Source: Kineosporia babensis (GTDB lineage: Bacteria; Actinomycetota; Actinomycetes; Actinomycetales; Kineosporiaceae). Taken from it: 64,000 nucleotides of DNA. The first letter of the stretch is position 1; each line of letters opens with the position of its first letter. Below, in pieces: positions 1-64,000 of the stretch. The DNA lies in the NCBI RefSeq assembly GCF_021129305.1, contig NZ_JAJOMB010000011.1, positions 124,001 through 188,000 on the forward strand, given 5' to 3'. The position numbers were made by a program, and so were the translations under genes. Below the pieces are notes generated by a model. That model was given only the letters and a program-made list of their open reading frames with translations, was not told where the DNA came from and searched no databases.

Positions 1-139
1 CTTCGGCATAACGTAAATCCGGCCCATTAATTCACGGTCAAACGGCCGTCCCGGCGGTCCCGGGCGAAATTGACCCGGCACGGTCACGGCTGCGAAGTTG
101 CTGAGGGTTCATCCCGCTCGGACAACTTCGGGAGTTGCT

Positions 140-1300
140 GTGAAACGTCGCCGCGCAACAGTTCTGCTCAGTGCTCTGGCTCTGGTCGGGGCCGGCCTGG
201 CGGTCGCCGTGCCGTCGCTGACGGCGAATCCGGCGGTGGCGGCCGAGGCGTGCGGCAGCGGTAGTTTCCAGGCCGAGGTGGTCAAGAGCGGCTCCACGTG
301 GACGGCCAGGAACGGCAGCCGCACCGTGTACACCGGCTCGGACATGCTGAGCGCGGTGCAGGGCGGGATCAACAGCCTCACCGCCAACCGCACCGCCAAG
401 GAACGCGTGGTGGTGCGGGGCGACGGCTCGATGCCCGCGAACCAGCGGATCCGGATGGCCAGCTACACCACGCTGGACTTCTGCGGCACGATCACCACCA
501 CCGGCTCCGGGGCGACCGACATGGCCCCGATCTACGGCCGCGGCATCACCGACGTCGAGGTGCAGCATCTGAACGTGAAGGGCGCGCCCTGGTACGGCAT
601 CTTCATGCGCCAGGTGAACAACCTCACCCTGGGCCAGATCACGATGGATCTGCCCGGCGGCGGGATCGGGGTGCGGGTGGACAACAACAACGCCACCGCG
701 TTCTCCAGGAACTTCACGCTGGACACGCTGAGCGTGCAGAACGCCGGCTCACACGCGCTGGAGACCTACGGCATCGACGGGGTCAAGGTCGGCACCGTCA
801 CCGCCCGGAACGTGGGCGAGTCCGGGGTACTGCTGAACCGCACGATCAACGCCACGATCGGCACCGTGGACGCGGAGAACGCGGGCGCCGGGACCGGATA
901 CGCGGCGTTCCGGATGGCCAACCGCAACGGTCTGGTCGGCTCCTCGTACCCCACGAACATCAAGGTCGGCACGGTGAAGGCGCGCGGCGGCGGCCGGGGC
1001 ATCTTCTGTGTCTCGGAGAGCGGCGGAGCGACGATCGACAAGGTGGACATCAGTGGCACCGGCAACAACGCGGTGCTCATCGAGAACTGTCACAACGTGG
1101 ACATCGCACCCGGTGGCGGGACCATCGCCGGGCCCGGTAACGTCCGTCTCGCAGCGCGCTCGGAGTTCGCCAACAACACCGGCATCACGCTGCGGAACTT
1201 CACCCTGTCGAACAGCAGCCTGGTCGAGAACCCGTGCGTCAGCGGTGGGCTCAGCTATTCCGGGGTGAAGGTGAGCAACTCCTCGGTCAGCCGCTGCTGA
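140..1300 (+). CDS. secreted right-handed beta-helix protein
   Basis: Predicted exported protein of 386 residues. A basic start (VKRRR), a hydrophobic stretch at residues 7-25 and an AVAA site near residue 35 form a Sec signal peptide. The rest is rich in G, N, V and T and has recurring short strands of the type 'xxVxVGTVxAxN', typical of parallel beta-helix proteins related to pectate lyase folds, which usually bind or cleave polysaccharide. No lyase catalytic residues can be assigned, so enzymatic activity is unproven. The GTG at 140 is preferred because GGGAG lies about 5 nt upstream and the signal peptide then starts properly; an in-frame start at 98 would add a non-signal-like leader. 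The protein ends with a Cys-containing tail (residue before the stop). It stands alone and faces a convergent membrane-protein gene across a hairpin. Confidence 0.75.
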   Translation: MKRRRATVLLSALALVGAGLAVAVPSLTANPAVAAEACGSGSFQAEVVKSGSTWTARNGSRTVYTGSDMLSAVQGGINSLTANRTAKERVVVRGDGSMPANQRIRMASYTTLDFCGTITTTGSGATDMAPIYGRGITDVEVQHLNVKGAPWYGIFMRQVNNLTLGQITMDLPGGGIGVRVDNNNATAFSRNFTLDTLSVQNAGSHALETYGIDGVKVGTVTARNVGESGVLLNRTINATIGTVDAENAGAGTGYAAFRMANRNGLVGSSYPTNIKVGTVKARGGGRGIFCVSESGGATIDKVDISGTGNNAVLIENCHNVDIAPGGGTIAGPGNVRLAARSEFANNTGITLRNFTLSNSSLVENPCVSGGLSYSGVKVSNSSVSRC

Positions 1301-1310
1301 CCCCCTGATC

Positions 1311-1356
1311 GCCGGTGGAGGCGGGCGCCGATGCCCCGGATCCCGTCTCCACCGGC
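1311..1356. terminator. bidirectional hairpin terminator
   Basis: GCCGGTGGAG (1311-1320) is an exact inverted repeat of CTCCACCGGC (1347-1356). The pairing can be extended by CGGG/CCCG around one mismatch. It sits between two convergent genes and is followed by a pyrimidine-rich run on the plus strand, without a long U tract, as is common in actinobacteria. Confidence 0.6.
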
Positions 1357-1389
1357 TCTTCCTCCTAAAACCGGTCGGGCCCGGAAGGC

Positions 1390-1770
1390 TCAGTTGGGCG
1401 TGAACAGGCCCTGGATGCCGACCACCACGGCGATCAGCCCGAAGATGGCCAGGATCAGCGGGGCCCCCTCGGGGGTGGCGCTCTGGCTGCGCAGCGGCGG
1501 CCGGCCGGTGATCTTGTCCCACAGCAGGATCACCCCGACGGCCACCCCGACCACCTCGAAGTGGAACAGGTGCGGGCCGCTGACCAGGTGCACGATCAGG
1601 TAGTAGCCGCCGGTCACCAGCGCCACCACGCCGACGATCCAGGCCCACGGATCGATCCGGGCGATCAGCCCGGCGCCCCGCTCACCACCCCGGGGCAGCA
1701 TCCGCAGCAGAGGCAGGCCGAGCAGCAGCCCGCCGACGATGGTGGACAGGTCGAGCAGGAGAGCGATCAC
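1390..1770 (-). CDS. small integral membrane protein, unknown function
   Basis: Protein of 126 residues that is almost entirely membrane-embedded: about four hydrophobic segments near residues 1-25, 42-62, 68-86 and 104-122, with short loops (a basic loop near residues 26-36 and GRPPLRSQ near 88-96). No catalytic motif or recognised family. The start is a GTG at 1770 with GGAG about 6 nt upstream. It is transcribed away from the EACC1-domain gene, so the roughly 150 bp between them should hold divergent promoters. Function unknown; could be a small DoxX- or DUF-type membrane protein but I cannot name the family. Confidence 0.6.
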   Translation of the reverse strand: MIALLLDLSTIVGGLLLGLPLLRMLPRGGERGAGLIARIDPWAWIVGVVALVTGGYYLIVHLVSGPHLFHFEVVGVAVGVILLWDKITGRPPLRSQSATPEGAPLILAIFGLIAVVVGIQGLFTPN

Positions 1771-1926
1771 CGTGAGCTCCGGATGGCCGATGGGACGTCG
1801 AGGCGCTCAGGTCGGTGAGCCCCAAAACCGTAGCAGAACGTGATCAATCCGCAGGTTCACGACCGTGAACGGGCAGGGGACGGCCCGGCGCACTACCATC
1901 CGGAGTCACGTGACGGAGGGGGAACC

Positions 1927-2235
1927 ATGCACGTGCACATGGTGGTGTGGGGCGAGCCCGGGGAGCAGCATGTCGCCTCGCTGGAGAGCTGGCTGCAGCT
2001 GGAGCCACAACTACGCCGGGCGCCGCTGCGCCGCGGCCCGGAGGATCAGCTGGTGATCACCCTGCCGGACGACGCCGCCCCGAAGGTCCTGGCCAGCTCA
2101 CTGAGTACCTGGCTGAGCACCCGGATCGGGGATGTCCGGCTGAACGTCACCGGGCCGGACCGCACCTCGGTCGAGGTCACGGTGGCCAACATCGCCGACC
2201 ACGACGAACTGCTGGGCCAGGTCCTCAGGAACTGA
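1927..2235 (+). CDS. EACC1-like (effector-associated constant component) domain protein
   Basis: Small protein of 102 residues. The ATG at 1927 has a strong GACGGAGGGGGA ribosome site just upstream; an earlier in-frame start at 1840 has none. Layout matches the EACC1 domain known from actinobacterial NTP-dependent conflict systems: an N-terminal strand (HMVVWGE), a helix with 'LESWLQLEPQLR', then a 'VLASSLSTWLSTR' helix and a closing 'VRLNVTGPDRTSVEVTVANI' strand pair. In that family the domain is thought to be a constant adaptor that couples a variable effector (caspase-like, trypsin-like and others) to a sensor. Here no effector gene is adjacent: the neighbour is a convergent lipoprotein whose 3' end overlaps by 11 bp. 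Family assignment rests on pattern recognition. Confidence 0.6.
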   Translation: MHVHMVVWGEPGEQHVASLESWLQLEPQLRRAPLRRGPEDQLVITLPDDAAPKVLASSLSTWLSTRIGDVRLNVTGPDRTSVEVTVANIADHDELLGQVLRN

Positions 2236-3499
2236 GACCGGTACTCGGGATCGTGGCCCGCACCCGGATCGCGGCCGGCTGCGTGTAGAGGGCGCCGTCG
2301 GGGATCCCGGTCACGCCGTCGAGGAGCACGTCGATGCCCGAGGTCAGCCAGGTCCGCGCCACGGTGGTGAAACCGTCGGCCTTCCAGGCCTGGTTCAGGC
2401 AGCGCATGGCCACCGAATGGGCTTGGCGCACGCTTTCTTCGGCCACCGCCAGGCTTTCGACCGGACGGTCGAGGCGTCCCCGCTTGAGGCAGTTGCCCTT
2501 CAGCAATTTCGTCAGCAGGTCGGGGTCGACCGGGGTGCTTTGCGTGGGCATCCCGGCCGAGGTGCGCTCAAAGGCGTCGAACCCGAGGGCCAGAGCCAAG
2601 GCCAAGAACCCGGCGTTGCTGGTGCGCGCGGTGACCGTGCCGCCGGGGGTGAGCGCGTCGGGGTGCAGTTCCAGCGTCGAGCCACCGCTCAGCAGCGCGC
2701 TTCCGGGCTGATCGGCCAGGGCTTCCAGGGCGCGCGGCAGCTGCACCCCGTCGCGTAGCTGACGCATCCGCCAGGAACGCGGAAAGCCGACCGTGACCGG
2801 ATAGCCCTGCGTGTTGACGACTTTCAGCACCGCCGTGCCGTTGTCCAGGCCGTAGCACCAGCTGATCCGCTCACTGTTGGCCGCGGTCACCCGGACTCCG
2901 GCCTGCTGCGCGGCGGACTCGTGCTCGCACTGCGGATCGGCCGCCTTCACGTCCAGCACCGAGCGGTAGGTGGTGGCGACGGCGTTGCGCAGCTCGGAGA
3001 AGTCCCAGACGAACGCGTTCCACCAGGCCTGCTCGTAAACCTCGGCGGCGATCGTCTTGCGGTCCGGATCGTACTGCGCCGGAACGATTTTCCACTCGCC
3101 CTGCTCGTACCGGCCGAGCACGGCGGCAGCCTCTTCGTCGGCGCTGGTGGGCAGCGGCTGCATCTGGACCGGGAAGCTCAGCCGTATCGGGCCGGACAGC
3201 TTGGCCCCCTCCAGCTTGAGCTCGTACGCGTCGCGAATGCTGAGGAAGGGTGAGGGAGCGACCGGGGCGCCTTGGGACTTGCGCAGAGACAAGGTGCCTT
3301 GCCCCGAGACCGAGCCGGCCGGAACGTCGACGACCGGTCCGCCCGGCACCACCACCCGTCCCCCGGCCGGGCCGACCACAGCCGAGACTCCGGGCTGAGG
3401 TTCCACCACCGAAGCCACCTTGGCGACCCGGACCTCCGGATCGGTGCAGCCGGCCAGCACGACGGCCGAGCACACCAGAACCAGCAGCTTCTTCAGCAC
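2225..3499 (-). CDS. lipoprotein with ZU5-like N-terminal domain
   Basis: Protein of 424 residues with a lipoprotein signal: KK near the start, hydrophobic core and lipobox LAGC, so Cys18 would be lipidated and the protein anchored outside the membrane. Residues about 40-115 contain 'VGPAGGRVVVPGG..VDVPAGSVSGQGTLSL', the glycine/proline pattern of ZU5-like domains that often precede cell-surface sensor or repeat regions. The remainder has many W, a few Cys (C..C near 200-225) and no recognised catalytic motif. GTG start. Its last 11 bp overlap the convergent EACC1 gene, so expression of one may affect the other. Function unknown; a surface sensor or cell-wall-bound protein is possible. Confidence 0.6.
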   Translation of the reverse strand: MLKKLLVLVCSAVVLAGCTDPEVRVAKVASVVEPQPGVSAVVGPAGGRVVVPGGPVVDVPAGSVSGQGTLSLRKSQGAPVAPSPFLSIRDAYELKLEGAKLSGPIRLSFPVQMQPLPTSADEEAAAVLGRYEQGEWKIVPAQYDPDRKTIAAEVYEQAWWNAFVWDFSELRNAVATTYRSVLDVKAADPQCEHESAAQQAGVRVTAANSERISWCYGLDNGTAVLKVVNTQGYPVTVGFPRSWRMRQLRDGVQLPRALEALADQPGSALLSGGSTLELHPDALTPGGTVTARTSNAGFLALALALGFDAFERTSAGMPTQSTPVDPDLLTKLLKGNCLKRGRLDRPVESLAVAEESVRQAHSVAMRCLNQAWKADGFTTVARTWLTSGIDVLLDGVTGIPDGALYTQPAAIRVRATIPSTGLSS

Positions 3500-3716
3500 G
3501 ATCGCCCCGTTCGGTCTCGGCCTGCGGTCTCGCCGGAAACGACCACGGTAGAACCCGGTCCCGGTTCACCGGTCGCTACCGGCCGGTCTCGGCAGAACAG
3601 CCGATGGGCGGGAGCAACGGACGTTCGCCCAGCCGGCGAGCGCAGGTGGCGGTCCGAGGGTTGCGGGGCAGCTGCGGTAGGCGTGGGTGCCCGGGCAACC
3701 CTAGAGTTGCGTGACT

Positions 3717-4421
3717 ATGACGGACGAAGAGCGTCTGAGCGATCTGGCGGCGGCTACGCACTTCGTGCTGCTGGACTTCGACGGGCCGGTCTGCGACCTG
3801 TTCGCCAACCTGCCGGCCGATGCGGTGGCGGCCTCGGTCCTGGACGAGCTGGAAGGCATGCTCGGCGGGCCGGTGGACGAGGACCTGGCCGACATCGACG
3901 ATCCGCTGGACCTGCTGGACGGGGTCTCGGAGATCTACCCGCAGCTGCTCCCGGCCGTCGATTCGGCGGTGCGCGAGGCCGAGGCGGACGCCGGGGCGCT
4001 GGCTCCGCTCACCGCCGGGGCGGTGGACTTTCTGCAGGTCTGCGTGGACAGCGGGCGCCGGCTGGCGATCGTCAGCAACAACGGCGCGGAGGCGGTGCGC
4101 ACCGTGCTGGATCTGCACGACCTGAGCGAACGGGTGTTACACGTCCAGGGTCGTGATCCGGACCCGCGGCTGATGAAGCCCGACCCCACTCCCCTGCTGC
4201 AGGCCATGCGGGCGCTCGGTGCCGATCCGACCAGGACCACGATGATCGGGGACTCCTCCAGCGACATGCTGGCCGCGCGGGCCGCCGGGATCGAGGCGAT
4301 CGCCCTGCTGGAGGCCGCCCCACCCCCGGCGACCCCCGATGCCGGTCAGGCCTGGGTCGCCGGGATGGACCAGCTGGCAGAGCTTTTCAGGCGATCAGAG
4401 CCTCGTACTCCTCGGCGGTGA
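3717..4421 (+). CDS. HAD-superfamily phosphatase (PGP-like)
   Basis: Soluble hydrolase of 234 residues with the HAD motifs in order: motif I LLDFDGPV (nucleophile Asp20, acid Asp22), motif II in 'LAIVSNNG', motif III lysine in 'MKPDPTPL' and motif IV 'MIGDSSSDMLAA'. A helical cap lies between motif I and II. Such proteins remove phosphate from small metabolites such as phosphoglycolate; the substrate here is not known. The ATG at 3717 (or GTG at 3711) has no ribosome site, but TAGAGT at 3702-3707 is a good -10 box, so the transcript is probably leaderless. The 3' end overlaps the convergent gcvH by 35 bp. Confidence 0.8.
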   Translation: MTDEERLSDLAAATHFVLLDFDGPVCDLFANLPADAVAASVLDELEGMLGGPVDEDLADIDDPLDLLDGVSEIYPQLLPAVDSAVREAEADAGALAPLTAGAVDFLQVCVDSGRRLAIVSNNGAEAVRTVLDLHDLSERVLHVQGRDPDPRLMKPDPTPLLQAMRALGADPTRTTMIGDSSSDMLAARAAGIEAIALLEAAPPPATPDAGQAWVAGMDQLAELFRRSEPRTPRR

Positions 4422-4773
4422 GCAGCTTGGCCGTCTCCTGCGGGGTGACGGTGAACAGCCAGCCGCCGTCGTACGGGTCGGCCGCGATCAGCGCCGGGTC
4501 GTCGACGATCGCCTGGTTGACCTCGGCCACCACGCCGGTGGCCGGGGAGTACAGGTCGGAGACCGACTTGGTGGACTCCACCTCACCGCAGGCGTCACCC
4601 GCGGTCACCGTGGCGCCCACCTCGGGCAGGTCCACGTAGACCACGTCGCCCAGGGCGTCCAGAGCGAAGGTGGTCAGGCCCACGCGCACGGGCTCGGCGG
4701 GGAGTTCGGCACCGGGAGCGAGCAGGATCCACTCGTGCTCAGCGGTGTAGAGACGGTCGGCGGGGTTGGCCAT
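4387..4773 (-). CDS. gcvH: glycine cleavage system H protein
   Basis: Lipoyl carrier of the glycine cleavage complex, 128 residues, the usual length. The lipoylation motif GEVESTKSVSD places the modified lysine at residue 69. Flanking 'YTAEHEW', 'VGLTTFALDALGDVVYVDLPEVG' and the C-terminal 'AEVNQAIVDDPALIAADPYDGGWLFTV' are all standard. It shuttles the aminomethyl group between GcvP, GcvT and GcvL in the cytoplasm. Starts 10 bp after gcvT stops, so it is the second gene of a riboswitch-controlled operon. gcvP is not in the window. Confidence 0.95.
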   Translation of the reverse strand: MANPADRLYTAEHEWILLAPGAELPAEPVRVGLTTFALDALGDVVYVDLPEVGATVTAGDACGEVESTKSVSDLYSPATGVVAEVNQAIVDDPALIAADPYDGGWLFTVTPQETAKLLTAEEYEALIA

Positions 4774-4783
4774 CGGGAACTCC

Positions 4784-5902
4784 TCAGGAACGCTTGTAGA
4801 ACGGGTACGGGGTGACGTCGAAGGGCAGCAGCGTCCCTCGCACGTCCACCTGCAAGGACTGGCCCTCGCCGGTCGGGTCGATGGCAGCCGGGTCGATGTA
4901 GGCCAGGGCGATCGGGTGGCCGAGGGTCGGCGAGAGCGCGCCGGAGGTGATCACACCCACGGTCTGGCCGGCGGCGTTGAGTACCGGGTGACCCGCTCGG
5001 GCGGCGCGGCGGCCGGTGCCGGTCAGGCCGGTCAGCACCCGCTCGGGCGTCTTCTCGGCGGCCTGGGCCAGAGCCTCCTGGCCGACGAACGGCTTGCCGA
5101 GCTGGACCACGCGGCCCAGACCGGCGGCGTACGGGGTGGTCTGCAGGCTGAGCTCGTTGCCGTACAGCGGCATCCCGGCCTCCAGGCGCAGGGTGTCGCG
5201 GCAGGCCAGCCCGGCCAGCCGACCGCCGGCGGCCTCGGTGGCGGACTGCAGGGCCTGCCACAGCGGCACGGCCTGGTCGGCGCCGATGTACACCTCGAAG
5301 CCGTCCTCACCGGTGTAGCCGGTGCGGGCCAGCAGCACCGTCAGCCCGGCCAGCTGAGCCGGCATGCAGGCGTAGTAGCGCAGGCCGGCGATCGCCGCCC
5401 GCTCCTCGTCGGTGCCGACCAGCTGCTGAACGATCGCCTGCGAGGCCGGGCCCTGCACCGCGAGCAACGCGGTCTGCGCGGTCTCGTCGGTGATCTCCAC
5501 GTCGAAGTCCTGGACCCGGGCGGTCAGCGCCTCGAGCACCACGGCGGTGTTCGAGGCGTTCGCGATGACCAGGTACTCGTCCTCGTCGAGCCGGTAGGTG
5601 ACCAGGTCGTCGAGGATGCCGCCGCTCTCGTCGCACAGCAGCGAGTACTTGGCCCGGCCGACCGCGATCGCCGAGAGCCGGCCCACCAGAGCGTGGTCCA
5701 GCGCGGCACCGGCCTGCGGGCCGTACAGCCGGATCTCGCCCATGTGGCTGAGGTCGAACAGCCCGGCGGTGGTGCGCACGGCCTCGTGCTCGGCCAGCTC
5801 GCTGGTGTACTTCAGCGGCATGTGCCAGCCGGCGAAGTCGGTCAGCCGGGCGCCGTGGGCGCTGTGCACGTCATGCAGCGGGGTGGGGCGTGGCGTGGAC
5901 AT
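4784..5902 (-). CDS. gcvT: glycine cleavage system T protein (aminomethyltransferase)
   Basis: Transfers the one-carbon unit from the aminomethyl-lipoyl H protein to tetrahydrofolate, releasing ammonia. 372 residues. Landmarks: 'HGARLTDFAGWHMPLKY' near the start, 'LFDLSHMGEI', 'CDESGGILDDLVTY', 'RTGYTGEDGFEVY' and the C-terminal 'GHPIALAYIDP'. The ATG at 5902 is chosen because GGAAGG precedes it and the reading frame upstream is riboswitch RNA. First gene of gcvT-gcvH, directly downstream of a tandem glycine riboswitch, so expression should rise with glycine. Confidence 0.95.
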   Translation of the reverse strand: MSTPRPTPLHDVHSAHGARLTDFAGWHMPLKYTSELAEHEAVRTTAGLFDLSHMGEIRLYGPQAGAALDHALVGRLSAIAVGRAKYSLLCDESGGILDDLVTYRLDEDEYLVIANASNTAVVLEALTARVQDFDVEITDETAQTALLAVQGPASQAIVQQLVGTDEERAAIAGLRYYACMPAQLAGLTVLLARTGYTGEDGFEVYIGADQAVPLWQALQSATEAAGGRLAGLACRDTLRLEAGMPLYGNELSLQTTPYAAGLGRVVQLGKPFVGQEALAQAAEKTPERVLTGLTGTGRRAARAGHPVLNAAGQTVGVITSGALSPTLGHPIALAYIDPAAIDPTGEGQSLQVDVRGTLLPFDVTPYPFYKRS

Positions 5903-5962
5903 AGCTGCCTTCCGGAATCCATCGCGACCGGGCCGCACCTGGGGTGCGCCGGTGAGCCGATT

Positions 5963-6160
5963 CCTCCCCGCTCTGTCCTGGGACCTGAGAGCTTGACCGC
6001 GTTCGGCGACGCGGCACTTCACCTTCGGTAAACCGGCATCGGGCCGGATTTCTCCAGAGTTGCCTCGTCGCGACGGTATCTGGGCCTGAGAGATTCCTGG
6101 GGAGGCGTTGCTCCTACGGCGCCTCCTGCCGCTGGTTCACGGAGGAAGGCTCTCCCGTCG
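5963..6160 (-). ncRNA. tandem glycine riboswitch
   Basis: The minus-strand leader of gcvT carries two glycine aptamers. The first (about 6160-6068) has GGGAGAG, then GGAGCAA and ATCTCTCAGG; the second (about 6062-5963) has CTCTGGAGAAA, ACCGAAGG and GCTCTCAGG followed by GGACAGAG. These are the conserved strings of the family, in the right order and spacing. Two aptamers plus a short linker is the classical arrangement that turns on glycine degradation genes. The 3' end lies about 60 nt before the gcvT start, where GGGGAGG may pair to form the expression switch. Confidence 0.92.
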
Positions 6161-6204
6161 CGCGTCGACGGCGTATTCAGTTCTCAGTGCAGCTGGCAAA
6201 CTTA

Positions 6205-7401
6205 TCATCGCCGGATGACGGAGCCACTTCCGATCAGAGCTTTCCGGATCTGCGTGGTGATCAGGTCCAGCACCTCGGTACTGGTGGCGAAGTTGCACCG
6301 GACCATCTCCGGCCCGCCGCCGAAGTCCGGGCCCGGGCTCATCCGCACCTTGGCCACCCGCCGGAAGAACTGCCCGGCATCCTCGCCCAGCTCCGCACCC
6401 GAGCAGTCCAGCCAGGCCAGGTACGTGGCATCGGGTAACCGCAAGCTCACTCCGGGCATCTCGGCCACCGCCGCTGCCAGCCGGCCCCGCTGCTGAAGCA
6501 GATGGGCCCGCACCCCGGCGAGCCAATCGTCCCCTTGTTCCCAGGCAACCCGGGTCGCTTCCACGCCCATCACATTCATCACGCCGTGCATCTCCGGCGG
6601 TTGCGAGTCCCACCGCCGGCGCACCGCGGCCGAACCCAGATGGGCAACGGCTGCTCGCAGCCCGGCGATGTTGAACGCCTTGGTGGCCGACGTCAGAGTG
6701 ACGGTACGGGAAGCGATCTCGGGGCTCAGACCGGCGAACGGGACGTGCTGGTTCGGATCGTGCACCAGGTCGGCATGGATCTCGTCACAGATCACCAGCA
6801 GGTCGTGCCGATCGGCGAATTCGGCCAGCCGGAGCAGCTCTTCGCGCTCCAGCGCAGCCCCGGTCGGGTTGTGCGGGTTGACCAGCAGCAGAACCTTGGC
6901 ATCGGCGAGGTTCTCCAGGCGGTCGAAGTCGTGACGCCAGTGCCCGTCCTGGAAAGTCAGGGGCAGCCGGATCGGCGCACGGCCCATCGCGGGCACCGTG
7001 TTACGGAAGGGCGGGTAGTTCGGGTCCTGCAGTACCACGCCGTCGCCCGGCTCGGTGGTCAGGCCGAGCAGGATCTGCAGGCCGGAGATCAGGTCGGCGA
7101 TACCGCGCACCTCGTGCGGATCCGGCTGCCAGCCGAACCGGGCGGACATCCGCGCGGCGAACGGCTCGGCCAGCGGGTGCGGGCCGAATTGCCAGTCGGG
7201 GTAGGTCACGTCGCCGCGCTCCAGCTGGTCGGCCAGAGCCTGCCTGATCACCGGCGCGACCGGAAAGTCCATGTCCGCCACCCAGGCAGGCAGCATCTCG
7301 GACCCGTACCGGGCCCATTTCACCCCGTGCTTGGCTCGTAACCAGCTCAACGGGGGTTCGAACCAGGGGACGTCCGTGTCCGGCGAGGCGGGACTGGTCA
7401 T
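6205..7401 (-). CDS. PatB/MalY-type PLP-dependent C-S lyase or aminotransferase
   Basis: Fold type I pyridoxal-phosphate enzyme of 398 residues. The PLP lysine is in the motif S-A-T-K-A-F-N-I-A-G-L; 'NPHNPTGAALE', 'VICDEIHADLV' and the C-terminal 'RCNFAT' arginine complete the active site. The N-terminus 'KWARYG..LPAWVADMDFPVAPVI' is diagnostic of the MalY/PatB group, which mainly cleaves cystathionine and related C-S bonds. The ATG at 7401 follows TTGGAGGG; an upstream in-frame start at 7473 has no such site. Same orientation as gcvT, which begins some 300 bp downstream behind the riboswitch, so the two are probably separate units. Confidence 0.85.
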   Translation of the reverse strand: MTSPASPDTDVPWFEPPLSWLRAKHGVKWARYGSEMLPAWVADMDFPVAPVIRQALADQLERGDVTYPDWQFGPHPLAEPFAARMSARFGWQPDPHEVRGIADLISGLQILLGLTTEPGDGVVLQDPNYPPFRNTVPAMGRAPIRLPLTFQDGHWRHDFDRLENLADAKVLLLVNPHNPTGAALEREELLRLAEFADRHDLLVICDEIHADLVHDPNQHVPFAGLSPEIASRTVTLTSATKAFNIAGLRAAVAHLGSAAVRRRWDSQPPEMHGVMNVMGVEATRVAWEQGDDWLAGVRAHLLQQRGRLAAAVAEMPGVSLRLPDATYLAWLDCSGAELGEDAGQFFRRVAKVRMSPGPDFGGGPEMVRCNFATSTEVLDLITTQIRKALIGSGSVIRR

Positions 7402-7604
7402 CGATGACCCTCCAAGGGTTCTCAGCTCGGCGCAACCCGGATCACCAGTCTCACATGTCAGGCGTCCGAGCACTGAGCGTCACCGCCGGGCCGGACATTG
7501 ACCCAAACCGGTTGCCCGCTGGGCCGAATGCCGGAAACCCACTTCACCACCCACGTCCCTGATTCCGATGACCTGCTGAAACACACTCGGTGAGGGGACT
7601 GCGG

Positions 7605-8354
7605 ATGAGCACGGCCACGGACGACACTCCCCCGCAGAGCCCACCTACGGCCACCGACGAACTGCTGCACGACATCGCCGAGGAAGCACCCCTGCGCGAT
7701 CCGGTGCGCCGCCGTCGGCTGCTGCTCGGCCTCGGGATCGTGGTGCTCGTGGTGGCGGTCGTGCTGGGTGGCCTGCGGCTGGGCGGCCTGCTCGGTGGTC
7801 CCAGCGAGGCTGAGAAGGACCAGGACGCGCTGGTCCAGGTGCAGGAGCGGATCCTGCCCGAACTGCGCGAGCTGATGAGCCAACGAGAGACGTTCTTGGC
7901 CGCCGAACGCCTGTACCTGCCGGCCATGCAGGAGGCGGGTGAGCAGGCCCGGGTCTACAACCGCCGTTACGCGGCCGGTCAGCGCCGCACGCCGGTGCCC
8001 GATCTGGCCGAGCAGACCAGCGATCTGGAGCAGGTGGTGCGGGACACGACCGCCCTCGGCACCAAGCTGACCGAGGCGAAACCCGGCGCCGGCGTGACCT
8101 CCGAGGCGCACGACTACCTGCTCTCGGCCGTGCACACCCTGACCCGCAACGCCGCCCGCAACCTCCGGGTGCTGCAGCGCAGCCGGGGACCGTACGTCCT
8201 CACCCAGGTCAACAACGAGAACGCTCTGACCGCGATCAAGCGGATGAACAAGTCTCTGCTGTACGTGCTGGACGCCGCCCAGCTGCCGGTCGCGGACTTC
8301 GACCTTCCGGGCGGGACCGACAAACACCCGCACGACCACAGCACCTTGATGTAA
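7605..8354 (+). CDS. single-span membrane protein with helical extracytoplasmic domain
   Basis: Protein of 249 residues. A basic cytoplasmic segment (RRRR near residue 40) precedes one transmembrane helix at about residues 44-66, followed by a helical region rich in E, Q, R and L that may form a coiled coil, and a His-rich end (KHPHDHS). No enzymatic motif; family not recognised. ATG at 7605 is preceded by GAGGGGA with 6-7 nt spacing. Its last codons contain the -35 element of the next transcription unit (TTGATG at 8346-8351), so the two genes are tightly packed but probably separately transcribed. Confidence 0.65.
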   Translation: MSTATDDTPPQSPPTATDELLHDIAEEAPLRDPVRRRRLLLGLGIVVLVVAVVLGGLRLGGLLGGPSEAEKDQDALVQVQERILPELRELMSQRETFLAAERLYLPAMQEAGEQARVYNRRYAAGQRRTPVPDLAEQTSDLEQVVRDTTALGTKLTEAKPGAGVTSEAHDYLLSAVHTLTRNAARNLRVLQRSRGPYVLTQVNNENALTAIKRMNKSLLYVLDAAQLPVADFDLPGGTDKHPHDHSTLM

Positions 8355-8373
8355 CCCGAACCAGGCGTACACT
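8346..8373 (+). promoter_or_regulatory. promoter of the FBP leader transcript
   Basis: TTGATG (-35, 8346-8351), a 16-nt spacer and TACACT (-10, 8368-8373) form a good housekeeping-type promoter. A GTG begins 7 nt after the -10 box, exactly where transcription is expected to start, so the transcript should begin with a start codon. The -35 overlaps the last codons of the upstream gene. Confidence 0.6.
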
Positions 8374-8380
8374 CGCTGAC

Positions 8381-8458
8381 GTGTCTGGTTCCTACTCGTG
8401 TCCTCCGCCCGCTGGGCGTCTGGAGGTTGCTGGCGCCCTCCGCGCCGGCACGAGGTAG
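8381..8458 (+). CDS. leaderless leader peptide with Pro-Pro-Pro motif
   Basis: A 25-codon frame starting with GTG at the predicted transcription start and ending with TAG at 8456-8458. The peptide contains the run Cys-Pro-Pro-Pro at residues 7-10 and ends in ALRAGTR. Runs of three prolines stall ribosomes unless rescued by EF-P, and here they precede a gene for an EF-G-binding-type domain. The mRNA around the Pro codons can form a hairpin (CGCCC 8406-8410 with GGGCG 8414-8418). Too short for statistical support; the evidence is the exact promoter-to-GTG spacing, the stop codon and the structured RNA that follows. Confidence 0.45.
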   Translation: MSGSYSCPPPAGRLEVAGALRAGTR

Positions 8459-8567
8459 TTCTGCCCTCAATCGGTGACCAGAGCTCCGCGCTCTGCACGG
8501 CCCTTTGCGGCCTTCGGCACCCCCTTTGAGACCACTGTTCCCGGCCGCCCGACGAGGCTGCCGGGCG
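8402..8567 (+). promoter_or_regulatory. structured leader RNA, possible attenuator, upstream of FBP gene
   Basis: Several stems are visible: CGCCC/GGGCG (8406-8418), GGCGC/GCGCC (8432-8446), CAGAGC/GCTCTG (8479-8495) and, near the FBP start, two mutually exclusive stems that share one strand: CCCGGC (8540-8545) with GCCGGG (8560-8565), or CGCCCG (8546-8551) with CGGGCG (8562-8567). A choice between these, depending on translation of the leader peptide, could control read-through or access to the AGG ribosome site at about 8577. This is inference from base pairing. Confidence 0.4.
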
Positions 8568-8587
8568 ATCAGACATGAGGCAGAACT

Positions 8588-9079
8588 TTGCGTTCCATCA
8601 CCGAGAAGCAGATCCGCACATCCTTCGTGAACTCCACCCTGCGTGAGCGCAAGGAGCTCGTGCTGCCGGAGAACTTCGCCGAGCTGGACTGGGAGAACCT
8701 GGACTACCTGGGCTGGCGCGACCGCAAGTACCCGAACCAGGGCTACGTCTTCGCCGAGATCGACGAAACCCTGGTCGGCGTGGTGCTGCGCCGCTCCGAC
8801 GGCCTCACCCGCAGCCGTCCGCTGTGCAACTGGTGCGAGGACGTCACGCTGCCCAACGACGTGGTGTTCTTCAGCGCCCGCCGGGCCGGCAAGGCCGGGC
8901 GCAACGGCAACACCCTGGGCACCCTGGCCTGCGCGGACTTCGAGTGCTCGGCCAACGTCCGGGTGCTGCCGCCGCCCGCCTACGAGGGCTTCGACCGTGA
9001 GGCCGCCCGCATCCAGCGGATCGAGGCCCTGCAGCTGAACGTGTACGCCTTCGTCAGCGCGGTCGTGAAGGACGAGTGA
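8588..9079 (+). CDS. FBP domain protein (EF-G-binding, treble-clef zinc finger)
   Basis: Protein of 163 residues matching the FBP domain, the C-terminal treble-clef zinc finger of FusB/FusC proteins that bind elongation factor G and free it from fusidic-acid-stalled ribosomes. Zinc ligands are visible as C-x2-C in 'PLCNWCED' and C-x4-C in 'ACADFEC'. Actinobacterial members are usually this short and their role is uncharacterised; ribosome rescue or antibiotic tolerance is plausible. The start is a TTG at 8588 with ATGAGG about 7-10 nt upstream; the upstream ATG at 8575 is out of frame. The long structured leader suggests translation-linked control. Confidence 0.75.
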   Translation: MRSITEKQIRTSFVNSTLRERKELVLPENFAELDWENLDYLGWRDRKYPNQGYVFAEIDETLVGVVLRRSDGLTRSRPLCNWCEDVTLPNDVVFFSARRAGKAGRNGNTLGTLACADFECSANVRVLPPPAYEGFDREAARIQRIEALQLNVYAFVSAVVKDE

Positions 9080-9133
9080 CCTGAGGCACAGTCGATCGCA
9101 CAACCTCCGCACAGGGTCGCGCGTCGTACCGAG

Positions 9134-9703
9134 GTGATGGTCACGTTCAGGTCTGCCGGCAACCCGCCCGGGGTCGGTGAGGAGTTGCCGGCTCTGTCGT
9201 CGCTCGATCCACAGAGCGCGGTCGAGGCGTTGTTCGACCGCTATCAGTTGCGCATGCTGCGGGTGGCGACCGTACTGGTCGGGGACCCGGCCCAGGCCGA
9301 GGACGTGGTGCAGGACGCGTTCCTGGCCGTGTACAACAGCTGGGACCGGATCCGGAACAAGGACGAGGCGGTCGGGTACCTGCACCGCAGCGTGATCAAC
9401 ACGGCGCGCTCGCGATTACGGCGGCGCTCGGTGGTGCAGCGGCTGGCCGGGCTGCGGCACCACGACCAGATCAGTGCCGAGGACGCCGTGCTGAAGGCAC
9501 AGCTGCCCGGGCCGCTGACCGCGGCGCTGGCGGCGCTGCCGCGGCGGGAGCGGGAGGTGGTGCTGCTGCGGCACTACCTGGATCTGTCGGAGAAGGAAAC
9601 AGCGGACGCTCTCGGGCTGCGGGTCGGGTCGGTTAAGGGGTACGCCTCGCGCGGCCTGGCCAAGCTGCGCAAGGTGCTCGACGGGAAGGAGGATCAGCGA
9701 TGA
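9134..9703 (+). CDS. ECF RNA polymerase sigma factor, SigE-family
   Basis: Sigma factor of 189 residues with region 2 ('LFDRYQLRMLRVATVLVGDPAQAEDVVQDAFLAVYNSWDRI', core-binding and -10 recognition) and region 4 ('LPRREREVVLLRHYLDLSEKETADALGLRVGSVKGYASRGLAKL', helix-turn-helix for -35). Arrangement is that of the SigE-family (TIGR02983-like) ECF group. The start may be GTG 9134 or ATG 9137; no ribosome site can be placed for either. The stop overlaps the start of the next gene (ATGA at 9700), so sigma factor and membrane protein are translationally coupled, a common layout for sigma and its regulator. Confidence 0.9.
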   Translation: MMVTFRSAGNPPGVGEELPALSSLDPQSAVEALFDRYQLRMLRVATVLVGDPAQAEDVVQDAFLAVYNSWDRIRNKDEAVGYLHRSVINTARSRLRRRSVVQRLAGLRHHDQISAEDAVLKAQLPGPLTAALAALPRREREVVLLRHYLDLSEKETADALGLRVGSVKGYASRGLAKLRKVLDGKEDQR

Positions 9704-10266
9704 CGGACGACGAACTGCTCGCCCAGCGGCTGCGGGGGCAGATGGACGAGGAACTCGGCGACATCCAGGTCCGGGCCGGTTCCCGCGAGCGGCTGCGCCA
9801 GGGCATGCGCAAGGAGAAGCGGGTGCCGTGGTTGCGGCCCTCGATCATGGTGCCGGTCGGGGCGGCCACTGCGATCGCGGCCACGGTGCTGGCGATTCCG
9901 CTGCTGCTGAACCAGGACGACCAGCAACGGGTAGAGGTGGTCCCGGCTGGGCCGCCGGCGGTGAGCAGCGTCCCCGCCGAGCCGGCTCCTACGCCGACCG
10001 AGTCGGCGGTCGAGAAGCAACCGAAGGTCGCGCCGTCGGCAGAGCCGTCGTCCTTGGAGGATGCGCCGACCGACGACAGCCGGAAGAACCGGACGCCGGA
10101 GCGCACCGAACCCTCGCAGGCCCCGGTCCGGGAGACTGAGAGCAAGCTCCGCCCTGATGCGCCGGAGTCGCCGACGGCGGCCACCGAGGACCCGACCGAG
10201 GCCCGGCCGACTTCCGAGGTGCCCGGTGCCACCCAGGAACCCATCGTGGCCGGCGACGCCGAGTAG
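9700..10266 (+). CDS. membrane protein coupled to ECF sigma factor, possible anti-sigma factor
   Basis: Protein of 188 residues: a cytoplasmic head of about 45 residues ('LLAQRLRGQMDEELGDI' then 'RERLRQGMRKEKR'), one transmembrane helix near residues 49-71, and a disordered Pro/Glu/Thr-rich extracytoplasmic tail. There is no HxxxCxxC zinc motif, so it is not a classical ZAS anti-sigma factor, but genes in this position (overlapping ATGA with the sigma gene, GGAAGGAGG ribosome site) usually encode the sigma regulator. The tail has 'DPTEARPTSE', closely like 'EPTEARPVPA' in the secreted protein downstream. Confidence 0.6.
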   Translation: MTDDELLAQRLRGQMDEELGDIQVRAGSRERLRQGMRKEKRVPWLRPSIMVPVGAATAIAATVLAIPLLLNQDDQQRVEVVPAGPPAVSSVPAEPAPTPTESAVEKQPKVAPSAEPSSLEDAPTDDSRKNRTPERTEPSQAPVRETESKLRPDAPESPTAATEDPTEARPTSEVPGATQEPIVAGDAE

Positions 10267-10336
10267 TTGCCGAACTACTTCTGCGGAAATCCTGGCCCGG
10301 CACAACCTTTCTGATCGGCCGCGAGTCGTTCGTTCT

Positions 10337-10378
10337 GTGATCCGGTGCCGCAGTGGCCCTCCGGTCCGGCCGGATCAC
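10337..10378 (+). promoter_or_regulatory. inverted repeat before secreted-protein gene
   Basis: GTGATCCGG (10337-10345) and CCGGATCAC (10370-10378) are perfect 9-bp inverted arms separated by 24 nt. The right arm ends a few bases before the GAGGAGG ribosome site of the small secreted protein. It may act as an operator or as an mRNA stem next to the ribosome site. Confidence 0.35.
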
Positions 10379-10394
10379 CGAACGAGGAGGAACG

Positions 10395-10709
10395 ATGCGT
10401 AAGACCAAGCTGGTTGCTGCGGTTCTGGTTTCGGCGGGACTGCTGTTCGGGGCGTCCGGCACGGCGATGGCGGTCAGCTCCGACACCAAGCCGGCCGAGA
10501 CCCCCCGCCCGGCGGCCACGGTGGAGGACGAGGTCGCCGAGGCCGTCACCACGCCGGCCGAAAAGCGGCAGCCGACCCAGGAACCGACCGTGGCCCCGAG
10601 CCCTGACACCACGGAAGAGCCGACCGAGGCTCGGCCGGTCCCGGCCGACGAGATCGCTGAAGCCGTCCCGGCCAAGCCGGTTCGGGGCAACCCGAGCTTC
10701 ACCGGCTGA
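10395..10709 (+). CDS. small secreted Pro/Glu/Thr-rich protein
   Basis: Exported protein of 104 residues. MRKTK followed by a hydrophobic stretch (LVAAVLVSAGLLFGASG) and an AMA site near residue 27 form a signal peptide. The mature part is low complexity (A, E, P, T, V) without Cys and ends 'RGNPSFTG'. The segment 'EEPTEARPVPADE' resembles the tail of the upstream membrane protein, suggesting duplication or a common partner. ATG at 10395 has a perfect GAGGAGG site; an in-frame start at 10353 does not. Lies between the sigma/membrane pair and the L,D-transpeptidase, all on the same strand. Function unknown. Confidence 0.65.
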   Translation: MRKTKLVAAVLVSAGLLFGASGTAMAVSSDTKPAETPRPAATVEDEVAEAVTTPAEKRQPTQEPTVAPSPDTTEEPTEARPVPADEIAEAVPAKPVRGNPSFTG

Positions 10710-10714
10710 GCCTG

Positions 10715-11521
10715 GTGCGCCGAATTTTCCGTGGTCGCTCCGCCGGGCTTCGTGCCCGGCGGGGCGCCCCGCAGATCCTGACCGCTTCGGTGATCGCCTG
10801 CGGCGTGCTGCTTTCCGGATGTTCCTCCAGCGAACCCGAGGCGAGTTCAGCTCCCCCGGCGCCGCAAGCGTCTCAAGTTGAAAGCCAGGCCGAGGCGGTG
10901 AGCCACCTGGAGAACCTTTCCGAGGGCAGCAGTTTGGTGGCAACCGCGACCGGCGCCGAGGTTTCGGTGTTCAAGAAGCCGGGCGGTAAGAACGGGAAGT
11001 CGCTGGCCAGCCCGATCGAGAGTGGCGGCCCACTGACCTTCCTGGTGACGGACGAGCAGGACGAGTGGCTGAAGGTGCACCTGCCGACCCGGCCGAACGG
11101 CTCGACCGGCTGGATCTCCCGGGACGAGGTGCAGCTCTCGACCTCGCCCTACCGGCTGGTGGTCTCGATGCGCAAGCACCAGCTCCAGGTGCTCAAGAAC
11201 GGCCAGAGCATCGGTGAGCACGAGGTCGGGGTGGGCAAGGCCGCGACGCCGACGCCACCCGGGGAGTACTACCTGACCGAGCTGATCCAGCCGAACAACG
11301 CCGACGGCGCCTACGGGCCCTACGCGTTCGGCATCTCCGGGCACTCGGACACCCTGCAGAAGTTCGCCGGCGGGCCTGGGCAACTGGGGCTGCACGGGAC
11401 GAACCAGCCCGACAAGCTCGGTTCGGACGTCAGCCACGGCTGTCTGCGGCTGGCCAACGAGGTGATCACCGAGCTGGCCGAGACGCTGCCGCTGGGCACC
11501 CCGATCGAGATCCAGGCCTGA
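10715..11521 (+). CDS. L,D-transpeptidase lipoprotein (YkuD domain)
   Basis: Protein of 268 residues predicted to make 3-3 cross-links in peptidoglycan or attach proteins to it. Lipobox LLSGC near residue 36 gives membrane anchoring. An SH3-like module (about 65-140, 'EVSVFKKPGGK...TGWISRDEV') precedes the YkuD catalytic domain, whose signature HGTN...SHGCLRL carries the catalytic Cys and His. The GTG at 10715 lies 5 bp after the preceding stop and has no clear ribosome site, so translation may be coupled. Final gene of the sigma-linked group; a strong 15-bp hairpin follows. Confidence 0.88.
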   Translation: MRRIFRGRSAGLRARRGAPQILTASVIACGVLLSGCSSSEPEASSAPPAPQASQVESQAEAVSHLENLSEGSSLVATATGAEVSVFKKPGGKNGKSLASPIESGGPLTFLVTDEQDEWLKVHLPTRPNGSTGWISRDEVQLSTSPYRLVVSMRKHQLQVLKNGQSIGEHEVGVGKAATPTPPGEYYLTELIQPNNADGAYGPYAFGISGHSDTLQKFAGGPGQLGLHGTNQPDKLGSDVSHGCLRLANEVITELAETLPLGTPIEIQA

Positions 11522-11529
11522 GACCCCTC

Positions 11530-11564
11530 GTCCGTGATCACGCCGAGCAGGCGTGATCACGGAC
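11530..11564 (+). terminator. strong hairpin terminator after L,D-transpeptidase
   Basis: GTCCGTGATCACGCC (11530-11544) and GGCGTGATCACGGAC (11550-11564) are perfect 15-bp arms around a 5-nt loop, starting 9 bp after the stop codon. No U tract follows, as is usual in high-GC actinobacteria. Confidence 0.8.
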
Positions 11565-11686
11565 CGCCCGATCGGCCCAGCGCCCGACCTCGGCCAGCTA
11601 CTCCGGTGGGTGACGGACTGCTCCGACGGAGTGCAATCGGGGCCGGTGTCGTGACGTTCAACTAGCTCTCCGCACATGCTTGAGCC

Positions 11687-11845
11687 ATGGACGAACTCAG
11701 CCGCCTCGCGAGCATCCTCGACGCCTGCGCAGACAAGCTCGAGGTACTCAGCGCACAGCTCCAGGTCGACGAGCTCCTGCTCGATCTGCGGGCACACCCC
11801 GACCTGGCCTACCTCGACGCGCAGTTCACCGCGTTCTACAGCTGA
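11687..11845 (+). CDS. 52-residue acidic, Leu-rich protein, unknown function
   Basis: Short frame ATG 11687 to TGA 11843-11845. Nearly every codon ends in G or C, as in the surrounding real genes, and the product looks like a compact helical protein (MDELSRLASILDACADKLEV..., with single Cys13, ending in 'LDAQFTAFYS'). It stands between a strong hairpin upstream and a second long inverted repeat just downstream, which fits an independent small transcript. The ribosome site is weak (TTGAG). No family recognised. Confidence 0.5.
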   Translation: MDELSRLASILDACADKLEVLSAQLQVDELLLDLRAHPDLAYLDAQFTAFYS

Positions 11846-11859
11846 TCCACAGCGCCATC

Positions 11860-11919
11860 GCCGATTTGGTCGCGGCATCCGTCCCGGGGTGAGAAGGACA
11901 GCGTCGCGACCAAATCGGC
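11860..11919. terminator. long inverted repeat after the 52-residue gene
   Basis: GCCGATTTGGTCGCG (11860-11874) and CGCGACCAAATCGGC (11905-11919) are perfect 15-bp arms separated by 30 nt. It begins 14 bp after the stop codon. Most likely a terminator; a protein-binding site is also possible. The remaining 170 bp up to the nitroreductase show nothing else clear. Confidence 0.5.
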
Positions 11920-12090
11920 TTGACGGGGTATGCCTGGTTTAACGCATCCCCGGCGGTAGGGACACCCCGAACGCGTGGGTAGGCTCGAAATCCACCGATC
12001 GTCGGGCTTTTCGCTGCGATCAGCCGGGCTGCTGAGCCGGATCGGCACGCCCGGCCAGCAAGTTCGCACTGAGACAGGTGAGCCGGCGGA

Positions 12091-12729
12091 TCACCAGCTG
12101 TCCCAGTGGATCACCGCATCCGGCTCCGGCCGCTGGGCCGGGCGGAAGTCGGTGCCCTTGGTGAAGGCCAGCGGAGTCAGCACCGCCTGGGCCACCGTTT
12201 CGTACGGAATTCCGAGGATTTCGGACACTTCCCGCTCGCGCGCCACGTGCATGCTGGTCCAGGCGGTGCCCAGACCACGGGCCCGCGCAGCCAGCATGAA
12301 GCTCCACATCCCCGGCAGGATGTTGCTCAGCCCGGCGCTCGCCGCAGCCCGGTTGGGCCCGGTGTTGCAGCCGAGGACCAGTACCGGCGCCTCCCCCAGG
12401 TGCTCGCCGAGAAAGTCGGCCGAGGCCGCCACCTTCGCCTGGACCCGGTCGCGCTCGGCGTCGCCGGTGGGATTCCCGGGGTAGTTCGGCGAGCGCTTGT
12501 AGTTGGCGTACAGCTCGCGGTAGATCTGCCCGACCGCCTGACGCTTGGCCTGGTCGCGGATCACCACGAACTGCATCGTCACCAAGTTCGAGCCGGAGGG
12601 CGCCTGCAGGGCCAGCTTTACGCAGTCCCGCACCAGGTCGTCCGGCACCGGGCGGTCGAAGTCGAGACGTTTGCGGACGGCGCGGGTGGTCGAGAGCAGT
12701 TCGTCGGGGTTCAGATCGAGCAGGCTCAT
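12091..12729 (-). CDS. nitroreductase-family flavoprotein
   Basis: FMN-dependent oxidoreductase of 212 residues. 'TTRAVRKRLDFDRPVPDDLVRDCVKLALQAPSGSN' is the FMN phosphate-binding N-terminus, and 'LPGMWSFMLAARARGLGTAWTS' the central helix and 'ILGIP' loop of nitroreductases. Reduces nitro compounds or quinones with NAD(P)H; the true substrate is unknown. Start chosen at ATG 12729 because GGGAAG lies 6 nt upstream; an upstream in-frame ATG (12765) would overlap the permease end. Last gene of the GntR-ABC operon, 28 bp after the permease. Confidence 0.85.
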   Translation of the reverse strand: MSLLDLNPDELLSTTRAVRKRLDFDRPVPDDLVRDCVKLALQAPSGSNLVTMQFVVIRDQAKRQAVGQIYRELYANYKRSPNYPGNPTGDAERDRVQAKVAASADFLGEHLGEAPVLVLGCNTGPNRAAASAGLSNILPGMWSFMLAARARGLGTAWTSMHVAREREVSEILGIPYETVAQAVLTPLAFTKGTDFRPAQRPEPDAVIHWDSW

Positions 12730-12757
12730 ATGGTTCTTCCCGTCGTGAGGGGCCTGA

Positions 12758-13471
12758 TCAGGCATTGACCTTTCGTAGCAGCAGGTAGGTGGCCGCGCCG
12801 AGGACCGCGGTGATGGCCCACGGGTAACCCGCCAGCAGCGCCACCATCGGCTGATCCACGAACCACTGGCCCACCGACATCCAGTTCTGGGTGAGCGTCA
12901 CGCCCAGGATGAACAAGATCACCACCAGCGTGATCAGGGTCAGCACGCCCCAGACCCCGATCGTCCCCCAGCGGGCGTAGAAACCGCCCAGCAGGGCCCC
13001 GAAGGCGCTGATCGCGAGCATCGGGGCGGCGTACCCGATGATCTGGCTGATCGGGTCGCCGGTGTACCAGCCGCCGATCTCGAAGAACTCCAGCTGCAGG
13101 AACCAGCCGCCGGTGAGCTGTTCGAGAAGCCGCATCAGGTAGAGGAACACGCCCGAGCCGAGCGCCAGCCCCAGGGCGAACAGCGCGGTGCCGGACAGGT
13201 AGGCGCGGCGGGTGAGGCTGAAGCCGAGGGCGAAGCGGAACGGCTCGTTCACGAGCACGACGAACATGACGCCGACGGTGATGTAGAGCGAGAGCAGGCC
13301 TCCGGTGAACTGGGCCTCGTTCTCGTCCACCCCGAAACCGCGCAGCAGGCCGAAGATCACGAAGTTGACCAGCAGGGCACTGAACATCACCGAGTAGGGC
13401 ACGGAGAGGGAGTGCCAGCCGAGGGTGTGCAGCCGGGCCGCCAGGGCGACCCGGCGCATCCTGTTACTCAT
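12758..13471 (-). CDS. ABC transporter permease (second copy)
   Basis: Integral membrane protein of 237 residues with about six hydrophobic segments. It is a paralogue of the preceding permease: both share 'LSRRGYLLGTALFALGMALGS'-like sequence (here LTRRAYLSGTALFALGLALGS) and a C-terminal 'LLAGYP...A' segment, so the two likely arose by tandem duplication and form a heterodimer with the ATPase. Starts 6 bp after the upstream permease stop. Substrate unknown; YtrA-type operons often respond to cell-wall antibiotics. Confidence 0.8.
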   Translation of the reverse strand: MSNRMRRVALAARLHTLGWHSLSVPYSVMFSALLVNFVIFGLLRGFGVDENEAQFTGGLLSLYITVGVMFVVLVNEPFRFALGFSLTRRAYLSGTALFALGLALGSGVFLYLMRLLEQLTGGWFLQLEFFEIGGWYTGDPISQIIGYAAPMLAISAFGALLGGFYARWGTIGVWGVLTLITLVVILFILGVTLTQNWMSVGQWFVDQPMVALLAGYPWAITAVLGAATYLLLRKVNA

Positions 13472-13477
13472 CTGTTC

Positions 13478-14176
13478 TCAGGCTCCCACTCGACGGGAGA
13501 CCAGGTAGGTCCCGGCCCCCAGCAGTGCGGCCGCGATCAGCGGGTAGCCGGCCAGCAGGGCCAGGTGCGGCTGGTCCGCCCACCAGCCGAAGAACGAGGC
13601 CCAGGCCTTGGTGTAGGTGAGCAGCACCGCGCCCAGGCCACCGACCAGAACGGCCAGCAGGGTCGCGGCATACACACCGGTCATGCCCCAGCGGTGGTTG
13701 ATCGCGCCGTACAACGCGCCCACGGCGATGAAGAAGAGCATCGGCACGGCGTACGAGGGCACGGCGGTGAGCGGGTTGGCGGTGAAGAGCTCGGCCACGC
13801 CGAAGAACTCCAGCTCCAGGCCCCAGCCGCCAGTGGCCAGCTCGATGCCGAGCAGCGCGTACAGCAGCAGGGCCGAGCCCAGTGCCATGCCCAGCGCGAA
13901 CAGCGCGGTGCCGAGCAGGTAGCCCCGGCGGCTCAGGCCGAAGCTGACGGCGAAGTCGAAGTGCTTGTTCATCAGCTGCACGGCGCTGACCGAGGCGGCG
14001 ATGTAGATCGAGACCAGGCCGCCGGTGAAGGCCGCCTCCTCGCTCGCCCCGCCGGCCTGCATCGAGCCGAACAGCAGCAGGTTCACCGCCAGGGCACTGG
14101 CCAGCACGGCCCACGGGATCGCCACGTTCTGGTAGCTGAGCAGGTGCAGCCGGGCTGCACTGACTACGCGGTTCAT
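13478..14176 (-). CDS. ABC transporter permease (first copy)
   Basis: Integral membrane protein of 232 residues, about six hydrophobic segments, starting MNRVVSAARLHLLSYQN. The ATG at 14176 overlaps the TGA of the ATPase gene (ATGA), indicating translational coupling. Similar throughout to the next permease. Forms the membrane part of an exporter with the ATPase encoded upstream. Confidence 0.82.
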   Translation of the reverse strand: MNRVVSAARLHLLSYQNVAIPWAVLASALAVNLLLFGSMQAGGASEEAAFTGGLVSIYIAASVSAVQLMNKHFDFAVSFGLSRRGYLLGTALFALGMALGSALLLYALLGIELATGGWGLELEFFGVAELFTANPLTAVPSYAVPMLFFIAVGALYGAINHRWGMTGVYAATLLAVLVGGLGAVLLTYTKAWASFFGWWADQPHLALLAGYPLIAAALLGAGTYLVSRRVGA

Positions 14177-15096
14177 CGCTCGCCCTCCGCCTTCTTCTCC
14201 GGGTTGACCTGGGTGGTGCTCTGGACCACGAGCTGCTGCAGCGAAACCGGTTTCACGTCCAGGCCGAGGGTGCGGGCGTGCTGGGCGTCTTCCGGATCGC
14301 CGAGCACCGTGACCCGGCTCTGGCCGAGCATCTGCTCCTCGTGCAGCCTGGTCATCGCGTAGCTGAACTTCTCCACCAGATCGCTCGGGCCGCTCACGCT
14401 GACCGCCCGGCCGCGCAGCAGCTCGGCCTCCTCGTTGATCACCAGCCGGCCGCGGTCGATCACCAGCACGTGCTCGATCAGCTCGCTCACCTCGTCGATC
14501 AGGTGGGTGGAAAGCATGATCGTCCGCGGGTTCTCGGCGTAGTCGGCGAGCAGGTGGTCGTAGAACAGCTGCCGCGAGGTGGCGTCCAGGCCCAGGTACG
14601 GCTCGTCGAAGATGGTGACCGGAGCGCGCGAGGCCAGGCCGACCACGATGCCCACGGCCGAGCGCATACCCCGGGAAAGCTTCTTCACCTGGCGCTTTTT
14701 CGGAAGGTTGAACACCTCCATCAGCTCTTGCGCGTACGCCTCGTCCCACCGGGGGTAGAGCAGCCGGCCTGCAGTGAGCACATCCTTCACACGGAAGACG
14801 TCCGGGTAGACCTGGTTCTCGGCGGCGAAGCAGATCTGCTGGGTGATCTCGTCGTTCTCGAAGGGCTCGGCGCCGAGCATCTCGACCCGGCCCTGGGTGG
14901 GCTGCGCGTGGCCGGCCAGCATCCGCATGATCGTGCTCTTGCCCGCGCCGTTGCGCCCGAGCAGGCCGTAGATGGTGTTGGCCCGTACCTCGAAGCTGAC
15001 GTCGTCCACCGCGGTGAAGTCACCGAAGCGCTTGCTCACCCCCTGCAGGCTGCCGGCCTGCGCTTTCTGCGAGGTGCGGTTCTCCAGGGCGTTCAT
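14173..15096 (-). CDS. ABC transporter ATP-binding protein
   Basis: ATPase of 307 residues. Walker A GLLGRNGAGKST, Q-loop 'CFAAENQVYPD', Walker B 'VTIFDEPYLGLD' and switch His in 'LSTHLIDE' are intact; the signature is LSRGM rather than LSGGQ, a common variant in this type. A C-terminal extension of about 90 residues follows the core. Energises the two permeases. Start at ATG 15096 with GGAGGGG upstream; it overlaps the GntR gene by 4 bp. Confidence 0.9.
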   Translation of the reverse strand: MNALENRTSQKAQAGSLQGVSKRFGDFTAVDDVSFEVRANTIYGLLGRNGAGKSTIMRMLAGHAQPTQGRVEMLGAEPFENDEITQQICFAAENQVYPDVFRVKDVLTAGRLLYPRWDEAYAQELMEVFNLPKKRQVKKLSRGMRSAVGIVVGLASRAPVTIFDEPYLGLDATSRQLFYDHLLADYAENPRTIMLSTHLIDEVSELIEHVLVIDRGRLVINEEAELLRGRAVSVSGPSDLVEKFSYAMTRLHEEQMLGQSRVTVLGDPEDAQHARTLGLDVKPVSLQQLVVQSTTQVNPEKKAEGER

Positions 15097-15494
15097 CGCT
15101 TCCCCTCCTGAGTGATGCCCGCCGGATCCGTGCCGGCTGCTCCCTGACCCCATTTGTCGATCATGTTCTTGAGTTCGTCGGCGTCCAGCCCGAGCTTGCG
15201 GGCCTCGAGCACCAGCGGAACCACGAACTGCTCGGCGAACGCGTTACGCCGCCGCTCGCGCAGCTGGCCGCGCGCCCCTTCGGAGACGAACATCCCAATC
15301 CCCCTGCGCTTGTGCAGAATTCCGTCGGCGACCAGCTGATTGACGCCCTTGGCGGCGGTGGCCGGATTGATCCGGTGAAAGGCGGCCAGCTCGGTGGTCG
15401 AGGGCGCCTGCGCTCCTTCGGCCAGCGAACCGTCGATGATCGCGTTCTCCAGCCGCTCGGCGATCTGCACGAAGATCGGCCGACCCTCATCCAT
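15093..15494 (-). CDS. GntR/YtrA-family transcription regulator
   Basis: Repressor of 133 residues: winged helix at about residues 8-72 ('PIFVQIAERLENAIIDGSLAEGAQAPSTTELAAFHRINPATAAKGVNQLVADGILHKRRGIGMFV') and a short helical C-terminal domain, as in the YtrA subfamily that controls ABC transporter operons. First gene of the operon GntR-ATPase-permease-permease-nitroreductase, with ATGA overlaps, so it should autoregulate by binding the palindrome 21 bp upstream of its start. Confidence 0.88.
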   Translation of the reverse strand: MDEGRPIFVQIAERLENAIIDGSLAEGAQAPSTTELAAFHRINPATAAKGVNQLVADGILHKRRGIGMFVSEGARGQLRERRRNAFAEQFVVPLVLEARKLGLDADELKNMIDKWGQGAAGTDPAGITQEGKR

Positions 15495-15514
15495 CGGGGG
15501 TTACCCACCTTGCT

Positions 15515-15538
15515 GGTTCATTACTCATGTAACTAACC
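15515..15538 (-). promoter_or_regulatory. GntR/YtrA operator, 24-bp palindrome
   Basis: The sequence GGTT-N2-TTAC-N4-GTAA-N2-AACC is a perfect palindrome in all 16 specified bases. It overlaps the likely promoter of the GntR-ABC operon: TTGCAT at 15544-15539 (minus strand) could be the -35, though the spacer to TAATGA (15523-15518) would be a short 15 nt. YtrA-type repressors bind palindromes of this size. The 400 bp from here to the MarR gene (15539-15940) contain no gene or structure I recognise. Confidence 0.65.
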
Positions 15539-15940
15539 ATGCAACCTGGGCGGGCGGGTGTCAACGCCGATTGCTGCGCCCGGCCCGGTCGATGGGGGTC
15601 TTTGCGCAGGCCAGCGGGCTTTTAGGGCAAATGTGGGACGGGGTGGCTGAGCCCGCGCGCCAGGCTGGTTACGCAGGTAGCCGGGTAGGTGCTGGACTGC
15701 CCGGGCTTCACCTCCGGCCGCAGCTTTCACCTTCGGCCCACCAGCTAGCACAGCCTGTTATCGCCCGTCGAAGATAGTGAGAAGACAAAACAACGCTATG
15801 GCGTGCTTTCTCTTCCCGATGAGCTAAGCGATCGGAGTGGCGGGCCGAACAGCTGGGGACTGGTCAAGACCGCACCCACCCCTCGGCTGGCACGGCCCGT
15901 TATCGCCACTGCTGGTCATGGTGCTCCGACCACCGAGCGG

Positions 15941-16456
15941 TCAGGGTTCGGCAGGGTATTCGGCGTCGACGACCACAGCCAGCTTGCGCAGGAGGCGGTT
16001 GAGGGCGGCCAGTTCCTTGGGCGTGAGGGCGCCGAGGAGGTTGCGCTCGGCCTCGCCCCGCAGGGCCATTGCCTTGCGCCAGACGTCTGCCCCGCGGGAG
16101 GTGGCCTCGATGGTGACGCTGCGACGATCGGTGCGGCTGGGGCGGCGCTTGATCAGGCCAGCCTTCTCCAGGCTGTCCAGGCGCCCGGTCATGCCGGCCG
16201 GGGAGACGTCGGCCGCCTGCGCCAGCTCGCTGGGCGAGGCGGTGCCGGGGGTGTCGCGGATCATCAGGGCGTGCAGCGTCTCGTACTCGTGGACCTGCAG
16301 GCCCACCTCGGCCGAGGCCCTGCGGGTGGCCTCGCGGGTATGGCGCTTGATCCGGGAGATCCGCACCATGGCCAGCTCGACCGGCTCGTCGAAGTCGATG
16401 TCGATCCAGTGGTCCCGCCAGCGAGCGACGTGCCGCTCGGCGAAGTCCTCAGCCAT
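15941..16456 (-). CDS. MarR-family transcription regulator
   Basis: Regulator of 171 residues. The winged helix-turn-helix is at about residues 75-130: 'SPSELAQAADVSPAGMTGRLDSLEKAGLIKRRPSRTDRRSVTIEAT', with the wing arginines (DRR) present. Flanking helices form the dimer domain. Divergent from an MFS transporter; the shared 107-bp gap has a clear palindromic operator, so it probably represses both itself and the transporter until a ligand binds. Confidence 0.9.
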   Translation of the reverse strand: MAEDFAERHVARWRDHWIDIDFDEPVELAMVRISRIKRHTREATRRASAEVGLQVHEYETLHALMIRDTPGTASPSELAQAADVSPAGMTGRLDSLEKAGLIKRRPSRTDRRSVTIEATSRGADVWRKAMALRGEAERNLLGALTPKELAALNRLLRKLAVVVDAEYPAEP

Positions 16457-16489
16457 GCCGGGCAGGATAACCGGCGGCGCCTCCGGCGG

Positions 16490-16528
16490 AGATAATTCGC
16501 TGGCAGATATTTCGCTGGCGAACTATCT
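16490..16528. promoter_or_regulatory. MarR operator between marR and MFS gene
   Basis: 16505-16528 reads AGATA-N-TTCGC-N2-GCGAA-N-TATCT, a perfect palindrome at all specified bases (24 bp). An extra half-site AGATA-A-TTCGC lies at 16490-16500 in direct orientation, 15 bp to the left. The palindrome sits between the two divergent starts, fitting simultaneous control of both genes. Confidence 0.65.
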
Positions 16529-16563
16529 TGAGCCGGTCCGGCAGCAGCGTCCGAGGGAGAGAC

Positions 16564-17772
16564 ATGGCCAGCAGCATGGACCCTGCAGCTTGGGCGTCGC
16601 CGGCGTTCCGCTGGCTTCTGGCCGGGCGGACGGTCACCAGCCTGGGCTCGGCGATCGCCCCGGTCGCCTTGGCCCTGGCGGTGCTGCACCTGGGCGGCTC
16701 GGCCACCGAACTCGGGCTCGTGGTGGCGGCGTATGCCCTGGTCGAGGTGCTGACCACGCTGGTCTCGGGGGTGATCGGCGACCGGTTCTCGCGGACTTTG
16801 CTGATGCGGGGGTCAGCCTGGCTGGCCGGGCTCGCCCAGGCCTTCGTGGCCGTGGCCCTGGTGATGCAGTGGGCGAGCGTGCCGCTGCTGGCGGTGATGG
16901 GTGGGGTGAACGGAGCGCTGGCGGCGTTGGCCGGGCCGAGCTCGCGGGCAGTGGTGGCGCAGACCGTTCCGGCCGAGGCTCTGCCCAATGCCATCTCGGC
17001 GCTGCGACTTTCGCAGAACACGGCGATGGTGGCGGGATTCAGCCTGGCCGGGGTGCTGGTGGGGTTCTTCGGGCCGGGGGTAGCGATTGCGGTCGACGCG
17101 GGGACCTTTGCCGTGGCGGCGCTCTGCTTCACCGCCATGAAAGTGCAGCCGCAGGCCATGCCGAGCAGCGAGTCGCTGCTGAACGATCTGGGGGCCGGTG
17201 CGCGGGAGGTGTTCCGGCACACCTGGTTGTGGGTGCTGATCGGGCAGGCGCTGGTCTATCACCTGGTCTACGGCGGGGTGCAGGGCGTGGTCGGGCCGAT
17301 CGTGCTCACCCGGGAGTTCGGTGACCAGGCCTGGGGGCTGTCGCTCGCCGCGCTGATGGCGGGGTTCATGGTCGGAGGGGTGATCAGTCTGCGCTTCCGG
17401 CCGCGGCGGCTGTTGTTCTCCGGCACCGCTTTTCTGGCCCTGACCGCCTGCTTCCCGCTGGCGATGGCCCTGAACGTACCACTGCCGGCGATCCTGCTGG
17501 GCGCCTTCGTGCACGGCGTCGGGCTGGAGATCTTCAGCGTGAACTGGGATCTGGCGATCCAGCAGCAGATCCCGCCGGACAAGCTGGCCCGGGTGTACTC
17601 CTTCGACCAGGTGGGCTCGTACGTGATGCGCCCGCTTGGCCTGGCTCTGACCGGACCGCTCGCCCAGAGCATCGGCGAGCATCGCTGGTTGCTGGCGACC
17701 GCGTCCGTCATGGCGGGATCAACTGCACTGGCGCTGATCCCGCCATCGGTACGAAACCTCAGGCGGCTCTAA
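16564..17772 (+). CDS. MFS transporter
   Basis: Integral membrane protein of 402 residues with about 12 hydrophobic segments. The loop between helices 2 and 3 has 'GVIGDRFSRTLLM', the MFS motif A, and residues 130-135 'GPSSRAVV' match drug-efflux type MFS proteins (DHA3-like). Probably exports a small hydrophobic compound. ATG at 16564 follows GAGGGAGAG; an in-frame start at 16528 lies inside the operator. Its 3' end is only 3 bp from the convergent cobIJ stop. Confidence 0.88.
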   Translation: MASSMDPAAWASPAFRWLLAGRTVTSLGSAIAPVALALAVLHLGGSATELGLVVAAYALVEVLTTLVSGVIGDRFSRTLLMRGSAWLAGLAQAFVAVALVMQWASVPLLAVMGGVNGALAALAGPSSRAVVAQTVPAEALPNAISALRLSQNTAMVAGFSLAGVLVGFFGPGVAIAVDAGTFAVAALCFTAMKVQPQAMPSSESLLNDLGAGAREVFRHTWLWVLIGQALVYHLVYGGVQGVVGPIVLTREFGDQAWGLSLAALMAGFMVGGVISLRFRPRRLLFSGTAFLALTACFPLAMALNVPLPAILLGAFVHGVGLEIFSVNWDLAIQQQIPPDKLARVYSFDQVGSYVMRPLGLALTGPLAQSIGEHRWLLATASVMAGSTALALIPPSVRNLRRL

Positions 17773-17775
17773 GGG

Positions 17776-19284
17776 CTAGGCAGGATAGCGCCGCGGTGTC
17801 CAGACCACCGAAGTGCCGTCGGGGCGGGTGCTGATCCGGGTCTGCGACGAGCCGATGATCAGCAGCGTGCGCATGTCCACGATCTCGGGGTCGAGTTCAC
17901 CCAGCTCGACCACGGTCAGCTTCTCCTGTGCCGAGCCGATCGCCCGGCCGACGATGACCGGGGTGGCCGGATCACGGTGGCGCAGCACGATGTCCCGGGC
18001 CAGGGCGACCTGCTGACGGCGCTCCTTGGAGGCCGGGTTGTAGATCGCGATGACCAGGTCGGCGGCGGCCACGGCGTCCAGTCGCTGCTCGACCACGTCC
18101 CAGGGCTTGAGCCGGTCGGACAACGAGATGGTGCAGAAGTCGTGGCCCAGCGGCGCTCCGGCCCGGGCCGCCACCGCCTGCGCGGCGCTGACCCCCGGCA
18201 GGATGCGCACCGGGATGTTCTTGTAGGCGGGCTCGTCGGCCACTTCCAGGACCGCCGAGGCCATGGCGAAAACGCCCGGGTCACCAGAACTCACCACCAC
18301 CACGCGGCGCCCCCGCAGAGCCAGGTCCAGGGCGAAGGCCGAGCGTTCCGACTCCACCTTGTTGTCCGAAGCATGGCGCTTCTGGCGGGGATTCACCGGA
18401 ACGCGGTTGAGATACGTGACGTAGCCGACCAGGTCGTCGGCCTCGGAAAGGGCGTGCTGCACCTCAGGCGTGGTCCAGTCGCGCGGGCCGGGACCCAGGC
18501 CGACCACCACAACCTCTCCCCCGCTGGCCTGCGCCGAAGGCGCCTGGCCGACCGTGGCTTCACCCTCGTTCAGGGGGCCCGGCATCAGCGCGATCGACAT
18601 GTACGGAACGGCCTGCGGATCCACATCGGCCAAGGCCGAGGTGCGCTGCCGATCGCTGCTGGCGCGTTCCACGTACCAGGCCCGGTCCAGCTTGCCGGCC
18701 GCCTCGAAACCCTCGCGCACCCCTTCGAAAGTACGCCCCAGCTTCATCACCACCGCCGCATCCGTGGTGCTGAGCCGCTGCGCCAGCTGCTCGGGGGGAA
18801 GCGTTCCCGGCAGGACGGTGAGCACCTCGTCGCGCTCCACCAGCGGACGGCCGAGGGCAGCCGCGGCCGCGCTGAAAGACGTGATGCCGGGCACCACCTC
18901 GGTCGGGTACCGGTGAGCCAGCCGTTTGTGCATGTGCATGTAGGAGCCGTAGAAGAACGGGTCGCCCTCGGCCAGCACCACCACGTTGAGGCCGGCTTCC
19001 AGGTGCGAGGCCAGGCGTTCGGCGGCGGTGGTGTAGAAGGCGTTCATCGCACCCTGGTAACCGCCCGGATGATCGACCGTTTCGGTGGTGACCGGGTAGA
19101 TCAGCTGTTCTTCGATCTGCCCGGGCCGCAGGTAGGGCTCGGCGATCGAGCGGGCGATGCTCCGGCCGTGCCGGGCGCTGTGGTAGGCGATCACGTCGGC
19201 CGCCCCGATCAGGCGAACCGCCTTGACGCTGACCAGTTCCGGGTCGCCCGGGCCGAGCCCGACGCCGTAAAGAGTGCCGCTCAT
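17776..19284 (-). CDS. cobIJ: CobI-CobJ fusion: precorrin-2 C20- and precorrin-3B C17-methyltransferase
   Basis: Fusion of two SAM-dependent methyltransferases, 502 residues. Residues 1-245 are CobI (starts 'GTLYGVGLGPGDPELVSVKAVRLI', then 'AEGDPFFYGSYMHMHKRL') making precorrin-3A; residues 250-502 are CobJ ('VVVVGLGPGPRDWTTPEV', 'VVVVSSGDPGVFAMASAV', 'GHDFCTISLSDRL'), which contracts the ring after CobG. A linker of about 20 residues rich in A, E and S separates them. Such fusions are known in actinobacteria. ATG at 19284 overlaps the cobH stop (ATGA). Last gene of cobG-cobH-cobIJ. Confidence 0.95.
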   Translation of the reverse strand: MSGTLYGVGLGPGDPELVSVKAVRLIGAADVIAYHSARHGRSIARSIAEPYLRPGQIEEQLIYPVTTETVDHPGGYQGAMNAFYTTAAERLASHLEAGLNVVVLAEGDPFFYGSYMHMHKRLAHRYPTEVVPGITSFSAAAAALGRPLVERDEVLTVLPGTLPPEQLAQRLSTTDAAVVMKLGRTFEGVREGFEAAGKLDRAWYVERASSDRQRTSALADVDPQAVPYMSIALMPGPLNEGEATVGQAPSAQASGGEVVVVGLGPGPRDWTTPEVQHALSEADDLVGYVTYLNRVPVNPRQKRHASDNKVESERSAFALDLALRGRRVVVVSSGDPGVFAMASAVLEVADEPAYKNIPVRILPGVSAAQAVAARAGAPLGHDFCTISLSDRLKPWDVVEQRLDAVAAADLVIAIYNPASKERRQQVALARDIVLRHRDPATPVIVGRAIGSAQEKLTVVELGELDPEIVDMRTLLIIGSSQTRISTRPDGTSVVWTPRRYPA

Positions 19285-19934
19285 TCCTTCTCGCTCGCGA
19301 TCGCGTTGACGGCACCGACGGTCATCGCGCTACCGCCGCGGCGGCCGTGCACGACGACATAGTCCAGCCCGAGGGGGTTGCTGCTCAGGGCCAGCTTCGA
19401 CTCGGCCGCCCCGATGAAACCGACCGGGATGCCGAGGATCGCAGCCGGGCGGGGAGCCCCGTCACGGATCAGCTCGAGCAGCCGGAACAGCGCGGTCGGG
19501 GCGTTGCCGATCGCCACCACACTGCCTTCCAGCCGGTCCATCCACAGATCGATGGCGGCTGCGCTGCGGGTGGTGTTCAGCCGGGCGGCCAGATCGGGCA
19601 CACCGGGCTCGTTGAGGGTGCAGACGATCTCGTTGGCGCGGGGCAGCCGGGCCCGGGTGATGCCGCTGGCCACCATCTGCGCGTCGCACAGCACCGGGGC
19701 GCCGTCGAGCAGGGCCTGCCGGGCGGCCTTCACCGCGTTCGGGCTGTAGGCGAAATCGGCGGCCAGATCGGTCATCCCGGAGGAATGAATCATCCGGACC
19801 AGGACCCGCGCCACGTCTTCGGGCAGGGCCGCCAGGTCGGCGGCGGCCTCGGACCGGATGGTCGCGAACGACTCGCGGTAGATCTGCGCGCCGCTCGCCT
19901 CGTAGAACCCCGGCCAGGGAGTTGTGTCAGTCAT
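19281..19934 (-). CDS. cobH: precorrin-8X methylmutase
   Basis: Moves a methyl group from C11 to C12 of precorrin-8X to form hydrogenobyrinate. 217 residues. 'RMIHSSGM' carries the catalytic His, followed by 'GAPVLCDAQMVASGI', 'GNAPTALFRLLELI' and 'PVGFIGAAESKLAL', all typical. The ATG at 19934 overlaps the end of cobG (ATGACTGA, 8 bp), so translation is coupled; an upstream in-frame start at 19961 lies inside cobG. Confidence 0.95.
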   Translation of the reverse strand: MTDTTPWPGFYEASGAQIYRESFATIRSEAAADLAALPEDVARVLVRMIHSSGMTDLAADFAYSPNAVKAARQALLDGAPVLCDAQMVASGITRARLPRANEIVCTLNEPGVPDLAARLNTTRSAAAIDLWMDRLEGSVVAIGNAPTALFRLLELIRDGAPRPAAILGIPVGFIGAAESKLALSSNPLGLDYVVVHGRRGGSAMTVGAVNAIASEKE

Positions 19935-21300
19935 GTTGCGGGGATTCGTCTTTCGTTCCAATGCTTGAGGACGCCGCCACGTTGCGGTCGGTTTCGCCGA
20001 GTGTTCCGAGCACTCGGTAGCCGCCTTCGGCCGCCAGCAGGGCCACCGCTCCGTGCGGGGTGCCGCAGGCCCGGCCGCAGCCGGCCCAGTGCACCAGTGG
20101 ACCTTGCGGGGTGACGGCTTCGGCGAAGATGCGGGCGTCGGCCTGTACGTCGGTGAGCGACTTGGCGCAGCCCGGCTGCCCGGCGCAGGCGGTGACCCGG
20201 GACCAGGCGGATGCGGCTTCGGTGACCAGGCCGGTGGAAGCCAGGAGTTCCTGCGCGGCCAGGGCGGCGGGAAGTTCGAGATCCCGGATGATCACCCGCC
20301 GCCAGGGGGTGATCCGAAGCGGGGTCTGCTCGGCCGCGGTGCCGTCGAGCAGCCGGCCGTCCAGCACGGCGGCAGCGAACTCGTCAGCCGGGTCCGCGCC
20401 GTCCAGTTGTTCGAGCTCAGCCAGCTCGGTATCGGTCGCCAGCTCGCAACAGGCGACCACAGCGTCCATTTGCTCGCTGTTCAGGATGCCCAGCGGAACC
20501 ACCGCACAGACCGCGAACCGGCCGTCCTTCTGCTCGGTCAGGCCCGGAGCGGTGGACCGGTCAGCCTGCGGTTCCTTGTCCAGGTCGATCGAGGTTCCGA
20601 AACCGTCGGCCGCCAGCGCGGCCACCATCGCGTCCGCGCCCCCGGGCAGTTCCTGCACCCGCCAGGCCTTGCTCCCCTGCTGCGAGCGCTCGGACAGGAA
20701 GACCGTGGCCGCATACAACGCTGCCTCGACCACCCGGGCACGCCCGAGCTCTACCCCGGCGGAGGAGCCGGACGCGCTAAGCACAAACCGCCCCGGCTGA
20801 ACCGCCCGGACCAGGACGTCGGGCTCTTCGCCGGCGATGTCACCAGTGCCGTCGTCCAGGCCGAACATGAACCGCCCGGGCAGCTCCATCAGATCCCGCC
20901 GGGCACACAAGCCGCCGTCGAGAGCACCAACCAGCTCGCCGACGTCCTCAATCGAGGTAAACCCGACACCCGACAAAGGGGAGGCAAGAATGTTGCGCAC
21001 CCGCTCGTGCGTGGGGTGCGGCAGCAGCCCGAGGGCGGCCATCCGCGCTTCCAGCGGACCCAAATTCTCCGCCGCAACCCCTCTGACCTGCATGTTCCCG
21101 CGCGAAGTAAGACCGAGATCGCCGTCCGCCAGTTCCGCTGCAACGTCCCGCAGACCGCGCAGCGTGGCCACCGGAAGGGCTCCCCCGGGCGCGCGGAAGC
21201 GGGCCAGCGCGCCGTCCGACGCCTGGAAGGGACGCAGGACTCCCGGACAGGAGTCCGCCGTTACTCGCTGCACCGGCATCGGCGCCACCCGTCCAACCAC
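19927..21300 (-). CDS. cobG: precorrin-3B synthase
   Basis: Oxygen-dependent hydroxylase of the aerobic cobalamin route, 457 residues, related to sulfite/nitrite reductases. N-terminal ferredoxin-like part 'DSCPGVLRPFQASDGALARFRAPGG' and C-terminal cluster-binding cysteines in 'CAGQPGCAKSL...CGRACG' (C-x5-C ... C-x3-C) for the 4Fe-4S cluster. GTG at 21300 is chosen because a -10 box TAGGAT (minus strand, 21313-21308) lies exactly 7 nt upstream, indicating a leaderless transcript. First gene of cobG-cobH-cobIJ. No cobalamin riboswitch was found before it, unlike the other two cob units. Confidence 0.88.
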   Translation of the reverse strand: MVGRVAPMPVQRVTADSCPGVLRPFQASDGALARFRAPGGALPVATLRGLRDVAAELADGDLGLTSRGNMQVRGVAAENLGPLEARMAALGLLPHPTHERVRNILASPLSGVGFTSIEDVGELVGALDGGLCARRDLMELPGRFMFGLDDGTGDIAGEEPDVLVRAVQPGRFVLSASGSSAGVELGRARVVEAALYAATVFLSERSQQGSKAWRVQELPGGADAMVAALAADGFGTSIDLDKEPQADRSTAPGLTEQKDGRFAVCAVVPLGILNSEQMDAVVACCELATDTELAELEQLDGADPADEFAAAVLDGRLLDGTAAEQTPLRITPWRRVIIRDLELPAALAAQELLASTGLVTEAASAWSRVTACAGQPGCAKSLTDVQADARIFAEAVTPQGPLVHWAGCGRACGTPHGAVALLAAEGGYRVLGTLGETDRNVAASSSIGTKDESPQHD

Positions 21301-21307
21301 GCCGCCG

Positions 21308-21352
21308 ATCCTACGTGCCCCCGGCCGATGCCATCCCGGGACCAGCGGTCCC
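21308..21352 (-). promoter_or_regulatory. leaderless promoter of cobG and adjacent hairpin
   Basis: TAGGAT at 21313-21308 (minus strand) is 7 nt before the GTG start. Just upstream, CGGGACC (21336-21342) and GGTCCCG (21346-21352) form a perfect hairpin around AGC; it could end the glycosidase transcript or be an operator in the -35 region. No good -35 hexamer is seen. Confidence 0.45.
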
Positions 21353-21504
21353 GTTCTGCGCCCAGGAACCGGGTCAACCGTCCTTTTCGGGATCAGGCTC
21401 ACAAGTCGCCGTGTTGCTGGACCCCGTCGCGGACGTCCACAGTTCTTGGTTTCTCACCGGCGGACAGTTCGCTCGAGCGGAGGTGTGGCAGGTGACCGTG
21501 TGCC

Positions 21505-24500
21505 TCACGCCCAGCCCCGCTGGCGGGGGTCGGGAGGCAGGCGGGGGTTGAGGAGGTGGGCGACGAGGGCGGTCCAGCCGGTTTGGTGGGTGGCGCCCAG
21601 GCCTTCGCCGGTGTCCCCGTCGAAGAATTCGCTGAAGGTGGGGTGCTCGGACCACAGCGGGTCGTCGGTGGCCTCGATCCGGTTTCCGTCGGCCGGGCGT
21701 TTGCCGTTGACCGGCTGGAACAGCGCAGCCAGGCCGCGGTCGATCATGTCGGCGGCCTCGACCAGGGTGCAGTGGTTGCCCGAGCCGGTGGGGATCTCGA
21801 TCGTGAACGTGTCGCCGAAGTGGCGGCCGTAGGTGCGCAGCTTGTCTGCCAGCAGCACGTTCACGGGGAACCAGACCGGACCCCGCCAGTTCGAGTTACC
21901 CCCGAACAAACCGGTGCGGGACTCTCCCGGCTCGTACTCGATCGAGGCGCTGCGGCCATCGATCACGGTCGTTACCCCGGAGCGCACCGCCGCCGACATC
22001 GACCGGATGCCGTACGGAGACAGGAACTGCTCCGGGTCGAACATCCGCTCCAGAATGCGCCGCAACCGCTCGGGGTCGAGCAGCGAGAGCAGCATCTTGC
22101 GCCCTCCCTGCCCCTTGGCGAACAGCAGGGGGCCGACCAGTTCGGGGCGGCGACGCTGCAGCCAGCGCAGCCGGGCGGTGACGTCGGGGCATTCCTCGTT
22201 GATCCAGGAGGGCACTTCGGTGGCGCCGAGGATCGGCAGCAGACCCACCATCGAGGGCACCCGCATCGGCTGGGCGCTGCCGTCCGGGCCGACCAGCACG
22301 TCGTAGAAGAAGCCGTCGTCCTCGTCCCAGAGCGAGACCTCGTGCGAGCCGAAGCTGGTCATCGATCGGGCGATGGCCAGGAAGTGCTCGAGGAACTTGG
22401 TGGCGGTGTCGTCCCAGGCCTTGTCGTAGCGGGACAGCTCCAGGGCGATCTTGAACATCTGCTGGCAGTAGAACGCCATCCAGCTGGTGGCGTCGGACTG
22501 TTCCAGCCGGAAACCGGGCGGCAGCGGGGCGGACCGGTCGAACAGGCCGATGTTGTCCATCCCGAGGAAGCCGCCCTCGAAGATGTTGGAGCCGGTGGAG
22601 TCCTTGCGGTTGACCCACCAGGAGAAGTTCAGCAGCAGCTTGGTGAAGACCCGGATCAGGAACTCGCGGTCGCGGTAGCCGTCGATCCGGTAGACGTGCC
22701 AGGTGGCCCAGGCGTGCACCGGCGGGTTCACGTCGCCGAACTCCCACTCGTAGGCCGGGAGCTGGCCGTTGGGGTGCATCGCCCATTCCCGGCACATCAG
22801 CACCAGCTGTTCCTTGGCGAAGTCCGGGTCGACGTGGGCCAGCGGGATGGCGTGGAAAGCCGTGTCCCAGGCCGCGAACCAGGGGTACTCCCACTCGTCG
22901 GGCATGGAGATGACATCGGCCAGCGAGACCTGGCGCCAGGTGGTGTTACGCCCGCCCTTGCCCCGGCGCGACTCCGGAGCCTCGGCTCCCGGATCGCCCT
23001 CCAGCCACTGCTCCACGTCGTAGCGGTACAGCTGCTTGCCCCAGAGCAGGCCGGCGTAGGCCCGGCGGGCCAGGTGCCGGTCGGAGTCGGGCAGGTCGAG
23101 ATGTACCACCTTGCCGTAGAACTCGTCCGCCTCCCGGCGCCGCGACTTCATCACCGCCTCGAATCCCGGGCCGAACGTGTTGCTGTCCGGCATCTGCCGG
23201 CTCAGCCGCAGCTTCACGGTGACCGACTGGCCGGGGGCGACCGAGTCGAACGCGTACCAGACCGCGGCTTTGGTGCCCTCGTCGAACGGGTTGATGCTCT
23301 GCGTGTCGCCGTGCACGATCCGCTGATTGATGCCGTCCTTCGGGTGGGCGCTGGTGTTGCGCTCGGCCCCGAACAGCGAGACCGCGTTGGTCTCATTGTC
23401 GCAGAACAGCATCACCGGAGCACCCTCGGCGGCCAGGTAGTAGGTGCCGAGCGAACCGTGCTGCACCTCCAGCGCTTCCATCCCGCCCACCGCCAGGGTC
23501 GGGGGCAGCAGCTGATTCATGTGGGCCCGGCGGGCATCCCGGCCCCAGGCCCAGGTGTTGCGCAGCCAGATCTGCGGCAGCAGGTCGAGCGGGGCCGGAT
23601 CAGGGCCGTGGTTGGTGGCCCGGATCGAGATGCACAGGTCTTCCGGCGAGGCCTTGGCGTAGGTGACCATCACGTCGAAAAAGCGGTTCTGCTCGAAGAT
23701 CCCGGTGTCGCCGAGCTCGTACTCCCGCTCGTCCCGGCCGCGCCGGGCGTTCTCGTCGCGCAGCTGCTGGTAGGGGTACTCGTTCTGGGGGTAGCGGTAG
23801 AGCCACTGCATCCAGCTGTGGGTGGGCGTGCCGTCGACCGCCCACCAGTACTCCTTGACGTCCTCGCCGTGGTTGCCCTGGCCGTTGGTCAGACCGTAGA
23901 GGCGTTCCTTGAGGATCGGGTCCTTGCGGTTCCACAGGGCGATCGCGAAGTTGAGAAAGCCGAAGCGGTCGCAGATCCCGCCCAGGCCGTCCTCCCCCCA
24001 GCGATAGGCCCGCGCGTGCGCATGCTCGAACGGGAAGGCCGACCAGGCGTCTCCATCGGCGGTGTAGTCCTCGCGCACGGTGCCCCACTGGCGACCGGCC
24101 AGATACGGACCCCACTGACGCCACGGGCTACCCGGGCCGGGAGACTCGGCGAGCCGGGCATGCTCGGCCGTTGGTTCGGCGGGCAGGCCCCAGGAGACGC
24201 CGCCGTCACCCCACGTCTGTTCCGAACCTTCTTCATCAGAGGACGATTCGTGCTCGGGTGCCGCTTCGTGCCCCCAGTAGGCGACCATCGCCTCGGCGAC
24301 GTCCCGCTGCTCGGCCTGGCGCCGTTCCGCCTGACGGCGCTCGGCCTGGCGGCGGTCCTCGCCTCGCTTCTCGGAAACCTCGCGCGGGGTGGGGATCTGC
24401 GCCGCTTGGGCCGGCTTGGCCGAATCTTCGCCCGATGCGGCTTCCGGCTGCTTCGTCGCAGTCTCGGCTGCTCCTCGGGCCTGCTTCCTGGGCCTGGGTT

Positions 24501-24582
24501 TCTGTCCGGAGGTCACGGTCCAAGACTGCCGCGCCGAAGCGGAAGAATCCCGCCTAGCACGCGGAGCGCCGGGCGACTTCAT
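21505..24582 (-). CDS. GH63/MGH1-like glycoside hydrolase (glucosidase)
   Basis: Large protein of 1025 residues from the ATG at 24582. The first 130 residues are disordered and charged (K, R, E, Q, A), including three RRQAE repeats. From about 150 onward it matches the MGH1-like/GH63 glucosidase family: 'WGTVREDYTADGDAWSAFPFEHAHARAYRWGEDGLGGICDR', 'WWAVDGTPTHSWMQWLYRYPQ', and the (alpha/alpha)6 barrel with 'WFAAWDTAFHAIPL' and 'NWRGPVWFPVNVLL'. The acid D in 'WDTAFH' and E residues in the barrel would be catalytic. Cytoplasmic (no signal peptide); may process glucosylglycerate-like or trehalose-like osmolytes, but the substrate is not known. The start is uncertain: a TTG at 24639 overlaps the previous stop but has poor spacing. 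Confidence 0.82.
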   Translation of the reverse strand: MKSPGAPRARRDSSASARQSWTVTSGQKPRPRKQARGAAETATKQPEAASGEDSAKPAQAAQIPTPREVSEKRGEDRRQAERRQAERRQAEQRDVAEAMVAYWGHEAAPEHESSSDEEGSEQTWGDGGVSWGLPAEPTAEHARLAESPGPGSPWRQWGPYLAGRQWGTVREDYTADGDAWSAFPFEHAHARAYRWGEDGLGGICDRFGFLNFAIALWNRKDPILKERLYGLTNGQGNHGEDVKEYWWAVDGTPTHSWMQWLYRYPQNEYPYQQLRDENARRGRDEREYELGDTGIFEQNRFFDVMVTYAKASPEDLCISIRATNHGPDPAPLDLLPQIWLRNTWAWGRDARRAHMNQLLPPTLAVGGMEALEVQHGSLGTYYLAAEGAPVMLFCDNETNAVSLFGAERNTSAHPKDGINQRIVHGDTQSINPFDEGTKAAVWYAFDSVAPGQSVTVKLRLSRQMPDSNTFGPGFEAVMKSRRREADEFYGKVVHLDLPDSDRHLARRAYAGLLWGKQLYRYDVEQWLEGDPGAEAPESRRGKGGRNTTWRQVSLADVISMPDEWEYPWFAAWDTAFHAIPLAHVDPDFAKEQLVLMCREWAMHPNGQLPAYEWEFGDVNPPVHAWATWHVYRIDGYRDREFLIRVFTKLLLNFSWWVNRKDSTGSNIFEGGFLGMDNIGLFDRSAPLPPGFRLEQSDATSWMAFYCQQMFKIALELSRYDKAWDDTATKFLEHFLAIARSMTSFGSHEVSLWDEDDGFFYDVLVGPDGSAQPMRVPSMVGLLPILGATEVPSWINEECPDVTARLRWLQRRRPELVGPLLFAKGQGGRKMLLSLLDPERLRRILERMFDPEQFLSPYGIRSMSAAVRSGVTTVIDGRSASIEYEPGESRTGLFGGNSNWRGPVWFPVNVLLADKLRTYGRHFGDTFTIEIPTGSGNHCTLVEAADMIDRGLAALFQPVNGKRPADGNRIEATDDPLWSEHPTFSEFFDGDTGEGLGATHQTGWTALVAHLLNPRLPPDPRQRGWA
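24314..24358 (-). repeat. three 15-bp repeats encoding RRQAE
   Basis: Three diverged 15-bp units (24314-24328, 24329-24343, 24344-24358) in the N-terminal region of the glycosidase, each coding for RRQAE on the minus strand. Confidence 0.7.
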
Positions 24583-24635
24583 CACCCGGATCGCGCCGGG
24601 CCGCCGGCGAAAACCAGTGAAATTCGGCGAACCGG

Positions 24636-25550
24636 TCAATCCTCCTGTGCCAGTTGCCGGTACAGCGCAGCCAGCTCCTGCACCAGGCCGTCGCCGCCCA
24701 GCCAGGAACCGGGCACCGGTAGCTGCCGCAGCAGTAGATCCACCGGCAGTTCCGGATGGCTGGGCAGTGGCAGCAGTTGCCCGGCGGCCCAGAACGCCAC
24801 CGCGTCACCGCCCGGAGGGCCGGGTTTCGCCCGCTTGGTGGCGGAAACCTCCGCTACCGGGTCGGGTTCGGCCAGCGCCAGGGCGGCGCTGAGCACCTGC
24901 CGGCCCGGCGTCGCGGTGGGTGGTGGATCCACGGTGAATTCGGGCTCTTCAGGCTCCTCCACGTCTCCGCGCAGGGCCCGTAGCCGCTCCAGCAGGGCGG
25001 TCTTGGACCGGCCGCGCCAGCGCAGCAGCAGGAACGGGTCGTCGTCGAAACGCTCGGCCATCAAGTAGAACACGGCCGCGATGTGCTTGCAGGGCACCGC
25101 CTGGTCGGGGCAGCTGCAGCGCAGGTCGAGGTCGGCCAGGCGGGCCGGGAACAGCGGCGCCCCGATCTGGGCGAGCACCGGCTCCAGCTCGCGCGGGAAC
25201 TGCCCGGCCAGCAGCTGGGCACTGAACAGGGCCTGCTCGGCCAGCGCCACCTCGGCCTTGGCCCAGACCAGCTCGCTAAACTTCTTCAGGCCGATCCGCA
25301 CCCGGTACGGCGTGACCCGCGAGCCCTGCACGTCGGCCTTGACCTCGCCGGCGTCGATCTCCAGCGAGATGATCTGCCCCTTGCGGGCGTAGGCCCGACC
25401 GCGGGTGAGCCGGGTGCCCAGGGCGAACGACTCCAGCACCCCGATGAACCGGCGCGACCACCACTGCTCACCGATGTCACCGCGGGCGCTGCGGGCCATC
25501 AGGCCGTTCTCCACCGCCCGGGGCTTGCTGAACTTCGCGAAGTCGGCCAT
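24636..25550 (-). CDS. SWIM zinc finger protein
   Basis: Protein of 304 residues with a SWIM zinc-binding motif 'CSCPDQAVPCKHIAAV' (C-x-C-x6-C-x-H) near residues 155-170; the 'GRSARGDIGEQWWSRRF' and 'RGRAYARKGQIISLEIDAGEVKADVQGSR' parts are typical of the SWIM proteins encoded beside SNF2 helicases. ATG at 25550 overlaps the helicase stop (TGATG), so the two are translationally coupled and likely work together on DNA or protein complexes. Role unknown. Its stop is next to the glycosidase start. Confidence 0.88.
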   Translation of the reverse strand: MADFAKFSKPRAVENGLMARSARGDIGEQWWSRRFIGVLESFALGTRLTRGRAYARKGQIISLEIDAGEVKADVQGSRVTPYRVRIGLKKFSELVWAKAEVALAEQALFSAQLLAGQFPRELEPVLAQIGAPLFPARLADLDLRCSCPDQAVPCKHIAAVFYLMAERFDDDPFLLLRWRGRSKTALLERLRALRGDVEEPEEPEFTVDPPPTATPGRQVLSAALALAEPDPVAEVSATKRAKPGPPGGDAVAFWAAGQLLPLPSHPELPVDLLLRQLPVPGSWLGGDGLVQELAALYRQLAQED

Positions 25551-28500
25551 CAGCCCACCGCCGCCGGGTCGAGGGTCAGGAGTTCGCGCAGCTGACCGGT
25601 GTCCAGTTCGGTGAGCCACCCCTCGCCGGTACCGACGATCGAGGCGGCCAGGCCGCGCTTGTCGCGGATCATCGTGGCGATCCGTTCCTCCAGGGTTCCG
25701 GCACAGACGAACTTGCGCACCTGCACCGGGCGCGACTGCCCGATCCGGAACACGCGGTCGGTGGCCTGGTCCTCCACCGCCGGGTTCCACCACCGGTCCA
25801 CGTGGATCACATGGTTGGCCGCGGTCAGGGTCAGCCCGGTGCCGCCGGCCTTGAGCGAGAGCACGAAGATCGGCGGGGCGTCGTGCTCACCGCTCTGGAA
25901 CCGGGCCACCATCTCGTCACGCCGGCTCTTGCGCACACCGCCGTGCAGGAAGAGCACTTCCCGGCCGAAGCGGGCGGTCAGGTGGGTGCGCAGCATCTCA
26001 CCGAACTCGGCGTACTGGGTGAACAGCAGTGCCTTCTCACCGGAGGCGAGGACTTCTTCCAGGGTCTCCTCCAGCCGGGCCAGCTTCCCGGAACGGCCCG
26101 GGACCCGGCTGCCGTCGCGCTGGAACTGGGCCGGGTGGTTGCAGACCTGCTTGAGCTTGGTCATCGCGGCCAGCACAAGCCCGCGCCGCTCCATCCCCTC
26201 GCTCTGCTCGATCCGGGCGAGCATGTCGGTGACCACGTTCTGGTAGAGCGCGGCCTGCTCGGAGGTGAGGTTGCAGACCACCTCGATCTCCAGCTTCTCC
26301 GGCAGGTCGCTGATGATGCTCTTGTCGGTCTTCACCCGGCGCAGGATGAACGGCTGGGTGACCGCCCGCAGCTTCTCCCGGGCCTCGTCCGAGCCGAGCC
26401 GCTCGATCGGCAGGGCATAACGTTTCTTGAAGTCGGCCGCCTCACCCAGCACCCGCGGGTTGGCGAACTCCATCAGGCTCCACAGGTCGGCCAGCCGGTT
26501 CTCGACCGGGGTGCCGGTGACCGCGATCCGGCGTTCGGCGGTGAGCGAGCGGGCCGCGGTGGCCGCCTGGGTGGCCGCGTTCTTCACCGCCTGGGCCTCG
26601 TCCAGCACGATCCGCCGCCAGCCGTACTTGCGCAGCATCACCGCGTCGCGGGCCAGCAGCGAGTAGGTGGTGATCACCAGGTCGGCCCCGGCCACGGCGT
26701 CGAAGAAGTCGTCACCCTGCGGCCGGCCGGCCCCGTGCTGGACGTGCACGCGCAGCCCGGGCGTGAACTTGGCGGCCTCCCGCTGCCAGTTGCCGACCAG
26801 CGACATCGGGCAGACCAGGAGCGTCGGCGCGGGGACGAGGTCGTGATCGGGCTGCGGCTGCGGCCGGTCCGAGGCGATCAGGGCCAGCAGCTGGACGGTC
26901 TTGCCGAGCCCCATGTCGTCGGCCAGAACCGCACCCAGGCCGACGGATTCGAGGAAGGCCAGCCAGGAGACCCCGCGCTCCTGGTACGGACGCAGGGTGC
27001 CCTCGAAATCGTCGGTGACCACGAACGTCTCGAATTTTCGCTCTTGCGGGGAGGCCAGGAAGTCGGACAGCCAGCCCGAGGCGTCCACCCCCGTGACCTC
27101 CAGTCCGGCCGGGCCTTCGGAACCGGCGCCGATCACCGAAAGGACGTCGGCGATGGACATGGTCTGCGGGCCGATCCGGCGCTGTTTGCGCAGGAATGTG
27201 CGGGCCTTCCTGAGCTTTTCCGGATCGACCTGCATCCATTCGCCGCGCAGCCGGACCAGCGGTTCCTGCGCCTCGATCAGGGCCTCGACCTCGGCGTCGC
27301 TGAGCAGCTGGTCGCCGATGGACAGCCGCCAGTCGTACTGCACGATGTCGTTCTGCCGGAAGACCGGTGTGCCCTCGACCCTTCCGGGCTGGGCCGCGGT
27401 GCCCGCCCGCAGCCGGGCACCCAGCCGCTGCGGTTTCGACCACCAGCCGGGCAGCTGCACTCCGAAACCGGCGCCGATCAGGAGTTCTGCCGATTCGGCC
27501 AGGAAGGCGTGGGCGCCGGCGTTGTCCAGGAGCAGCTCGACCGGCTCGGCCCCCAGCAGGGCTTCTCGCAGCGCGGGGAACAGGCGCAGTGCGCGGCCGA
27601 GCTCGGACAGGAGGGTCTCTTGCGGACGAGGGGCGTTGCGACGTAGGCGGGTCAGGTTGAGTTCGCGGTCCCAGATCTCCTGCGCGGTGAAGAAGATGCC
27701 GGGCTGGTCGGCGTCCTGCAGGCCGAACTCCAGTCGCCACAGCATGGCGTCCTCGGCGGGGCGCAGTTCGTCGGTGGCAGGGCGCAGGATGCTGGTCAGG
27801 TCGTCGTCGGTGGGCTCGAACAGCCGGAACCCGGCGCGCACCAGGCCGCCGTTGATCGTCTCGGCCTGCCAGGCGTCCAGGCCGTCGACCAGATTGCGCA
27901 TCTGGCGTTGATTCGCTGGGAATGCCGGGTATTCGCCGTGCAGCGCCTGCCGCCAGCCCAGCAGCCCCAGTCCACCCTGGCCCGGGCCTCGTCCGAGCTT
28001 TGCCCTCACCCCGGCATCCACCAGCGCATCGACGGCGGCCGCGGCGCTTCGGTCGGCCGGTGCCTGCGCGTTCCAGGACGGCGGGAGCGCGCTGATCGCC
28101 TGGCGGAACCAGTCTCCGTCCTCGCCGGTGATCACCGGACGCCAGCGAGCTACGCCGTGGCCGTCGGGGGTCTCCAGAACTACCGGCAGGACGCGACCGC
28201 GGCTGATCAGGTTGGCTACGAACCGGTGCAGGGCGAGGAGAATGCGGACATCAGAACCCAGGACGATCGTTGCGGGCTCATCCTGGGCCGCCGGGTTCTG
28301 CGGTGCTGATCGTTCGTCCTGCGGTCTGGAGGCACCTTGGCCCTCGTCGGGCCGGCACATCTCTCGGCCCTCGTCGGGCCGGCGCACCTCTCGGCCCTCG
28401 TCGGGCCGGCGCACCTCTCGGCCCGCGGAGGAGTCAGCCGTCTCCTCGGCCAGCCGGGCGAGCAACCCCTCGGCCTCCTGGGCGGGCACCACGATCGTCC

Positions 28501-28879
28501 TCACCCGCCACTTGACCTGCGGGAACAACCGGGCCGACTCACCCTCGACACGATCGGCGGCCCAGCCCGAGCGCAGGTCCAGGAGCTCGGGCGAACCGCT
28601 CGGGGAGTGCTGGAACGAGGGCAGCACGATGTCGGCCGTGCCGTCCTTCCAGCCCTCGGCGGCCAGACCGGTGACGCTGCTGAGGGTGGCGCGCAGATCC
28701 TCGGCGGGGATGTCGAAGGGGTGCTCGCGAACCTTGGGACGCCGGCCGGTGCGTTCGGCGGGCACGGTGCGGACCTGTGGATCTTCGGCCCAGAGGACGA
28801 GGGAGCCGTCGTCCGCGGGATCTTTCTCGGCGAAGGACCACCAGGCATGAGCGACGAACACCGAGAAAGCGTAGGCCAT
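25550..28879 (-). CDS. SNF2-family DEAD/DEAH-box helicase (HepA/RapA-like)
   Basis: ATPase of 1109 residues. The N-terminal 450 residues are the SNF2-associated (HepA_N-like) region; the motor follows with Walker A 'LADDMGLGKTVQLLALIA', DEAH-type motif 'VLDEAQAVKN', 'TGTPVENRLADLWSL' and helicase C motifs 'VLSLKAGGTGLTLTAANHVIHVDRWWNPAVEDQATDRVFRIGQ'. Probably a DNA- or RNA-polymerase-remodelling translocase. Residues about 155-185 carry three tandem GREVRRPDE-like repeats. ATG 28879 (MAYAF) is chosen; GTG 28891 would put the AGGAGG site too close. Divergent from cobN. Confidence 0.9.
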   Translation of the reverse strand: MAYAFSVFVAHAWWSFAEKDPADDGSLVLWAEDPQVRTVPAERTGRRPKVREHPFDIPAEDLRATLSSVTGLAAEGWKDGTADIVLPSFQHSPSGSPELLDLRSGWAADRVEGESARLFPQVKWRVRTIVVPAQEAEGLLARLAEETADSSAGREVRRPDEGREVRRPDEGREMCRPDEGQGASRPQDERSAPQNPAAQDEPATIVLGSDVRILLALHRFVANLISRGRVLPVVLETPDGHGVARWRPVITGEDGDWFRQAISALPPSWNAQAPADRSAAAAVDALVDAGVRAKLGRGPGQGGLGLLGWRQALHGEYPAFPANQRQMRNLVDGLDAWQAETINGGLVRAGFRLFEPTDDDLTSILRPATDELRPAEDAMLWRLEFGLQDADQPGIFFTAQEIWDRELNLTRLRRNAPRPQETLLSELGRALRLFPALREALLGAEPVELLLDNAGAHAFLAESAELLIGAGFGVQLPGWWSKPQRLGARLRAGTAAQPGRVEGTPVFRQNDIVQYDWRLSIGDQLLSDAEVEALIEAQEPLVRLRGEWMQVDPEKLRKARTFLRKQRRIGPQTMSIADVLSVIGAGSEGPAGLEVTGVDASGWLSDFLASPQERKFETFVVTDDFEGTLRPYQERGVSWLAFLESVGLGAVLADDMGLGKTVQLLALIASDRPQPQPDHDLVPAPTLLVCPMSLVGNWQREAAKFTPGLRVHVQHGAGRPQGDDFFDAVAGADLVITTYSLLARDAVMLRKYGWRRIVLDEAQAVKNAATQAATAARSLTAERRIAVTGTPVENRLADLWSLMEFANPRVLGEAADFKKRYALPIERLGSDEAREKLRAVTQPFILRRVKTDKSIISDLPEKLEIEVVCNLTSEQAALYQNVVTDMLARIEQSEGMERRGLVLAAMTKLKQVCNHPAQFQRDGSRVPGRSGKLARLEETLEEVLASGEKALLFTQYAEFGEMLRTHLTARFGREVLFLHGGVRKSRRDEMVARFQSGEHDAPPIFVLSLKAGGTGLTLTAANHVIHVDRWWNPAVEDQATDRVFRIGQSRPVQVRKFVCAGTLEERIATMIRDKRGLAASIVGTGEGWLTELDTGQLRELLTLDPAAVG
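28336..28416 (-). repeat. 27-bp tandem repeat, three units, within SNF2 helicase
   Basis: Three units at 28336-28362, 28363-28389 and 28390-28416; the last two are identical and the first differs by a few bases. They encode GREMCRPDE/GREVRRPDE in a linker of the helicase, keeping frame. Copy number may vary between strains. Confidence 0.85.
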
Positions 28880-28934
28880 GGTGAGCAGCACCTCCTGCTC
28901 GCCGGGGGTTGCGCAGCTGCCCGGGGGTTGGGTG

Positions 28935-29120
28935 GCTCGCTCCGGGCTGGCACAGTTGGCCCGTCAAGCAACCGCGGTGTGGTGAGACAGGAAGCCGGTG
29001 AGAATCCGGCGCGGTCGCGCCACTGTGAGCGCTGAGTCATGTTTCCGAGGTAATGGTCACGGCCGGTGAGGCTGGAAGGCCGGGAACCGACGAGGACGCC
29101 GAGCCAGGAAACTGTGCCGC
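28935..29120 (+). ncRNA. cobalamin riboswitch upstream of cobN
   Basis: The core is unmistakable: GGAAGCCGGTGAGAATCCGG (28990-29009), then CGCGCCACTGT (about 29016-29025) and, after a variable arm, GAGCCAGGAAACT (29101-29113). These are the B12-box strings in order. The element sits just before the GAAGAGG site and GTG of cobN, so adenosylcobalamin binding should shut off translation or transcription of the cobaltochelatase. Outer ends are approximate. Confidence 0.92.
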
Positions 29121-29163
29121 ACCGCAGCAACCCGCCGCGCGGACGGCGAGGAAGAGGACGTAC

Positions 29164-32100
29164 GTGACCTTTGAGGCTCCTGAGCGCTCTGCTGTGCTGC
29201 TCATCTCCACCTCGGACACCGATCTGCTCAGCGCCCGCGCGAGCAAGCTGCCCTACCGGCTGGCCAACCCCAACCGGGTCACGGTGGACGACCTGGACGG
29301 CCTCCTGGAGGGAGTCGCCGTCGCCGTCGTGCGCCTGCTCGGGGGTACGCGGGCCTGGGAAGACGGTCTGGCCGCGCTGCTGACCAAGGGGGTGCCGGTC
29401 GTGGTGCTCTCGGGTGAGGCGCTGCCGGACGCCGATCTGATGCAGCGCTCCACCGTCCCGGTCGGGGTGGCCACGCAGGCGCACGGTTACCTGGCCGAGG
29501 GCGGCCCGGAGAACCTCACCGAACTGCACTCGTTCCTGACCGACACGCTGCTGCTGACCGGCTTCGGGTTCGAGCCGCCGCGCAGCACGCCGGTCTGGGG
29601 GGTGCTGGAGCGCACTTCTTCTGTTGCGGCCGGCTCTGCTGACCGCCCGACGATCGCGGTGCTCTACTACCGGGCCCACCACGTGGCCGGGAACACCGGA
29701 TTCGTCGAGTCGCTGTGCTCGGCGGTGGAGGAGGCCGGCGGGCGCGCCCTGCCGATCTACTGCGCCTCGCTGCGGGCCGCTGAGCCGGAGTTGCTGGAGC
29801 TGCTCGGCACGGCCGACGCGCTGCTGGTCACCGTGCTGGCGGCCGGCGGTAACCGGCCGGCCAACGCCTCGGCCGGGGGCGACGAGTCCTCCTGGGACAT
29901 CGGCGCACTGGCTGCCCTGGACGTGCCGATCCTGCAGGCGATCAGCACGCTGACCTCGCGCGAGCGCTGGATCGAGAACTCCGAGGGCCTGATCCCGCTG
30001 GATGCGGCCAACCAGGTGGCCATCCCGGAGTTCGACGGCCGGCTGATCACGGTGCCGTTCTCGTTCAAGGAGGTCGACTCCGAGGGCCTCACCCAGTACG
30101 TGGCCGACCCGGAGCGGGCGCTGCGGGCCGCGGGGATCGCGGTGGCGCACGCCCGGCTGCGGCACCTGCCGGCCGGATCGAAGCGAGTGGGTCTGGTCCT
30201 GACCGCCTACCCGACCAAGCACGCGCGGATCGGTAACGCGGTCGGGCTGGACACCCCTGCCTCGGCCCTGGTGCTGCTGAAGGCGATGCGCGAAGCCGGT
30301 TACGACGTGGGCCCCTTGGAGGGATCGGAAGCGCTGCCCGGCCTGGCCGCCATGGACGGCGACGCACTGATCCACGGGCTGATCGAGGCCGGTGGGCAGG
30401 ACCTGGACTGGCTCTCCGAAGAAGACCTGGCGCGCAACCCGGTTCGTATCCCGGCGGCCGTGTACCGGCGCTTCTTCTCGACGCTGCCGGCCGATCTGCA
30501 GGAGGCGGTGACCGAGGCCTGGGGACCGGCGCCGGGTGAGATGTTCGTGGACCCACCGGGCGGCGCGCTGTCCTCGGGAGACCCGGACGGCGACATCGTG
30601 CTGGCCGCCATCATTTCCGGCAACATCGTGCTGCTTCTTCAGCCACCGCGTGGCTTCGGCGACAACCCCGTAGCGATTTATCACGACCCCGAACTCCCCC
30701 CGTCGCATCACTATCTGGCAGCGTACCACTGGCTGAATCTTGCTGTCGCAGAAGGCGGTTTCGGCGCCGACGCGCTGGTGCACCTGGGCAAGCACGGCAC
30801 GCTGGAGTGGACTCCCGGCAAGACGCTGGCCCTTTCGGCCTCCTGCTCCCCCGACGCCGCGCTGGGCAATCTGCCGCTGATCTACCCGTTCCTGGTGAAC
30901 GACCCGGGAGAGGGCACCCAGGCCAAGCGCCGGGCGCACGCCACCCTGGTCGACCACCTGGTGCCGCCGATGGCCCGGGCCGACTCCTACGGCGACATCG
31001 CCCGGCTGGAACAGCTTCTGGACGAGTACGCCGCGGTCACCGCGATGGACCCGGCCAAGGCCCCGCAGATCCAGACCCAGATCTGGACGCTGATGCACGC
31101 GGCCAAGCTGGACCACGACCTGGGCCTGGAGGAGCGGCCGCACGAGGCCGAGTTCGACGACATGATCCTGCACCTGGACGGGTGGCTCTGCCAGGTCAAG
31201 GACGCCCAGATCCGGGACGGGCTGCACGTTCTCGGTCAAGCCCCCGAGGGTGCGGTGCGGGTGCACCTGGTCACCTCGATGCTGCGGGCCCGGCAGTTGT
31301 GGGCCGGGTCTTCTTCGCTGCCAGGTCTGCGCGAGGCGCTGGGCCTGGACGAGGCCTCGGTCGGCACCGGGCTCGAGGACTCGGACGGTCTGGAAGAGGT
31401 GGACGCCGCGCAACTGGCCGCGGTGGCACTGGTCCAGGGCCTGGACGACGTCTCCTGGGACGTCGATGCGGTGCCGTCCGTGATCGAGTCGGTGCTGGCG
31501 TCCTCTGATTTCGCGGTTGATCCCTCGAAGGTCGACCGCGAAGGCCTTCAGGCCGTCCTGGAATTCGCTGCCACCGAGGTGATTCCGCGGCTGGCCGGGA
31601 CGACCGACGAGCTGACGGCCGTGCTGCACGCCCTGGAGGGCGGTTTCGTTCATCCCGGCCCGAGCGGTTCACCGCTGCGCGGGCTGGTCAACGTGCTGCC
31701 GACCGGACGCAACTTCTACTCGGTGGACCCGCGCGCGGTGCCGAGCCGGCTGGCCTGGGAGACCGGGCGCTCGATGGCCGAGTCGCTGCTGGAGCGGTAC
31801 AGGGCCGACGAGGGCGACTGGCCGCGTTCGGTCGGACTGTCGATCTGGGGCACCTCGGCGATGCGGACCTCCGGTGACGACGTGGCGGAAGTGCTGGCGC
31901 TGCTGGGCATCCGGCCGGTCTGGGACGACGCCTCCCGGCGGATCACCTCGCTGGAGGCGCTTTCCATCGAGGAACTCGGCCATCCGCGGATCGACGTCAC
32001 CGTGCGGATCTCCGGTTTCTTCCGGGACGCCTTCCCGCACGTGGTCGCGATGATGGACGATGCGGTGAAGCTGGCTGCGGCCCAGGACGAGCCTTTGGAG

Positions 32101-32886
32101 CAGAACTTCGTCCGGGCGCACGTCCAGGACGATGTTGCCGCGCATGGCGACGAGCGCCGGGCCACCACCCGGATCTTCGGTTCCAAGCCGGGTACCTACG
32201 GCGCCGGGGTGCTGCCGCTGATCGACACCAAGACCTGGCGCAACGACGCCGATCTGGCCGAGGTGTACGCGGTCTGGGGCGGTTACGCGTACGGGCGCGG
32301 GCTGGACGGGCGGCCGGCCCGGGACGACATGGAGTCCTCGTACAAGCGGATCGCGGTGGCGGCGAAGAACTACGACAGCGTCGAGCACGACATCGCCGAC
32401 AGCGACGACTATTTCCAGTACCACGGCGGCATGGTGTCCATGGTCCGTTCGCTGACCGGCACCGCCCCCAAGGCATACATCGGAGACAGCACCCAGCCGT
32501 CCGCCGTTCGTACCCGGACCTTGCACGAAGAGGTTTCGCGGGTCTTCCGCTCCCGGGTGGTGAACCCGCGGTGGGTGGCCGCGATGCAGCGGCACGGCTA
32601 CAAGGGCGCGTTCGAGATGGCCGCCACGGTGGACTACCTGTTCGGTTACGACGCCACGACAGGTGTGGTCGCGGACTGGATGTACGGCAAGCTCGCCGAG
32701 ACGTACGTGCTCGACGAGGGTATGCAGAAGTTCATGAACGACTCCAACCCCTGGGCGCTGCACGGGATCACCGAGCGGTTGCTGGAGGCGGTCGAGCGTG
32801 GGCTGTGGGCCGAGCCGGATCCGGAGCAGCTGGACGCGCTGCGTGAGGTGTTCCTGCGGACCGAGGGCGATCTCGAAGGTAAGTGA
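29164..32886 (+). CDS. cobN: cobaltochelatase CobN subunit
   Basis: Large catalytic subunit (1240 residues) that inserts cobalt into hydrogenobyrinic acid a,c-diamide, with ATP hydrolysed by its AAA+ partners. Typical strings: 'LTAYPTKHARIGNAVGLDTPAS', 'HLGKHGTLEWTPGKTLALSASC' (His-rich metal site), 'GFFRDAFPHVV', 'YGKLAETYVLDEGMQKFMNDSNPWALHGI'. The GTG at 29164 follows GAAGAGG; the upstream frame is riboswitch RNA. It is the only cob gene on the plus strand; its partner ChlID-type subunit is encoded 8 kb away with its own cobalamin riboswitch. Convergent with an AraC regulator 3 bp downstream. Confidence 0.95.
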   Translation: MTFEAPERSAVLLISTSDTDLLSARASKLPYRLANPNRVTVDDLDGLLEGVAVAVVRLLGGTRAWEDGLAALLTKGVPVVVLSGEALPDADLMQRSTVPVGVATQAHGYLAEGGPENLTELHSFLTDTLLLTGFGFEPPRSTPVWGVLERTSSVAAGSADRPTIAVLYYRAHHVAGNTGFVESLCSAVEEAGGRALPIYCASLRAAEPELLELLGTADALLVTVLAAGGNRPANASAGGDESSWDIGALAALDVPILQAISTLTSRERWIENSEGLIPLDAANQVAIPEFDGRLITVPFSFKEVDSEGLTQYVADPERALRAAGIAVAHARLRHLPAGSKRVGLVLTAYPTKHARIGNAVGLDTPASALVLLKAMREAGYDVGPLEGSEALPGLAAMDGDALIHGLIEAGGQDLDWLSEEDLARNPVRIPAAVYRRFFSTLPADLQEAVTEAWGPAPGEMFVDPPGGALSSGDPDGDIVLAAIISGNIVLLLQPPRGFGDNPVAIYHDPELPPSHHYLAAYHWLNLAVAEGGFGADALVHLGKHGTLEWTPGKTLALSASCSPDAALGNLPLIYPFLVNDPGEGTQAKRRAHATLVDHLVPPMARADSYGDIARLEQLLDEYAAVTAMDPAKAPQIQTQIWTLMHAAKLDHDLGLEERPHEAEFDDMILHLDGWLCQVKDAQIRDGLHVLGQAPEGAVRVHLVTSMLRARQLWAGSSSLPGLREALGLDEASVGTGLEDSDGLEEVDAAQLAAVALVQGLDDVSWDVDAVPSVIESVLASSDFAVDPSKVDREGLQAVLEFAATEVIPRLAGTTDELTAVLHALEGGFVHPGPSGSPLRGLVNVLPTGRNFYSVDPRAVPSRLAWETGRSMAESLLERYRADEGDWPRSVGLSIWGTSAMRTSGDDVAEVLALLGIRPVWDDASRRITSLEALSIEELGHPRIDVTVRISGFFRDAFPHVVAMMDDAVKLAAAQDEPLEQNFVRAHVQDDVAAHGDERRATTRIFGSKPGTYGAGVLPLIDTKTWRNDADLAEVYAVWGGYAYGRGLDGRPARDDMESSYKRIAVAAKNYDSVEHDIADSDDYFQYHGGMVSMVRSLTGTAPKAYIGDSTQPSAVRTRTLHEEVSRVFRSRVVNPRWVAAMQRHGYKGAFEMAATVDYLFGYDATTGVVADWMYGKLAETYVLDEGMQKFMNDSNPWALHGITERLLEAVERGLWAEPDPEQLDALREVFLRTEGDLEGK

Positions 32887-32889
32887 GTT

Positions 32890-33777
32890 TCAGCCGGTGG
32901 CTTTGGCGTAGGCGGCCGGGGTCGACCCGATCGCCGCGCTGAAGTCCCGGATCAGGTGGGCCTGGTCGCTGTAGCCGAGATCGGCGGCGATCCGGGCCCA
33001 CTTCACGTTCTCGCCGTTGCGCACCGACTCGGCCGCGTCGAGCAGGCGGTACCGGCGCAGCACCCAGGTCGGGGAGACTCCGGCGTACTCGGCGAACATT
33101 CGCTGCAATGTACGGACGCTGGTACCCGACTGGGCGGCCAGCTGCTCCGCTTTGCGGATGGTCCGGTCGGTTTCGGCGCACCGGGCGATGCGGGCCACTT
33201 CGCGGGCGGGTTCGGCTCGTTCCGGTTTGACTGCTGTTTCTAGTGCCTGCCGCAGGACGGCCACTTTGGTGAGTTCGTCGTCCGTGCTTTGAATGCTGTC
33301 GATCAGCGCGGTGTCGTCGGTGCCGATGGCCTGGCCGAGCAGTACCACCCGGTCGTTGTACTCGGCGGCCGGGCCGGTCAGGAAGGCGCCGAGACCGCCG
33401 GGGGTGGTCATTGCGGCCACGCAGATGCCTTCGCCGGACATTCTCCGGCTGGAGCGGTTGAGCAGGACCCCTTCCAGCTCGGCGGTCGTCGGCGGACTGG
33501 TCTGCCCGGCTTCCGCTGCTGTGGGGCTGACTTCCCTGAGGCTGACTCCTCTGGGGCTGACCTCTCTGGGGCTTACGTAGAGGTTGGCGCAGGGGTGGGT
33601 GAGCAGTTCCTGGACGTGCTGGCGGCCGGGCGGCAGGGCCCAGCTCACCACCCAGAACCAGCTGATCAGGCCGTCCAGCTCCGGGCCGGCCGGGTGCCGG
33701 TTGAGCTGGTAGCGACGCTGGAAGGCGGCGGGCTCGATGATGCCGCGGCTGTCCTCGCTGACCGGTCTGGGCCCCAC
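32890..33777 (-). CDS. AraC-family transcription regulator
   Basis: Regulator of 295 residues. C-terminal double helix-turn-helix at about residues 205-290 ('QSGTSVRTLQRMFAEYAGVSPTWVLRRYRLLDAAESV' and 'WARIAADLGYSDQAHLIRDFSAAIGSTPAAY'). The N-terminal 180 residues resemble the DUF6597 cupin-like sensor of this subgroup (starts 'RRYQLNRHPAGPELDGLISWFWVVSWALP') and are interrupted near residues 70-85 by an in-frame insertion of 15-bp repeats (PREVS). GTG start. Convergent with cobN, so probably unrelated in function; target unknown. Confidence 0.85.
   Translation of the reverse strand: MGPRPVSEDSRGIIEPAAFQRRYQLNRHPAGPELDGLISWFWVVSWALPPGRQHVQELLTHPCANLYVSPREVSPRGVSLREVSPTAAEAGQTSPPTTAELEGVLLNRSSRRMSGEGICVAAMTTPGGLGAFLTGPAAEYNDRVVLLGQAIGTDDTALIDSIQSTDDELTKVAVLRQALETAVKPERAEPAREVARIARCAETDRTIRKAEQLAAQSGTSVRTLQRMFAEYAGVSPTWVLRRYRLLDAAESVRNGENVKWARIAADLGYSDQAHLIRDFSAAIGSTPAAYAKATG
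33526..33570 (-). repeat. three 15-bp repeats in AraC regulator
   Basis: Units 33526-33540, 33541-33555 and 33556-33570 (consensus GCTGAC-CTCTGGG type) encode REVSP/RGVSL/REVSP on the minus strand inside the sensor domain. A fourth, partial unit follows. Confidence 0.75.
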
Positions 33778-33854
33778 GCCTGAACCTTACTGTTCGTGCT
33801 GCTGTCGCGGTTCTTCAATCAAGACTGTCGGACCCTCTCGGTAGCTTGATCGGC

Positions 33855-34457
33855 ATGACAGAAACCATGCCCACCGGTCCGCACCTGGTCAGCGTTCTGG
33901 ACGCGCTTGCCGATCTGCTCGCCCAGGCTCAGCCGGAGCACTACAGCAACGCCACTCCGTGTGACGATTTTGATGTCGCCGTGCTGCGCAGCCACATCCT
34001 GGCCTGGGCCCAGTTCTTCACGGTCTCGCTGGAGCAGCCCGACGGCAGCGGGGATCAGCTCGATGTCGACACCTACGAGGCTCCGGCCGATCCGGCGGAG
34101 GCGGCGGCGCTGCTGCGTTCGGTCGGGCAGCGGATCAGCGCCTGTATCGAGGGCGGGGTGGCCTCGGCGCCGGTCACGTTGTTCGGCAGCCCGATGCCCG
34201 GCTGGATGGTGATGGGGATGTGCCTGGGTGAGTACCTGGCGCACGGGCACGATCTGGCCCAGGGGCTCGGCCTGCCCTGGAACCCGCCGGCCGAGGCGGT
34301 GGCCACCGCGCTGGAGTTCATGCCGATGATGCTCACCGACGACTTCCGGGGGCCGGACAAGAGCTTCGGTTACCCGGTCGAGGTGCCCGAGTCGGCCTCG
34401 GACCTGGACAAGCTGGTGGCGTTCACCGGGCGCGACCCGTACTGGAAGGCCGCCTGA
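33855..34457 (+). CDS. DinB/mycothiol maleylpyruvate isomerase-like protein (TIGR03086 type)
   Basis: Protein of 200 residues with the four-helix DinB fold seen in mycothiol-dependent enzymes: 'DALADLLAQAQPEHYSNATPCDDFDVAVLRSHILAW', then 'GMCLGEYLAHGHDLAQGLGLPW', where His residues of 'SHILAW' and 'EYLAHGHD' would bind metal. Residues 150-195 match the TIGR03086 tail. Probably a metal-dependent thiol transferase or hydrolase of unknown substrate. ATG at 33855 has no ribosome site but TAGCTT (33842-33847) is a -10 box 7 nt upstream, so the mRNA is likely leaderless. Confidence 0.78.
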   Translation: MTETMPTGPHLVSVLDALADLLAQAQPEHYSNATPCDDFDVAVLRSHILAWAQFFTVSLEQPDGSGDQLDVDTYEAPADPAEAAALLRSVGQRISACIEGGVASAPVTLFGSPMPGWMVMGMCLGEYLAHGHDLAQGLGLPWNPPAEAVATALEFMPMMLTDDFRGPDKSFGYPVEVPESASDLDKLVAFTGRDPYWKAA

Positions 34458-34550
34458 GCAGGAGGTTCCGCGGACTGGATCTCGCACTTCGGCGGCAGCA
34501 CCGCCAGCGGGTGCCGGACGGGCCGTGGCCTGTGCGGATCGGCCGACCTG

Positions 34551-34578
34551 GGGGAGGCTCGGCTGCTGAGCCTTCCCC
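34551..34578. terminator. hairpin between convergent genes
   Basis: GGGGAGGCTC (34551-34560) pairs with GAGCCTTCCCC (34568-34578), with one bulged base and a 7-nt loop. It lies between the convergent DinB-type gene and cysG, so it can end both transcripts. Confidence 0.5.
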
Positions 34579-34620
34579 GGGCCGGTGTGGGCGTTGGCCT
34601 GTGCTTTGGCCTTGGGCCGG

Positions 34621-35907
34621 TTACTGCGGGCGGCGGTTGACCACGTCGCCGATCACGATGATGGCGGGCGGGCGGATGTTCTCCCGCTCGGCCACTTCGC
34701 CGATCTCGGCCAGGCTGGAGACGGTGACCCGCTCGGCCGGCATCGAGCCGTCCTGGATCACCGCCACGCCGGTCTTGCCGTCCCGGCCGTGGGCCATCAG
34801 GGTCTCGGCGATCGCGGGCAGGTTGGCCACGCCCATCAGCACCACGATGGTGCCGTGCAGCCGGGCCAGAGCTGTCCAGTCGATCAGTGAGTCGGGGTTG
34901 TCCGGCGGCAGGTGGCCGGACACGATCACCGCCTCGTGCGCCACCCCGCGGTGGGTCAGCGGGATACCGGCCAGCCCGGGCACCGAGATCGCGCTGCTCA
35001 GACCGGGCACGACCTGGACCGGCACGCCGGCTTCCAGGCAGGCTTCCAGCTCTTCGGAGCCGCGGCCGAACACGTACGGGTCACCGCCCTTGAGCCGGAC
35101 CACGAACTTGCCGGCCAGGGCGTGCTCGACCAGGGCCGCGTTGATCGCTTCCTGTGACATCGAGCGGCCGCGGGGCAGCTTGGTCGCGTCGATCAGCTCG
35201 ACCTCGGGGCTGAGCTCGGGCAGCAGGCTGCGCGGGCCCAGGCGGTCGACCACCACCACGTCGGCCTGACCGAGCAGCCGGCGGCCGCGCACGGTGATCA
35301 GGTCCGGATCGCCCGGGCCGCCACCGACCAGAGCCACTCCGGGCAGCTTCTGCGGCGCCATGTCGGCCCGGGTCTGCTCACCGCGGGCCTGCTTGCGCCG
35401 GGCGAGGATCTCGTCACCGGCCCCGGAACGCAGCCATTCCAGCAGGCTGTCGCGCACCACGGCGGCCCGGATCGGGTCGGCGCCGTGCTCCGAGCCCGGG
35501 CCGATCGACTCGCTGGCCACGGCGATGCGCAGCCCCCGCCACTCGCCGCTGGCCGGGGTGGAAGCCGTACCGGCCGCGCCCCGATCGGCGCGCACGCAGA
35601 ACACCCGGTGCTGCTCGGCCTCCTCGGCCACGGCCGCGTTGACCTCGGGGTTGTCGGTCAGCGCGAGGACGTACCAGGCGCCTTCCAGGTCTCCCGAAGC
35701 GAACGAGCGGCGGTGCCAGGTGATCTCGTCAGCCCCGGCCATGCCTTCGATGGCGGCGGTGACCTCGGGGGCGATCAGCTCGATCCGGGCACCCACGTCG
35801 AGCAGGGGCGGGAGCCGGCGCTGCGCGACGGTGCCACCGCCGACCACCACGACCCGGCGGCCGGTCAGATCGAGCCCGGCGATGTACGGCCTGTCCACTT
35901 GCGGCAT
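34621..35907 (-). CDS. cobA: siroheme synthase / uroporphyrinogen-III C-methyltransferase fusion
   Basis: Fusion of 428 residues. Residues about 1-165 are the CysG-N/Met8p dehydrogenase-ferrochelatase ('GLDLTGRRVVVVGGGTVAQRRLPPLL'); residues 190-428 are the SUMT domain ('GVALVGGGPGDPDLITVRGRRLLGQADVVVVDRL', 'VVRLKGGDPYVFGRGSEE') that makes precorrin-2, the branch to siroheme and cobalamin. ATG at 35907 follows cobT by 4 bp, so it is the last gene of the large minus-strand cob operon. The name cysG would also fit; the two activities are inferred from the domains. Confidence 0.9.
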   Translation of the reverse strand: MPQVDRPYIAGLDLTGRRVVVVGGGTVAQRRLPPLLDVGARIELIAPEVTAAIEGMAGADEITWHRRSFASGDLEGAWYVLALTDNPEVNAAVAEEAEQHRVFCVRADRGAAGTASTPASGEWRGLRIAVASESIGPGSEHGADPIRAAVVRDSLLEWLRSGAGDEILARRKQARGEQTRADMAPQKLPGVALVGGGPGDPDLITVRGRRLLGQADVVVVDRLGPRSLLPELSPEVELIDATKLPRGRSMSQEAINAALVEHALAGKFVVRLKGGDPYVFGRGSEELEACLEAGVPVQVVPGLSSAISVPGLAGIPLTHRGVAHEAVIVSGHLPPDNPDSLIDWTALARLHGTIVVLMGVANLPAIAETLMAHGRDGKTGVAVIQDGSMPAERVTVSSLAEIGEVAERENIRPPAIIVIGDVVNRRPQ

Positions 35908-35911
35908 TGTC

Positions 35912-37102
35912 TCAGGAACTCTTCTCGGTGACGCCCGCGGTGTCGAACGTTGCCATCTCACGCAGCACGGCGACAGCCGATCGGACCAACGGCAGAGCCA
36001 GGACCGCGCCGCTGCCCTCGCCCAGGCGCAGTTCCAGGTCGACCAGCGGGGTCAGGCCCAGATGCTGGAGGGCGACGGCGTGACCGGGCTCGGCGGAGCG
36101 GTGACCGGCCAGGCACGCGTCCAGGGCAGCGGGCGCGAGGGCGGCGGCGACCAGGGCGGCGGCGCCGGCGATGACCCCGTCCAGCACGATCGGGACGCGG
36201 TGGGCGGCGGCACCGAGGATGAACCCGGCGATCTGGGCGTGCTCCAGGCCACCGACCGAGGCCAGGATGTCGATCGGGTCCTGCGGGTGAGTGTCGTTCT
36301 CGGCCGTGCGACGAGCCAGCGCGACCCGGACCACGCCGACCTTGTGCCGGTGGGCCTCCTCGTCGATGCCGGTGCCGCGGCCGGTGACCGAGGCCGGGTC
36401 GGAGCCGGTGAAGGCGGCGATCAGGGTGGCCGAGGCGGTGGTGTTGGCGATCCCCATGTCACCGGCGACCAGGGCGCGGTAGCCGGAGGCGGCCAGCTGC
36501 CCGGCGATCTCGATGCCACTGGCCAGGCTCCGGATCGCCTGCTCGCGGGTCATCGCGGGGCGGACCGAGATGTCGTCGCTGCCCTTGCGCACCGCCCGGG
36601 CGATCAACCGGGGTTGTTCCGGCTGGATGTCGGTGGCGTCGACGGCCAGGGCATCTTCGGCCAACTCGAGGGGGGTGACCACGCCGGCGTCGACCACGAC
36701 CACCGCGGCGCCGCTCTGCCGGGCGAGCACGTTGACGGCGGCGCCACCGGCCAGGAAGTTGGCCACCATCTGAGCGGTGACTTCCTGCGGCCAGGGGCTG
36801 ACGCCCTGGGCGTGAACGCCGTGGTCAGCTGCGAACACCGCCACCGCAGCCGGAGACGGGTCGGGCGGCGGGCAGGTTCCGGCCAGCCCGGCCAGGCGGA
36901 TCGAGACCTCTTCGAGCACGCCGAGGGCGCCGGCCGGCTTGGTCAGACGGGCCTGCTGGTCCCGGGCGGCCTCCAGTGCGCTCGGGTCGGCCGGCCGGAT
37001 CGCGGCGAGGGCTGCGTCGAGTGTGGCCTGAGCCTGCTCCAGGCTCTGGGGCTGGTTCGGAGGCTGCTCGGGGCTCGGTTCCTGGCCCTGGACGGCGGTC
37101 AT
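35912..37102 (-). CDS. cobT: nicotinate-nucleotide-dimethylbenzimidazole phosphoribosyltransferase
   Basis: Makes alpha-ribazole phosphate for the lower ligand of B12. 396 residues. 'VFAADHGVHAQGVSPWPQEVTAQMVANFLAGGAAVNVLA' and 'GDMGIANTTASATL' plus 'GTGIDEEAHRHKVGVV' are signatures, and the glutamate base expected near the end lies in 'LEL RLGEGSGAVLALPLV' (E-G-S-G). The ATG at 37102 follows GGAG by 7 nt. A 306-bp gap with a strong hairpin separates it from cobEC. Confidence 0.92.
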   Translation of the reverse strand: MTAVQGQEPSPEQPPNQPQSLEQAQATLDAALAAIRPADPSALEAARDQQARLTKPAGALGVLEEVSIRLAGLAGTCPPPDPSPAAVAVFAADHGVHAQGVSPWPQEVTAQMVANFLAGGAAVNVLARQSGAAVVVVDAGVVTPLELAEDALAVDATDIQPEQPRLIARAVRKGSDDISVRPAMTREQAIRSLASGIEIAGQLAASGYRALVAGDMGIANTTASATLIAAFTGSDPASVTGRGTGIDEEAHRHKVGVVRVALARRTAENDTHPQDPIDILASVGGLEHAQIAGFILGAAAHRVPIVLDGVIAGAAALVAAALAPAALDACLAGHRSAEPGHAVALQHLGLTPLVDLELRLGEGSGAVLALPLVRSAVAVLREMATFDTAGVTEKSS

Positions 37103-37303
37103 GTGGTGCTCCTGGCGTTGTCGGGGCGGGTGACGCCTGGTCGGCGTGATGGTCCCACCGGGGTGGTGCTCGTCCGGACGCTGGTCGGGACGTATTGGTT
37201 GTCTGCGGCGTCGTGGTCGGCGGCGTCGCCGTCTGCAGCGCTGGGACCGATGACCAGCAGGGGCAGCGCGGCCTGCCGCCGGACCGACGTCCTGACAGCA
37301 TGC

Positions 37304-37334
37304 GGCGCCCGGGCAGGGGTACTGCTCGGGCGCC
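37304..37334 (-). terminator. strong hairpin in the cobEC-cobT gap
   Basis: GGCGCCCG (37304-37311) pairs with CGGGCGCC (37327-37334); inside, GCAG/CTGC extend the stem. It may end or attenuate transcription from cobEC into cobT. Elsewhere in the 306-bp gap I see no gene and no riboswitch; an own promoter for cobT may lie there. Confidence 0.45.
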
Positions 37335-37408
37335 TTACTGACTCGGCCCGGCACCTCGGCGGGGTAACCGCCTCAGGCCGGACCGCGTCCATTGTTCTGG
37401 ATCTTGAA

Positions 37409-39028
37409 CTACTGCTGCGGGGCGGGGTGCACGGCCTGGTTCAGGGCCGCGGCGAACTGGTCCGAGGTGGACTCGTCGCGCACCGCCACCCGCAGCCAGC
37501 CGGAGCCGAGGCCGGGGAAGGTGTCGGCCCGGCGCACCGCCCAGCCCGCCTGACGCAGCCGCAGGTGCACGCCCGCCGGGTCCGGCCCGCCGGCCCGCAG
37601 CAGGACGAACGGAGCGGCCGCGGGGCCGAGCACGTCCACGTCGGGAACCTCGGCCAGGGCCCCGATCAGGTGCTCGCGCGCCTCGGCCTGGCGCTTGGCG
37701 AAACCGTCGGCCTCGGCCAGCGCCTCCGGCGTGGTGACGGCCAGCGCGGCCTCCACCGCCAGCGAGTTCACCGCCCACAGCGACTGGGTGGCCGCGCAGG
37801 CGCGCAGGAGTTCCGGGGCGCCCAGCAGATAACCGATCCGCAGACCGGCCAGGCCCCAGCTCTTGGTGAGGCTCCGGACCACGACCAGGCCGGGCACGTT
37901 CGGCGCGGGCCGCTGCGGGCTACCGGCCAGCGACTGCGACTCCCCCGGAACCGCGTCCATGAACGCCTCGTCGACCACCAGCACCCGGCCGGGGCGAGAC
38001 AGCGCGATCAGGGTCTCGGCGCGGTGCAGCACCGACGTCGGGTTGGTCGGGTTCCCGACCATCACCAGGTCGGCGTCGTCGGGGATCATGCCCGGATCGA
38101 TCTGGAACGGCGGGGCGAGCACCACCCGCTGCACCTCGTGGCCGGCCGCCAGCAGCGCGGCCTCGGGCTCGGTGAACTGCGGGTGGATCATCACCGCGCG
38201 GTGCGGGGCCAGCGCCCGGGCCAGCAGCACGAAGGCCTCGGCGCCACCGGCGGTCAGCAGCACCTGGTCGGCCGGGCGGCCGTGCCGGGCGGCGATCGCC
38301 TCGGTGGCGGCGCGCGGATCGGGGTAGGCGGCCAGGTCGGCCACCGCGTCGCGCAGCCGCTGCTGCAGCCACTGCGGGGCGGCACCACGCACGTTGACGG
38401 CGAGATCGACCAGCCCCGGAGCCACCTCGGCGTCACCGTGGTGACCCAGGTCCTCGGCGATGTACGCCTCGTCGTAGGCGCCCGGCTCGGTGCTCATCGC
38501 GTAGGCGCCCGGTGAGGCCTGCTGGGCCGGGGCACCCTGCGCCACCCGGCCCAGGGCGACCGTGACACCGCGGTAGGTGTGCTTGTTGCCGATCAGCTGC
38601 GCGTCCGAAGCGAGCACCGCGGCCTCGGCCACCGAGGGCACCCCGACCAGCCGTTCGGTCGTGGGCGAGGGATTCGGGACCTGCTGGCCGGCCAGGACGT
38701 CGGCGGGCAGGAACTTCAGCGGGACGTTCAGCACGTCGGCCAGCTCGAGCAGGGCCTCCTCGCTCTGCTTGGCGTCGACCGTGGCGATCGCGATCACGTC
38801 GCGGGCGCGCAGGCCGGCCATCGACAGCGCCTGGCCCATCGCCATCCGCACGTCCCGGATGCCGACGCCGCGGCGCGAGCCGATGCCGACCACGATCTGC
38901 TCGCCGGTGCCCTGCAGGTCCAGGTGCAGGCTGCCGGTGATCGGGCCGATCGTGTTGTAGCGGTCGCGGATCTCCTCGGGGCTGCGGCCGTCGGTCGCGC
39001 CGGTGTCGGAAGCTGCGGTGGTCGACAT
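37409..39028 (-). CDS. CobE (CbiG C-terminal) - CobC fusion
   Basis: 539 residues. Residues about 40-150 are the CobE/CbiG C-terminal domain ('VVGIGSRRGVGIRDVRMAMGQALSMAGL', 'IATVDAKQSEEALLELADVLNVPLKFLPADVL', 'SVAEAAVLASDAQLI'). Residues 180-535 form a fold type I PLP enzyme like CobC (L-threonine-phosphate decarboxylase group, Rv2231c-like): 'LLTAGGAEAFVLLARAL', 'MVGNPTNPTS', 'VVVDEAF', PLP lysine in 'RSLTKSWGLAGLRIGY'. CobC-like proteins make the aminopropanol arm. Overlaps cobB by one base (TGATG). The fusion joins a poorly understood ring-processing protein to an arm-forming enzyme. Confidence 0.88.
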   Translation of the reverse strand: MSTTAASDTGATDGRSPEEIRDRYNTIGPITGSLHLDLQGTGEQIVVGIGSRRGVGIRDVRMAMGQALSMAGLRARDVIAIATVDAKQSEEALLELADVLNVPLKFLPADVLAGQQVPNPSPTTERLVGVPSVAEAAVLASDAQLIGNKHTYRGVTVALGRVAQGAPAQQASPGAYAMSTEPGAYDEAYIAEDLGHHGDAEVAPGLVDLAVNVRGAAPQWLQQRLRDAVADLAAYPDPRAATEAIAARHGRPADQVLLTAGGAEAFVLLARALAPHRAVMIHPQFTEPEAALLAAGHEVQRVVLAPPFQIDPGMIPDDADLVMVGNPTNPTSVLHRAETLIALSRPGRVLVVDEAFMDAVPGESQSLAGSPQRPAPNVPGLVVVRSLTKSWGLAGLRIGYLLGAPELLRACAATQSLWAVNSLAVEAALAVTTPEALAEADGFAKRQAEAREHLIGALAEVPDVDVLGPAAAPFVLLRAGGPDPAGVHLRLRQAGWAVRRADTFPGLGSGWLRVAVRDESTSDQFAAALNQAVHPAPQQ

Positions 39029-40503
39029 CAGGCTTTGACCTCTCTTCCTCTACCGGGGGCACCGGTCGAGATACGGGCAACGTTCAGGCGGGCGGCCTCG
39101 GTCAGGCGCAGCGCGGCGCCCGGCATCGAAGCCCAGTGCAGATGGAGGTAGGAGGCATGGACACTACCTTCGACGAATCCCTCCCGTTGCCGGCTCCCGT
39201 CCGGGGCCGTCCATTCCCAGGCAGGGGTGACACCCGTGCCCGGACGGCAGGCCGTCCGGTGGAACTCGTGGCCACGCACCGTTGCGCCGGCGGTGGCGAG
39301 GACGGAGTCACTCATCGCAGTCGCCTCTCTGTATCCCAGGGTGAGCCGGCCGGTCATACTCGCGTCCGTGTCCAGCACACCGCACATCTCCCGATCATCG
39401 AGAGAGCGTGCCAGGTAGAGCAAACCCGCGCACTCCGCCACGATGGGAGCTTGAGCTTTTGCTTGGGCAGCAACGGCAATTCGTAACGGACGGTTGGCCG
39501 ACAGTTCCTCTGCGTAGATCTCGGGAAAGCCTCCACCGATCACCAGCCCGCTCGTGCCCTCCGGCAGGCGCTCGTCCTTGCGCGGGTCGAAGGTGACCAC
39601 ATCGGCCCCGGCCGCCGTGAGCAACTCGGCGGTTTCGGCGTAGGAGAAGGTGAACGCGGCCCCGCCGGCCATCGCCACGACCGGCCGGCCGAACCCGGTT
39701 CCTGACCTTCGGCCCTTCTTTTCGGGCCAGAGGTCACCGGTTTCCGCAACAACCGTCGTTTTTCGAGCCGCCTCGATCTCGTCCGCGGCGTTCCAGGCCG
39801 GGCCGGGAAGCTCCGGGGCTGACCGGGCGAGGGCCAGCACCGCGTCCAGGTCCACCGCGTCGGCCACTACCGCACCCAGCCCGCGCACCACGTCCACGGC
39901 TTCCTGGGAGCGCTCGGCGGCGGGCACAAGACCCAGGTGCCGAGAGGGCGTCGCGAGTGCATCGTGACGGCGGATCGCGCCGAGCACCGGGATGCCGAGT
40001 TCTTCCAGCGCCAGCCGCAGGATCATCTCGTGCCGGTCGGAGCCGACCCGGTTCAGGATCACGCCGCCGACCCTGATCCGCGGGTCGAACCCGGCGAAGC
40101 CCTTGACCAGCGCGGCCACCGAGCGACCCATCGCGGTGCTGTCGACGACCAGCAGGACGGGGGCGTCCAGGGTGCGGGCCACGTGGGCGGTGGAGGCGAA
40201 CTCGCCCCGGCCGGCGGCCCCGTCGTACAGGCCCATCACGCCCTCGATGACGGCCAGGTCGGTCGCGGCGGAGGCGTGCTTGAACAGCGGGATCAGGCGT
40301 TCCTCGCCGACCAGCCAGGGATCGAGGGTGCGGCCCGGGCGCCCGGCGGCGAGCGCGTGGTAGCCCGGGTCGATGTAGTCCGGGCCAACCTTGTGCGGGC
40401 TGACCGTCAGTCCCCGGGCGGCGAAGGCGGCGAGCAGGCCGGTGGCCACGCTGGTCTTGCCGTGGCCGCTGGCCGGCGCCGCCACCACGATCCGGGCGGT
40501 CAT
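39028..40503 (-). CDS. cobB: cobyrinate / hydrogenobyrinate a,c-diamide synthase
   Basis: ATP- and glutamine-dependent amidase, 491 residues. N-terminal P-loop 'APASGHGKTSVATGLLAAF' with 'VIEGVMGLYDG' and 'VVDSTAMGRSVAALVKGF'; C-terminal glutamine amidotransferase-like half with the Cys nucleophile in 'VAECAGLLYLARSL' and 'GHEFHRTAC'. In the aerobic route it makes the a,c-diamide that CobN then charges with cobalt. ATG at 40503, 34 bp after cobO. Confidence 0.92.
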   Translation of the reverse strand: MTARIVVAAPASGHGKTSVATGLLAAFAARGLTVSPHKVGPDYIDPGYHALAAGRPGRTLDPWLVGEERLIPLFKHASAATDLAVIEGVMGLYDGAAGRGEFASTAHVARTLDAPVLLVVDSTAMGRSVAALVKGFAGFDPRIRVGGVILNRVGSDRHEMILRLALEELGIPVLGAIRRHDALATPSRHLGLVPAAERSQEAVDVVRGLGAVVADAVDLDAVLALARSAPELPGPAWNAADEIEAARKTTVVAETGDLWPEKKGRRSGTGFGRPVVAMAGGAAFTFSYAETAELLTAAGADVVTFDPRKDERLPEGTSGLVIGGGFPEIYAEELSANRPLRIAVAAQAKAQAPIVAECAGLLYLARSLDDREMCGVLDTDASMTGRLTLGYREATAMSDSVLATAGATVRGHEFHRTACRPGTGVTPAWEWTAPDGSRQREGFVEGSVHASYLHLHWASMPGAALRLTEAARLNVARISTGAPGRGREVKA

Positions 40504-40537
40504 CGGCCGGTGGCCGAGGGGCGCAGGAGGGCGGTGA

Positions 40538-41152
40538 TCACCATTCGATGCCCCGCTGGCCCTTCTGGCCCGCGTCCATCGGGTGCTTGATCTTCGTGGT
40601 CTCCATGACCAGGTCGGCCGCGTCCATCAGGTCGGGATGCGCGTCCCGGCCGGTGATGATCACGTGCTGGTGCCCGGGCCGGTTGCGCAGCGTCTCGACC
40701 ACCTCGGCCACGTCCACCCAGCCCCACTTCATCGGGTAGGTGAACTCGTCCAGCACGTAGAGCCCGTGCTCCTCGGCGGCGAGCCGGCGCTGGATCTCCC
40801 GCCAGCCCTCCAGCGCGGCCTCGGCGTGCTCCTCGTCCGAGCCGGGCTTGCGCGACCAGGACCAGCCCTCGCCCATCTTGGCCCAGCTGACCGCGCCGCC
40901 CTCACCGGTCTGCTCGTGCAGCCGGCCGAGCGCCCGGAACGCGTTCTCCTCGCCGACCTTCCACTTCGCCGACTTCACGAACTGGAACACGCCGATCGAC
41001 CAGCCCTGGGTCCAGCCGCGCAGGGCCAGGCCGAAGGCGGCGGTGGACTTCCCCTTCATGGTGCCGGTGTGGACGATGACCAGCGGCCGGTTGCGGCGCT
41101 GGCGAGTGGTGAGCCCGTCGCGGGGGACGGCCACCGGTTGGCCCTGAGGCAT
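40538..41152 (-). CDS. cobO: cob(I)yrinic acid a,c-diamide adenosyltransferase
   Basis: 204 residues of the CobO/CobA(Salmonella) family. Walker A variant 'HTGTMKGKSTAAFGLALRG', 'GVFQFVKSAKWKVGEENAF', 'LYVLDEFTYPMKWGWVD' (Walker B) and 'VIITGRDAHPDLMDAADLVMETTKIKHPMDAGQKGQRGIEW' are all standard. Adds the adenosyl group to the cobalt after reduction. Start overlaps the chelatase stop by one base (TGATG). Confidence 0.95.
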   Translation of the reverse strand: MPQGQPVAVPRDGLTTRQRRNRPLVIVHTGTMKGKSTAAFGLALRGWTQGWSIGVFQFVKSAKWKVGEENAFRALGRLHEQTGEGGAVSWAKMGEGWSWSRKPGSDEEHAEAALEGWREIQRRLAAEEHGLYVLDEFTYPMKWGWVDVAEVVETLRNRPGHQHVIITGRDAHPDLMDAADLVMETTKIKHPMDAGQKGQRGIEW

Positions 41153-43296
41153 CAGGCGATCCTTCGTTCCGTCTGCTGGTTGACCTGGTCACGAACCATT
41201 CCGGCGAGCGACTCCGCGCGCAGGTCGTCCAGGGTGATGAGTTCTCCGCCGAGGCCGGCGGCGAGTTTTCCGGCCATGCCCAGGCGCACGATGCCGCGTT
41301 CGCAGTCCACCACCACGCTGCGGATGCCGCGGCGGGCGAACTCGGCGGCGATGGGCGTCGGGTCCTCCCCGGCGGTATGGCGGCCGTCGGTGACCAGAAC
41401 CAGCAACGGACGCCGGTGCGGGTCGCGGAGCTTCTCGTTGCCGATCACGGTCCAGGACTTGCGCAGCCCGGCCGAGAGCGGGGTGCGGCCGCCGGTGGGC
41501 AGCCGGTCCAGACGCATCCGGGCGGCCTCGACCGCGCCGGTGGGCGGCAGCGCCAGCTCGGCCTCCTGACCCCGGAAGGTGATCAGCCCGACCCGGTCCC
41601 GGCGCTGGTAGGCGTCCAGGAGCAGGGAGAGCACGGCGCCCTTGACCGCGGCCATGCGCTGTTTGGCGGCCATCGAGCCGGAGGCGTCGACGCAGAAGAG
41701 GATCAGGTTGCCCTCGCGGCCTTCGCGCACGCCGAGCCGGATGTCGTCACGGCGCAGCACAACTGGGCCGCCCGGTAGCCGGCCGCGGGCGTGCTGCTGG
41801 CTGGCGGCGGCGGTCAGGGTGGCCGGCAGGTGCACCCGGCCCGAGCTGCGTTCGGACGTCAGCGGCAAGGTCGCGATGGTCCGGCCGGACTCGGTCAGTG
41901 CCCGGGAACGTCGCCCGGATGCGCCTTTTCCGAGGCCCGGAACCTTGAACGAGCGCACCTTGAACGGATTCGTGGCGGCGACCGCGTCCTGCGTCGCGGC
42001 CGGAGTCCGGCTTTCGGCGTTCTGCTGCGGGTTCTGGGTCGGGTTCTTCCCGGTCGGCTGCTGCCCCTCGGCCTGCTGACCTTCGGCCTGCCGGCCCTGA
42101 GGCTGCTGGTCCGGGTGCTGCTGGCTCTGGGTGCCCGGCTGCTCAGCCGGCCCCGTCGCCGAGTCCTGGTGCGAACCGGTGTCCTGGCGATCGTCCCCAG
42201 TTTCGCTCTGTTGGGAGTTGTTCGGGTCCTGGCCGCCGGGACCACCTTCGGGCCCACCGTCCGGGTCGGTCTCGGGCGGTTCGGGATCCTCGGGGGTGTT
42301 GTTGCGCAGAGCCTCGTCGAGCAGGTTCTCGTCCATACCGGGAGCGTCGAACGGATCCCGCCGACGCCGGTGCGGCAGCGCGAACATCGCTGCCACGCGG
42401 ACATCTTCACTGGTTACCTTGCTCCGACCGGACCAGGCTGCATGCGCCCGGGCGGTGCGGGCGACCACCAGGTCGGCGCGCATCCCGTCCACGTCGAAAG
42501 CCGCGCACACGGCCGCGATCTGACGCAGGACGCCGTCGGAGAGCTCGACCGTGGCCAGGTGCTCGCGAGCGGAGACGATCCGCGCGGCCAGCTCGCGCTC
42601 GGCCTCCTGCCACTCCTTGATGAAGGCTTCGGGATCGGCGTCGAAAGCCAGCCGGCGGCGCACCACCTCGGCCCGCACATCGGGGTCCCGGCTGGCTCGC
42701 ACCTCGACGGTCAGGCCGAACCGGTCGAGCAGCTGCGGGCGCAGCTCGCCCTCTTCCGGGTTCATGGTGCCGACCAGCACGAATCGCGCGGCGTGGGTGA
42801 TCGAGATGCTCTCGCGCTCGATGTGCACGCGTCCCATGGCCGCCGCGTCGAGCAGCACGTCCACCAGGTGGTCGTGCAGCAGGTTGACCTCGTCCACGTA
42901 CAGGATGCCGCGATGCGCCCCGGCCAGCAGACCGGGCTCGTAGGCCCGCACACCGGCGGACAGCGCTCGATCAAGGTCGAGAGAGCCGAGCAGACGGTCT
43001 TCGGTAGCACCCACCGGCAGCTCGACCAGCCGGGCCGGGCGCGGGTGGTGCTCGTGGCCGTGCGGCTGATCGGGGCAGTCCGGGTCCGGGGCGTGCGGGT
43101 CGCAGCCGAATCGGCAGCCGGAGATCACGTCCACCGGAGGCAGCAGGTTCGCCAGGGCGCGGACCGCGGTCGACTTGGCCGTGCCCTTCTCACCACGGAC
43201 AAGCACGCCGCCGATGTCGGGGGCCACCGAGGAAAGAAGAAGCGACAGGACGAGATCGTCCATGCCGACAACGGCCGTCAACGGGTACGGGGGCAC
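41152..43296 (-). CDS. cobaltochelatase ChlI-ChlD-type subunit (AAA+ / VWA)
   Basis: 714 residues. Residues about 5-330 form the AAA+ ATPase (Walker A 'VRGEKGTAKSTAVRALANLLPP', 'YVDEVNLLHDHLVDVLLDAAAMGRVHIERE', 'LVGTMNPEEGELRPQLLDRFGL'); 330-480 is a Gln/Pro/Glu-rich linker; 500-714 is the VWA domain with MIDAS 'FCVDASGSMAAKQRM'. Such single-chain subunits replace CobS+CobT(chelatase) and partner with CobN. GTG at 43296 has GGAGGAA upstream; the DNA further upstream is riboswitch RNA. Transcribed as the second unit after cobQ, controlled by a cobalamin riboswitch. Confidence 0.92.
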   Translation of the reverse strand: MPPYPLTAVVGMDDLVLSLLLSSVAPDIGGVLVRGEKGTAKSTAVRALANLLPPVDVISGCRFGCDPHAPDPDCPDQPHGHEHHPRPARLVELPVGATEDRLLGSLDLDRALSAGVRAYEPGLLAGAHRGILYVDEVNLLHDHLVDVLLDAAAMGRVHIERESISITHAARFVLVGTMNPEEGELRPQLLDRFGLTVEVRASRDPDVRAEVVRRRLAFDADPEAFIKEWQEAERELAARIVSAREHLATVELSDGVLRQIAAVCAAFDVDGMRADLVVARTARAHAAWSGRSKVTSEDVRVAAMFALPHRRRRDPFDAPGMDENLLDEALRNNTPEDPEPPETDPDGGPEGGPGGQDPNNSQQSETGDDRQDTGSHQDSATGPAEQPGTQSQQHPDQQPQGRQAEGQQAEGQQPTGKNPTQNPQQNAESRTPAATQDAVAATNPFKVRSFKVPGLGKGASGRRSRALTESGRTIATLPLTSERSSGRVHLPATLTAAASQQHARGRLPGGPVVLRRDDIRLGVREGREGNLILFCVDASGSMAAKQRMAAVKGAVLSLLLDAYQRRDRVGLITFRGQEAELALPPTGAVEAARMRLDRLPTGGRTPLSAGLRKSWTVIGNEKLRDPHRRPLLVLVTDGRHTAGEDPTPIAAEFARRGIRSVVVDCERGIVRLGMAGKLAAGLGGELITLDDLRAESLAGMVRDQVNQQTERRIA

Positions 43297-43369
43297 CTGG
43301 GGTTCCTCCACTCCCGGCGGGTCTCCACGCCCGCCGCTCGCGCACACCACGCCCAGGCGGGCGTGGGGA

Positions 43370-43520
43370 CCTGATCGAAGTACCTGGCTTCCGGATCGTG
43401 TCCGGTCACAGTGGCGGGACCGCCCCGGACTCGGAGACCGGCCGATGTGGCCGTCCTCCTGCACCGGCGTTCCTCCGCACAGGTCGCCTCGGATACTGCC
43501 ACATTCGGATGACCGGGCAA
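43370..43520 (-). ncRNA. cobalamin riboswitch with inserted hairpin, upstream of chelatase gene
   Basis: Minus-strand order: GAGGAACGCCGGTG (43477-43464), an extra stretch of about 28 nt, then GAGTCCGG, GGCGGTCCCGCCACTGTGACCGG (43424-43402) and GAAGCCAGGTACTTCG (43391-43376). These are B12-box strings as in the cobN element, but the normal few bases between GGTG and AGTCCGG are replaced by an additional hairpin (43433-43460). It lies between cobQ and the chelatase GTG. Outer ends approximate. Confidence 0.8.
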
Positions 43521-43558
43521 TCCTCCGCACGAAGTCACGACCGCGGCCGACCCGGTGA

Positions 43559-45148
43559 TCATGGGCGGCCCGGTGGCACGAACGGAAGATCGTCCGGCAC
43601 ACCCCCGTTGATCAGCCGCGTTACCGCCGCGACGTCCAGATGATCGGCCACCATGTCGGCGAGCGAGTCCAGCCGGGCCTCCCGCAGGGCGGAGAACGAC
43701 GTGTCGGGCGCGACCTGGAAGCCGTCCCGCCCGGCCAGACCGGCCACCTCGGTGAGGAAGGCCCGGCGGAAGCCGTCGTTCTCCAGGGCGCCGTGCCAGG
43801 TCGTGCCCCAGACCGGGCCGCTGCGCCAGCCGTCCAGGAAGGCCTCGGCGGCGCTGAGCTGCGACTGCGGCGCCTGCGGATCCAGGGTGACCACACCGTG
43901 GTGGATCTCATACCCCGCGACCGGCTGCCCGAGCGCGGTTCCACTCGGCCGGGCCAGTACCTTCTGCGCGCCGAAGTCGGTGCGGGTCGGCAGCAGCCCG
44001 AGCCCGGGCACACTGCCCTGCCGGGATTCCACCTCGTCACTGACCAGGCGCCCGAGCATCTGGTGGCCGCCGCAGATGCCGAGGACCGGAAGGCCGGCGG
44101 CGGCGTGCTGGATGATCGCGTCGGCCAGGCCGGTGGAACGCAGCCAGGCCAGGTCGTTGACCGTGGCCCGGGTGCCCGGCAGCACCACCAGGTCGGAACC
44201 GGCGATCTCGGCACCGTGGTGGACCAGGCGCACGGCGACGCCCGGCTCGGCCGCGAGCGCGTCGACATCGGTGACGTTGGACAGGCGGGGCAGACGCGGC
44301 ACCGCCACCCGGAGGACGTCAGTGCCCAGCGGCGCACGCATCGGCCCCCGGTCCTTCTCGAGGTCGAGGGAGTCCTCGACGTCGAGCCACAGACCGGTGA
44401 GGTAGGGCAGTACCCCCAGCACCGGACGCCCGGTGATCCGGTGGATCATGCTCAGCCCGGAGTCGAGCAGGGCCGGATCGCCCCGGAACTTGTTGATCAC
44501 GAACCCGCTGATGTGCTTCTGGTCGTTCGCGTCGAGCAGGGCGAGCGTGCCGTGCAGGGCAGCGAACACCCCGCCCCGGTCGATGTCGCCGACGACCAGG
44601 ACCGGAAGACCGGCCGGGCGGGCCAGGCCGAGGTTGGTGATGTCGCGGTGGCGCAGATTGATCTCGGCCGGGCTGCCCGCGCCCTCGCAGATCACCACGT
44701 CGAACCGGGACCGCAGGTCTTCGAGGGCGTTGAGGACGACCGGCAGCAGCTGCGGGGTGAGGTCGCCGTAGTCCAGGGCGCCGGCCTCGGCGAACGGGCG
44801 GCCCATCACCACGACCTGGGACGTGCGATCGCTGCCGGGCTTGAGCAGGACCGGATTCATCGCGGCCTCAGGCTCGATCCGGGCCGCCCGGGCCTGCATC
44901 GCCTGGGCCCGGCCGATCTCGGCCCCGTCCCGGGTGACGAACGAGTTCAGGGACATGTTCTGCGCCTTGAACGGAGCCACCCGCACACCCTGCCGGGCCA
45001 GCCAGCGGCAGAGCCCGGCCACCAGAACGCTTTTGCCTGCGTCGGAGGTGGTACCGGCCACCATCAGCCCGCCGCGCATCGACGTGAACGCCGGTTCCGG
45101 CGCGGCCGCGCCCTTTTCGCCCTGCACCGAACTCCCTGCCACCGTCAT
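43559..45148 (-). CDS. cobQ: cobyric acid synthase
   Basis: Glutamine-dependent amidation of the b, d, e and g side chains; 529 residues. N-terminal P-loop domain 'LMVAGTTSDAGKSVLVAGLCRWLARQGVRVAPFKAQNMSLNS', then 'VVLPGTRATVNDLAWLRSTGLADAI', GATase Cys in 'PVLGICGGHQMLGR' and His in 'GYEIHHG'. ATG 45148 (MTVAGSS). The upstream 80 bp contain repeats that copy the start region, so other ATGs exist just upstream. No riboswitch was found before cobQ; it may share the cobD transcript. Confidence 0.93.
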   Translation of the reverse strand: MTVAGSSVQGEKGAAAPEPAFTSMRGGLMVAGTTSDAGKSVLVAGLCRWLARQGVRVAPFKAQNMSLNSFVTRDGAEIGRAQAMQARAARIEPEAAMNPVLLKPGSDRTSQVVVMGRPFAEAGALDYGDLTPQLLPVVLNALEDLRSRFDVVICEGAGSPAEINLRHRDITNLGLARPAGLPVLVVGDIDRGGVFAALHGTLALLDANDQKHISGFVINKFRGDPALLDSGLSMIHRITGRPVLGVLPYLTGLWLDVEDSLDLEKDRGPMRAPLGTDVLRVAVPRLPRLSNVTDVDALAAEPGVAVRLVHHGAEIAGSDLVVLPGTRATVNDLAWLRSTGLADAIIQHAAAGLPVLGICGGHQMLGRLVSDEVESRQGSVPGLGLLPTRTDFGAQKVLARPSGTALGQPVAGYEIHHGVVTLDPQAPQSQLSAAEAFLDGWRSGPVWGTTWHGALENDGFRRAFLTEVAGLAGRDGFQVAPDTSFSALREARLDSLADMVADHLDVAAVTRLINGGVPDDLPFVPPGRP

Positions 45149-45218
45149 CGCCCCGTCATCGTCATCGCTTGGTCACCGTCATCGCCCTGCCACCGTCAAC
45201 TCCCTTACCAGCGTCATC
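45131..45218 (-). repeat. direct repeats around the cobQ start
   Basis: Copies of CGATGACGGTG and GACGGTGGCAGGG (minus strand) occur at 45131-45151 and 45174-45206, with further CGATGACG copies in between and up to 45218. Each copy contains ATG followed by codons like those that begin cobQ. Confidence 0.6.
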
Positions 45219-45276
45219 GGCCGGCTTCCTGGTCCTCCTGGCCCCGTGAGCCTTCTGGCCCCGTGGCGACCGAATC

Positions 45277-46263
45277 TCACTGCACCGCTTTTCGTCCACG
45301 CCGAGCCGTCATCAGCACTGCGGCCGCAGCGACAGCCGCCGCCAGTGCTCCCACAGAACGACCGAGCTTCACCGCCCGGCGCACATCACCGACGTCCGGC
45401 AGCGGGTTCCCCTCCCCCATCGCCGGCCGCGATTCTTCCTGCCCCCCGTAAGTATTCGTCCCGCCCAGACGCACTCCCAAAGCGCCCGCCGCCGCGGCCT
45501 CACACTGCCCCGCGTTGGGGCTGGGATGCTGTCCTCCGTCTCGCCGCCACACGGCCCACGCCTCACCCATCGTGCCCTGGACCACTGGAGCACAGACCAC
45601 GGTGAGCAACCCGGTGACGCGAGAAGGCACCAGGTTGACCACATCGTCCACACGTGCCGCCGCCCAGCCGAAACGCTCGTACCGATCGGAGCGGTACCCC
45701 ACCATCGCATCCAGCGTGTTCACCGCCCGATAACCGATCACCCCGGCCGGCCCGGCCAGCGCCGCCCAGAACAAGGGAGCCACCACTGCGTCTGAGGTGT
45801 TCTCCGCGAGCGACTCCACCGTGGCCCGGGCCAGTTCCGGCGGTTCCAGTTCGGACGGGTCCCGCGCGCACAGGTGGGTGAGCAGCTCACGCGCCTGCAG
45901 CACGTGTCCGGCCTCGAGGGCGACGGCCATCCGATCTCCTTCTCTGGCCAGGCTGGTACCGCCGAGCGCAGTCCAGGTGGCGAGGGCGGTCAGACCGGCC
46001 CGCCCCACCGGATGACCGGCACACAACTTGTCCACCCCAGCAACGGCCACGACCGGAACCCCGGTAGCGACGACAGCGAAGAGTGCCCCGCGCCGCCGGC
46101 TAGGCCGATAGAGACGTTGCTCGAGCCGACCGGCCCAGGAACCGAACAACGCCACCGGATGCCCCCGCCGAGGGTCACCGAAGACGGCGTCGGCCAGGAC
46201 CCCGATCACGATCCCGGCGGCCCGTGCTCGCAGGTCACGGCCGGTCGACTGGACGAAGCTCAT
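45277..46263 (-). CDS. cobD: adenosylcobinamide-phosphate synthase (CbiB type)
   Basis: Integral membrane protein of 328 residues that joins aminopropanol (or its phosphate) to adenosylcobyric acid. 'GIVIGVLADAVFGDPRRGHPVALFGSWAGRLEQRLY', 'ESLAENTSDAVVAPLFWAALAGPAGVIGYRAVNTLDAMVGYRSDRYERFGWAAARVDDVVNLVPSRVTGLL' are family hallmarks. Four to five hydrophobic segments. ATG at 46263. First gene of the minus-strand block; 128 bp upstream of cobQ. The 266 bp upstream (46264-46529) hold two GGTCAGCCTGCGC repeats at the ssb end and otherwise nothing I recognise. Confidence 0.9.
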   Translation of the reverse strand: MSFVQSTGRDLRARAAGIVIGVLADAVFGDPRRGHPVALFGSWAGRLEQRLYRPSRRRGALFAVVATGVPVVAVAGVDKLCAGHPVGRAGLTALATWTALGGTSLAREGDRMAVALEAGHVLQARELLTHLCARDPSELEPPELARATVESLAENTSDAVVAPLFWAALAGPAGVIGYRAVNTLDAMVGYRSDRYERFGWAAARVDDVVNLVPSRVTGLLTVVCAPVVQGTMGEAWAVWRRDGGQHPSPNAGQCEAAAAGALGVRLGGTNTYGGQEESRPAMGEGNPLPDVGDVRRAVKLGRSVGALAAAVAAAAVLMTARRGRKAVQ

Positions 46264-46511
46264 AGGCACGAATCCTGCCGCACCAGGCAGTCGGTTCCGC
46301 GCACGAGGGGTCCGGCATGGGGTCGAGGGCCTTCCTGAACTCCGGCAGCGCAACCTCACCGGCACTCCGTCGTGCCGGTAAGCCTGTGCTGACCGGCACG
46401 CACCGAAGAGTGCGCGCCGATCAGGTCACGCCGGCCGACCCGCGCCGATCAGCCCCTGTGCTGGGTCCTCTGTCCTGGGCCGAGTCCATCGCTGGGTCCG
46501 TCCGGTGCTGA

Positions 46512-46540
46512 GGTCAGCCTGCGCTGGGGTCAGCCTGCGC
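46512..46540. repeat. 13-bp direct repeat at ssb 3' end
   Basis: GGTCAGCCTGCGC occurs at 46512-46524 and 46528-46540 (16-bp period). The second copy contains the ssb stop codon, suggesting a small local duplication at the gene's end. Confidence 0.7.
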
Positions 46541-47138
46541 GAGTCACCGAGAAGTCGTCCGAGGCCCGGTCGCTCTCACTGTCCGAACCATCCGCCTCGT
46601 CCGCCTTGTCGTCGAGAACCGGGAGCCCGGAGACATCGGTGACTGGAGTCTCGATCTTCCGGACCGCCTCGTAGATCGCGGCAGCGTCCGGCTGACTCTC
46701 GGGTGAGTCCGGCCCGGCCTCACTGCTGCTCTTCTCCCCGGCCGCGTCCTCCTCGTTCGTGTGCCGGTCGCGCGAACTGCGCAGGACGCGAGTGAAGGCC
46801 GAGACCCCGAACGTCAGGTCGTGACCAACGGTTTCGGCCTCGACCTCCAGGGTGCGACCGGACCGCTCGTCCTTGACCCAGGCCCGCTCCCAGAGCCGGC
46901 CCGTGACCACCACCGGATGCCCCTTGCGCAGACTCTGCTGCGCACTCGTGGCCAGCGCCCGCCGACAGTTCACGCTCACATAGGTGGTGCGCCGGTCGAC
47001 CCAGGTGTTGTTGTTACGGTCGAACCACGACGACGTGGAGGCCAGCCGGAAACTGGTCACGGTGTTGCCGTCGTCGAACGTGACGAAGCGCGGCTCGCTC
47101 GCGAGATTCCCCCGCAGGACTACCTGGATGTCGTTCAC
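46530..47138 (-). CDS. single-stranded DNA-binding protein (Ssb paralogue)
   Basis: 202 residues. N-terminal OB-fold: 'MNDIQVVLRGNLASEPRFVTFDDGNTVTSFRLASTSSWFDRNNNTWVDRRTTYVSVNCRRALATSAQQSLRKGHPVVVTGRLWERAWVKDE', a standard SSB core. The tail (residues 115-202) is acidic, low complexity and ends '...DDFSVTRAG', lacking the DDDIPF tip through which SSB recruits partners, so this is likely a second SSB rather than the replication protein. GTG start at 47138 with AAAGGGG upstream. Encoded after two dynamin-like GTPases, as in many actinobacteria, behind DnaA boxes. Confidence 0.85.
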   Translation of the reverse strand: MNDIQVVLRGNLASEPRFVTFDDGNTVTSFRLASTSSWFDRNNNTWVDRRTTYVSVNCRRALATSAQQSLRKGHPVVVTGRLWERAWVKDERSGRTLEVEAETVGHDLTFGVSAFTRVLRSSRDRHTNEEDAAGEKSSSEAGPDSPESQPDAAAIYEAVRKIETPVTDVSGLPVLDDKADEADGSDSESDRASDDFSVTRAG

Positions 47139-47249
47139 TGAGGACCCCTTTCGTCACCGGCCGAGGGCCGGGGATGGCCGGGCCGAATGCCCGAGCAGGT
47201 ATCCAGGCTCAGCCAATGAGCGGCCGTTCCGAAAGCCGGAAAGGACTCC

Positions 47250-47308
47250 TGTGGATAAGTAGGCGATCGTGCCTACCTGTGGAAAGCAGGAACCCCGGCT
47301 TATCCACA
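47250..47308 (-). promoter_or_regulatory. DnaA boxes upstream of ssb
   Basis: Two perfect DnaA boxes in opposite orientation: TTATCCACA on the minus strand at 47258-47250 and on the plus strand at 47300-47308. A weaker relative (CTTTCCACA, minus, 47286-47278) lies between. Inside is also a 6-bp palindrome GTAGGC/GCCTAC (47259-47264, 47271-47276). They are 110-170 bp before the ssb start, in the likely promoter region, so DnaA may regulate ssb. Confidence 0.55.
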
Positions 47309-47343
47309 GAACGGCCGTGCAGATGGTTCCGCACGGCCGTTCT
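47308..47343 (-). terminator. hairpin after the GTPase gene
   Basis: AGAACGGCCGTGC (47308-47320) and GCACGGCCGTTCT (47331-47343) are perfect 13-bp arms with a 10-nt loop, 43 bp after the GTPase stop. It separates the GTPase unit from ssb. No U tract. Confidence 0.75.
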
Positions 47344-47385
47344 GGGCATCATCGAGGCATGAACGCATCGGCCTCAGGCAGGTTT

Positions 47386-49245
47386 TCAGCTGGACAGAGC
47401 CGCCACCGGTTCAGTCCCGGCGCCCTGCTGCGCGGCGTTCGAGGGCTGGCTCTCAGGGCTCGCACCGGGACCGGCCGACGGGGAACGCTCGCCCAGCAGC
47501 ACCTGCCGGGTCTCCCGGTGCCGGGCCAGCACCGAGCGGACCGGGCCGACCACACGCTCAGCAGCAACCTCGGCCACGGCCTCGTGCAGTCGGCGCTCCA
47601 GCTCGGACCGGCGGGTTGCATCACCGGTGATCAGCCACCAGCGCGAGAGCAGAGCAAGGACGAGCCCGGCCGCCACCGAGCCCAGAGCGAGGACAAGAGC
47701 AGCCGGAAGACTTCCCAGAACGCCGGGCAGATCCAGTCCGGCCGCCTGCCCCAGGCCGGCGGCGACAACCCAGACCAAGCCCAGCACTGCTGCCCCGCAG
47801 AAGATCTGCTGAAAGGCCTGAACCACACGCCACCAGACCGGGACCGTGAACGTGAGATCCACAGCGGTCAGGCGAGTGTCCAGAACCCGGGCGAGACCGT
47901 CCGGGTCGGGCGCCTCACTGGTACCTGCTCCAGGGGTGAGCATCGGCATCCCGTAGGCCGGAGTGTGGCGGCCGCGCCCCTGCGAGACGGCGCTCGCCCC
48001 CGAGGACGATCGCGCTCGACCGGCCGAGGCCGCCCCGGCAGCGGGCAGCAGGGCATCTTGCGGCGAGACCGCCGGGTCCCCGGCGCGAGCCACGATGGCG
48101 CGCACCTCGGCCGCCCAGCGGGTCGGCAGCGGATCAGCGTTGTCGGCGACCATGGCTTCGACGGCCAGGCGGACCGCCGGCCGTTGCGCAGGCGAGGCCA
48201 GGGCCTTGAGCGAGGCGGTCTCGGCCCGCAGACGAGTCTCTGCCGCTCCGGCCTGCGGTCGGCGCGAGGCCAGGAAACGGGAGAGCAAGGAGGCCGGTGC
48301 CCAGCCGAGCTTTTCCTTGCCCCGGCGGCGGTGTTCGGCGCTCAGCACATCGAGCAGCGCCGGCACACCGGTCGCCGCGGCCAGGTCCTGGACGAGTTTT
48401 TCCTGCGAGACCGGCTGTCCCGAGCCCGGTTCCGAAGCGGCCAGGCCGGCGGCGATCTCCTCGGCGGCGATGTCCAGGTCGCTCTCGATCCGCTCGAGAA
48501 CGGCGAACCGGTCCTGGACCACCTCGCAGAGCAGAGCGCGCAGTTCCTCCACGCCGTCACCACGGGTGGCCGACACCGGAACGATGCCGACCCGGCCCAG
48601 GCCGTCTCCGTCCAGCAGGCGGCGCAGGTCGGTCACGCAGGTCTCGACCTCGTCCGGGCCGAGTTTGTCCACCTGGTTGAGCACCACCAGCATCACGCCG
48701 TCGTGGCTGGTCAGTTTCTGCAGGTACCCGGCGTGCAGGGCGTTGTCCGCGTACTTCTGCGGATCGACCACCCAGATCATCAGGTCGACCATCCGCACCA
48801 GGCGGTCCACCTCGACCCGGTGCACGACCTCGGTCGAGTCGTGGTCCGGCAGGTCCAGCAGCACCAGCCCGTGCAGAGCGGCCTGGTCGTCGGCGTCGAG
48901 CACCGACTCCCGGGTCATCCGGCGATCGGCCGGGACCTTCAGCCAGTCCAGCAGGCTCTGCGAGCCGAACTCACCCCAGACACAGGCCATGGCCGACTTG
49001 GTCAGCGGCCGCCGGGCCCCCACCGCCGCGATGTCCATCCCGGCGATCGCGTTGAACAGGCTGGACTTTCCGCTGCCGGTCGCGCCGACGAGGGCGACCA
49101 CCGTGCGCTCGGTGCCGAGGTCGAGCCGGTGGCCGACATGCTCCATCCGGTCCCGGGTGTTCTTCACGGCTTCCGGCGGCAGCCAGGGAGCACCGCAGTC
49201 GAGGGCCGCGGACAGTGCGGCGACGCGCCCCATCACGTCGGTCAC
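47386..49245 (-). CDS. dynamin-like GTPase with two C-terminal membrane helices
   Basis: 619 residues, YfjP/DynB-type GTPase. G1 'VALVGATGSGKSSLFNAIAG', G3 'VLLDLPDHDST', G4 'VVLNQVDKLG' and G5-like 'VPVSATRGDG' are visible. Two adjacent hydrophobic helices near residues 475-525 ('IFCGAAVLGLVWVVAAGLG', 'ALVLALGSVAAGLVLALL') anchor it in the membrane; other helices form the assembly domain. In Streptomyces the corresponding pair acts with the Z-ring during sporulation septation. GTG start. Second of two GTPase genes, 125 bp after the other. Confidence 0.88.
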   Translation of the reverse strand: MTDVMGRVAALSAALDCGAPWLPPEAVKNTRDRMEHVGHRLDLGTERTVVALVGATGSGKSSLFNAIAGMDIAAVGARRPLTKSAMACVWGEFGSQSLLDWLKVPADRRMTRESVLDADDQAALHGLVLLDLPDHDSTEVVHRVEVDRLVRMVDLMIWVVDPQKYADNALHAGYLQKLTSHDGVMLVVLNQVDKLGPDEVETCVTDLRRLLDGDGLGRVGIVPVSATRGDGVEELRALLCEVVQDRFAVLERIESDLDIAAEEIAAGLAASEPGSGQPVSQEKLVQDLAAATGVPALLDVLSAEHRRRGKEKLGWAPASLLSRFLASRRPQAGAAETRLRAETASLKALASPAQRPAVRLAVEAMVADNADPLPTRWAAEVRAIVARAGDPAVSPQDALLPAAGAASAGRARSSSGASAVSQGRGRHTPAYGMPMLTPGAGTSEAPDPDGLARVLDTRLTAVDLTFTVPVWWRVVQAFQQIFCGAAVLGLVWVVAAGLGQAAGLDLPGVLGSLPAALVLALGSVAAGLVLALLSRWWLITGDATRRSELERRLHEAVAEVAAERVVGPVRSVLARHRETRQVLLGERSPSAGPGASPESQPSNAAQQGAGTEPVAALSS

Positions 49246-49370
49246 CGGGTCTCGCCAACCTTTCGGGTCATCGGTCCTGTCGCTCTCACAAAGATGGTGG
49301 GTGCCGACGCGGCGGCCCGGGCCGTCGGGCCCGGGCTCGCGTCAGTCTTCGTCGGTCTCAAGGGTAGGGC

Positions 49371-52300
49371 TCATTCGGCGATATTCACCGCAGAAGCGGC
49401 ATCCAGCAGGGCCCCCACACGAAGGCCGAGGCCCTCGGGGCTCTCCAGGACACGCTCCAGCCGCAGCCGCTCGTTGTCCATCACGGTGCCGGCCCGTTCC
49501 AGCAGATCGGCGCGGGCGGCCTCGACGATCGAACGGACGCTCTCCTGCCCCAGCAGTTCCTCGACGGCCAGGCGGGCCCCCGTGGTGGAACCGCCGGCGA
49601 GCGCCGGTTCGGCCGGATCCGGCGCCGCAGCCTGGGAGCCGGTGTCGGCATGATCCCCAGCCACCGCGAGGGCGAACATCACGTCCACCACCGTCTGCTC
49701 GTCCGCAACCAGGTCCGGGCGTTCCGCACGAACCTGTCCCAGCGCCTTCGTCACCTGCTCGGCAACCGCGCGGCGCCAGTCGTCCACCGGCTTGGCCAGC
49801 AGCTTCTCCCGCTCCGTGGGCGTCACCTGATGCCCACGGGCGGTGAGCAGGCCGACTCCGTACGGGTGCTTGCGCCAGGTCGTGACCACCTGCTCCATCG
49901 CGGTTCGCACGTCGTGGTGCACCGCCGCCGAAACAGCCTCGCAAATGGTGGACGTCAGTGGTGCGTCGCTCGATTCCGGCGAGGTGAGCGCCGCCCCGAT
50001 GCGCTGGGTGCGGGTGGTCGTGGTGCCGCCCAGCCGCGAGCCCAGATCACCACGGGCGATGGACTCCTGCCAGTGCGACAGAACCTGCCCGCTCATCAGC
50101 GATCCGTCGCCCAGCCGGGACAGCATGCCCGAGCGCGCCGGGATGAAGACCTCGTCGGTCTCCTCCCACAGCTGCGACCAGCCATCAGCCTGCGCAGCAG
50201 CGGCTTTCGCGAGCAGCCGGGCGCGGGGCGGCAGACTGCGCAGGGCCCCGGCCAGGGTCCGCTCGACCACGACCGATCGCGAACGGTCGTCACCGGCGAT
50301 CCGGCGCAGCCAGTCCCGCAGCGGCTTGACCGCCGCAGCGGGCAGGAAGCCGTTCTCCAGCGGGCTTTCCGGCACGGTGAACAGCGCCGCTCCGCCGAGC
50401 CCTTGGTCGCGCAGCTTGGTGGCCAGGTGAATACGCAGCTCCTGCAGCGACTCCGGAGGTACGCGATCGAGAACGACGGCGATCGCCGCACCCCGCTCGG
50501 CAGCCTGCCGGAGCATCGTCCAGGGCGTTGCGTCGGCATAACGGGCAGCTGTGGTCACGAAGATCCACAAGTCCGCCGCCTGCAGCAACTGCACCGCGAG
50601 ATCCCGGTTGGTCTCGACCAGGCTGTCGATGTCCGGGGCATCCAGGATCCCGAGACCGGGCGCAAGACCGTCGTACGGCACCAGTCGCAGGCCGGTGATC
50701 CGGGGTGCGTTCGGATCGATCGGCTGGACCGGTTCGGGCGCCTCGGAGGTGACCCGGGTGAGCCGCGGCAGGATCCGCTGCGACAGGAACGCGCCCGAGT
50801 CCAGCGGGTGATGCACCAGAACGGGCGAGCGCGTGGTCGGGCGGAGTACTCCGGAACGGGTGACCTCACGACCGACGATCGAGTTCGTCAAGGTGGACTT
50901 GCCGGCACCGGTCGAACCACCGATCACGGCCAGCGCGGGGGCGTCCGGCCGCTGCAGACGAGGCAGGACGTAGTCGTCGAGCTGACTGAGCAGGTCTTCG
51001 CGCTCCTTCCGGACCGCGGCCACACCCTCCACGTCCAGCGTCAGGGGCAGCGTGGCCACCTGGGTACGCAGTCGTTCCACCGCAGCCAGGCGCTTGGGCA
51101 CCGTAGTACTGGCATTCATCTCGTCCCGATCAGCAAGTTCACCGCTGTTCTTGGTCTGCGAGGTCTGGACGGGTGCGGCTTTGGCAGCGGCCGGGTTCCC
51201 CGACGTTCCAGAACTGGCGACCATCTGTCCGGCCGAAGGGCCGAAGCCTGGCGCACCTTGGTCAGCCTGCCCACGGCCCGCCCTCCCCGAGCCGAGCAAG
51301 TCCTGGCCAGAGGCCTGATCACCGAGAGCCACTTGCGGCGAACTCGATTCACTGACGCCCGGGCTCAAGCCACCCGCCTCTCGACCGGCGACCGAGCCAG
51401 CATTACGGCCGACAGCGCCTTCCCGTCCGGCAACATCACGTCCGGCGAACCCGCCGTCCGAGTCACGCACCCAGGGGCGACCGACAGGAGCAGCGAAACC
51501 CGCCTTCCGGTCATTACTTTCGCCTCTGCCCCAGCCGGTCTCCACGTTTCCTCCAACGGAACCGCCTTCCGCAGAATTCGTCCCGCCAGCGACCCCGGCA
51601 GCGGAGGGGTGTGCACTCGGTGTGGTCTCCGACTTCTGCTCCTGAGCACCACGGCGGCCTGTACCATCTGCGCCGGGACGGAACCACGATTCGGCCGCAG
51701 CCGAGGTTTCCACGACACCTTGGCGAGCGCCCTCGGCCTGTCCGGGCTGATTCGTTGCATCGCGAGCAGCATTCGCGCCGGCTGCAACCGGCGCCTGAGG
51801 CGGCGTACCGCTCACCTGACCACCAACTGCAGACCTGGCGCGGAAGTCACGGGCAGCCGGATGAACTCCGGTTGCGGCGAATCCGGCAGGGCCCTCGGCG
51901 TTCGACTCAGGGTTCGACCCGGCCGAAGCGCCGTCGGTCGTTGGGCCCGCTTCGGCCTTGACGGGCATGGAAATGGGCCCGGTGCCGATGGAGGTCCTCG
52001 CGCCGCGTGGCACCGGACCTGCACCAGGACGCCCTCCCCCAGGAAGGCTCGCTCCGGCAAAGTTCAGGCCGGTGCGGCTCACTTGAGATTGAGGTGCCCG
52101 GCGATCGCCCACTCCCGTGTGACCGCCGCCAGGGAGAACGCTTCCGCCGTTGCTTCCTTTAAGGCCGACTGCTTCCGGACCGACCCCTTCAGGGTTGCTG
52201 CTGCCCAGACCGACCCTGTCACCGTGGATCTCTCCACTGCGGATCCCGTCAGAGCTGGGTCCTCCAGGGCCGACCTCTCCAGGATTAGCCCCTCCAAGGC

Positions 52301-53381
52301 TGTTGTTTCGCGGGTTGCCCCCTTCGCCGCGGGTCTCTCCGAGGCGGCTCACCCCAGGGTGCGCCGCTCCAACGGAAGCCGAAGTCGACCCGACAACGGC
52401 GCTCTCCCCCGCTTGTGGGCCAATGGCACCAACCGTCGAATCTGGTTTACCGGACGAAAGTTGGCCACCAGGCGGCAACAGACTTTCGACGTCCGCAGTA
52501 CCCCCGACACCGGTCCCAGCATCGAGGCTAGCCCCGACACCACCGCTGGCACCGGCACCAGACCTGCCCTCGGCCCCAACGCCAGCACCGACGCCACCCA
52601 CGGCTCCGGCTCGAAGCCAGTCCGTGGGGCTCACCGGCGGTACCGACCCAGGCGGACGAGGCCCGAGCTGCGATGCCTCCTCCGACCCCAACGGGGTAGC
52701 GGCCGCGCCAGCCCCCGGAACCGATCGGCCGACGGAAGGAGCGAACACGCCCTCATCTGCGGCACGACCATTCTCAGCGGCCGCGTCAGCCTCAGCCGCC
52801 GAAGAGTCAGCGCCAACGCCAGCAACGTCGGCTTCTGCAGCGCCGCCGCTCGTTCCCTCGACGTGCACGCCGCCCTTACTCACCGGCCAGGCCCGACGCG
52901 GCGGCGTCTGGCTCTGGGCGGCGCCGGCAGAACCACCCACCCACGACGACACGGCCGGACCAACCCGACGCGCAGGAGCCATCCCACGGGCAGGCGTGTC
53001 GCCGCGGCTCACGGGCACACTTTCGGCGAAAGGCGAGCCAGAGGCCGCACCCGAAGCCCCAACGGGACCATCAGCGCTCGTCGAGCCCACACTTGCCGCC
53101 GCCGGGACCCCTGCATCCCCTCGGCCGACCGGGTACGAAGCCGGCGCAGCCTTCTCGCGTTCGGCCTGCTCGATCTCCTCCAACTCGACCAGACGGGCCT
53201 GGACACCGGTCCGCCAGGAGCCGGCCGCAGCGCTACCTTCGCTGACCCAGGCCGGGATCGTGCCTTCGCGGTCCTGTTCTCCGGACCTACCTGGATGATG
53301 CTGTTCGCCGCCGAGTTCGTCGGCGCCACCAAGATCTTCCGTGCGGCGGCCATCTCGTGCCGGGCTCACAGCGCCGTCCAC
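49371..53381 (-). CDS. dynamin-like GTPase with long disordered N-terminal region
   Basis: 1336 residues as an open frame from GTG 53381. The last 580 residues are a dynamin-like GTPase (DynA type): G1 'LAVIGGSTGAGKSTLTNSIVG', 'PTTRSPVLVHHP' (G2 area), G3 'GLGILDAPDIDSL', a helical domain and C-terminal helices. The first 750 are low complexity (G, S, A, P, E), with frequent codons GGA, CCT, GCT, AAA and CTT that neighbours avoid. An internal ATG at 51119 would give a normal-length 582-residue GTPase. Whether the long form is made is uncertain. It pairs with the membrane GTPase downstream. Confidence 0.7.
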   Translation of the reverse strand: MDGAVSPARDGRRTEDLGGADELGGEQHHPGRSGEQDREGTIPAWVSEGSAAAGSWRTGVQARLVELEEIEQAEREKAAPASYPVGRGDAGVPAAASVGSTSADGPVGASGAASGSPFAESVPVSRGDTPARGMAPARRVGPAVSSWVGGSAGAAQSQTPPRRAWPVSKGGVHVEGTSGGAAEADVAGVGADSSAAEADAAAENGRAADEGVFAPSVGRSVPGAGAAATPLGSEEASQLGPRPPGSVPPVSPTDWLRAGAVGGVGAGVGAEGRSGAGASGGVGASLDAGTGVGGTADVESLLPPGGQLSSGKPDSTVGAIGPQAGESAVVGSTSASVGAAHPGVSRLGETRGEGGNPRNNSLGGANPGEVGPGGPSSDGIRSGEIHGDRVGLGSSNPEGVGPEAVGLKGSNGGSVLPGGGHTGVGDRRAPQSQVSRTGLNFAGASLPGGGRPGAGPVPRGARTSIGTGPISMPVKAEAGPTTDGASAGSNPESNAEGPAGFAATGVHPAARDFRARSAVGGQVSGTPPQAPVAAGANAARDATNQPGQAEGARQGVVETSAAAESWFRPGADGTGRRGAQEQKSETTPSAHPSAAGVAGGTNSAEGGSVGGNVETGWGRGESNDRKAGFAAPVGRPWVRDSDGGFAGRDVAGREGAVGRNAGSVAGREAGGLSPGVSESSSPQVALGDQASGQDLLGSGRAGRGQADQGAPGFGPSAGQMVASSGTSGNPAAAKAAPVQTSQTKNSGELADRDEMNASTTVPKRLAAVERLRTQVATLPLTLDVEGVAAVRKEREDLLSQLDDYVLPRLQRPDAPALAVIGGSTGAGKSTLTNSIVGREVTRSGVLRPTTRSPVLVHHPLDSGAFLSQRILPRLTRVTSEAPEPVQPIDPNAPRITGLRLVPYDGLAPGLGILDAPDIDSLVETNRDLAVQLLQAADLWIFVTTAARYADATPWTMLRQAAERGAAIAVVLDRVPPESLQELRIHLATKLRDQGLGGAALFTVPESPLENGFLPAAAVKPLRDWLRRIAGDDRSRSVVVERTLAGALRSLPPRARLLAKAAAAQADGWSQLWEETDEVFIPARSGMLSRLGDGSLMSGQVLSHWQESIARGDLGSRLGGTTTTRTQRIGAALTSPESSDAPLTSTICEAVSAAVHHDVRTAMEQVVTTWRKHPYGVGLLTARGHQVTPTEREKLLAKPVDDWRRAVAEQVTKALGQVRAERPDLVADEQTVVDVMFALAVAGDHADTGSQAAAPDPAEPALAGGSTTGARLAVEELLGQESVRSIVEAARADLLERAGTVMDNERLRLERVLESPEGLGLRVGALLDAASAVNIAE

Positions 53382-53757
53382 CTCCCTGTCGTCCGCAACG
53401 TCGCCGTCCCGACGACCGAATGCAATACGTTCCGTCGAGCAAAGATAACTAATTGTTCAATGCATGAGGAAGGGGCCTGGCACCCCAGCCTTGGAACCTA
53501 TGTTTACTGCTTCCCCGCCTGGAACACGGCCAACCCACGCCGAAACCTTCGATTGGGCGTACTGCGAGATCTAGCTCACGAAGATTCCCGATGAATGCAC
53601 CGAGAGGCGGTCTACATAAACTCTTCGCATTCATTCAAATACTCTTGGTAGCGACTTCTTTAATCTGCAGGCCAATCTCCCACAGGCGTCCGACAAGCCA
53701 AAAGTGCGGTTCGCACCTTTTACCCGTTGTCCGCCGACGCAGTGATTCCATATTCCC

Positions 53758-53785
53758 TTCATCGGAGGCGACGCGCCGGTATCAT
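53758..53785 (+). promoter_or_regulatory. likely tRNA-Arg promoter
   Basis: TTCATC (53758-53763) and TATCAT (53780-53785) with a 16-nt spacer lie about 63 bp before the tRNA. The 467-bp gap 53382-53848 is AT-richer than the rest, has no credible gene, and contains a short hairpin with U-rich flanks (AAAAGTGCG...CGCACCTTTT, 53700-53721). Confidence 0.4.
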
Positions 53786-53848
53786 CGCGGTCGGGGGTCA
53801 GTGAACGAGGCGCTGGAGACACCGGCACCTTGCGCAGCAACCCCCCGC

Positions 53849-53924
53849 GCGCTCGTAGCTCAGCGGATAGAGCAACAGACTTCTAATCTGTCGGTCGCAG
53901 GTTCAAATCCTGCCGGGCGCACCA
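53849..53924 (+). tRNA. tRNA-Arg (anticodon TCT)
   Basis: Acceptor stem GCGCTCG (53849-53855) pairs with CGGGCGC (53914-53920); the D arm has TAGCTCAG, the anticodon stem CAGAC/ATCTG flanks the loop with TCT, and the T arm is GTTCAAATC. A CCA end is encoded (53922-53924 after the discriminator A). It reads AGA/AGG codons, rare in this genome. The 356 bp that follow up to the GGDEF gene show no gene; no attachment-site duplicate was found within the window. Confidence 0.95.
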
Positions 53925-54281
53925 CCAGCACCACCAGCCTCAGCACTGCCGGGCCACCCGCCTCAGCCGCTCACCGTGGACGCATCAGCATCGCCGGGCC
54001 TCCGTCCGCTGATCGCGTGACAGCTGATCGGCTCGGACCGGCGCCTCGCCCTCCGCCCAGGCAACCGCCATGGATCGGACAGCACTCGGCTCGATCGGGG
54101 CACACCTCCAGGGCGATACAGCGCACCGCACCGGCCCACCGGCTCGGGCAACCACAGAGCAGGCGCACCGCAACGACCAGGCCGACCCGCACGTCCAAAA
54201 GCAGAAAACCAACACCTGACGCCCGCTCAGGTGGTCATCCTGGTTACTGATCGAAGACTCAAAGTCATCTGCCCCCGAACG

Positions 54282-55499
54282 ATGGCATCATCACCTTCTG
54301 TGCCGAACTCGGGCGAATCAGTCCCGACCGATCCCGACGGACGAGGCGTGCCACCACGATCCGACGAAGCAACTGCCAGATCCGATGAGGCGACGGCCAG
54401 GATCCAGAGCCTCGCCGCGGTCGCGCGCGCCCTCGGCCGGTCCATCCATCTCGATCAGATGCTGGAGCTGGCCAGCGAGTCCGCCCTCACCGCGCTCGGT
54501 GCCAGCTCGATCTCGATCAGCCGGCTGCAACCGGGCACCAGCACCCTGCAGACGCTGATCAACTCCGGCGACCTGGCCCCGGACGAGGAGCGCTGGCCGC
54601 TCGACGAGACGTACCACTTCGACGACTACCCCCAGGCCCGGCAGGTGTTGTCCGACCTCAAGGTCTGGGTCACCGACGTGGACGATCCGCTGAGCGACCC
54701 GATCGAGGTCGAGCTGCTGCGCAAGCTCGGCAAGCGCACCGCCCTGGCCGCCCCGCTGATCGTCGACGGCCAGCTCTGGGGCGAGTTCTACGCCACCCGC
54801 AACAGCCGGCTCGAGCGCTTCTCGGCGTTCGACCTCGCCTACACCGAGGCGCTCTGCGCGATCCTGGCCGGGGCCCTCTCCCGGGCCATCCACTTCGAGG
54901 CGCTGGAACAGCTCGCCTTCCGCGACCCGCTGACCGGCCTGGCCAACCGGCGGGCCCTGGACGATGCCGCTGCCGTGGCGCTTCAGCACCGGCGCGGTCC
55001 GCGGCAGGGTCTTGTCAGCCATCTGAGTACCTTCGGCCCCGATCATGACGGCCGGGCCCGCAACCGCTCCGGCGCCGAGGCGACAACCGGGCCGCGCCGG
55101 GTGTCCGCCGTGGCGGTAGACGTCAACGGGCTGAAACGAGTCAACGACAGCGCCGGTCACGCCGCCGGCGACCAGTTGCTCACCTCGGTCGCCCGGCTGC
55201 TCGTGCAGCACTTCTCCCCGCTGATCGGCAGCATGATCGCCCGGGTCGGGGGCGACGAGTTCGTCGTCCTGGTCCCCAACCACTCCGTCCTGGCCGTTCT
55301 GAACTGCGCGAACGCCTTGTGCGCGGCTGCCTGCGAGCTACCGGCCGGGGCCGGCGTCTCGTGCGGGGTGGCCAGCACGACCCGGGCCTGGCCGCACCTG
55401 TCGGCGAACGATCTCTTCCGCGCCGCCGATCAGGCTCAGTACGAGGCCAAGCATCGTGGCCAGAGCACCGCCGTGCTCTCCTCGCTCCTGGACGACTGA
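54282..55499 (+). CDS. GAF-GGDEF diguanylate cyclase
   Basis: 405 residues. A short N-terminal region with two SDEATAR copies precedes a GAF domain (about 40-215, 'LASESALTALGASSISISRL...GELWGEFYATRNSRLERFS') and a GGDEF domain (about 230-400) with intact active site 'ARVGGDEFVVLVP' and metal ligand 'AVDVNGLKRVND'. Makes cyclic-di-GMP. The inhibitory RxxD site before GGDEF is absent (LIGS instead), and about 35 disordered residues are inserted between helix 1 and the first strand. Start uncertain (ATG 54282 or GTG 54231); no clear ribosome site. Convergent with an EAL gene. Confidence 0.85.
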   Translation: MASSPSVPNSGESVPTDPDGRGVPPRSDEATARSDEATARIQSLAAVARALGRSIHLDQMLELASESALTALGASSISISRLQPGTSTLQTLINSGDLAPDEERWPLDETYHFDDYPQARQVLSDLKVWVTDVDDPLSDPIEVELLRKLGKRTALAAPLIVDGQLWGEFYATRNSRLERFSAFDLAYTEALCAILAGALSRAIHFEALEQLAFRDPLTGLANRRALDDAAAVALQHRRGPRQGLVSHLSTFGPDHDGRARNRSGAEATTGPRRVSAVAVDVNGLKRVNDSAGHAAGDQLLTSVARLLVQHFSPLIGSMIARVGGDEFVVLVPNHSVLAVLNCANALCAAACELPAGAGVSCGVASTTRAWPHLSANDLFRAADQAQYEAKHRGQSTAVLSSLLDD

Positions 55500-55522
55500 G
55501 CCGCCCAGGAGCACCGGCCGCC

Positions 55523-56719
55523 TCAGGCCGCGGGCAGATCCGCCGGGCGCCCGACGATGAAGCCCTGCCCGAACCCGACCCCGAGGGCGCGCAGCGTCTG
55601 CAGTTCGCCGTCGGTCTCGATGCCCTCGGCCACCAGCGAGACCTTCGCCTCGGCGGCGAACCCGACCAGGCTCCGGGTCAGGGCCAGGCGCATCGGGTCC
55701 TGGTCGATCCCGCGCACGATCTCGATGTCCAGCTTGATCACCGAAGGCCGCAGCTTGAGCAGGTGCACGAAGTTCGCGAACCCGGCCCCGGCGTCGTCCA
55801 CCACGATCTCGACCCCGGCCCGGCGCAGGTGCTCCAGCGGTTCCGAGAGCGAGGCGTAGTCCCGGACCTGGGTGTGCTCGGTGATCTCCACGCTGAGCGG
55901 GTACTGGGCGTGGTGCAGCAGCAGGTCCACCACGCTCGGGGTCATCAGCGCCTCGGCCGACAGATTGACGTTCAGCCGGCCCCCACCCGGGACCACGGGC
56001 AGCATCTCCAGCGCCGAGCTCATGGTGAGCAGTTCCAGCTGCACGCCGACCCCGGCCCGGCTGGCGGCCTCGAAAGCATGTGCCGGAGTGGGAAATCCCG
56101 GGTCGTCGAACCGGGCGAGCGCCTCGTAGCCGACCACGCTGCCCTGGGCCAGGTCGACGATCGGCTGGTAGACCATCCGGAACCGGGCCGCGTCCAGCGC
56201 CTCGTGGATCCGGCCGGACTCCCACAGATGAGCCTGCCGCACCTGCTCGCCCACGACCTCGGCCAGCAGGGAGAGGAACTGCGAGGCCCGCTCGTCCAGG
56301 CCGGGGGTGCTCTTGCCGCTGGCACAGATCAGCAGGGCGGCCGGGCCGATCGGGGCGGCCGCGTACGAGCCGACCCCGTTGACCCGGGTGGAGGGCAGGT
56401 CACGGGTGCCCGGGTGCCAGTGCGTGTCGGCCAGATGGGTCGGCAGTGTGCCGGCCAGGATGCGCTGCGCGTACGTGCCGTCGGCGGGCAGGTGGCGGTC
56501 GAGCAGGAAGCTCAGTGTGGTCTGGCCACAGTCGACCGCGCGCAGGGCGACCTGGTCGCCGAAGACCTCCACGACCGCCGCGAACTCCATGCCCAGATGG
56601 ACCCGGGCCAGCCGCAGAAGCCGCCGGATTTCCAGGTCCTCACCAGAAACACGTTGACGCGGAAAAGGCGGCACGGAGGCCGCCTCGATACTTTCCACAG
56701 ATTGGCCCCATCCCGGCAC
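55523..56719 (-). CDS. GAF-EAL cyclic-di-GMP phosphodiesterase
   Basis: 398 residues: a GAF-like sensor (about 25-155) and an EAL domain (about 165-395). Catalytic residues are present: 'GYEALARF' (EAL), 'LNVNLSAEAL', 'VEITEH', 'VVDDAGAGFANF' (DDFGTG variant keeping both Asp), 'KLDIEIVRGI' and 'SLVAEGIET' followed by 'GFGQGFIVGRP'. Should hydrolyse cyclic-di-GMP. GTG start at 56719. Convergent to the diguanylate cyclase, 23 bp apart, suggesting local balance of the signal. Confidence 0.88.
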   Translation of the reverse strand: MPGWGQSVESIEAASVPPFPRQRVSGEDLEIRRLLRLARVHLGMEFAAVVEVFGDQVALRAVDCGQTTLSFLLDRHLPADGTYAQRILAGTLPTHLADTHWHPGTRDLPSTRVNGVGSYAAAPIGPAALLICASGKSTPGLDERASQFLSLLAEVVGEQVRQAHLWESGRIHEALDAARFRMVYQPIVDLAQGSVVGYEALARFDDPGFPTPAHAFEAASRAGVGVQLELLTMSSALEMLPVVPGGGRLNVNLSAEALMTPSVVDLLLHHAQYPLSVEITEHTQVRDYASLSEPLEHLRRAGVEIVVDDAGAGFANFVHLLKLRPSVIKLDIEIVRGIDQDPMRLALTRSLVGFAAEAKVSLVAEGIETDGELQTLRALGVGFGQGFIVGRPADLPAA

Positions 56720-56891
56720 TTCGGCGCGCTGCTCGTCAGACCCAGCTTGATTTTACGGGAGCGAACTCCGGGTGCCCTGGTGAAGCTTTTCAGCCGACCA
56801 AGGACGAACGGATTGCGCGCCGGACCCGTGACAGGATTTCCCGTCGAATCCTGCCATAAGGTGCCTTCCACCCCATCTGCAACGAGTGTGA

Positions 56892-56920
56892 TTTATACCA
56901 CTACCGAGCGGGCGGGCCAA
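56892..56920 (-). promoter_or_regulatory. promoter for the EAL gene
   Basis: On the minus strand TTGGCC (56920-56915), a 17-nt spacer and TATAAA (56897-56892) form a good promoter, about 170 bp before the EAL start and just after the PPOX stop. The leader contains a CAGGATT/AATCCTG hairpin (56832-56853) and no recognised c-di-GMP riboswitch. Confidence 0.5.
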
Positions 56921-56926
56921 CTCTCG

Positions 56927-57589
56927 TCACTCCTGGTTCACCGGGTACAGACCCTCCGCGTAACTCGGAGAGTTGTAGTACGCCTCGACCGTCTCCAGCG
57001 ACTGGTCCGAGCGCTCGAGCTGATGGGCGATCCGGGCCCGGGAGGGCACCGCCTCGGGCTCCCAGGTCTCGGGATGCCAGAGCTGGGAGCGCAGGAACGC
57101 CTTGGAACAGTGGAAGAAGATCTCTTCGACGTCGACCACCAGGGCCAGGACCGGCCGGTGACCCTTGACCACCATCGCGTCGAAGAAGGGCCCGTCGCTG
57201 ACGATCCGGGCGTGGCCGTTGATCCGCATCGTGTCGTCCCGGCCAGGCACCAGGAAGAGCAGACCGACCTGGGGGTTGCCGAGGATGTTCAGGTAGCCGT
57301 CGACGCGCCGGTTGCCGGCCCGCTCGGGGATCGCGATCGTGGTGTCGTCCAGGACCTGGACGAAGCCCGCCGGGTCGCCCTTCGGGGACACGTCGCCCGA
57401 GCCGTCGGCCGCGGAGGTGCCCAGCAGCAGGAACGGTGAGGCCGCGAGGAACTGACGATGCGGTTCCTCCAGCCGGTGCCGGACCTTGTGGGCCACTCTC
57501 GGGATCGGCTCGCCGATGATCTCCCGGAGGGCGGCGACGCTGGTCACCTCGGTCAGCACCGCGTTCCGGCCGTCCTGGACATCCTGCAT
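56927..57589 (-). CDS. PPOX-type flavin-binding protein
   Basis: 220 residues of the pyridoxamine-phosphate-oxidase-like superfamily (MSMEG_1061-type): 'ASPFLLLGTSAADGSGDVSPKGDPAGFVQVLDDTTIAIPERAGNRRVDGYLNILGNPQVGLLFLVPGRDDTMRINGHARIV' is the split-barrel flavin site. The C-terminal half 'DVEEIFFHCSKAFLRSQLWHPE' is typical too. Likely a cofactor F420- or FMN-dependent reductase of unknown substrate. ATG at 57589 has GGAGG 6 nt upstream. Divergent from the sigma factor gene. Confidence 0.85.
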   Translation of the reverse strand: MQDVQDGRNAVLTEVTSVAALREIIGEPIPRVAHKVRHRLEEPHRQFLAASPFLLLGTSAADGSGDVSPKGDPAGFVQVLDDTTIAIPERAGNRRVDGYLNILGNPQVGLLFLVPGRDDTMRINGHARIVSDGPFFDAMVVKGHRPVLALVVDVEEIFFHCSKAFLRSQLWHPETWEPEAVPSRARIAHQLERSDQSLETVEAYYNSPSYAEGLYPVNQE

Positions 57590-57822
57590 GTCTTACCTCC
57601 GCACGATTCCCCGGACCGGCCGCCGGGGTCGGCCGGGCTTCCATGCCCCTACGGCAGACCCTGTCCGAAGCGGACGCGGCTGGCAATGGGGTTTCGGTCC
57701 CGGAGGCAGTGCGGGTTTCCTGGGTGGTTCCCCCTGATTTGAGGACGAGGAACGGCCAGGTCTTCCTCACTCGGGCCGAGCGCCGGAAGATTGTCGGTGG
57801 CCGCCCCTACGCTTGCGGGCAG

Positions 57823-58911
57823 ATGAACGACTCGGCCGTCGATGCGAAGGGGATCGTCACGATGAGCGAGGTCAGGACGGTAGATGGGGCCGCTCTCGGG
57901 GTCACGGGGGACGAACCGCAAGCCCATCAGGTGCACGAACTGGAGCAGTTCCGCACCGAACTTACGGCCTATGCCTACCGCATGCTCGGCTCGGCCTTCG
58001 AGGCCGAAGATGCCGTGCAGGAGGCGATGATCCGGGGCTGGCGCGGCCTGGAGCGGTTCGAGGGCCGCTCGGCCCTGCGCTCCTGGATGTACCGGATCAC
58101 CACCAACGTCTGCCTGGACATGCTGAAGGGCCGCGAGCGCCGGGCCCTGCCGATGGATCTGGGCCCCTCGCAGAAGACCGCCGAGGTGGTCCTGGGCGAA
58201 CCGCTCGGCGAGGCCACCTGGATCCAGCCGATCCCGGACGGGCGGGTCCTGGCCGGTACGGCGGATCCGGCCGAGGCCGCGGTCCAACGGGAGACGGTTC
58301 AGCTGGCCTTCGTGGCTCTGCTGCAGAACCTGCCGCCCCGGCAGCGGGTGGTGCTGATCCTGCGCGAGGTGCTGCAGTGGCGCGCCGCGGAGGTCGCCGA
58401 ACTGCTGGACACCTCGGTGGCCTCGGTCAACAGCGCACTGCAGCGGGCCCGCGCCACGCTGGCCACCGACGGCACCACTCCGGAAGAGGCGATCGCCAAG
58501 GCGACGGCGGGAGCCCGGGCCGGCGCCCCGGACGCCGAGGACGAGTCGGCCCGGCTGTTGCAGCGCTACCTCGAAGTCTTCGAGAACTACGACATGGAGG
58601 GCCTGGTCGCGCTGCTGCATGAGGACGCCACCATGTCGATGCCGCCGCTCGACCTGTGGCTCAGCGGTCCCGAGGAGATCGTGGCCTGGATGACCGGCCC
58701 GGGCCACGAGTGTCAGGGCTCCCGGCTGGTGCGAACCTCGGCCAACGGGATGCCGGCCTTCGGTCAGTACCGGGTGGCCCCTGAGGGCGGCTGGACGCCG
58801 TGGAGCCTGCAGGTGCTGCAGGTGGTCGACGGGCGGATCACCGAGATGACCACGTTTCTCGACACCCCCACGCTGTTCCCTTACTTCGGTCTTCCGGATC
58901 GGCTGGACTAG
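57823..58911 (+). CDS. ECF sigma factor with C-terminal SnoaL-like domain (SigX5/TIGR02960 type)
   Basis: 362 residues. Regions 2 and 4 of a sigma factor ('FRTELTAYAYRMLGSAFEAEDAVQEAMIRGWRGLERFEGRSALRSWMYRITTNVCLDML' and 'LPPRQRVVLILREVLQWRAAEVAELLDTSVASVNSALQRARATL') precede a SnoaL-like domain (about 225-362, 'LEVFENYDMEGLVALLHEDATMSMPPLDLWLSGPEEIVAWM'), which in this group modulates sigma activity without a separate anti-sigma factor. ATG 57823 follows a -10-like TACGCT (57808-57813); ATG 57862 with GGGGATC upstream is an alternative. Overlaps the next gene by one base. Confidence 0.88.
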   Translation: MNDSAVDAKGIVTMSEVRTVDGAALGVTGDEPQAHQVHELEQFRTELTAYAYRMLGSAFEAEDAVQEAMIRGWRGLERFEGRSALRSWMYRITTNVCLDMLKGRERRALPMDLGPSQKTAEVVLGEPLGEATWIQPIPDGRVLAGTADPAEAAVQRETVQLAFVALLQNLPPRQRVVLILREVLQWRAAEVAELLDTSVASVNSALQRARATLATDGTTPEEAIAKATAGARAGAPDAEDESARLLQRYLEVFENYDMEGLVALLHEDATMSMPPLDLWLSGPEEIVAWMTGPGHECQGSRLVRTSANGMPAFGQYRVAPEGGWTPWSLQVLQVVDGRITEMTTFLDTPTLFPYFGLPDRLD

Positions 58912-60269
58912 TGGCCCCTTCGCTCGAAGAGGCGGCAGCTGAGCTGTACGCAGTCGAGCCGGGCCGGTTCACCACCGAGCGTTCCCGTCTCACCGGCGAA
59001 GCCCGCCAGGCCAAGGACCCGCAGACGGCCAGAGCCATCGGCGAGCTGCGTCGGCCCACCACCTCGGCCTGGCTGATCAATCAGCTGGCCCGGGGTCAGC
59101 AGGCCCTCGGGAGGCAGGCGCCAGGTGAGCAGGCGCCCCGTGAGCAGGCGACCGGTGAGCAGGCGACCGGTGAGCAGGCGACCGGTGAGCAGGCGACCGG
59201 TGAGCAGGCGACCGGTGAGCAGGGGCGCCGGAAGCAGACGCCCCGTGATCGGGGTGCAGGCGAGGAGATGAAACGGCTCGAGCAGCTGGGGCAGGAGCTG
59301 CGGGAGGCTCAGGCCGCGCTGGATGCCAACCTGATGCGCGAGCTGACCAAGGAGAGGCAGCGCTTGGTCGCCGCGTTGGTCCGGCAGGCCGACGAGATCG
59401 CTGCCGAGGCGGGGCAGAAGGTCAGTGCGGCGGTGCGCCGCGAGCTGGAAGACACGCTCGGGGCCGCCGTGGCCGACGAGCAAGCCTCGTTGGCGGTGAT
59501 GTCCGGGCGACTCACCCGGGCGCTCACCTTCGCGGGGTTCGGCGAAGTCGACGTCACGGAGGCCACGGCCACCCCGCTCAAGGCCGGCAAGCCCGCCCGG
59601 GCCGACAGCAGAGGGGGCCCTGGCAGCGGCAGCGGCGACCTTGGCGGTAGCGCCAGGTCCGCCAAGACAAGCCCGATGAAGCGCGAAGACTCGAAACTGG
59701 CTCCCGCCCGGAGTCAGAAGCACGGCGAGTCGCCAGGCACCGCCCCGCACCGAAAGACGTTCAGCAGCAGCCGGCCTGCCTCGCACCCAGAAGATCTACG
59801 TCAGGATGAGGATCACCAACCATCAGGCACCGAACCCTCAGCAGGCGAACACCGGCCTACCGAGAAGCAGCGCTCGGCGCCTCAGCCCACCGCCGAGAAC
59901 TCGGCCGAGCAAAAAGAGCAAGGAACCGCGAAAAAGCCAGCGCAGGAGGTCAAAGCAGAAAAGCAGGCAGCCCGGCGCCGAGAGGCCGAAGAGCTCCTCA
60001 CCCAGTCCCGCGCCGACTTCGACACCGCCGAAGAAGCCTTGCGGCAGAAGGAACTAGAGCTCGACGAGGCCACCACTGAGCAGACCGAACTACAGGCCCG
60101 CCTCAACGAGCTGCAAGCCGAGATCGTCTCGCTCAGGAGGAAACTCGATGCCGGCGACCGGCGGGTGTCACGAGCCGAACGCGACGTCACCCGCCAGCAA
60201 CGTCATCTGAAGGAGGTGACCAAGTCCTTGGACCGGGCCGAGGCAGCCCTCGACCGTCTGGAACCCTGA
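58911..60269 (+). CDS. charged coiled-coil protein coupled to sigma factor
   Basis: 452 residues. The GTG at 58911 overlaps the sigma stop (TAGTG). Residues about 1-55 are a helical domain ('LEEAAAELYAVEPGRFTTERSRLTGEARQAKDPQTARAIGELRRPTTSAWLINQLARG'); residues 65-105 carry five exact EQATG repeats plus variants; then two helical segments, a disordered S/G/K/E-rich linker (about 230-350) and a long coiled coil (about 355-452, ending in 'SLDRAEAALDRLEP'). No enzyme motif or signal peptide. Transcriptional coupling suggests it works with or on the sigma factor; function unknown. Confidence 0.7.
   Translation: MAPSLEEAAAELYAVEPGRFTTERSRLTGEARQAKDPQTARAIGELRRPTTSAWLINQLARGQQALGRQAPGEQAPREQATGEQATGEQATGEQATGEQATGEQGRRKQTPRDRGAGEEMKRLEQLGQELREAQAALDANLMRELTKERQRLVAALVRQADEIAAEAGQKVSAAVRRELEDTLGAAVADEQASLAVMSGRLTRALTFAGFGEVDVTEATATPLKAGKPARADSRGGPGSGSGDLGGSARSAKTSPMKREDSKLAPARSQKHGESPGTAPHRKTFSSSRPASHPEDLRQDEDHQPSGTEPSAGEHRPTEKQRSAPQPTAENSAEQKEQGTAKKPAQEVKAEKQAARRREAEELLTQSRADFDTAEEALRQKELELDEATTEQTELQARLNELQAEIVSLRRKLDAGDRRVSRAERDVTRQQRHLKEVTKSLDRAEAALDRLEP
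59125..59229 (+). repeat. 15-bp tandem repeat, seven units
   Basis: Seven consecutive 15-bp units (59125-59139 through 59215-59229), five of them identical (GTGAGCAGGCGACCG), coding for EQATG in frame. The first and last units are diverged. Copy number probably varies. Confidence 0.9.
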
Positions 60270-60282
60270 TCTGAGCCGAAGC

Positions 60283-62130
60283 TCAGGGCTCGTAATCGTC
60301 GTGCAGCACCACCCGGGAGAACTCGATCCCGTCCGAGACCTTCCAGAAGTGCAACCGCCGGGCCTGCGGAGCATTACGCTGCAACGCCACCCGGAAACAC
60401 GTCGCCCCGTCATCCCGCCGCACCGGCTGGTCGTTCCCACCCACACCGGTCCGCAGCGCATGCATCTGCCGCCCGGCCGACGTCCCGGCCAGCCCGGTCA
60501 GCACCTCCACCACCACATCGATCACCTTGCCGCGATCAAGCCCCGGCGTCTCGTCCAGCGAAGCAACAAAGCGCGGCCCCAGCCGATACCCGGCCAGCGG
60601 ACGCCCCGCCTTCTCCCCCGCCGGAATCCGCCGGGCCCAGCACACCGTCACATCGAACCGGAACCGTTCCTCGGCATCCGTGAAAAGGTCGTCCGAAGAC
60701 AACGTCTCCCGATGATCGCGCTGCGCCCCCTTCCGGTTGCGCCGCCGCAGCCGCTCCAGCTCCTTCTCCCGCGCATCCAGCACCCCGTGCTTACGGGCCA
60801 GCTCAGCCTCCAAGTGCTGCAGCTCCAACGTGGACGAGCGAAGTTCCTGCTCCAGCCGGGCCTTCTCGATCAATGTCGCCCGCATCGTGGCCCGGGCCTC
60901 CTCCAGCGCCCGCTGCGTACTCTGAAGGGCATCCTTACGCACCGGGCGCTCAAGCACCTGCACCGCCCGCGCAGCAAACATCGCCGGCGAAGGCCGGGGC
61001 AACATCCGCACCGGCGAACCGTGACGCAACATCGCCACGTTGTCAGCCGATTTCGCGTGGGGCTTCTCCAGATAACTGGGCACGCCCAGGCGCACCTCGG
61101 GCGAAGTCATCTGGGCCGGGATGGACTTGAGCGCAGCCAGTTCCGGCGTATCCGCGACAACCGGCGCCACGACCGGTGCCGCGACAGCCCCGGCCTCCGG
61201 CATGACCAGCCATCCGGGCCCGCCGGGCAACACCGCCAAAGACCGTACGGGGGCATCCTCGTCGGCGTCCACAATGCTCAGCGAAGAGCCACCGGAGCCG
61301 ACCCGTACCGGCACAACTTCACCCACCGACAGCAGGTCGCGCAGGTCCTCGGCCGAATCATCGGTCACCCGGGCCCGCGGCACCGATGCCGATATCCCCG
61401 GCAGCAGCGCGATCTCGCACGACGCCGTCCCGACCGACTCCACCCGTCCGAGCAGCACCTCACCGTCGACGATCTCGGCCAGCCGCTCACCGGGCGAAGC
61501 CAGCATCCCCGAGACATCGAGCCGGCGAGACTGGTCGTCGAACACGCCGCGGACCTGCATGCTCCGCTCGAACAGCCGCTCCGAGGCCACGCCCGGGCAT
61601 AGCAGGCCGACCTGGATCGTGGCGTACCGTCCGTCGGTCAGGTTCACCATCGCCTGCGAAGGGTTCGGGCAACCGCTGACGATCCCGGTCACCTCGGGCA
61701 ACGCCGCCCGACTGGACGAACCCATCGGCATGGACAGCAGACCGGCGCCGCCGGCCGCCTTGAGCCCGTCCTCAAGCAGGCGCTCGGTGGTGATCACGCC
61801 CTCGGCCTCGGAGTACGCAAAGCGCAGCCGCGAGCGCCGTGGTTCGTGCACCCACTCCAGGCCGATCGGATAGACCCGGCCGGCGCCGCCGTAGACCTGG
61901 GTCAGTTCGGGCATACCCCGGGAGAAGGCCCAGGACGCGGCCGGATCGCAGATCAGGTAGACGTCGGCCAGCCCGGCGAGTTCGACGGCCAGGCGGTCCG
62001 CGTCGATGTACGGGCGGCTGGCACCGCGCGCCACCGTGACTACCGCCGTGGGCCGGGTACGCCCGGGTCGGTTCAGCTCTTCGGCTAGTTCTTCGGCCCG
62101 CCTGGGACCGGTGATCGTCTGCGCCCCCAC
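60283..62130 (-). CDS. uncharacterised protein with S1-like domain and coiled coil
   Basis: 615 residues, cytoplasmic. Residues 1-190: alpha/beta domain ('AVVTVARGASRPYIDADRLAVELAGLADVYLICDPAASWAFSRGMPELTQVYGGAGRVYPIG', then 'RLRFAYSEAEGVITTERLLED'). Residues about 205-290: S1/OB-like fold ('DGEVLLGRVESVGTASCEIALLPGISASVPRARVTDDSAEDLRDLLSVGEVVPVRV'). Residues 400-470: coiled coil. Residues 480-615: conserved-looking domain ending 'HFWKVSDGIEFSRVVLHDDYEP'. I do not recognise the family. The S1 domain implies RNA or nucleotide contact. GTG start with GAGGGCGG upstream. Convergent with the coiled-coil protein. Confidence 0.65.
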   Translation of the reverse strand: MGAQTITGPRRAEELAEELNRPGRTRPTAVVTVARGASRPYIDADRLAVELAGLADVYLICDPAASWAFSRGMPELTQVYGGAGRVYPIGLEWVHEPRRSRLRFAYSEAEGVITTERLLEDGLKAAGGAGLLSMPMGSSSRAALPEVTGIVSGCPNPSQAMVNLTDGRYATIQVGLLCPGVASERLFERSMQVRGVFDDQSRRLDVSGMLASPGERLAEIVDGEVLLGRVESVGTASCEIALLPGISASVPRARVTDDSAEDLRDLLSVGEVVPVRVGSGGSSLSIVDADEDAPVRSLAVLPGGPGWLVMPEAGAVAAPVVAPVVADTPELAALKSIPAQMTSPEVRLGVPSYLEKPHAKSADNVAMLRHGSPVRMLPRPSPAMFAARAVQVLERPVRKDALQSTQRALEEARATMRATLIEKARLEQELRSSTLELQHLEAELARKHGVLDAREKELERLRRRNRKGAQRDHRETLSSDDLFTDAEERFRFDVTVCWARRIPAGEKAGRPLAGYRLGPRFVASLDETPGLDRGKVIDVVVEVLTGLAGTSAGRQMHALRTGVGGNDQPVRRDDGATCFRVALQRNAPQARRLHFWKVSDGIEFSRVVLHDDYEP

Positions 62131-62214
62131 AACCGCCCGCCCTCACGATCGCCTTGGTTTCTCCCCTGCTGCCTCATCGGCATCCGTAGGGGCCCACTGA
62201 AGATCCCGAGCAAT

Positions 62215-63069
62215 TCAGGCAGCTACTAGGAATCCGGCTACCAGGAGAGCAACCGAGCCCAGCGTCAGCCGAAACGCGGCGTGTCCACCCAGTATCCCGA
62301 CGCGTCCCACCGCGCCGGCGAGGGCCAGTCCGACCCCGGCGACCAGCAACACCACCGACAGAAGCCTTCGCAACGTACCGATGCCGTCCGAACCGATGAC
62401 CCCGATCAGCAACCCGCCGGCGGCCAGCGCGATCAGCACCGCCATCACTGTCAGAGATCGGGCCGGGCCAATTCGCTGGGGTAGGCCACGCACGCCGGTG
62501 ATCGCGTCCGCCTCGGTATCGCCGACCGTGTTCGCGAAATGGGCTCCGGCGCCGAGCAATGCGGCGGCGACAATGGTAGACGTCGGTGGCGCCTGGGCGA
62601 GTACGGCCAAGGAGGCGATCACGGGCAGCAGACCGAACGAGACCAGGTACGGAAGCGGGCTGACCACCGTGCCTTTCAGACCGGCGTTGTACCCGATGGC
62701 GCTGAGCACCGCGATGAGATGGCAGAGCCCGGCCCCGTGGTCAAGTCGCCAGGAGAGCAGAATCGCCGCCGCGGCTGCCAGACCCGCACCCGCCTGGATC
62801 ACCCGCTCGTCCACCAGGCCGGCACTGATCGGTTTGTCCGAGCGCTGGGCAACCCGATCGCGTTCGGCGTCGAAGGCGTCGTTCGACCAGCCCACGCACA
62901 GCTGCCCGGCCAGCACGGCTACGCCCACCGCGACCGCCGTCCGAAAACCGTCGGCCGAAAGACCATCCTGGACCGCGAGCGCGTAAGCCGTCACGAACAC
63001 TGTGACAGCCAGGGTCGGAAGCGGGTGACAAGCGTCCACCATTCCCCGAACCGCGCGTAGCGAAGGCAC
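62215..63069 (-). CDS. UbiA-family prenyltransferase
   Basis: Integral membrane protein of 284 residues with about 7-8 hydrophobic segments. The two Asp-rich motifs of the family are present: 'GWSNDAFDAERDRVAQRSDKPIS' (NDxxDxxxD) and a second near 'HFANTVGDTEADAITGVRGLP' (D-x3-D). Transfers or attaches prenyl chains to an aromatic or sugar acceptor; acceptor unknown. GTG start one base after the TetR stop, so it is co-transcribed with that regulator. Confidence 0.88.
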   Translation of the reverse strand: MPSLRAVRGMVDACHPLPTLAVTVFVTAYALAVQDGLSADGFRTAVAVGVAVLAGQLCVGWSNDAFDAERDRVAQRSDKPISAGLVDERVIQAGAGLAAAAAILLSWRLDHGAGLCHLIAVLSAIGYNAGLKGTVVSPLPYLVSFGLLPVIASLAVLAQAPPTSTIVAAALLGAGAHFANTVGDTEADAITGVRGLPQRIGPARSLTVMAVLIALAAGGLLIGVIGSDGIGTLRRLLSVVLLVAGVGLALAGAVGRVGILGGHAAFRLTLGSVALLVAGFLVAA

Positions 63070-63070
63070 T

Positions 63071-63844
63071 TCAGGCCTTTTCGATCATCGCACCGATACC
63101 GTCGAGCACCCGGTCCAGACCGAACCGCATCTCCGACCAGATCAGGTCTGCCCCCGGCGCCGGCTCTCCCGGAGCAGGTACGTCCGCCTCCATCGCCCCG
63201 CTCATCACCGTGTGGGTAAGGGCCGGGAACCGCCCGTCGCCCAGCACCTGACGCATCACCGCTGCAAACGTGGCCGCGCCGTCCACCGCACCGGCGCCGA
63301 TCTCGGCCGCCAGCGTCCCGTAGCCGCGTACCAGATTGCTCAGCAGCAGGATCGAGGCCAGCTTCTCCCCCTCCGCCAACCGCGTCTCCTGGAGGCACCG
63401 CAACCCGCGCTCCATCCACATCACCTGGTTGGGCAGCGGCGGCAACGTACTGATCGGAATCCGCAGTACCCACGGGCGCTGCCGGTAAGCAGCGAGCATT
63501 CCCATGGCCCACGCATCCAGGCCCACCCGCCAGCCTTTTTCCACCGGGGGCAGTTCCGGAGGCCCACCCACGGCCGCATCCAGCACCAGGATCAGCAGCT
63601 CGTCCTTGCTGCCCACGTGCCGGTAGAGCGCCATGGCGGTCACCCCGACCTCGGCCGCAACCTTGCTCATCGACACCGCAGCCAAACCGTCGGCGTCGGC
63701 GATGCGCACCGCCGCGTCCACGATTTCCCTTACCCCCACCGTCGGCCGGGGGCCCCTCACCGGCCGCTCGCGTAGGCCCCAGATCTCGGCGATGGCCGCG
63801 GGGACGGCGAACTCCGCCCGATCGTCATCCGCCATGCCTCCCAC
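63071..63844 (-). CDS. TetR-family transcription regulator
   Basis: 257 residues. N-terminal helix-turn-helix at about 40-85 ('VGVREIVDAAVRIADADGLAAVSMSKVAAEVGVTAMALYRHVGSKDELLILVLDAA'), then a TetR_C-type ligand domain. GTG 63844 or ATG 63835 (ribosome site GGGAGG is too close to the ATG). Divergent from an ABC transporter; repeats of GGTCTACACA in the shared promoter region are likely its operator. Confidence 0.9.
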   Translation of the reverse strand: MGGMADDDRAEFAVPAAIAEIWGLRERPVRGPRPTVGVREIVDAAVRIADADGLAAVSMSKVAAEVGVTAMALYRHVGSKDELLILVLDAAVGGPPELPPVEKGWRVGLDAWAMGMLAAYRQRPWVLRIPISTLPPLPNQVMWMERGLRCLQETRLAEGEKLASILLLSNLVRGYGTLAAEIGAGAVDGAATFAAVMRQVLGDGRFPALTHTVMSGAMEADVPAPGEPAPGADLIWSEMRFGLDRVLDGIGAMIEKA

Positions 63845-63861
63845 CCTCTCATCAAGTTTTC

Positions 63862-63915
63862 TGTGTACAGCGTAGACAGTTAGCTATATGGTCTACACAG
63901 TTTATGGTCTACACA
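63862..63915. promoter_or_regulatory. TetR operator cluster
   Basis: GGTCTACACA occurs twice as a direct repeat (63890-63899, 63906-63915; 16-bp period), and GTAGAC (63872-63877) makes an inverted repeat with GTCTAC at 63891-63896; TGTGTA is at 63862-63867. The cluster spans the promoter area between the divergent TetR and ABC genes. Confidence 0.6.
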
Positions 63916-63929
63916 AAAAGGAGTCGGGG

Positions 63930-64000
63930 ATGCCCAGCCACTCACCGGCGATCACCGCCCAAGGCCTGACCAAGCGCTACGGCGACCACACCGTCCTCAA
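63930..64000 (+). CDS. ABC transporter ATP-binding protein, 5' end only
   Basis: The first 23 codons of an ABC ATPase: ATG at 63930 after AAAGGAG, with 'ITAQGLTKRYGDHTVL', the beginning of the nucleotide-binding domain. Cut off by the window edge. Divergent from, and probably repressed by, the TetR regulator. Confidence 0.85.
   Translation, partial: MPSHSPAITAQGLTKRYGDHTVL

Follow-up and report, generated by a model that had tools for sequence, protein, structure and literature searches.

The window, that is, the entire 64,000-nucleotide stretch of Kineosporia babensis DNA that was analysed, carries an FBP_C gene preceded by a short upstream open reading frame (uORF), which raises the question of whether ribosomes on this uORF control the synthesis of FBP. 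An earlier note had proposed that they do, with a Pro-Pro-Pro run in the leader peptide sensing slow elongation. The elements that it listed, a promoter-like pair, a GTG 7 nt beyond it, a 25-codon frame and a TAG, are all in the sequence (Table 1), the 7 nt being counted from TACACT to the GTG at 8381-8383. TTGATG overlaps the final codons of the upstream frame, and a generic sigma-70 scan listed no promoter site here; TTGATG/TACACT has 8 of 12 matches and the scan threshold is 9. Promoters were compared across relatives as a TANNNT box.

The gene product corresponds to a stand-alone C-terminal zinc domain of FusB/FusC. VIA-align ranked FusC and FusB first for FBP and aligned the treble-clef fold; FusC/FusB residues were matched from about 84 on only, and the N-terminal four-helix bundle of these proteins is absent from the 163-aa FBP. 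No FusB was among the matches listed by Foldseek for FBP, where none had E < 0.001. Four cysteines expected of zinc ligands (C80, C83, C115 and C120) are invariant in 32 FBP sequences with the spacing CxxC-x31-Cx4C; that of FusB is CXXC-X23-CX5C according to PMC3352095. From the sequence and the fold we infer that FBP may bind EF-G or rescue ribosomes here. The closest named relative is the FBP of Kineosporia mesophila (76% identity), which was found unchanged in another genome of the genus. Adjoining FBP, positions 9137-10266 of the window hold a SigE-family sigma factor gene and then an overlapping frame of 188 aa, for which there was no Pfam or NCBIfam match.

Table 1. Features of the FBP leader and gene, numbered by position in the window
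Coordinates	Strand	Feature	Basis
8346..8373	+	Promoter-like pair TTGATG (8346-8351) and TACACT (8368-8373), 16-nt spacer	Sequence
8381..8458	+	Putatively leaderless uORF, 25 codons, VSGSYSCPPPAGRLEVAGALRAGTR, stop TAG 8456-8458	Sequence and relatives
8381..8387	+	GTGTCTG, predicted mRNA 5' end; complement of CAGACAT (8570-8576) just before the FBP Shine-Dalgarno	Sequence
8406..8418	+	Hairpin 1, CGCCC-GCT-GGGCG; missing in the short-uORF lineage	Core alignment
8422..8427	+	GGAGGT, Shine-Dalgarno-like, internal to the uORF; GGRGGU in relatives	Core alignment
8430..8448	+	Hairpin 2, CTGGCGC-N5-GCGCCGG; both-side changes at 3 of 8 tested pairs	Alignment
8453..8458	+	AGG codon, then stop TAG	AGA/AGG frequency at uORF ends
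8457..8469	+	Post-stop strand AGTTCTGCCCTCA; complement of the FBP ribosome-binding site, partner TGAGGCAGAACT (8576-8587)	Sequence, predicted pairing
8570..8590	+	FBP ribosome-binding region and TTG start; predicted target of both competing leader strands	Sequence, masking calculation
8588..9079	+	FBP_C gene, 163 aa, TTG start	Pfam PF16571, E 3.8e-52

Distribution of the leader among FBP loci

FBP_C loci were gathered by protein similarity, 50 from named genomes and 6 from 13 genomes of the same family. The leader precedes 43 of these 56 loci, a count that includes the window copy and one repeat (L055 and L002 have an identical leader), and its frames in these 43 loci span 22-30 codons, start with GTG or ATG and share one common core. 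Frame and stems are thus conserved, as the earlier proposal needed them to be. With 22 further loci, 65 were read in detail; eight that repeat other loci (L087-L092, L097 and L098) stand outside this set, and L157, L160 and L162 are outside all 65-locus counts.

A covariance model of the core, whose E-values are rough by design, was run on 396 genomes of the order and gave 40 matches down to E 1.4e-5. All but two lie just upstream of FBP_C, the 38 including L157, where FBP is split between two frames. The leader marks only some of the FBP_C carriers, which number 170 among the 396 genomes. In the window leader the model matched 8396-8458 with 70.5 bits, and in this genome (89 contigs) the leader is strong only once (E 1.3e-16, next match 0.007). 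Known Rfam families gave four matches in window 8200-8700, all far below the gathering score (E 1.5-4.9), and were rejected.

In a quick tree of 139 proteins, drawn with branch support not considered, the leader carriers cluster together, apart from a Streptomyces-like branch and several other FBP branches. The outlier is L104, with a divergent FBP (36% identity) and a strong leader; its genome has a second FBP. L022, recorded as Sporosarcina beigongshangi, also carries the leader, and its FBP clusters with that of the Arthrobacter locus L014; the record may bear a wrong name or be contaminated.

Outside the order, one further carrier (L160) was found among 394 genomes of the class. The class-wide family search found 103 genomes with FBP, of which 30 loci were read (L057-L086), and no leader was recognised in these; their best peptide-profile scores were 4.0-6.0, and weak leaders could be missed among them because some true weak carriers score similarly (5.7-5.9). 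At E <=1e-4, 7 of 19 class-wide RNA matches had no nearby FBP (L161 and L163-L168, L168 being the same place as L155). Candidate motifs before other genes (L154, L155, L156, L158 and L159) overlap long frames on one or both strands, look chance-like and were set aside.

Of the 56 loci, thirteen are without the leader. In six, whose FBP lies on the same branch as that of the carriers (L009, L012, L013, L015, L018 and L019), FBP comes right after a TetR-family gene whose end ranges from 4 nt within FBP to about 65 nt short of its start, and TetR_C_33 was present in 6 of 6 of these upstream genes tested; here operon control seems to replace the leader. Five are Pseudoclavibacter loci; in the two scanned (L042 and L044) an alpha/beta hydrolase gene lies about 25 nt ahead of FBP, and L010 and L050 make up the rest.

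Reading frame, RNA core and encoded peptide

In 62 of the 65 loci the uORF start follows a TANNNT box at a gap of 6, 7 or 8 nt, with no box at any other gap within 0-19, a figure to be read knowing that starts were partly chosen with this box in mind. In 15 of the 65 (L005, L008, L014, L017, L020, L022, L024, L046, L051, L104, L109, L110, L112, L115 and L116) the choice of start was made by eye or departed from the top-ranked candidate. A fixed rule, the first ATG or GTG 5-9 nt after TANNNT, was usable at 61 loci (three had no start and one no anchor) and at 58 of these gave a start that shares the frame of the core, compared with 54 of 149 start codons without a TANNNT box. Among 64 loci the start-to-core distances were 21, 30, 39, 42, 45, 48 and 51 nt, every one divisible by three; a single locus deviates, at 41 nt. 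Frames of 15 codons with neither hairpin 1 nor prolines, such as VSSQEVVGARCADIR, characterise a lineage made up of L109, L110, L112 and L115. By frame conservation, these loci have the short conserved frame before the gene that is expected of a uORF attenuator, and from promoter spacing the uORF seems to be leaderless, translated from the mRNA 5' end. Leaderless regulatory short ORFs in Actinomycetes are also represented by the mycobacterial polycysteine uORFs, which differ in responding to cysteine through Cys codons; here only 24 of the 65 uORFs have any Cys, and they are not Cys-rich.

The features common to the leaders are the start 6-8 nt after TANNNT, GGRGGU, one or two GC hairpins, usually AGA or AGG near the stop, and an unbroken frame. 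The core consensus, from 39 gapless rows, is CGCCC-N3-GGGCG-U-NN-GGRGGU-NN-UCGGCGC-N5-GCGCCGA-NNN-AGR-stop; these rows represent 39 of the 43 leaders, with L037 and L055 (duplicate cores) and L032 and L051 (not gapless) excluded. At 51 of 65 loci the uORF has AGA or AGG immediately before its stop, and the two together account for 5 of 151 Arg codons in seven ORFs of the window. In the stems, 91.2% of cells are paired, against 32-50% when the stems are slid, and the covariation score exceeds all 500 shuffles. Pairs changed on both sides numbered 4 of 14, a number reached by 261 of 500 shuffles, and the number of pair types was reached by 74 of 500. Folding of the whole window leader is ordinary (z -1.03; equalled or bettered by 32 of 200 shuffles).

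Conservation of the leader is at the level of the RNA, as judged from the alignment. Mean information was 1.21 bits at codon position 3, 1.13 at position 1 and 1.08 at position 2, and the codon preceding GRG is variable at its first two positions, whereas its third is G in 38 of 39 rows. In L051, L113 and L162 the core is partly in another frame and the central peptide is scrambled, yet these loci retain the start, an unbroken frame, AGA beside the final codon and the codon-25 stop. It therefore seems to be the ribosome's path, rather than the central amino acids, that is conserved.

This pattern bears on the possibility that arrest by the nascent peptide, at Pro-Pro-Pro or at an RLEVxGAxxAGTR-stop end, acts as the sensor. 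The window's own Pro-Pro-Pro and the common ends of the peptides in its genus would suit such a sensor, but just two of the 65 loci have Pro-Pro-Pro, both of them members of the window's genus, whose other five rows have SAP, TAP or TPP instead; the variable codon before GRG and the three loci with a scrambled central peptide likewise argue against it. We regard peptide arrest as very improbable. The Pro-Pro-Pro sensor of the earlier note thus falls away, and peptide sensing in general is disfavoured by a third codon position conserved like the other two and by the three loci that shift the frame of the central motif.

RNA-level conservation with nearly invariant unpaired bases would also be expected if the hairpin-GGRGGU-hairpin core were bound by FBP or another factor that represses FBP translation, with the uORF secondary. 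FusB binds nucleic acid, and regulation of its own synthesis has been suggested, according to PMC3352095. A bound RNA does not account for a frame kept through seven start-to-core distances and compensated shifts, or for a lineage without hairpin 1. In addition, the R of GGRGG is A in 21 rows and G in 18 (other positions being 37-39 of 39), and both A and G pair with U of the 16S anti-Shine-Dalgarno, which suits pairing with rRNA. A protein-binding RNA is accordingly a poor candidate in our view, if a slightly better one than peptide arrest.

Pairing with the FBP start and simulated ribosome occupancy

The two competing strands that the earlier note saw near the FBP start are both present (Table 1). 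Pairing and masking were assessed at 64 of the 65 loci, L020 (spacer 339 nt) being excluded, and at 27 diverse representatives. Between the first 30 nt of the mRNA and the FBP start region (-24 to +9), complementarity had a mean z of -1.22 against shuffled targets (p 3.8e-5; 27 loci) and a mean rank of 0.23 among other windows (p 3.6e-5; 27 loci), and cognate pairs of 5' end and FBP start had an advantage of 3.1 kcal/mol over expectation, which no permutation out of 10,000 equalled (27 loci). The control segment, nt 31-60, gave no complementarity signal with the FBP start region in the 27 loci. The window's 5' 30 nt had a z of -2.2, the best of its windows, and the strongest complementarity of the 27 was that of L104 (z -4.8); in seven of the 27 (L003, L014, L046, L052, L103, L108 and L110) z was at least -0.2. 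For loci of Microbacterium, GUGCAU at the uORF start is able to pair with AUGCAC at the start of FBP; the helix beside it moves as the sequence changes (for instance CACGACG-CGTCGTG in L029, TTGCTTC-GAAGCAA in L021). For the post-stop strand the cognate excess had p 0.0002, but the z-test was not significant (p 0.17; 27 loci); its pairing is clear in several leaders of the window's genus and mixed elsewhere. Whole leaders showed only a weak cognate excess with the ribosome-binding site (59 of 2,000 permutations as good; 64 loci). As a group trend, then, a leader strand is predicted to mask the downstream ribosome-binding site.

Ribosome occupancy was simulated by masking parts of the leader. 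With nt 1-17 masked, predicted accessibility of the FBP start rose in 46 of 64 loci and fell in 7 (p 1.2e-7); among the representatives it rose in 17 of 27 and fell in 4 (p 0.007). The gain from 5'-end occupancy was modest, at 7-9 points. A queue reaching from the 5' end through the internal Shine-Dalgarno also raised accessibility (p 0.019; 26 representatives). Masking only around the internal Shine-Dalgarno did not open the FBP start (p 0.92; 26 representatives), nor did a ribosome at the uORF stop (p 0.64; 27 representatives). By this calculation the FBP start opens only when the 5' end is occupied; ribosomes stalled at the internal Shine-Dalgarno would therefore have to work by way of a queue or by delaying clearance of the 5' end.

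In the window, accessibility went from 0.37 to 0.37 with the 5' end alone masked, was 0.28 with a ribosome at the stop and reached 0.52 with both strands masked: 5' end and post-stop strand compete for one region, and only double masking opens the FBP start. The calculation for the window would thus support an attenuator only if both strands are covered. Of the five other leaders of the genus, L002 behaved like the window, L056 rose slightly with any masking, and L052, L053 and L054 showed no rise with both strands masked.

The stretch between uORF and FBP could alternatively work at the level of transcription: when FBP is untranslated, Rho would load on the C-rich, G-poor sequence that follows the uORF and terminate transcription, unless ribosomes on the uORF or FBP prevented it. 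All 27 representatives have more C than G in the spacer from uORF stop to FBP (means 0.437 and 0.298), and 15 of the 27 do so upstream of the promoter; a scan of window 7500-9500 found no terminator-like site; the topAI operon with its uORF toiL has both a translational and a Rho layer. The first 240 nt of FBP also have C > G in 26 of 27, however, so the bias is not specific to the leader, and Rho leaves the conserved GGRGGU and the complementarity of 5' end and ribosome-binding site unexplained. Rho-dependent termination as the main output is in our estimate unlikely; the C-rich spacer leaves room for such a layer beside attenuation, as in toiL/topAI, and is a possible Rho loading region.

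The proposed attenuator and known systems

The reading we favour, and hold with moderate confidence, is translational attenuation by the leader: ribosomes that stay long on the uORF would uncover the FBP start. The conserved uORF with its frame and RNA core, complementarity to the start of FBP and the FusB-like fold can be read from the compared sequences, and from them we infer where transcription starts, in which direction control runs, that the core slows ribosomes and which stress induces the gene. Transcription would begin at or next to the uORF start codon, and ribosomes would load there with no 5' UTR before them. With the uORF free of ribosomes, the 5' end of the mRNA would pair with the FBP ribosome-binding site, joined in the window's genus by the post-stop strand, and FBP would be off. 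The internal GGRGGU, the GC hairpin or hairpins and the AGR-stop end would slow ribosomes on the uORF; slowed ribosomes, queued back to the 5' end, would cover the masking strands and FBP would be made. This would happen when elongation, especially EF-G-driven translocation, falters.

A more specific version, in which the uORF is an RNA-encoded gauge of EF-G, is tentative and to our mind doubtful, though less so than a main output through Rho. The leaderless start would be loaded by 70S ribosomes, the internal Shine-Dalgarno and GC hairpin would slow translocation, and the 5' end, start codon included, would be antisense to the start of the FusB-domain gene, so that poor EF-G function would open the rescuing gene with no need for a drug or an arrest peptide. 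70S ribosomes pile up when recycling fails. Loading of leaderless starts by 70S ribosomes is described in a review.

The earlier note took attenuation to be undescribed for this family, which does not hold: according to PMC12008383, PMC12493156 and PMC3352095, fusidic acid induces fusB of pUB101 by translational attenuation at its leader. The fusB (far1) leader of this staphylococcal plasmid resembles that of FBP in serving a FusB-family protein and in that fusidic-acid-stalled ribosomes restructure the mRNA and free the Shine-Dalgarno of the gene (PMC12008383, PMC12493156, PMC3352095). It differs in belonging to a plasmid resistance gene with fusidic acid as known inducer, whereas a one-domain protein of actinobacterial genomes is at issue here, and the accessible descriptions of it mention no leaderless start, internal Shine-Dalgarno or AGR-stop, unlike what is found here. 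One of these papers, a review, states that regulation of FusB homologs remains unknown.

Another related system is the toiL uORF of Escherichia coli topAI-yjhQ, which pairs with the ribosome-binding site of the next gene, held ribosomes opening that site; its target gene is unrelated and Rho-dependent termination is reported there (PMC12121999). We know of no conserved core in toiL like that of the FBP leader. The whiB7/wblC uORF controls transcription of a regulator gene, unlike the FBP leader as proposed here. It is likewise an actinobacterial uORF, lying before the gene of an antibiotic-resistance regulator.

Literature searches, limited to open-access papers, found no report of an actinobacterial FBP leader. 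What appears to be new here is the putative leaderless start, the RNA-level core with its internal Shine-Dalgarno, the predicted pairing of 5' end and start region, and the tie to one branch of stand-alone FusB-domain proteins. Of the translation-sensing attenuator first suggested for this locus, the conserved ORF, leaderless by its promoter spacing, and the strands that could mask the ribosome-binding site stand, and the peptide sensor does not. If the proposal is true, this attenuator would be read through features of the mRNA and not through a peptide. The leader offers a concrete, testable model of regulation for an actinobacterial branch of the FusB family, and it hints that these FBP proteins may be standing translation-stress factors rather than acquired resistance genes.
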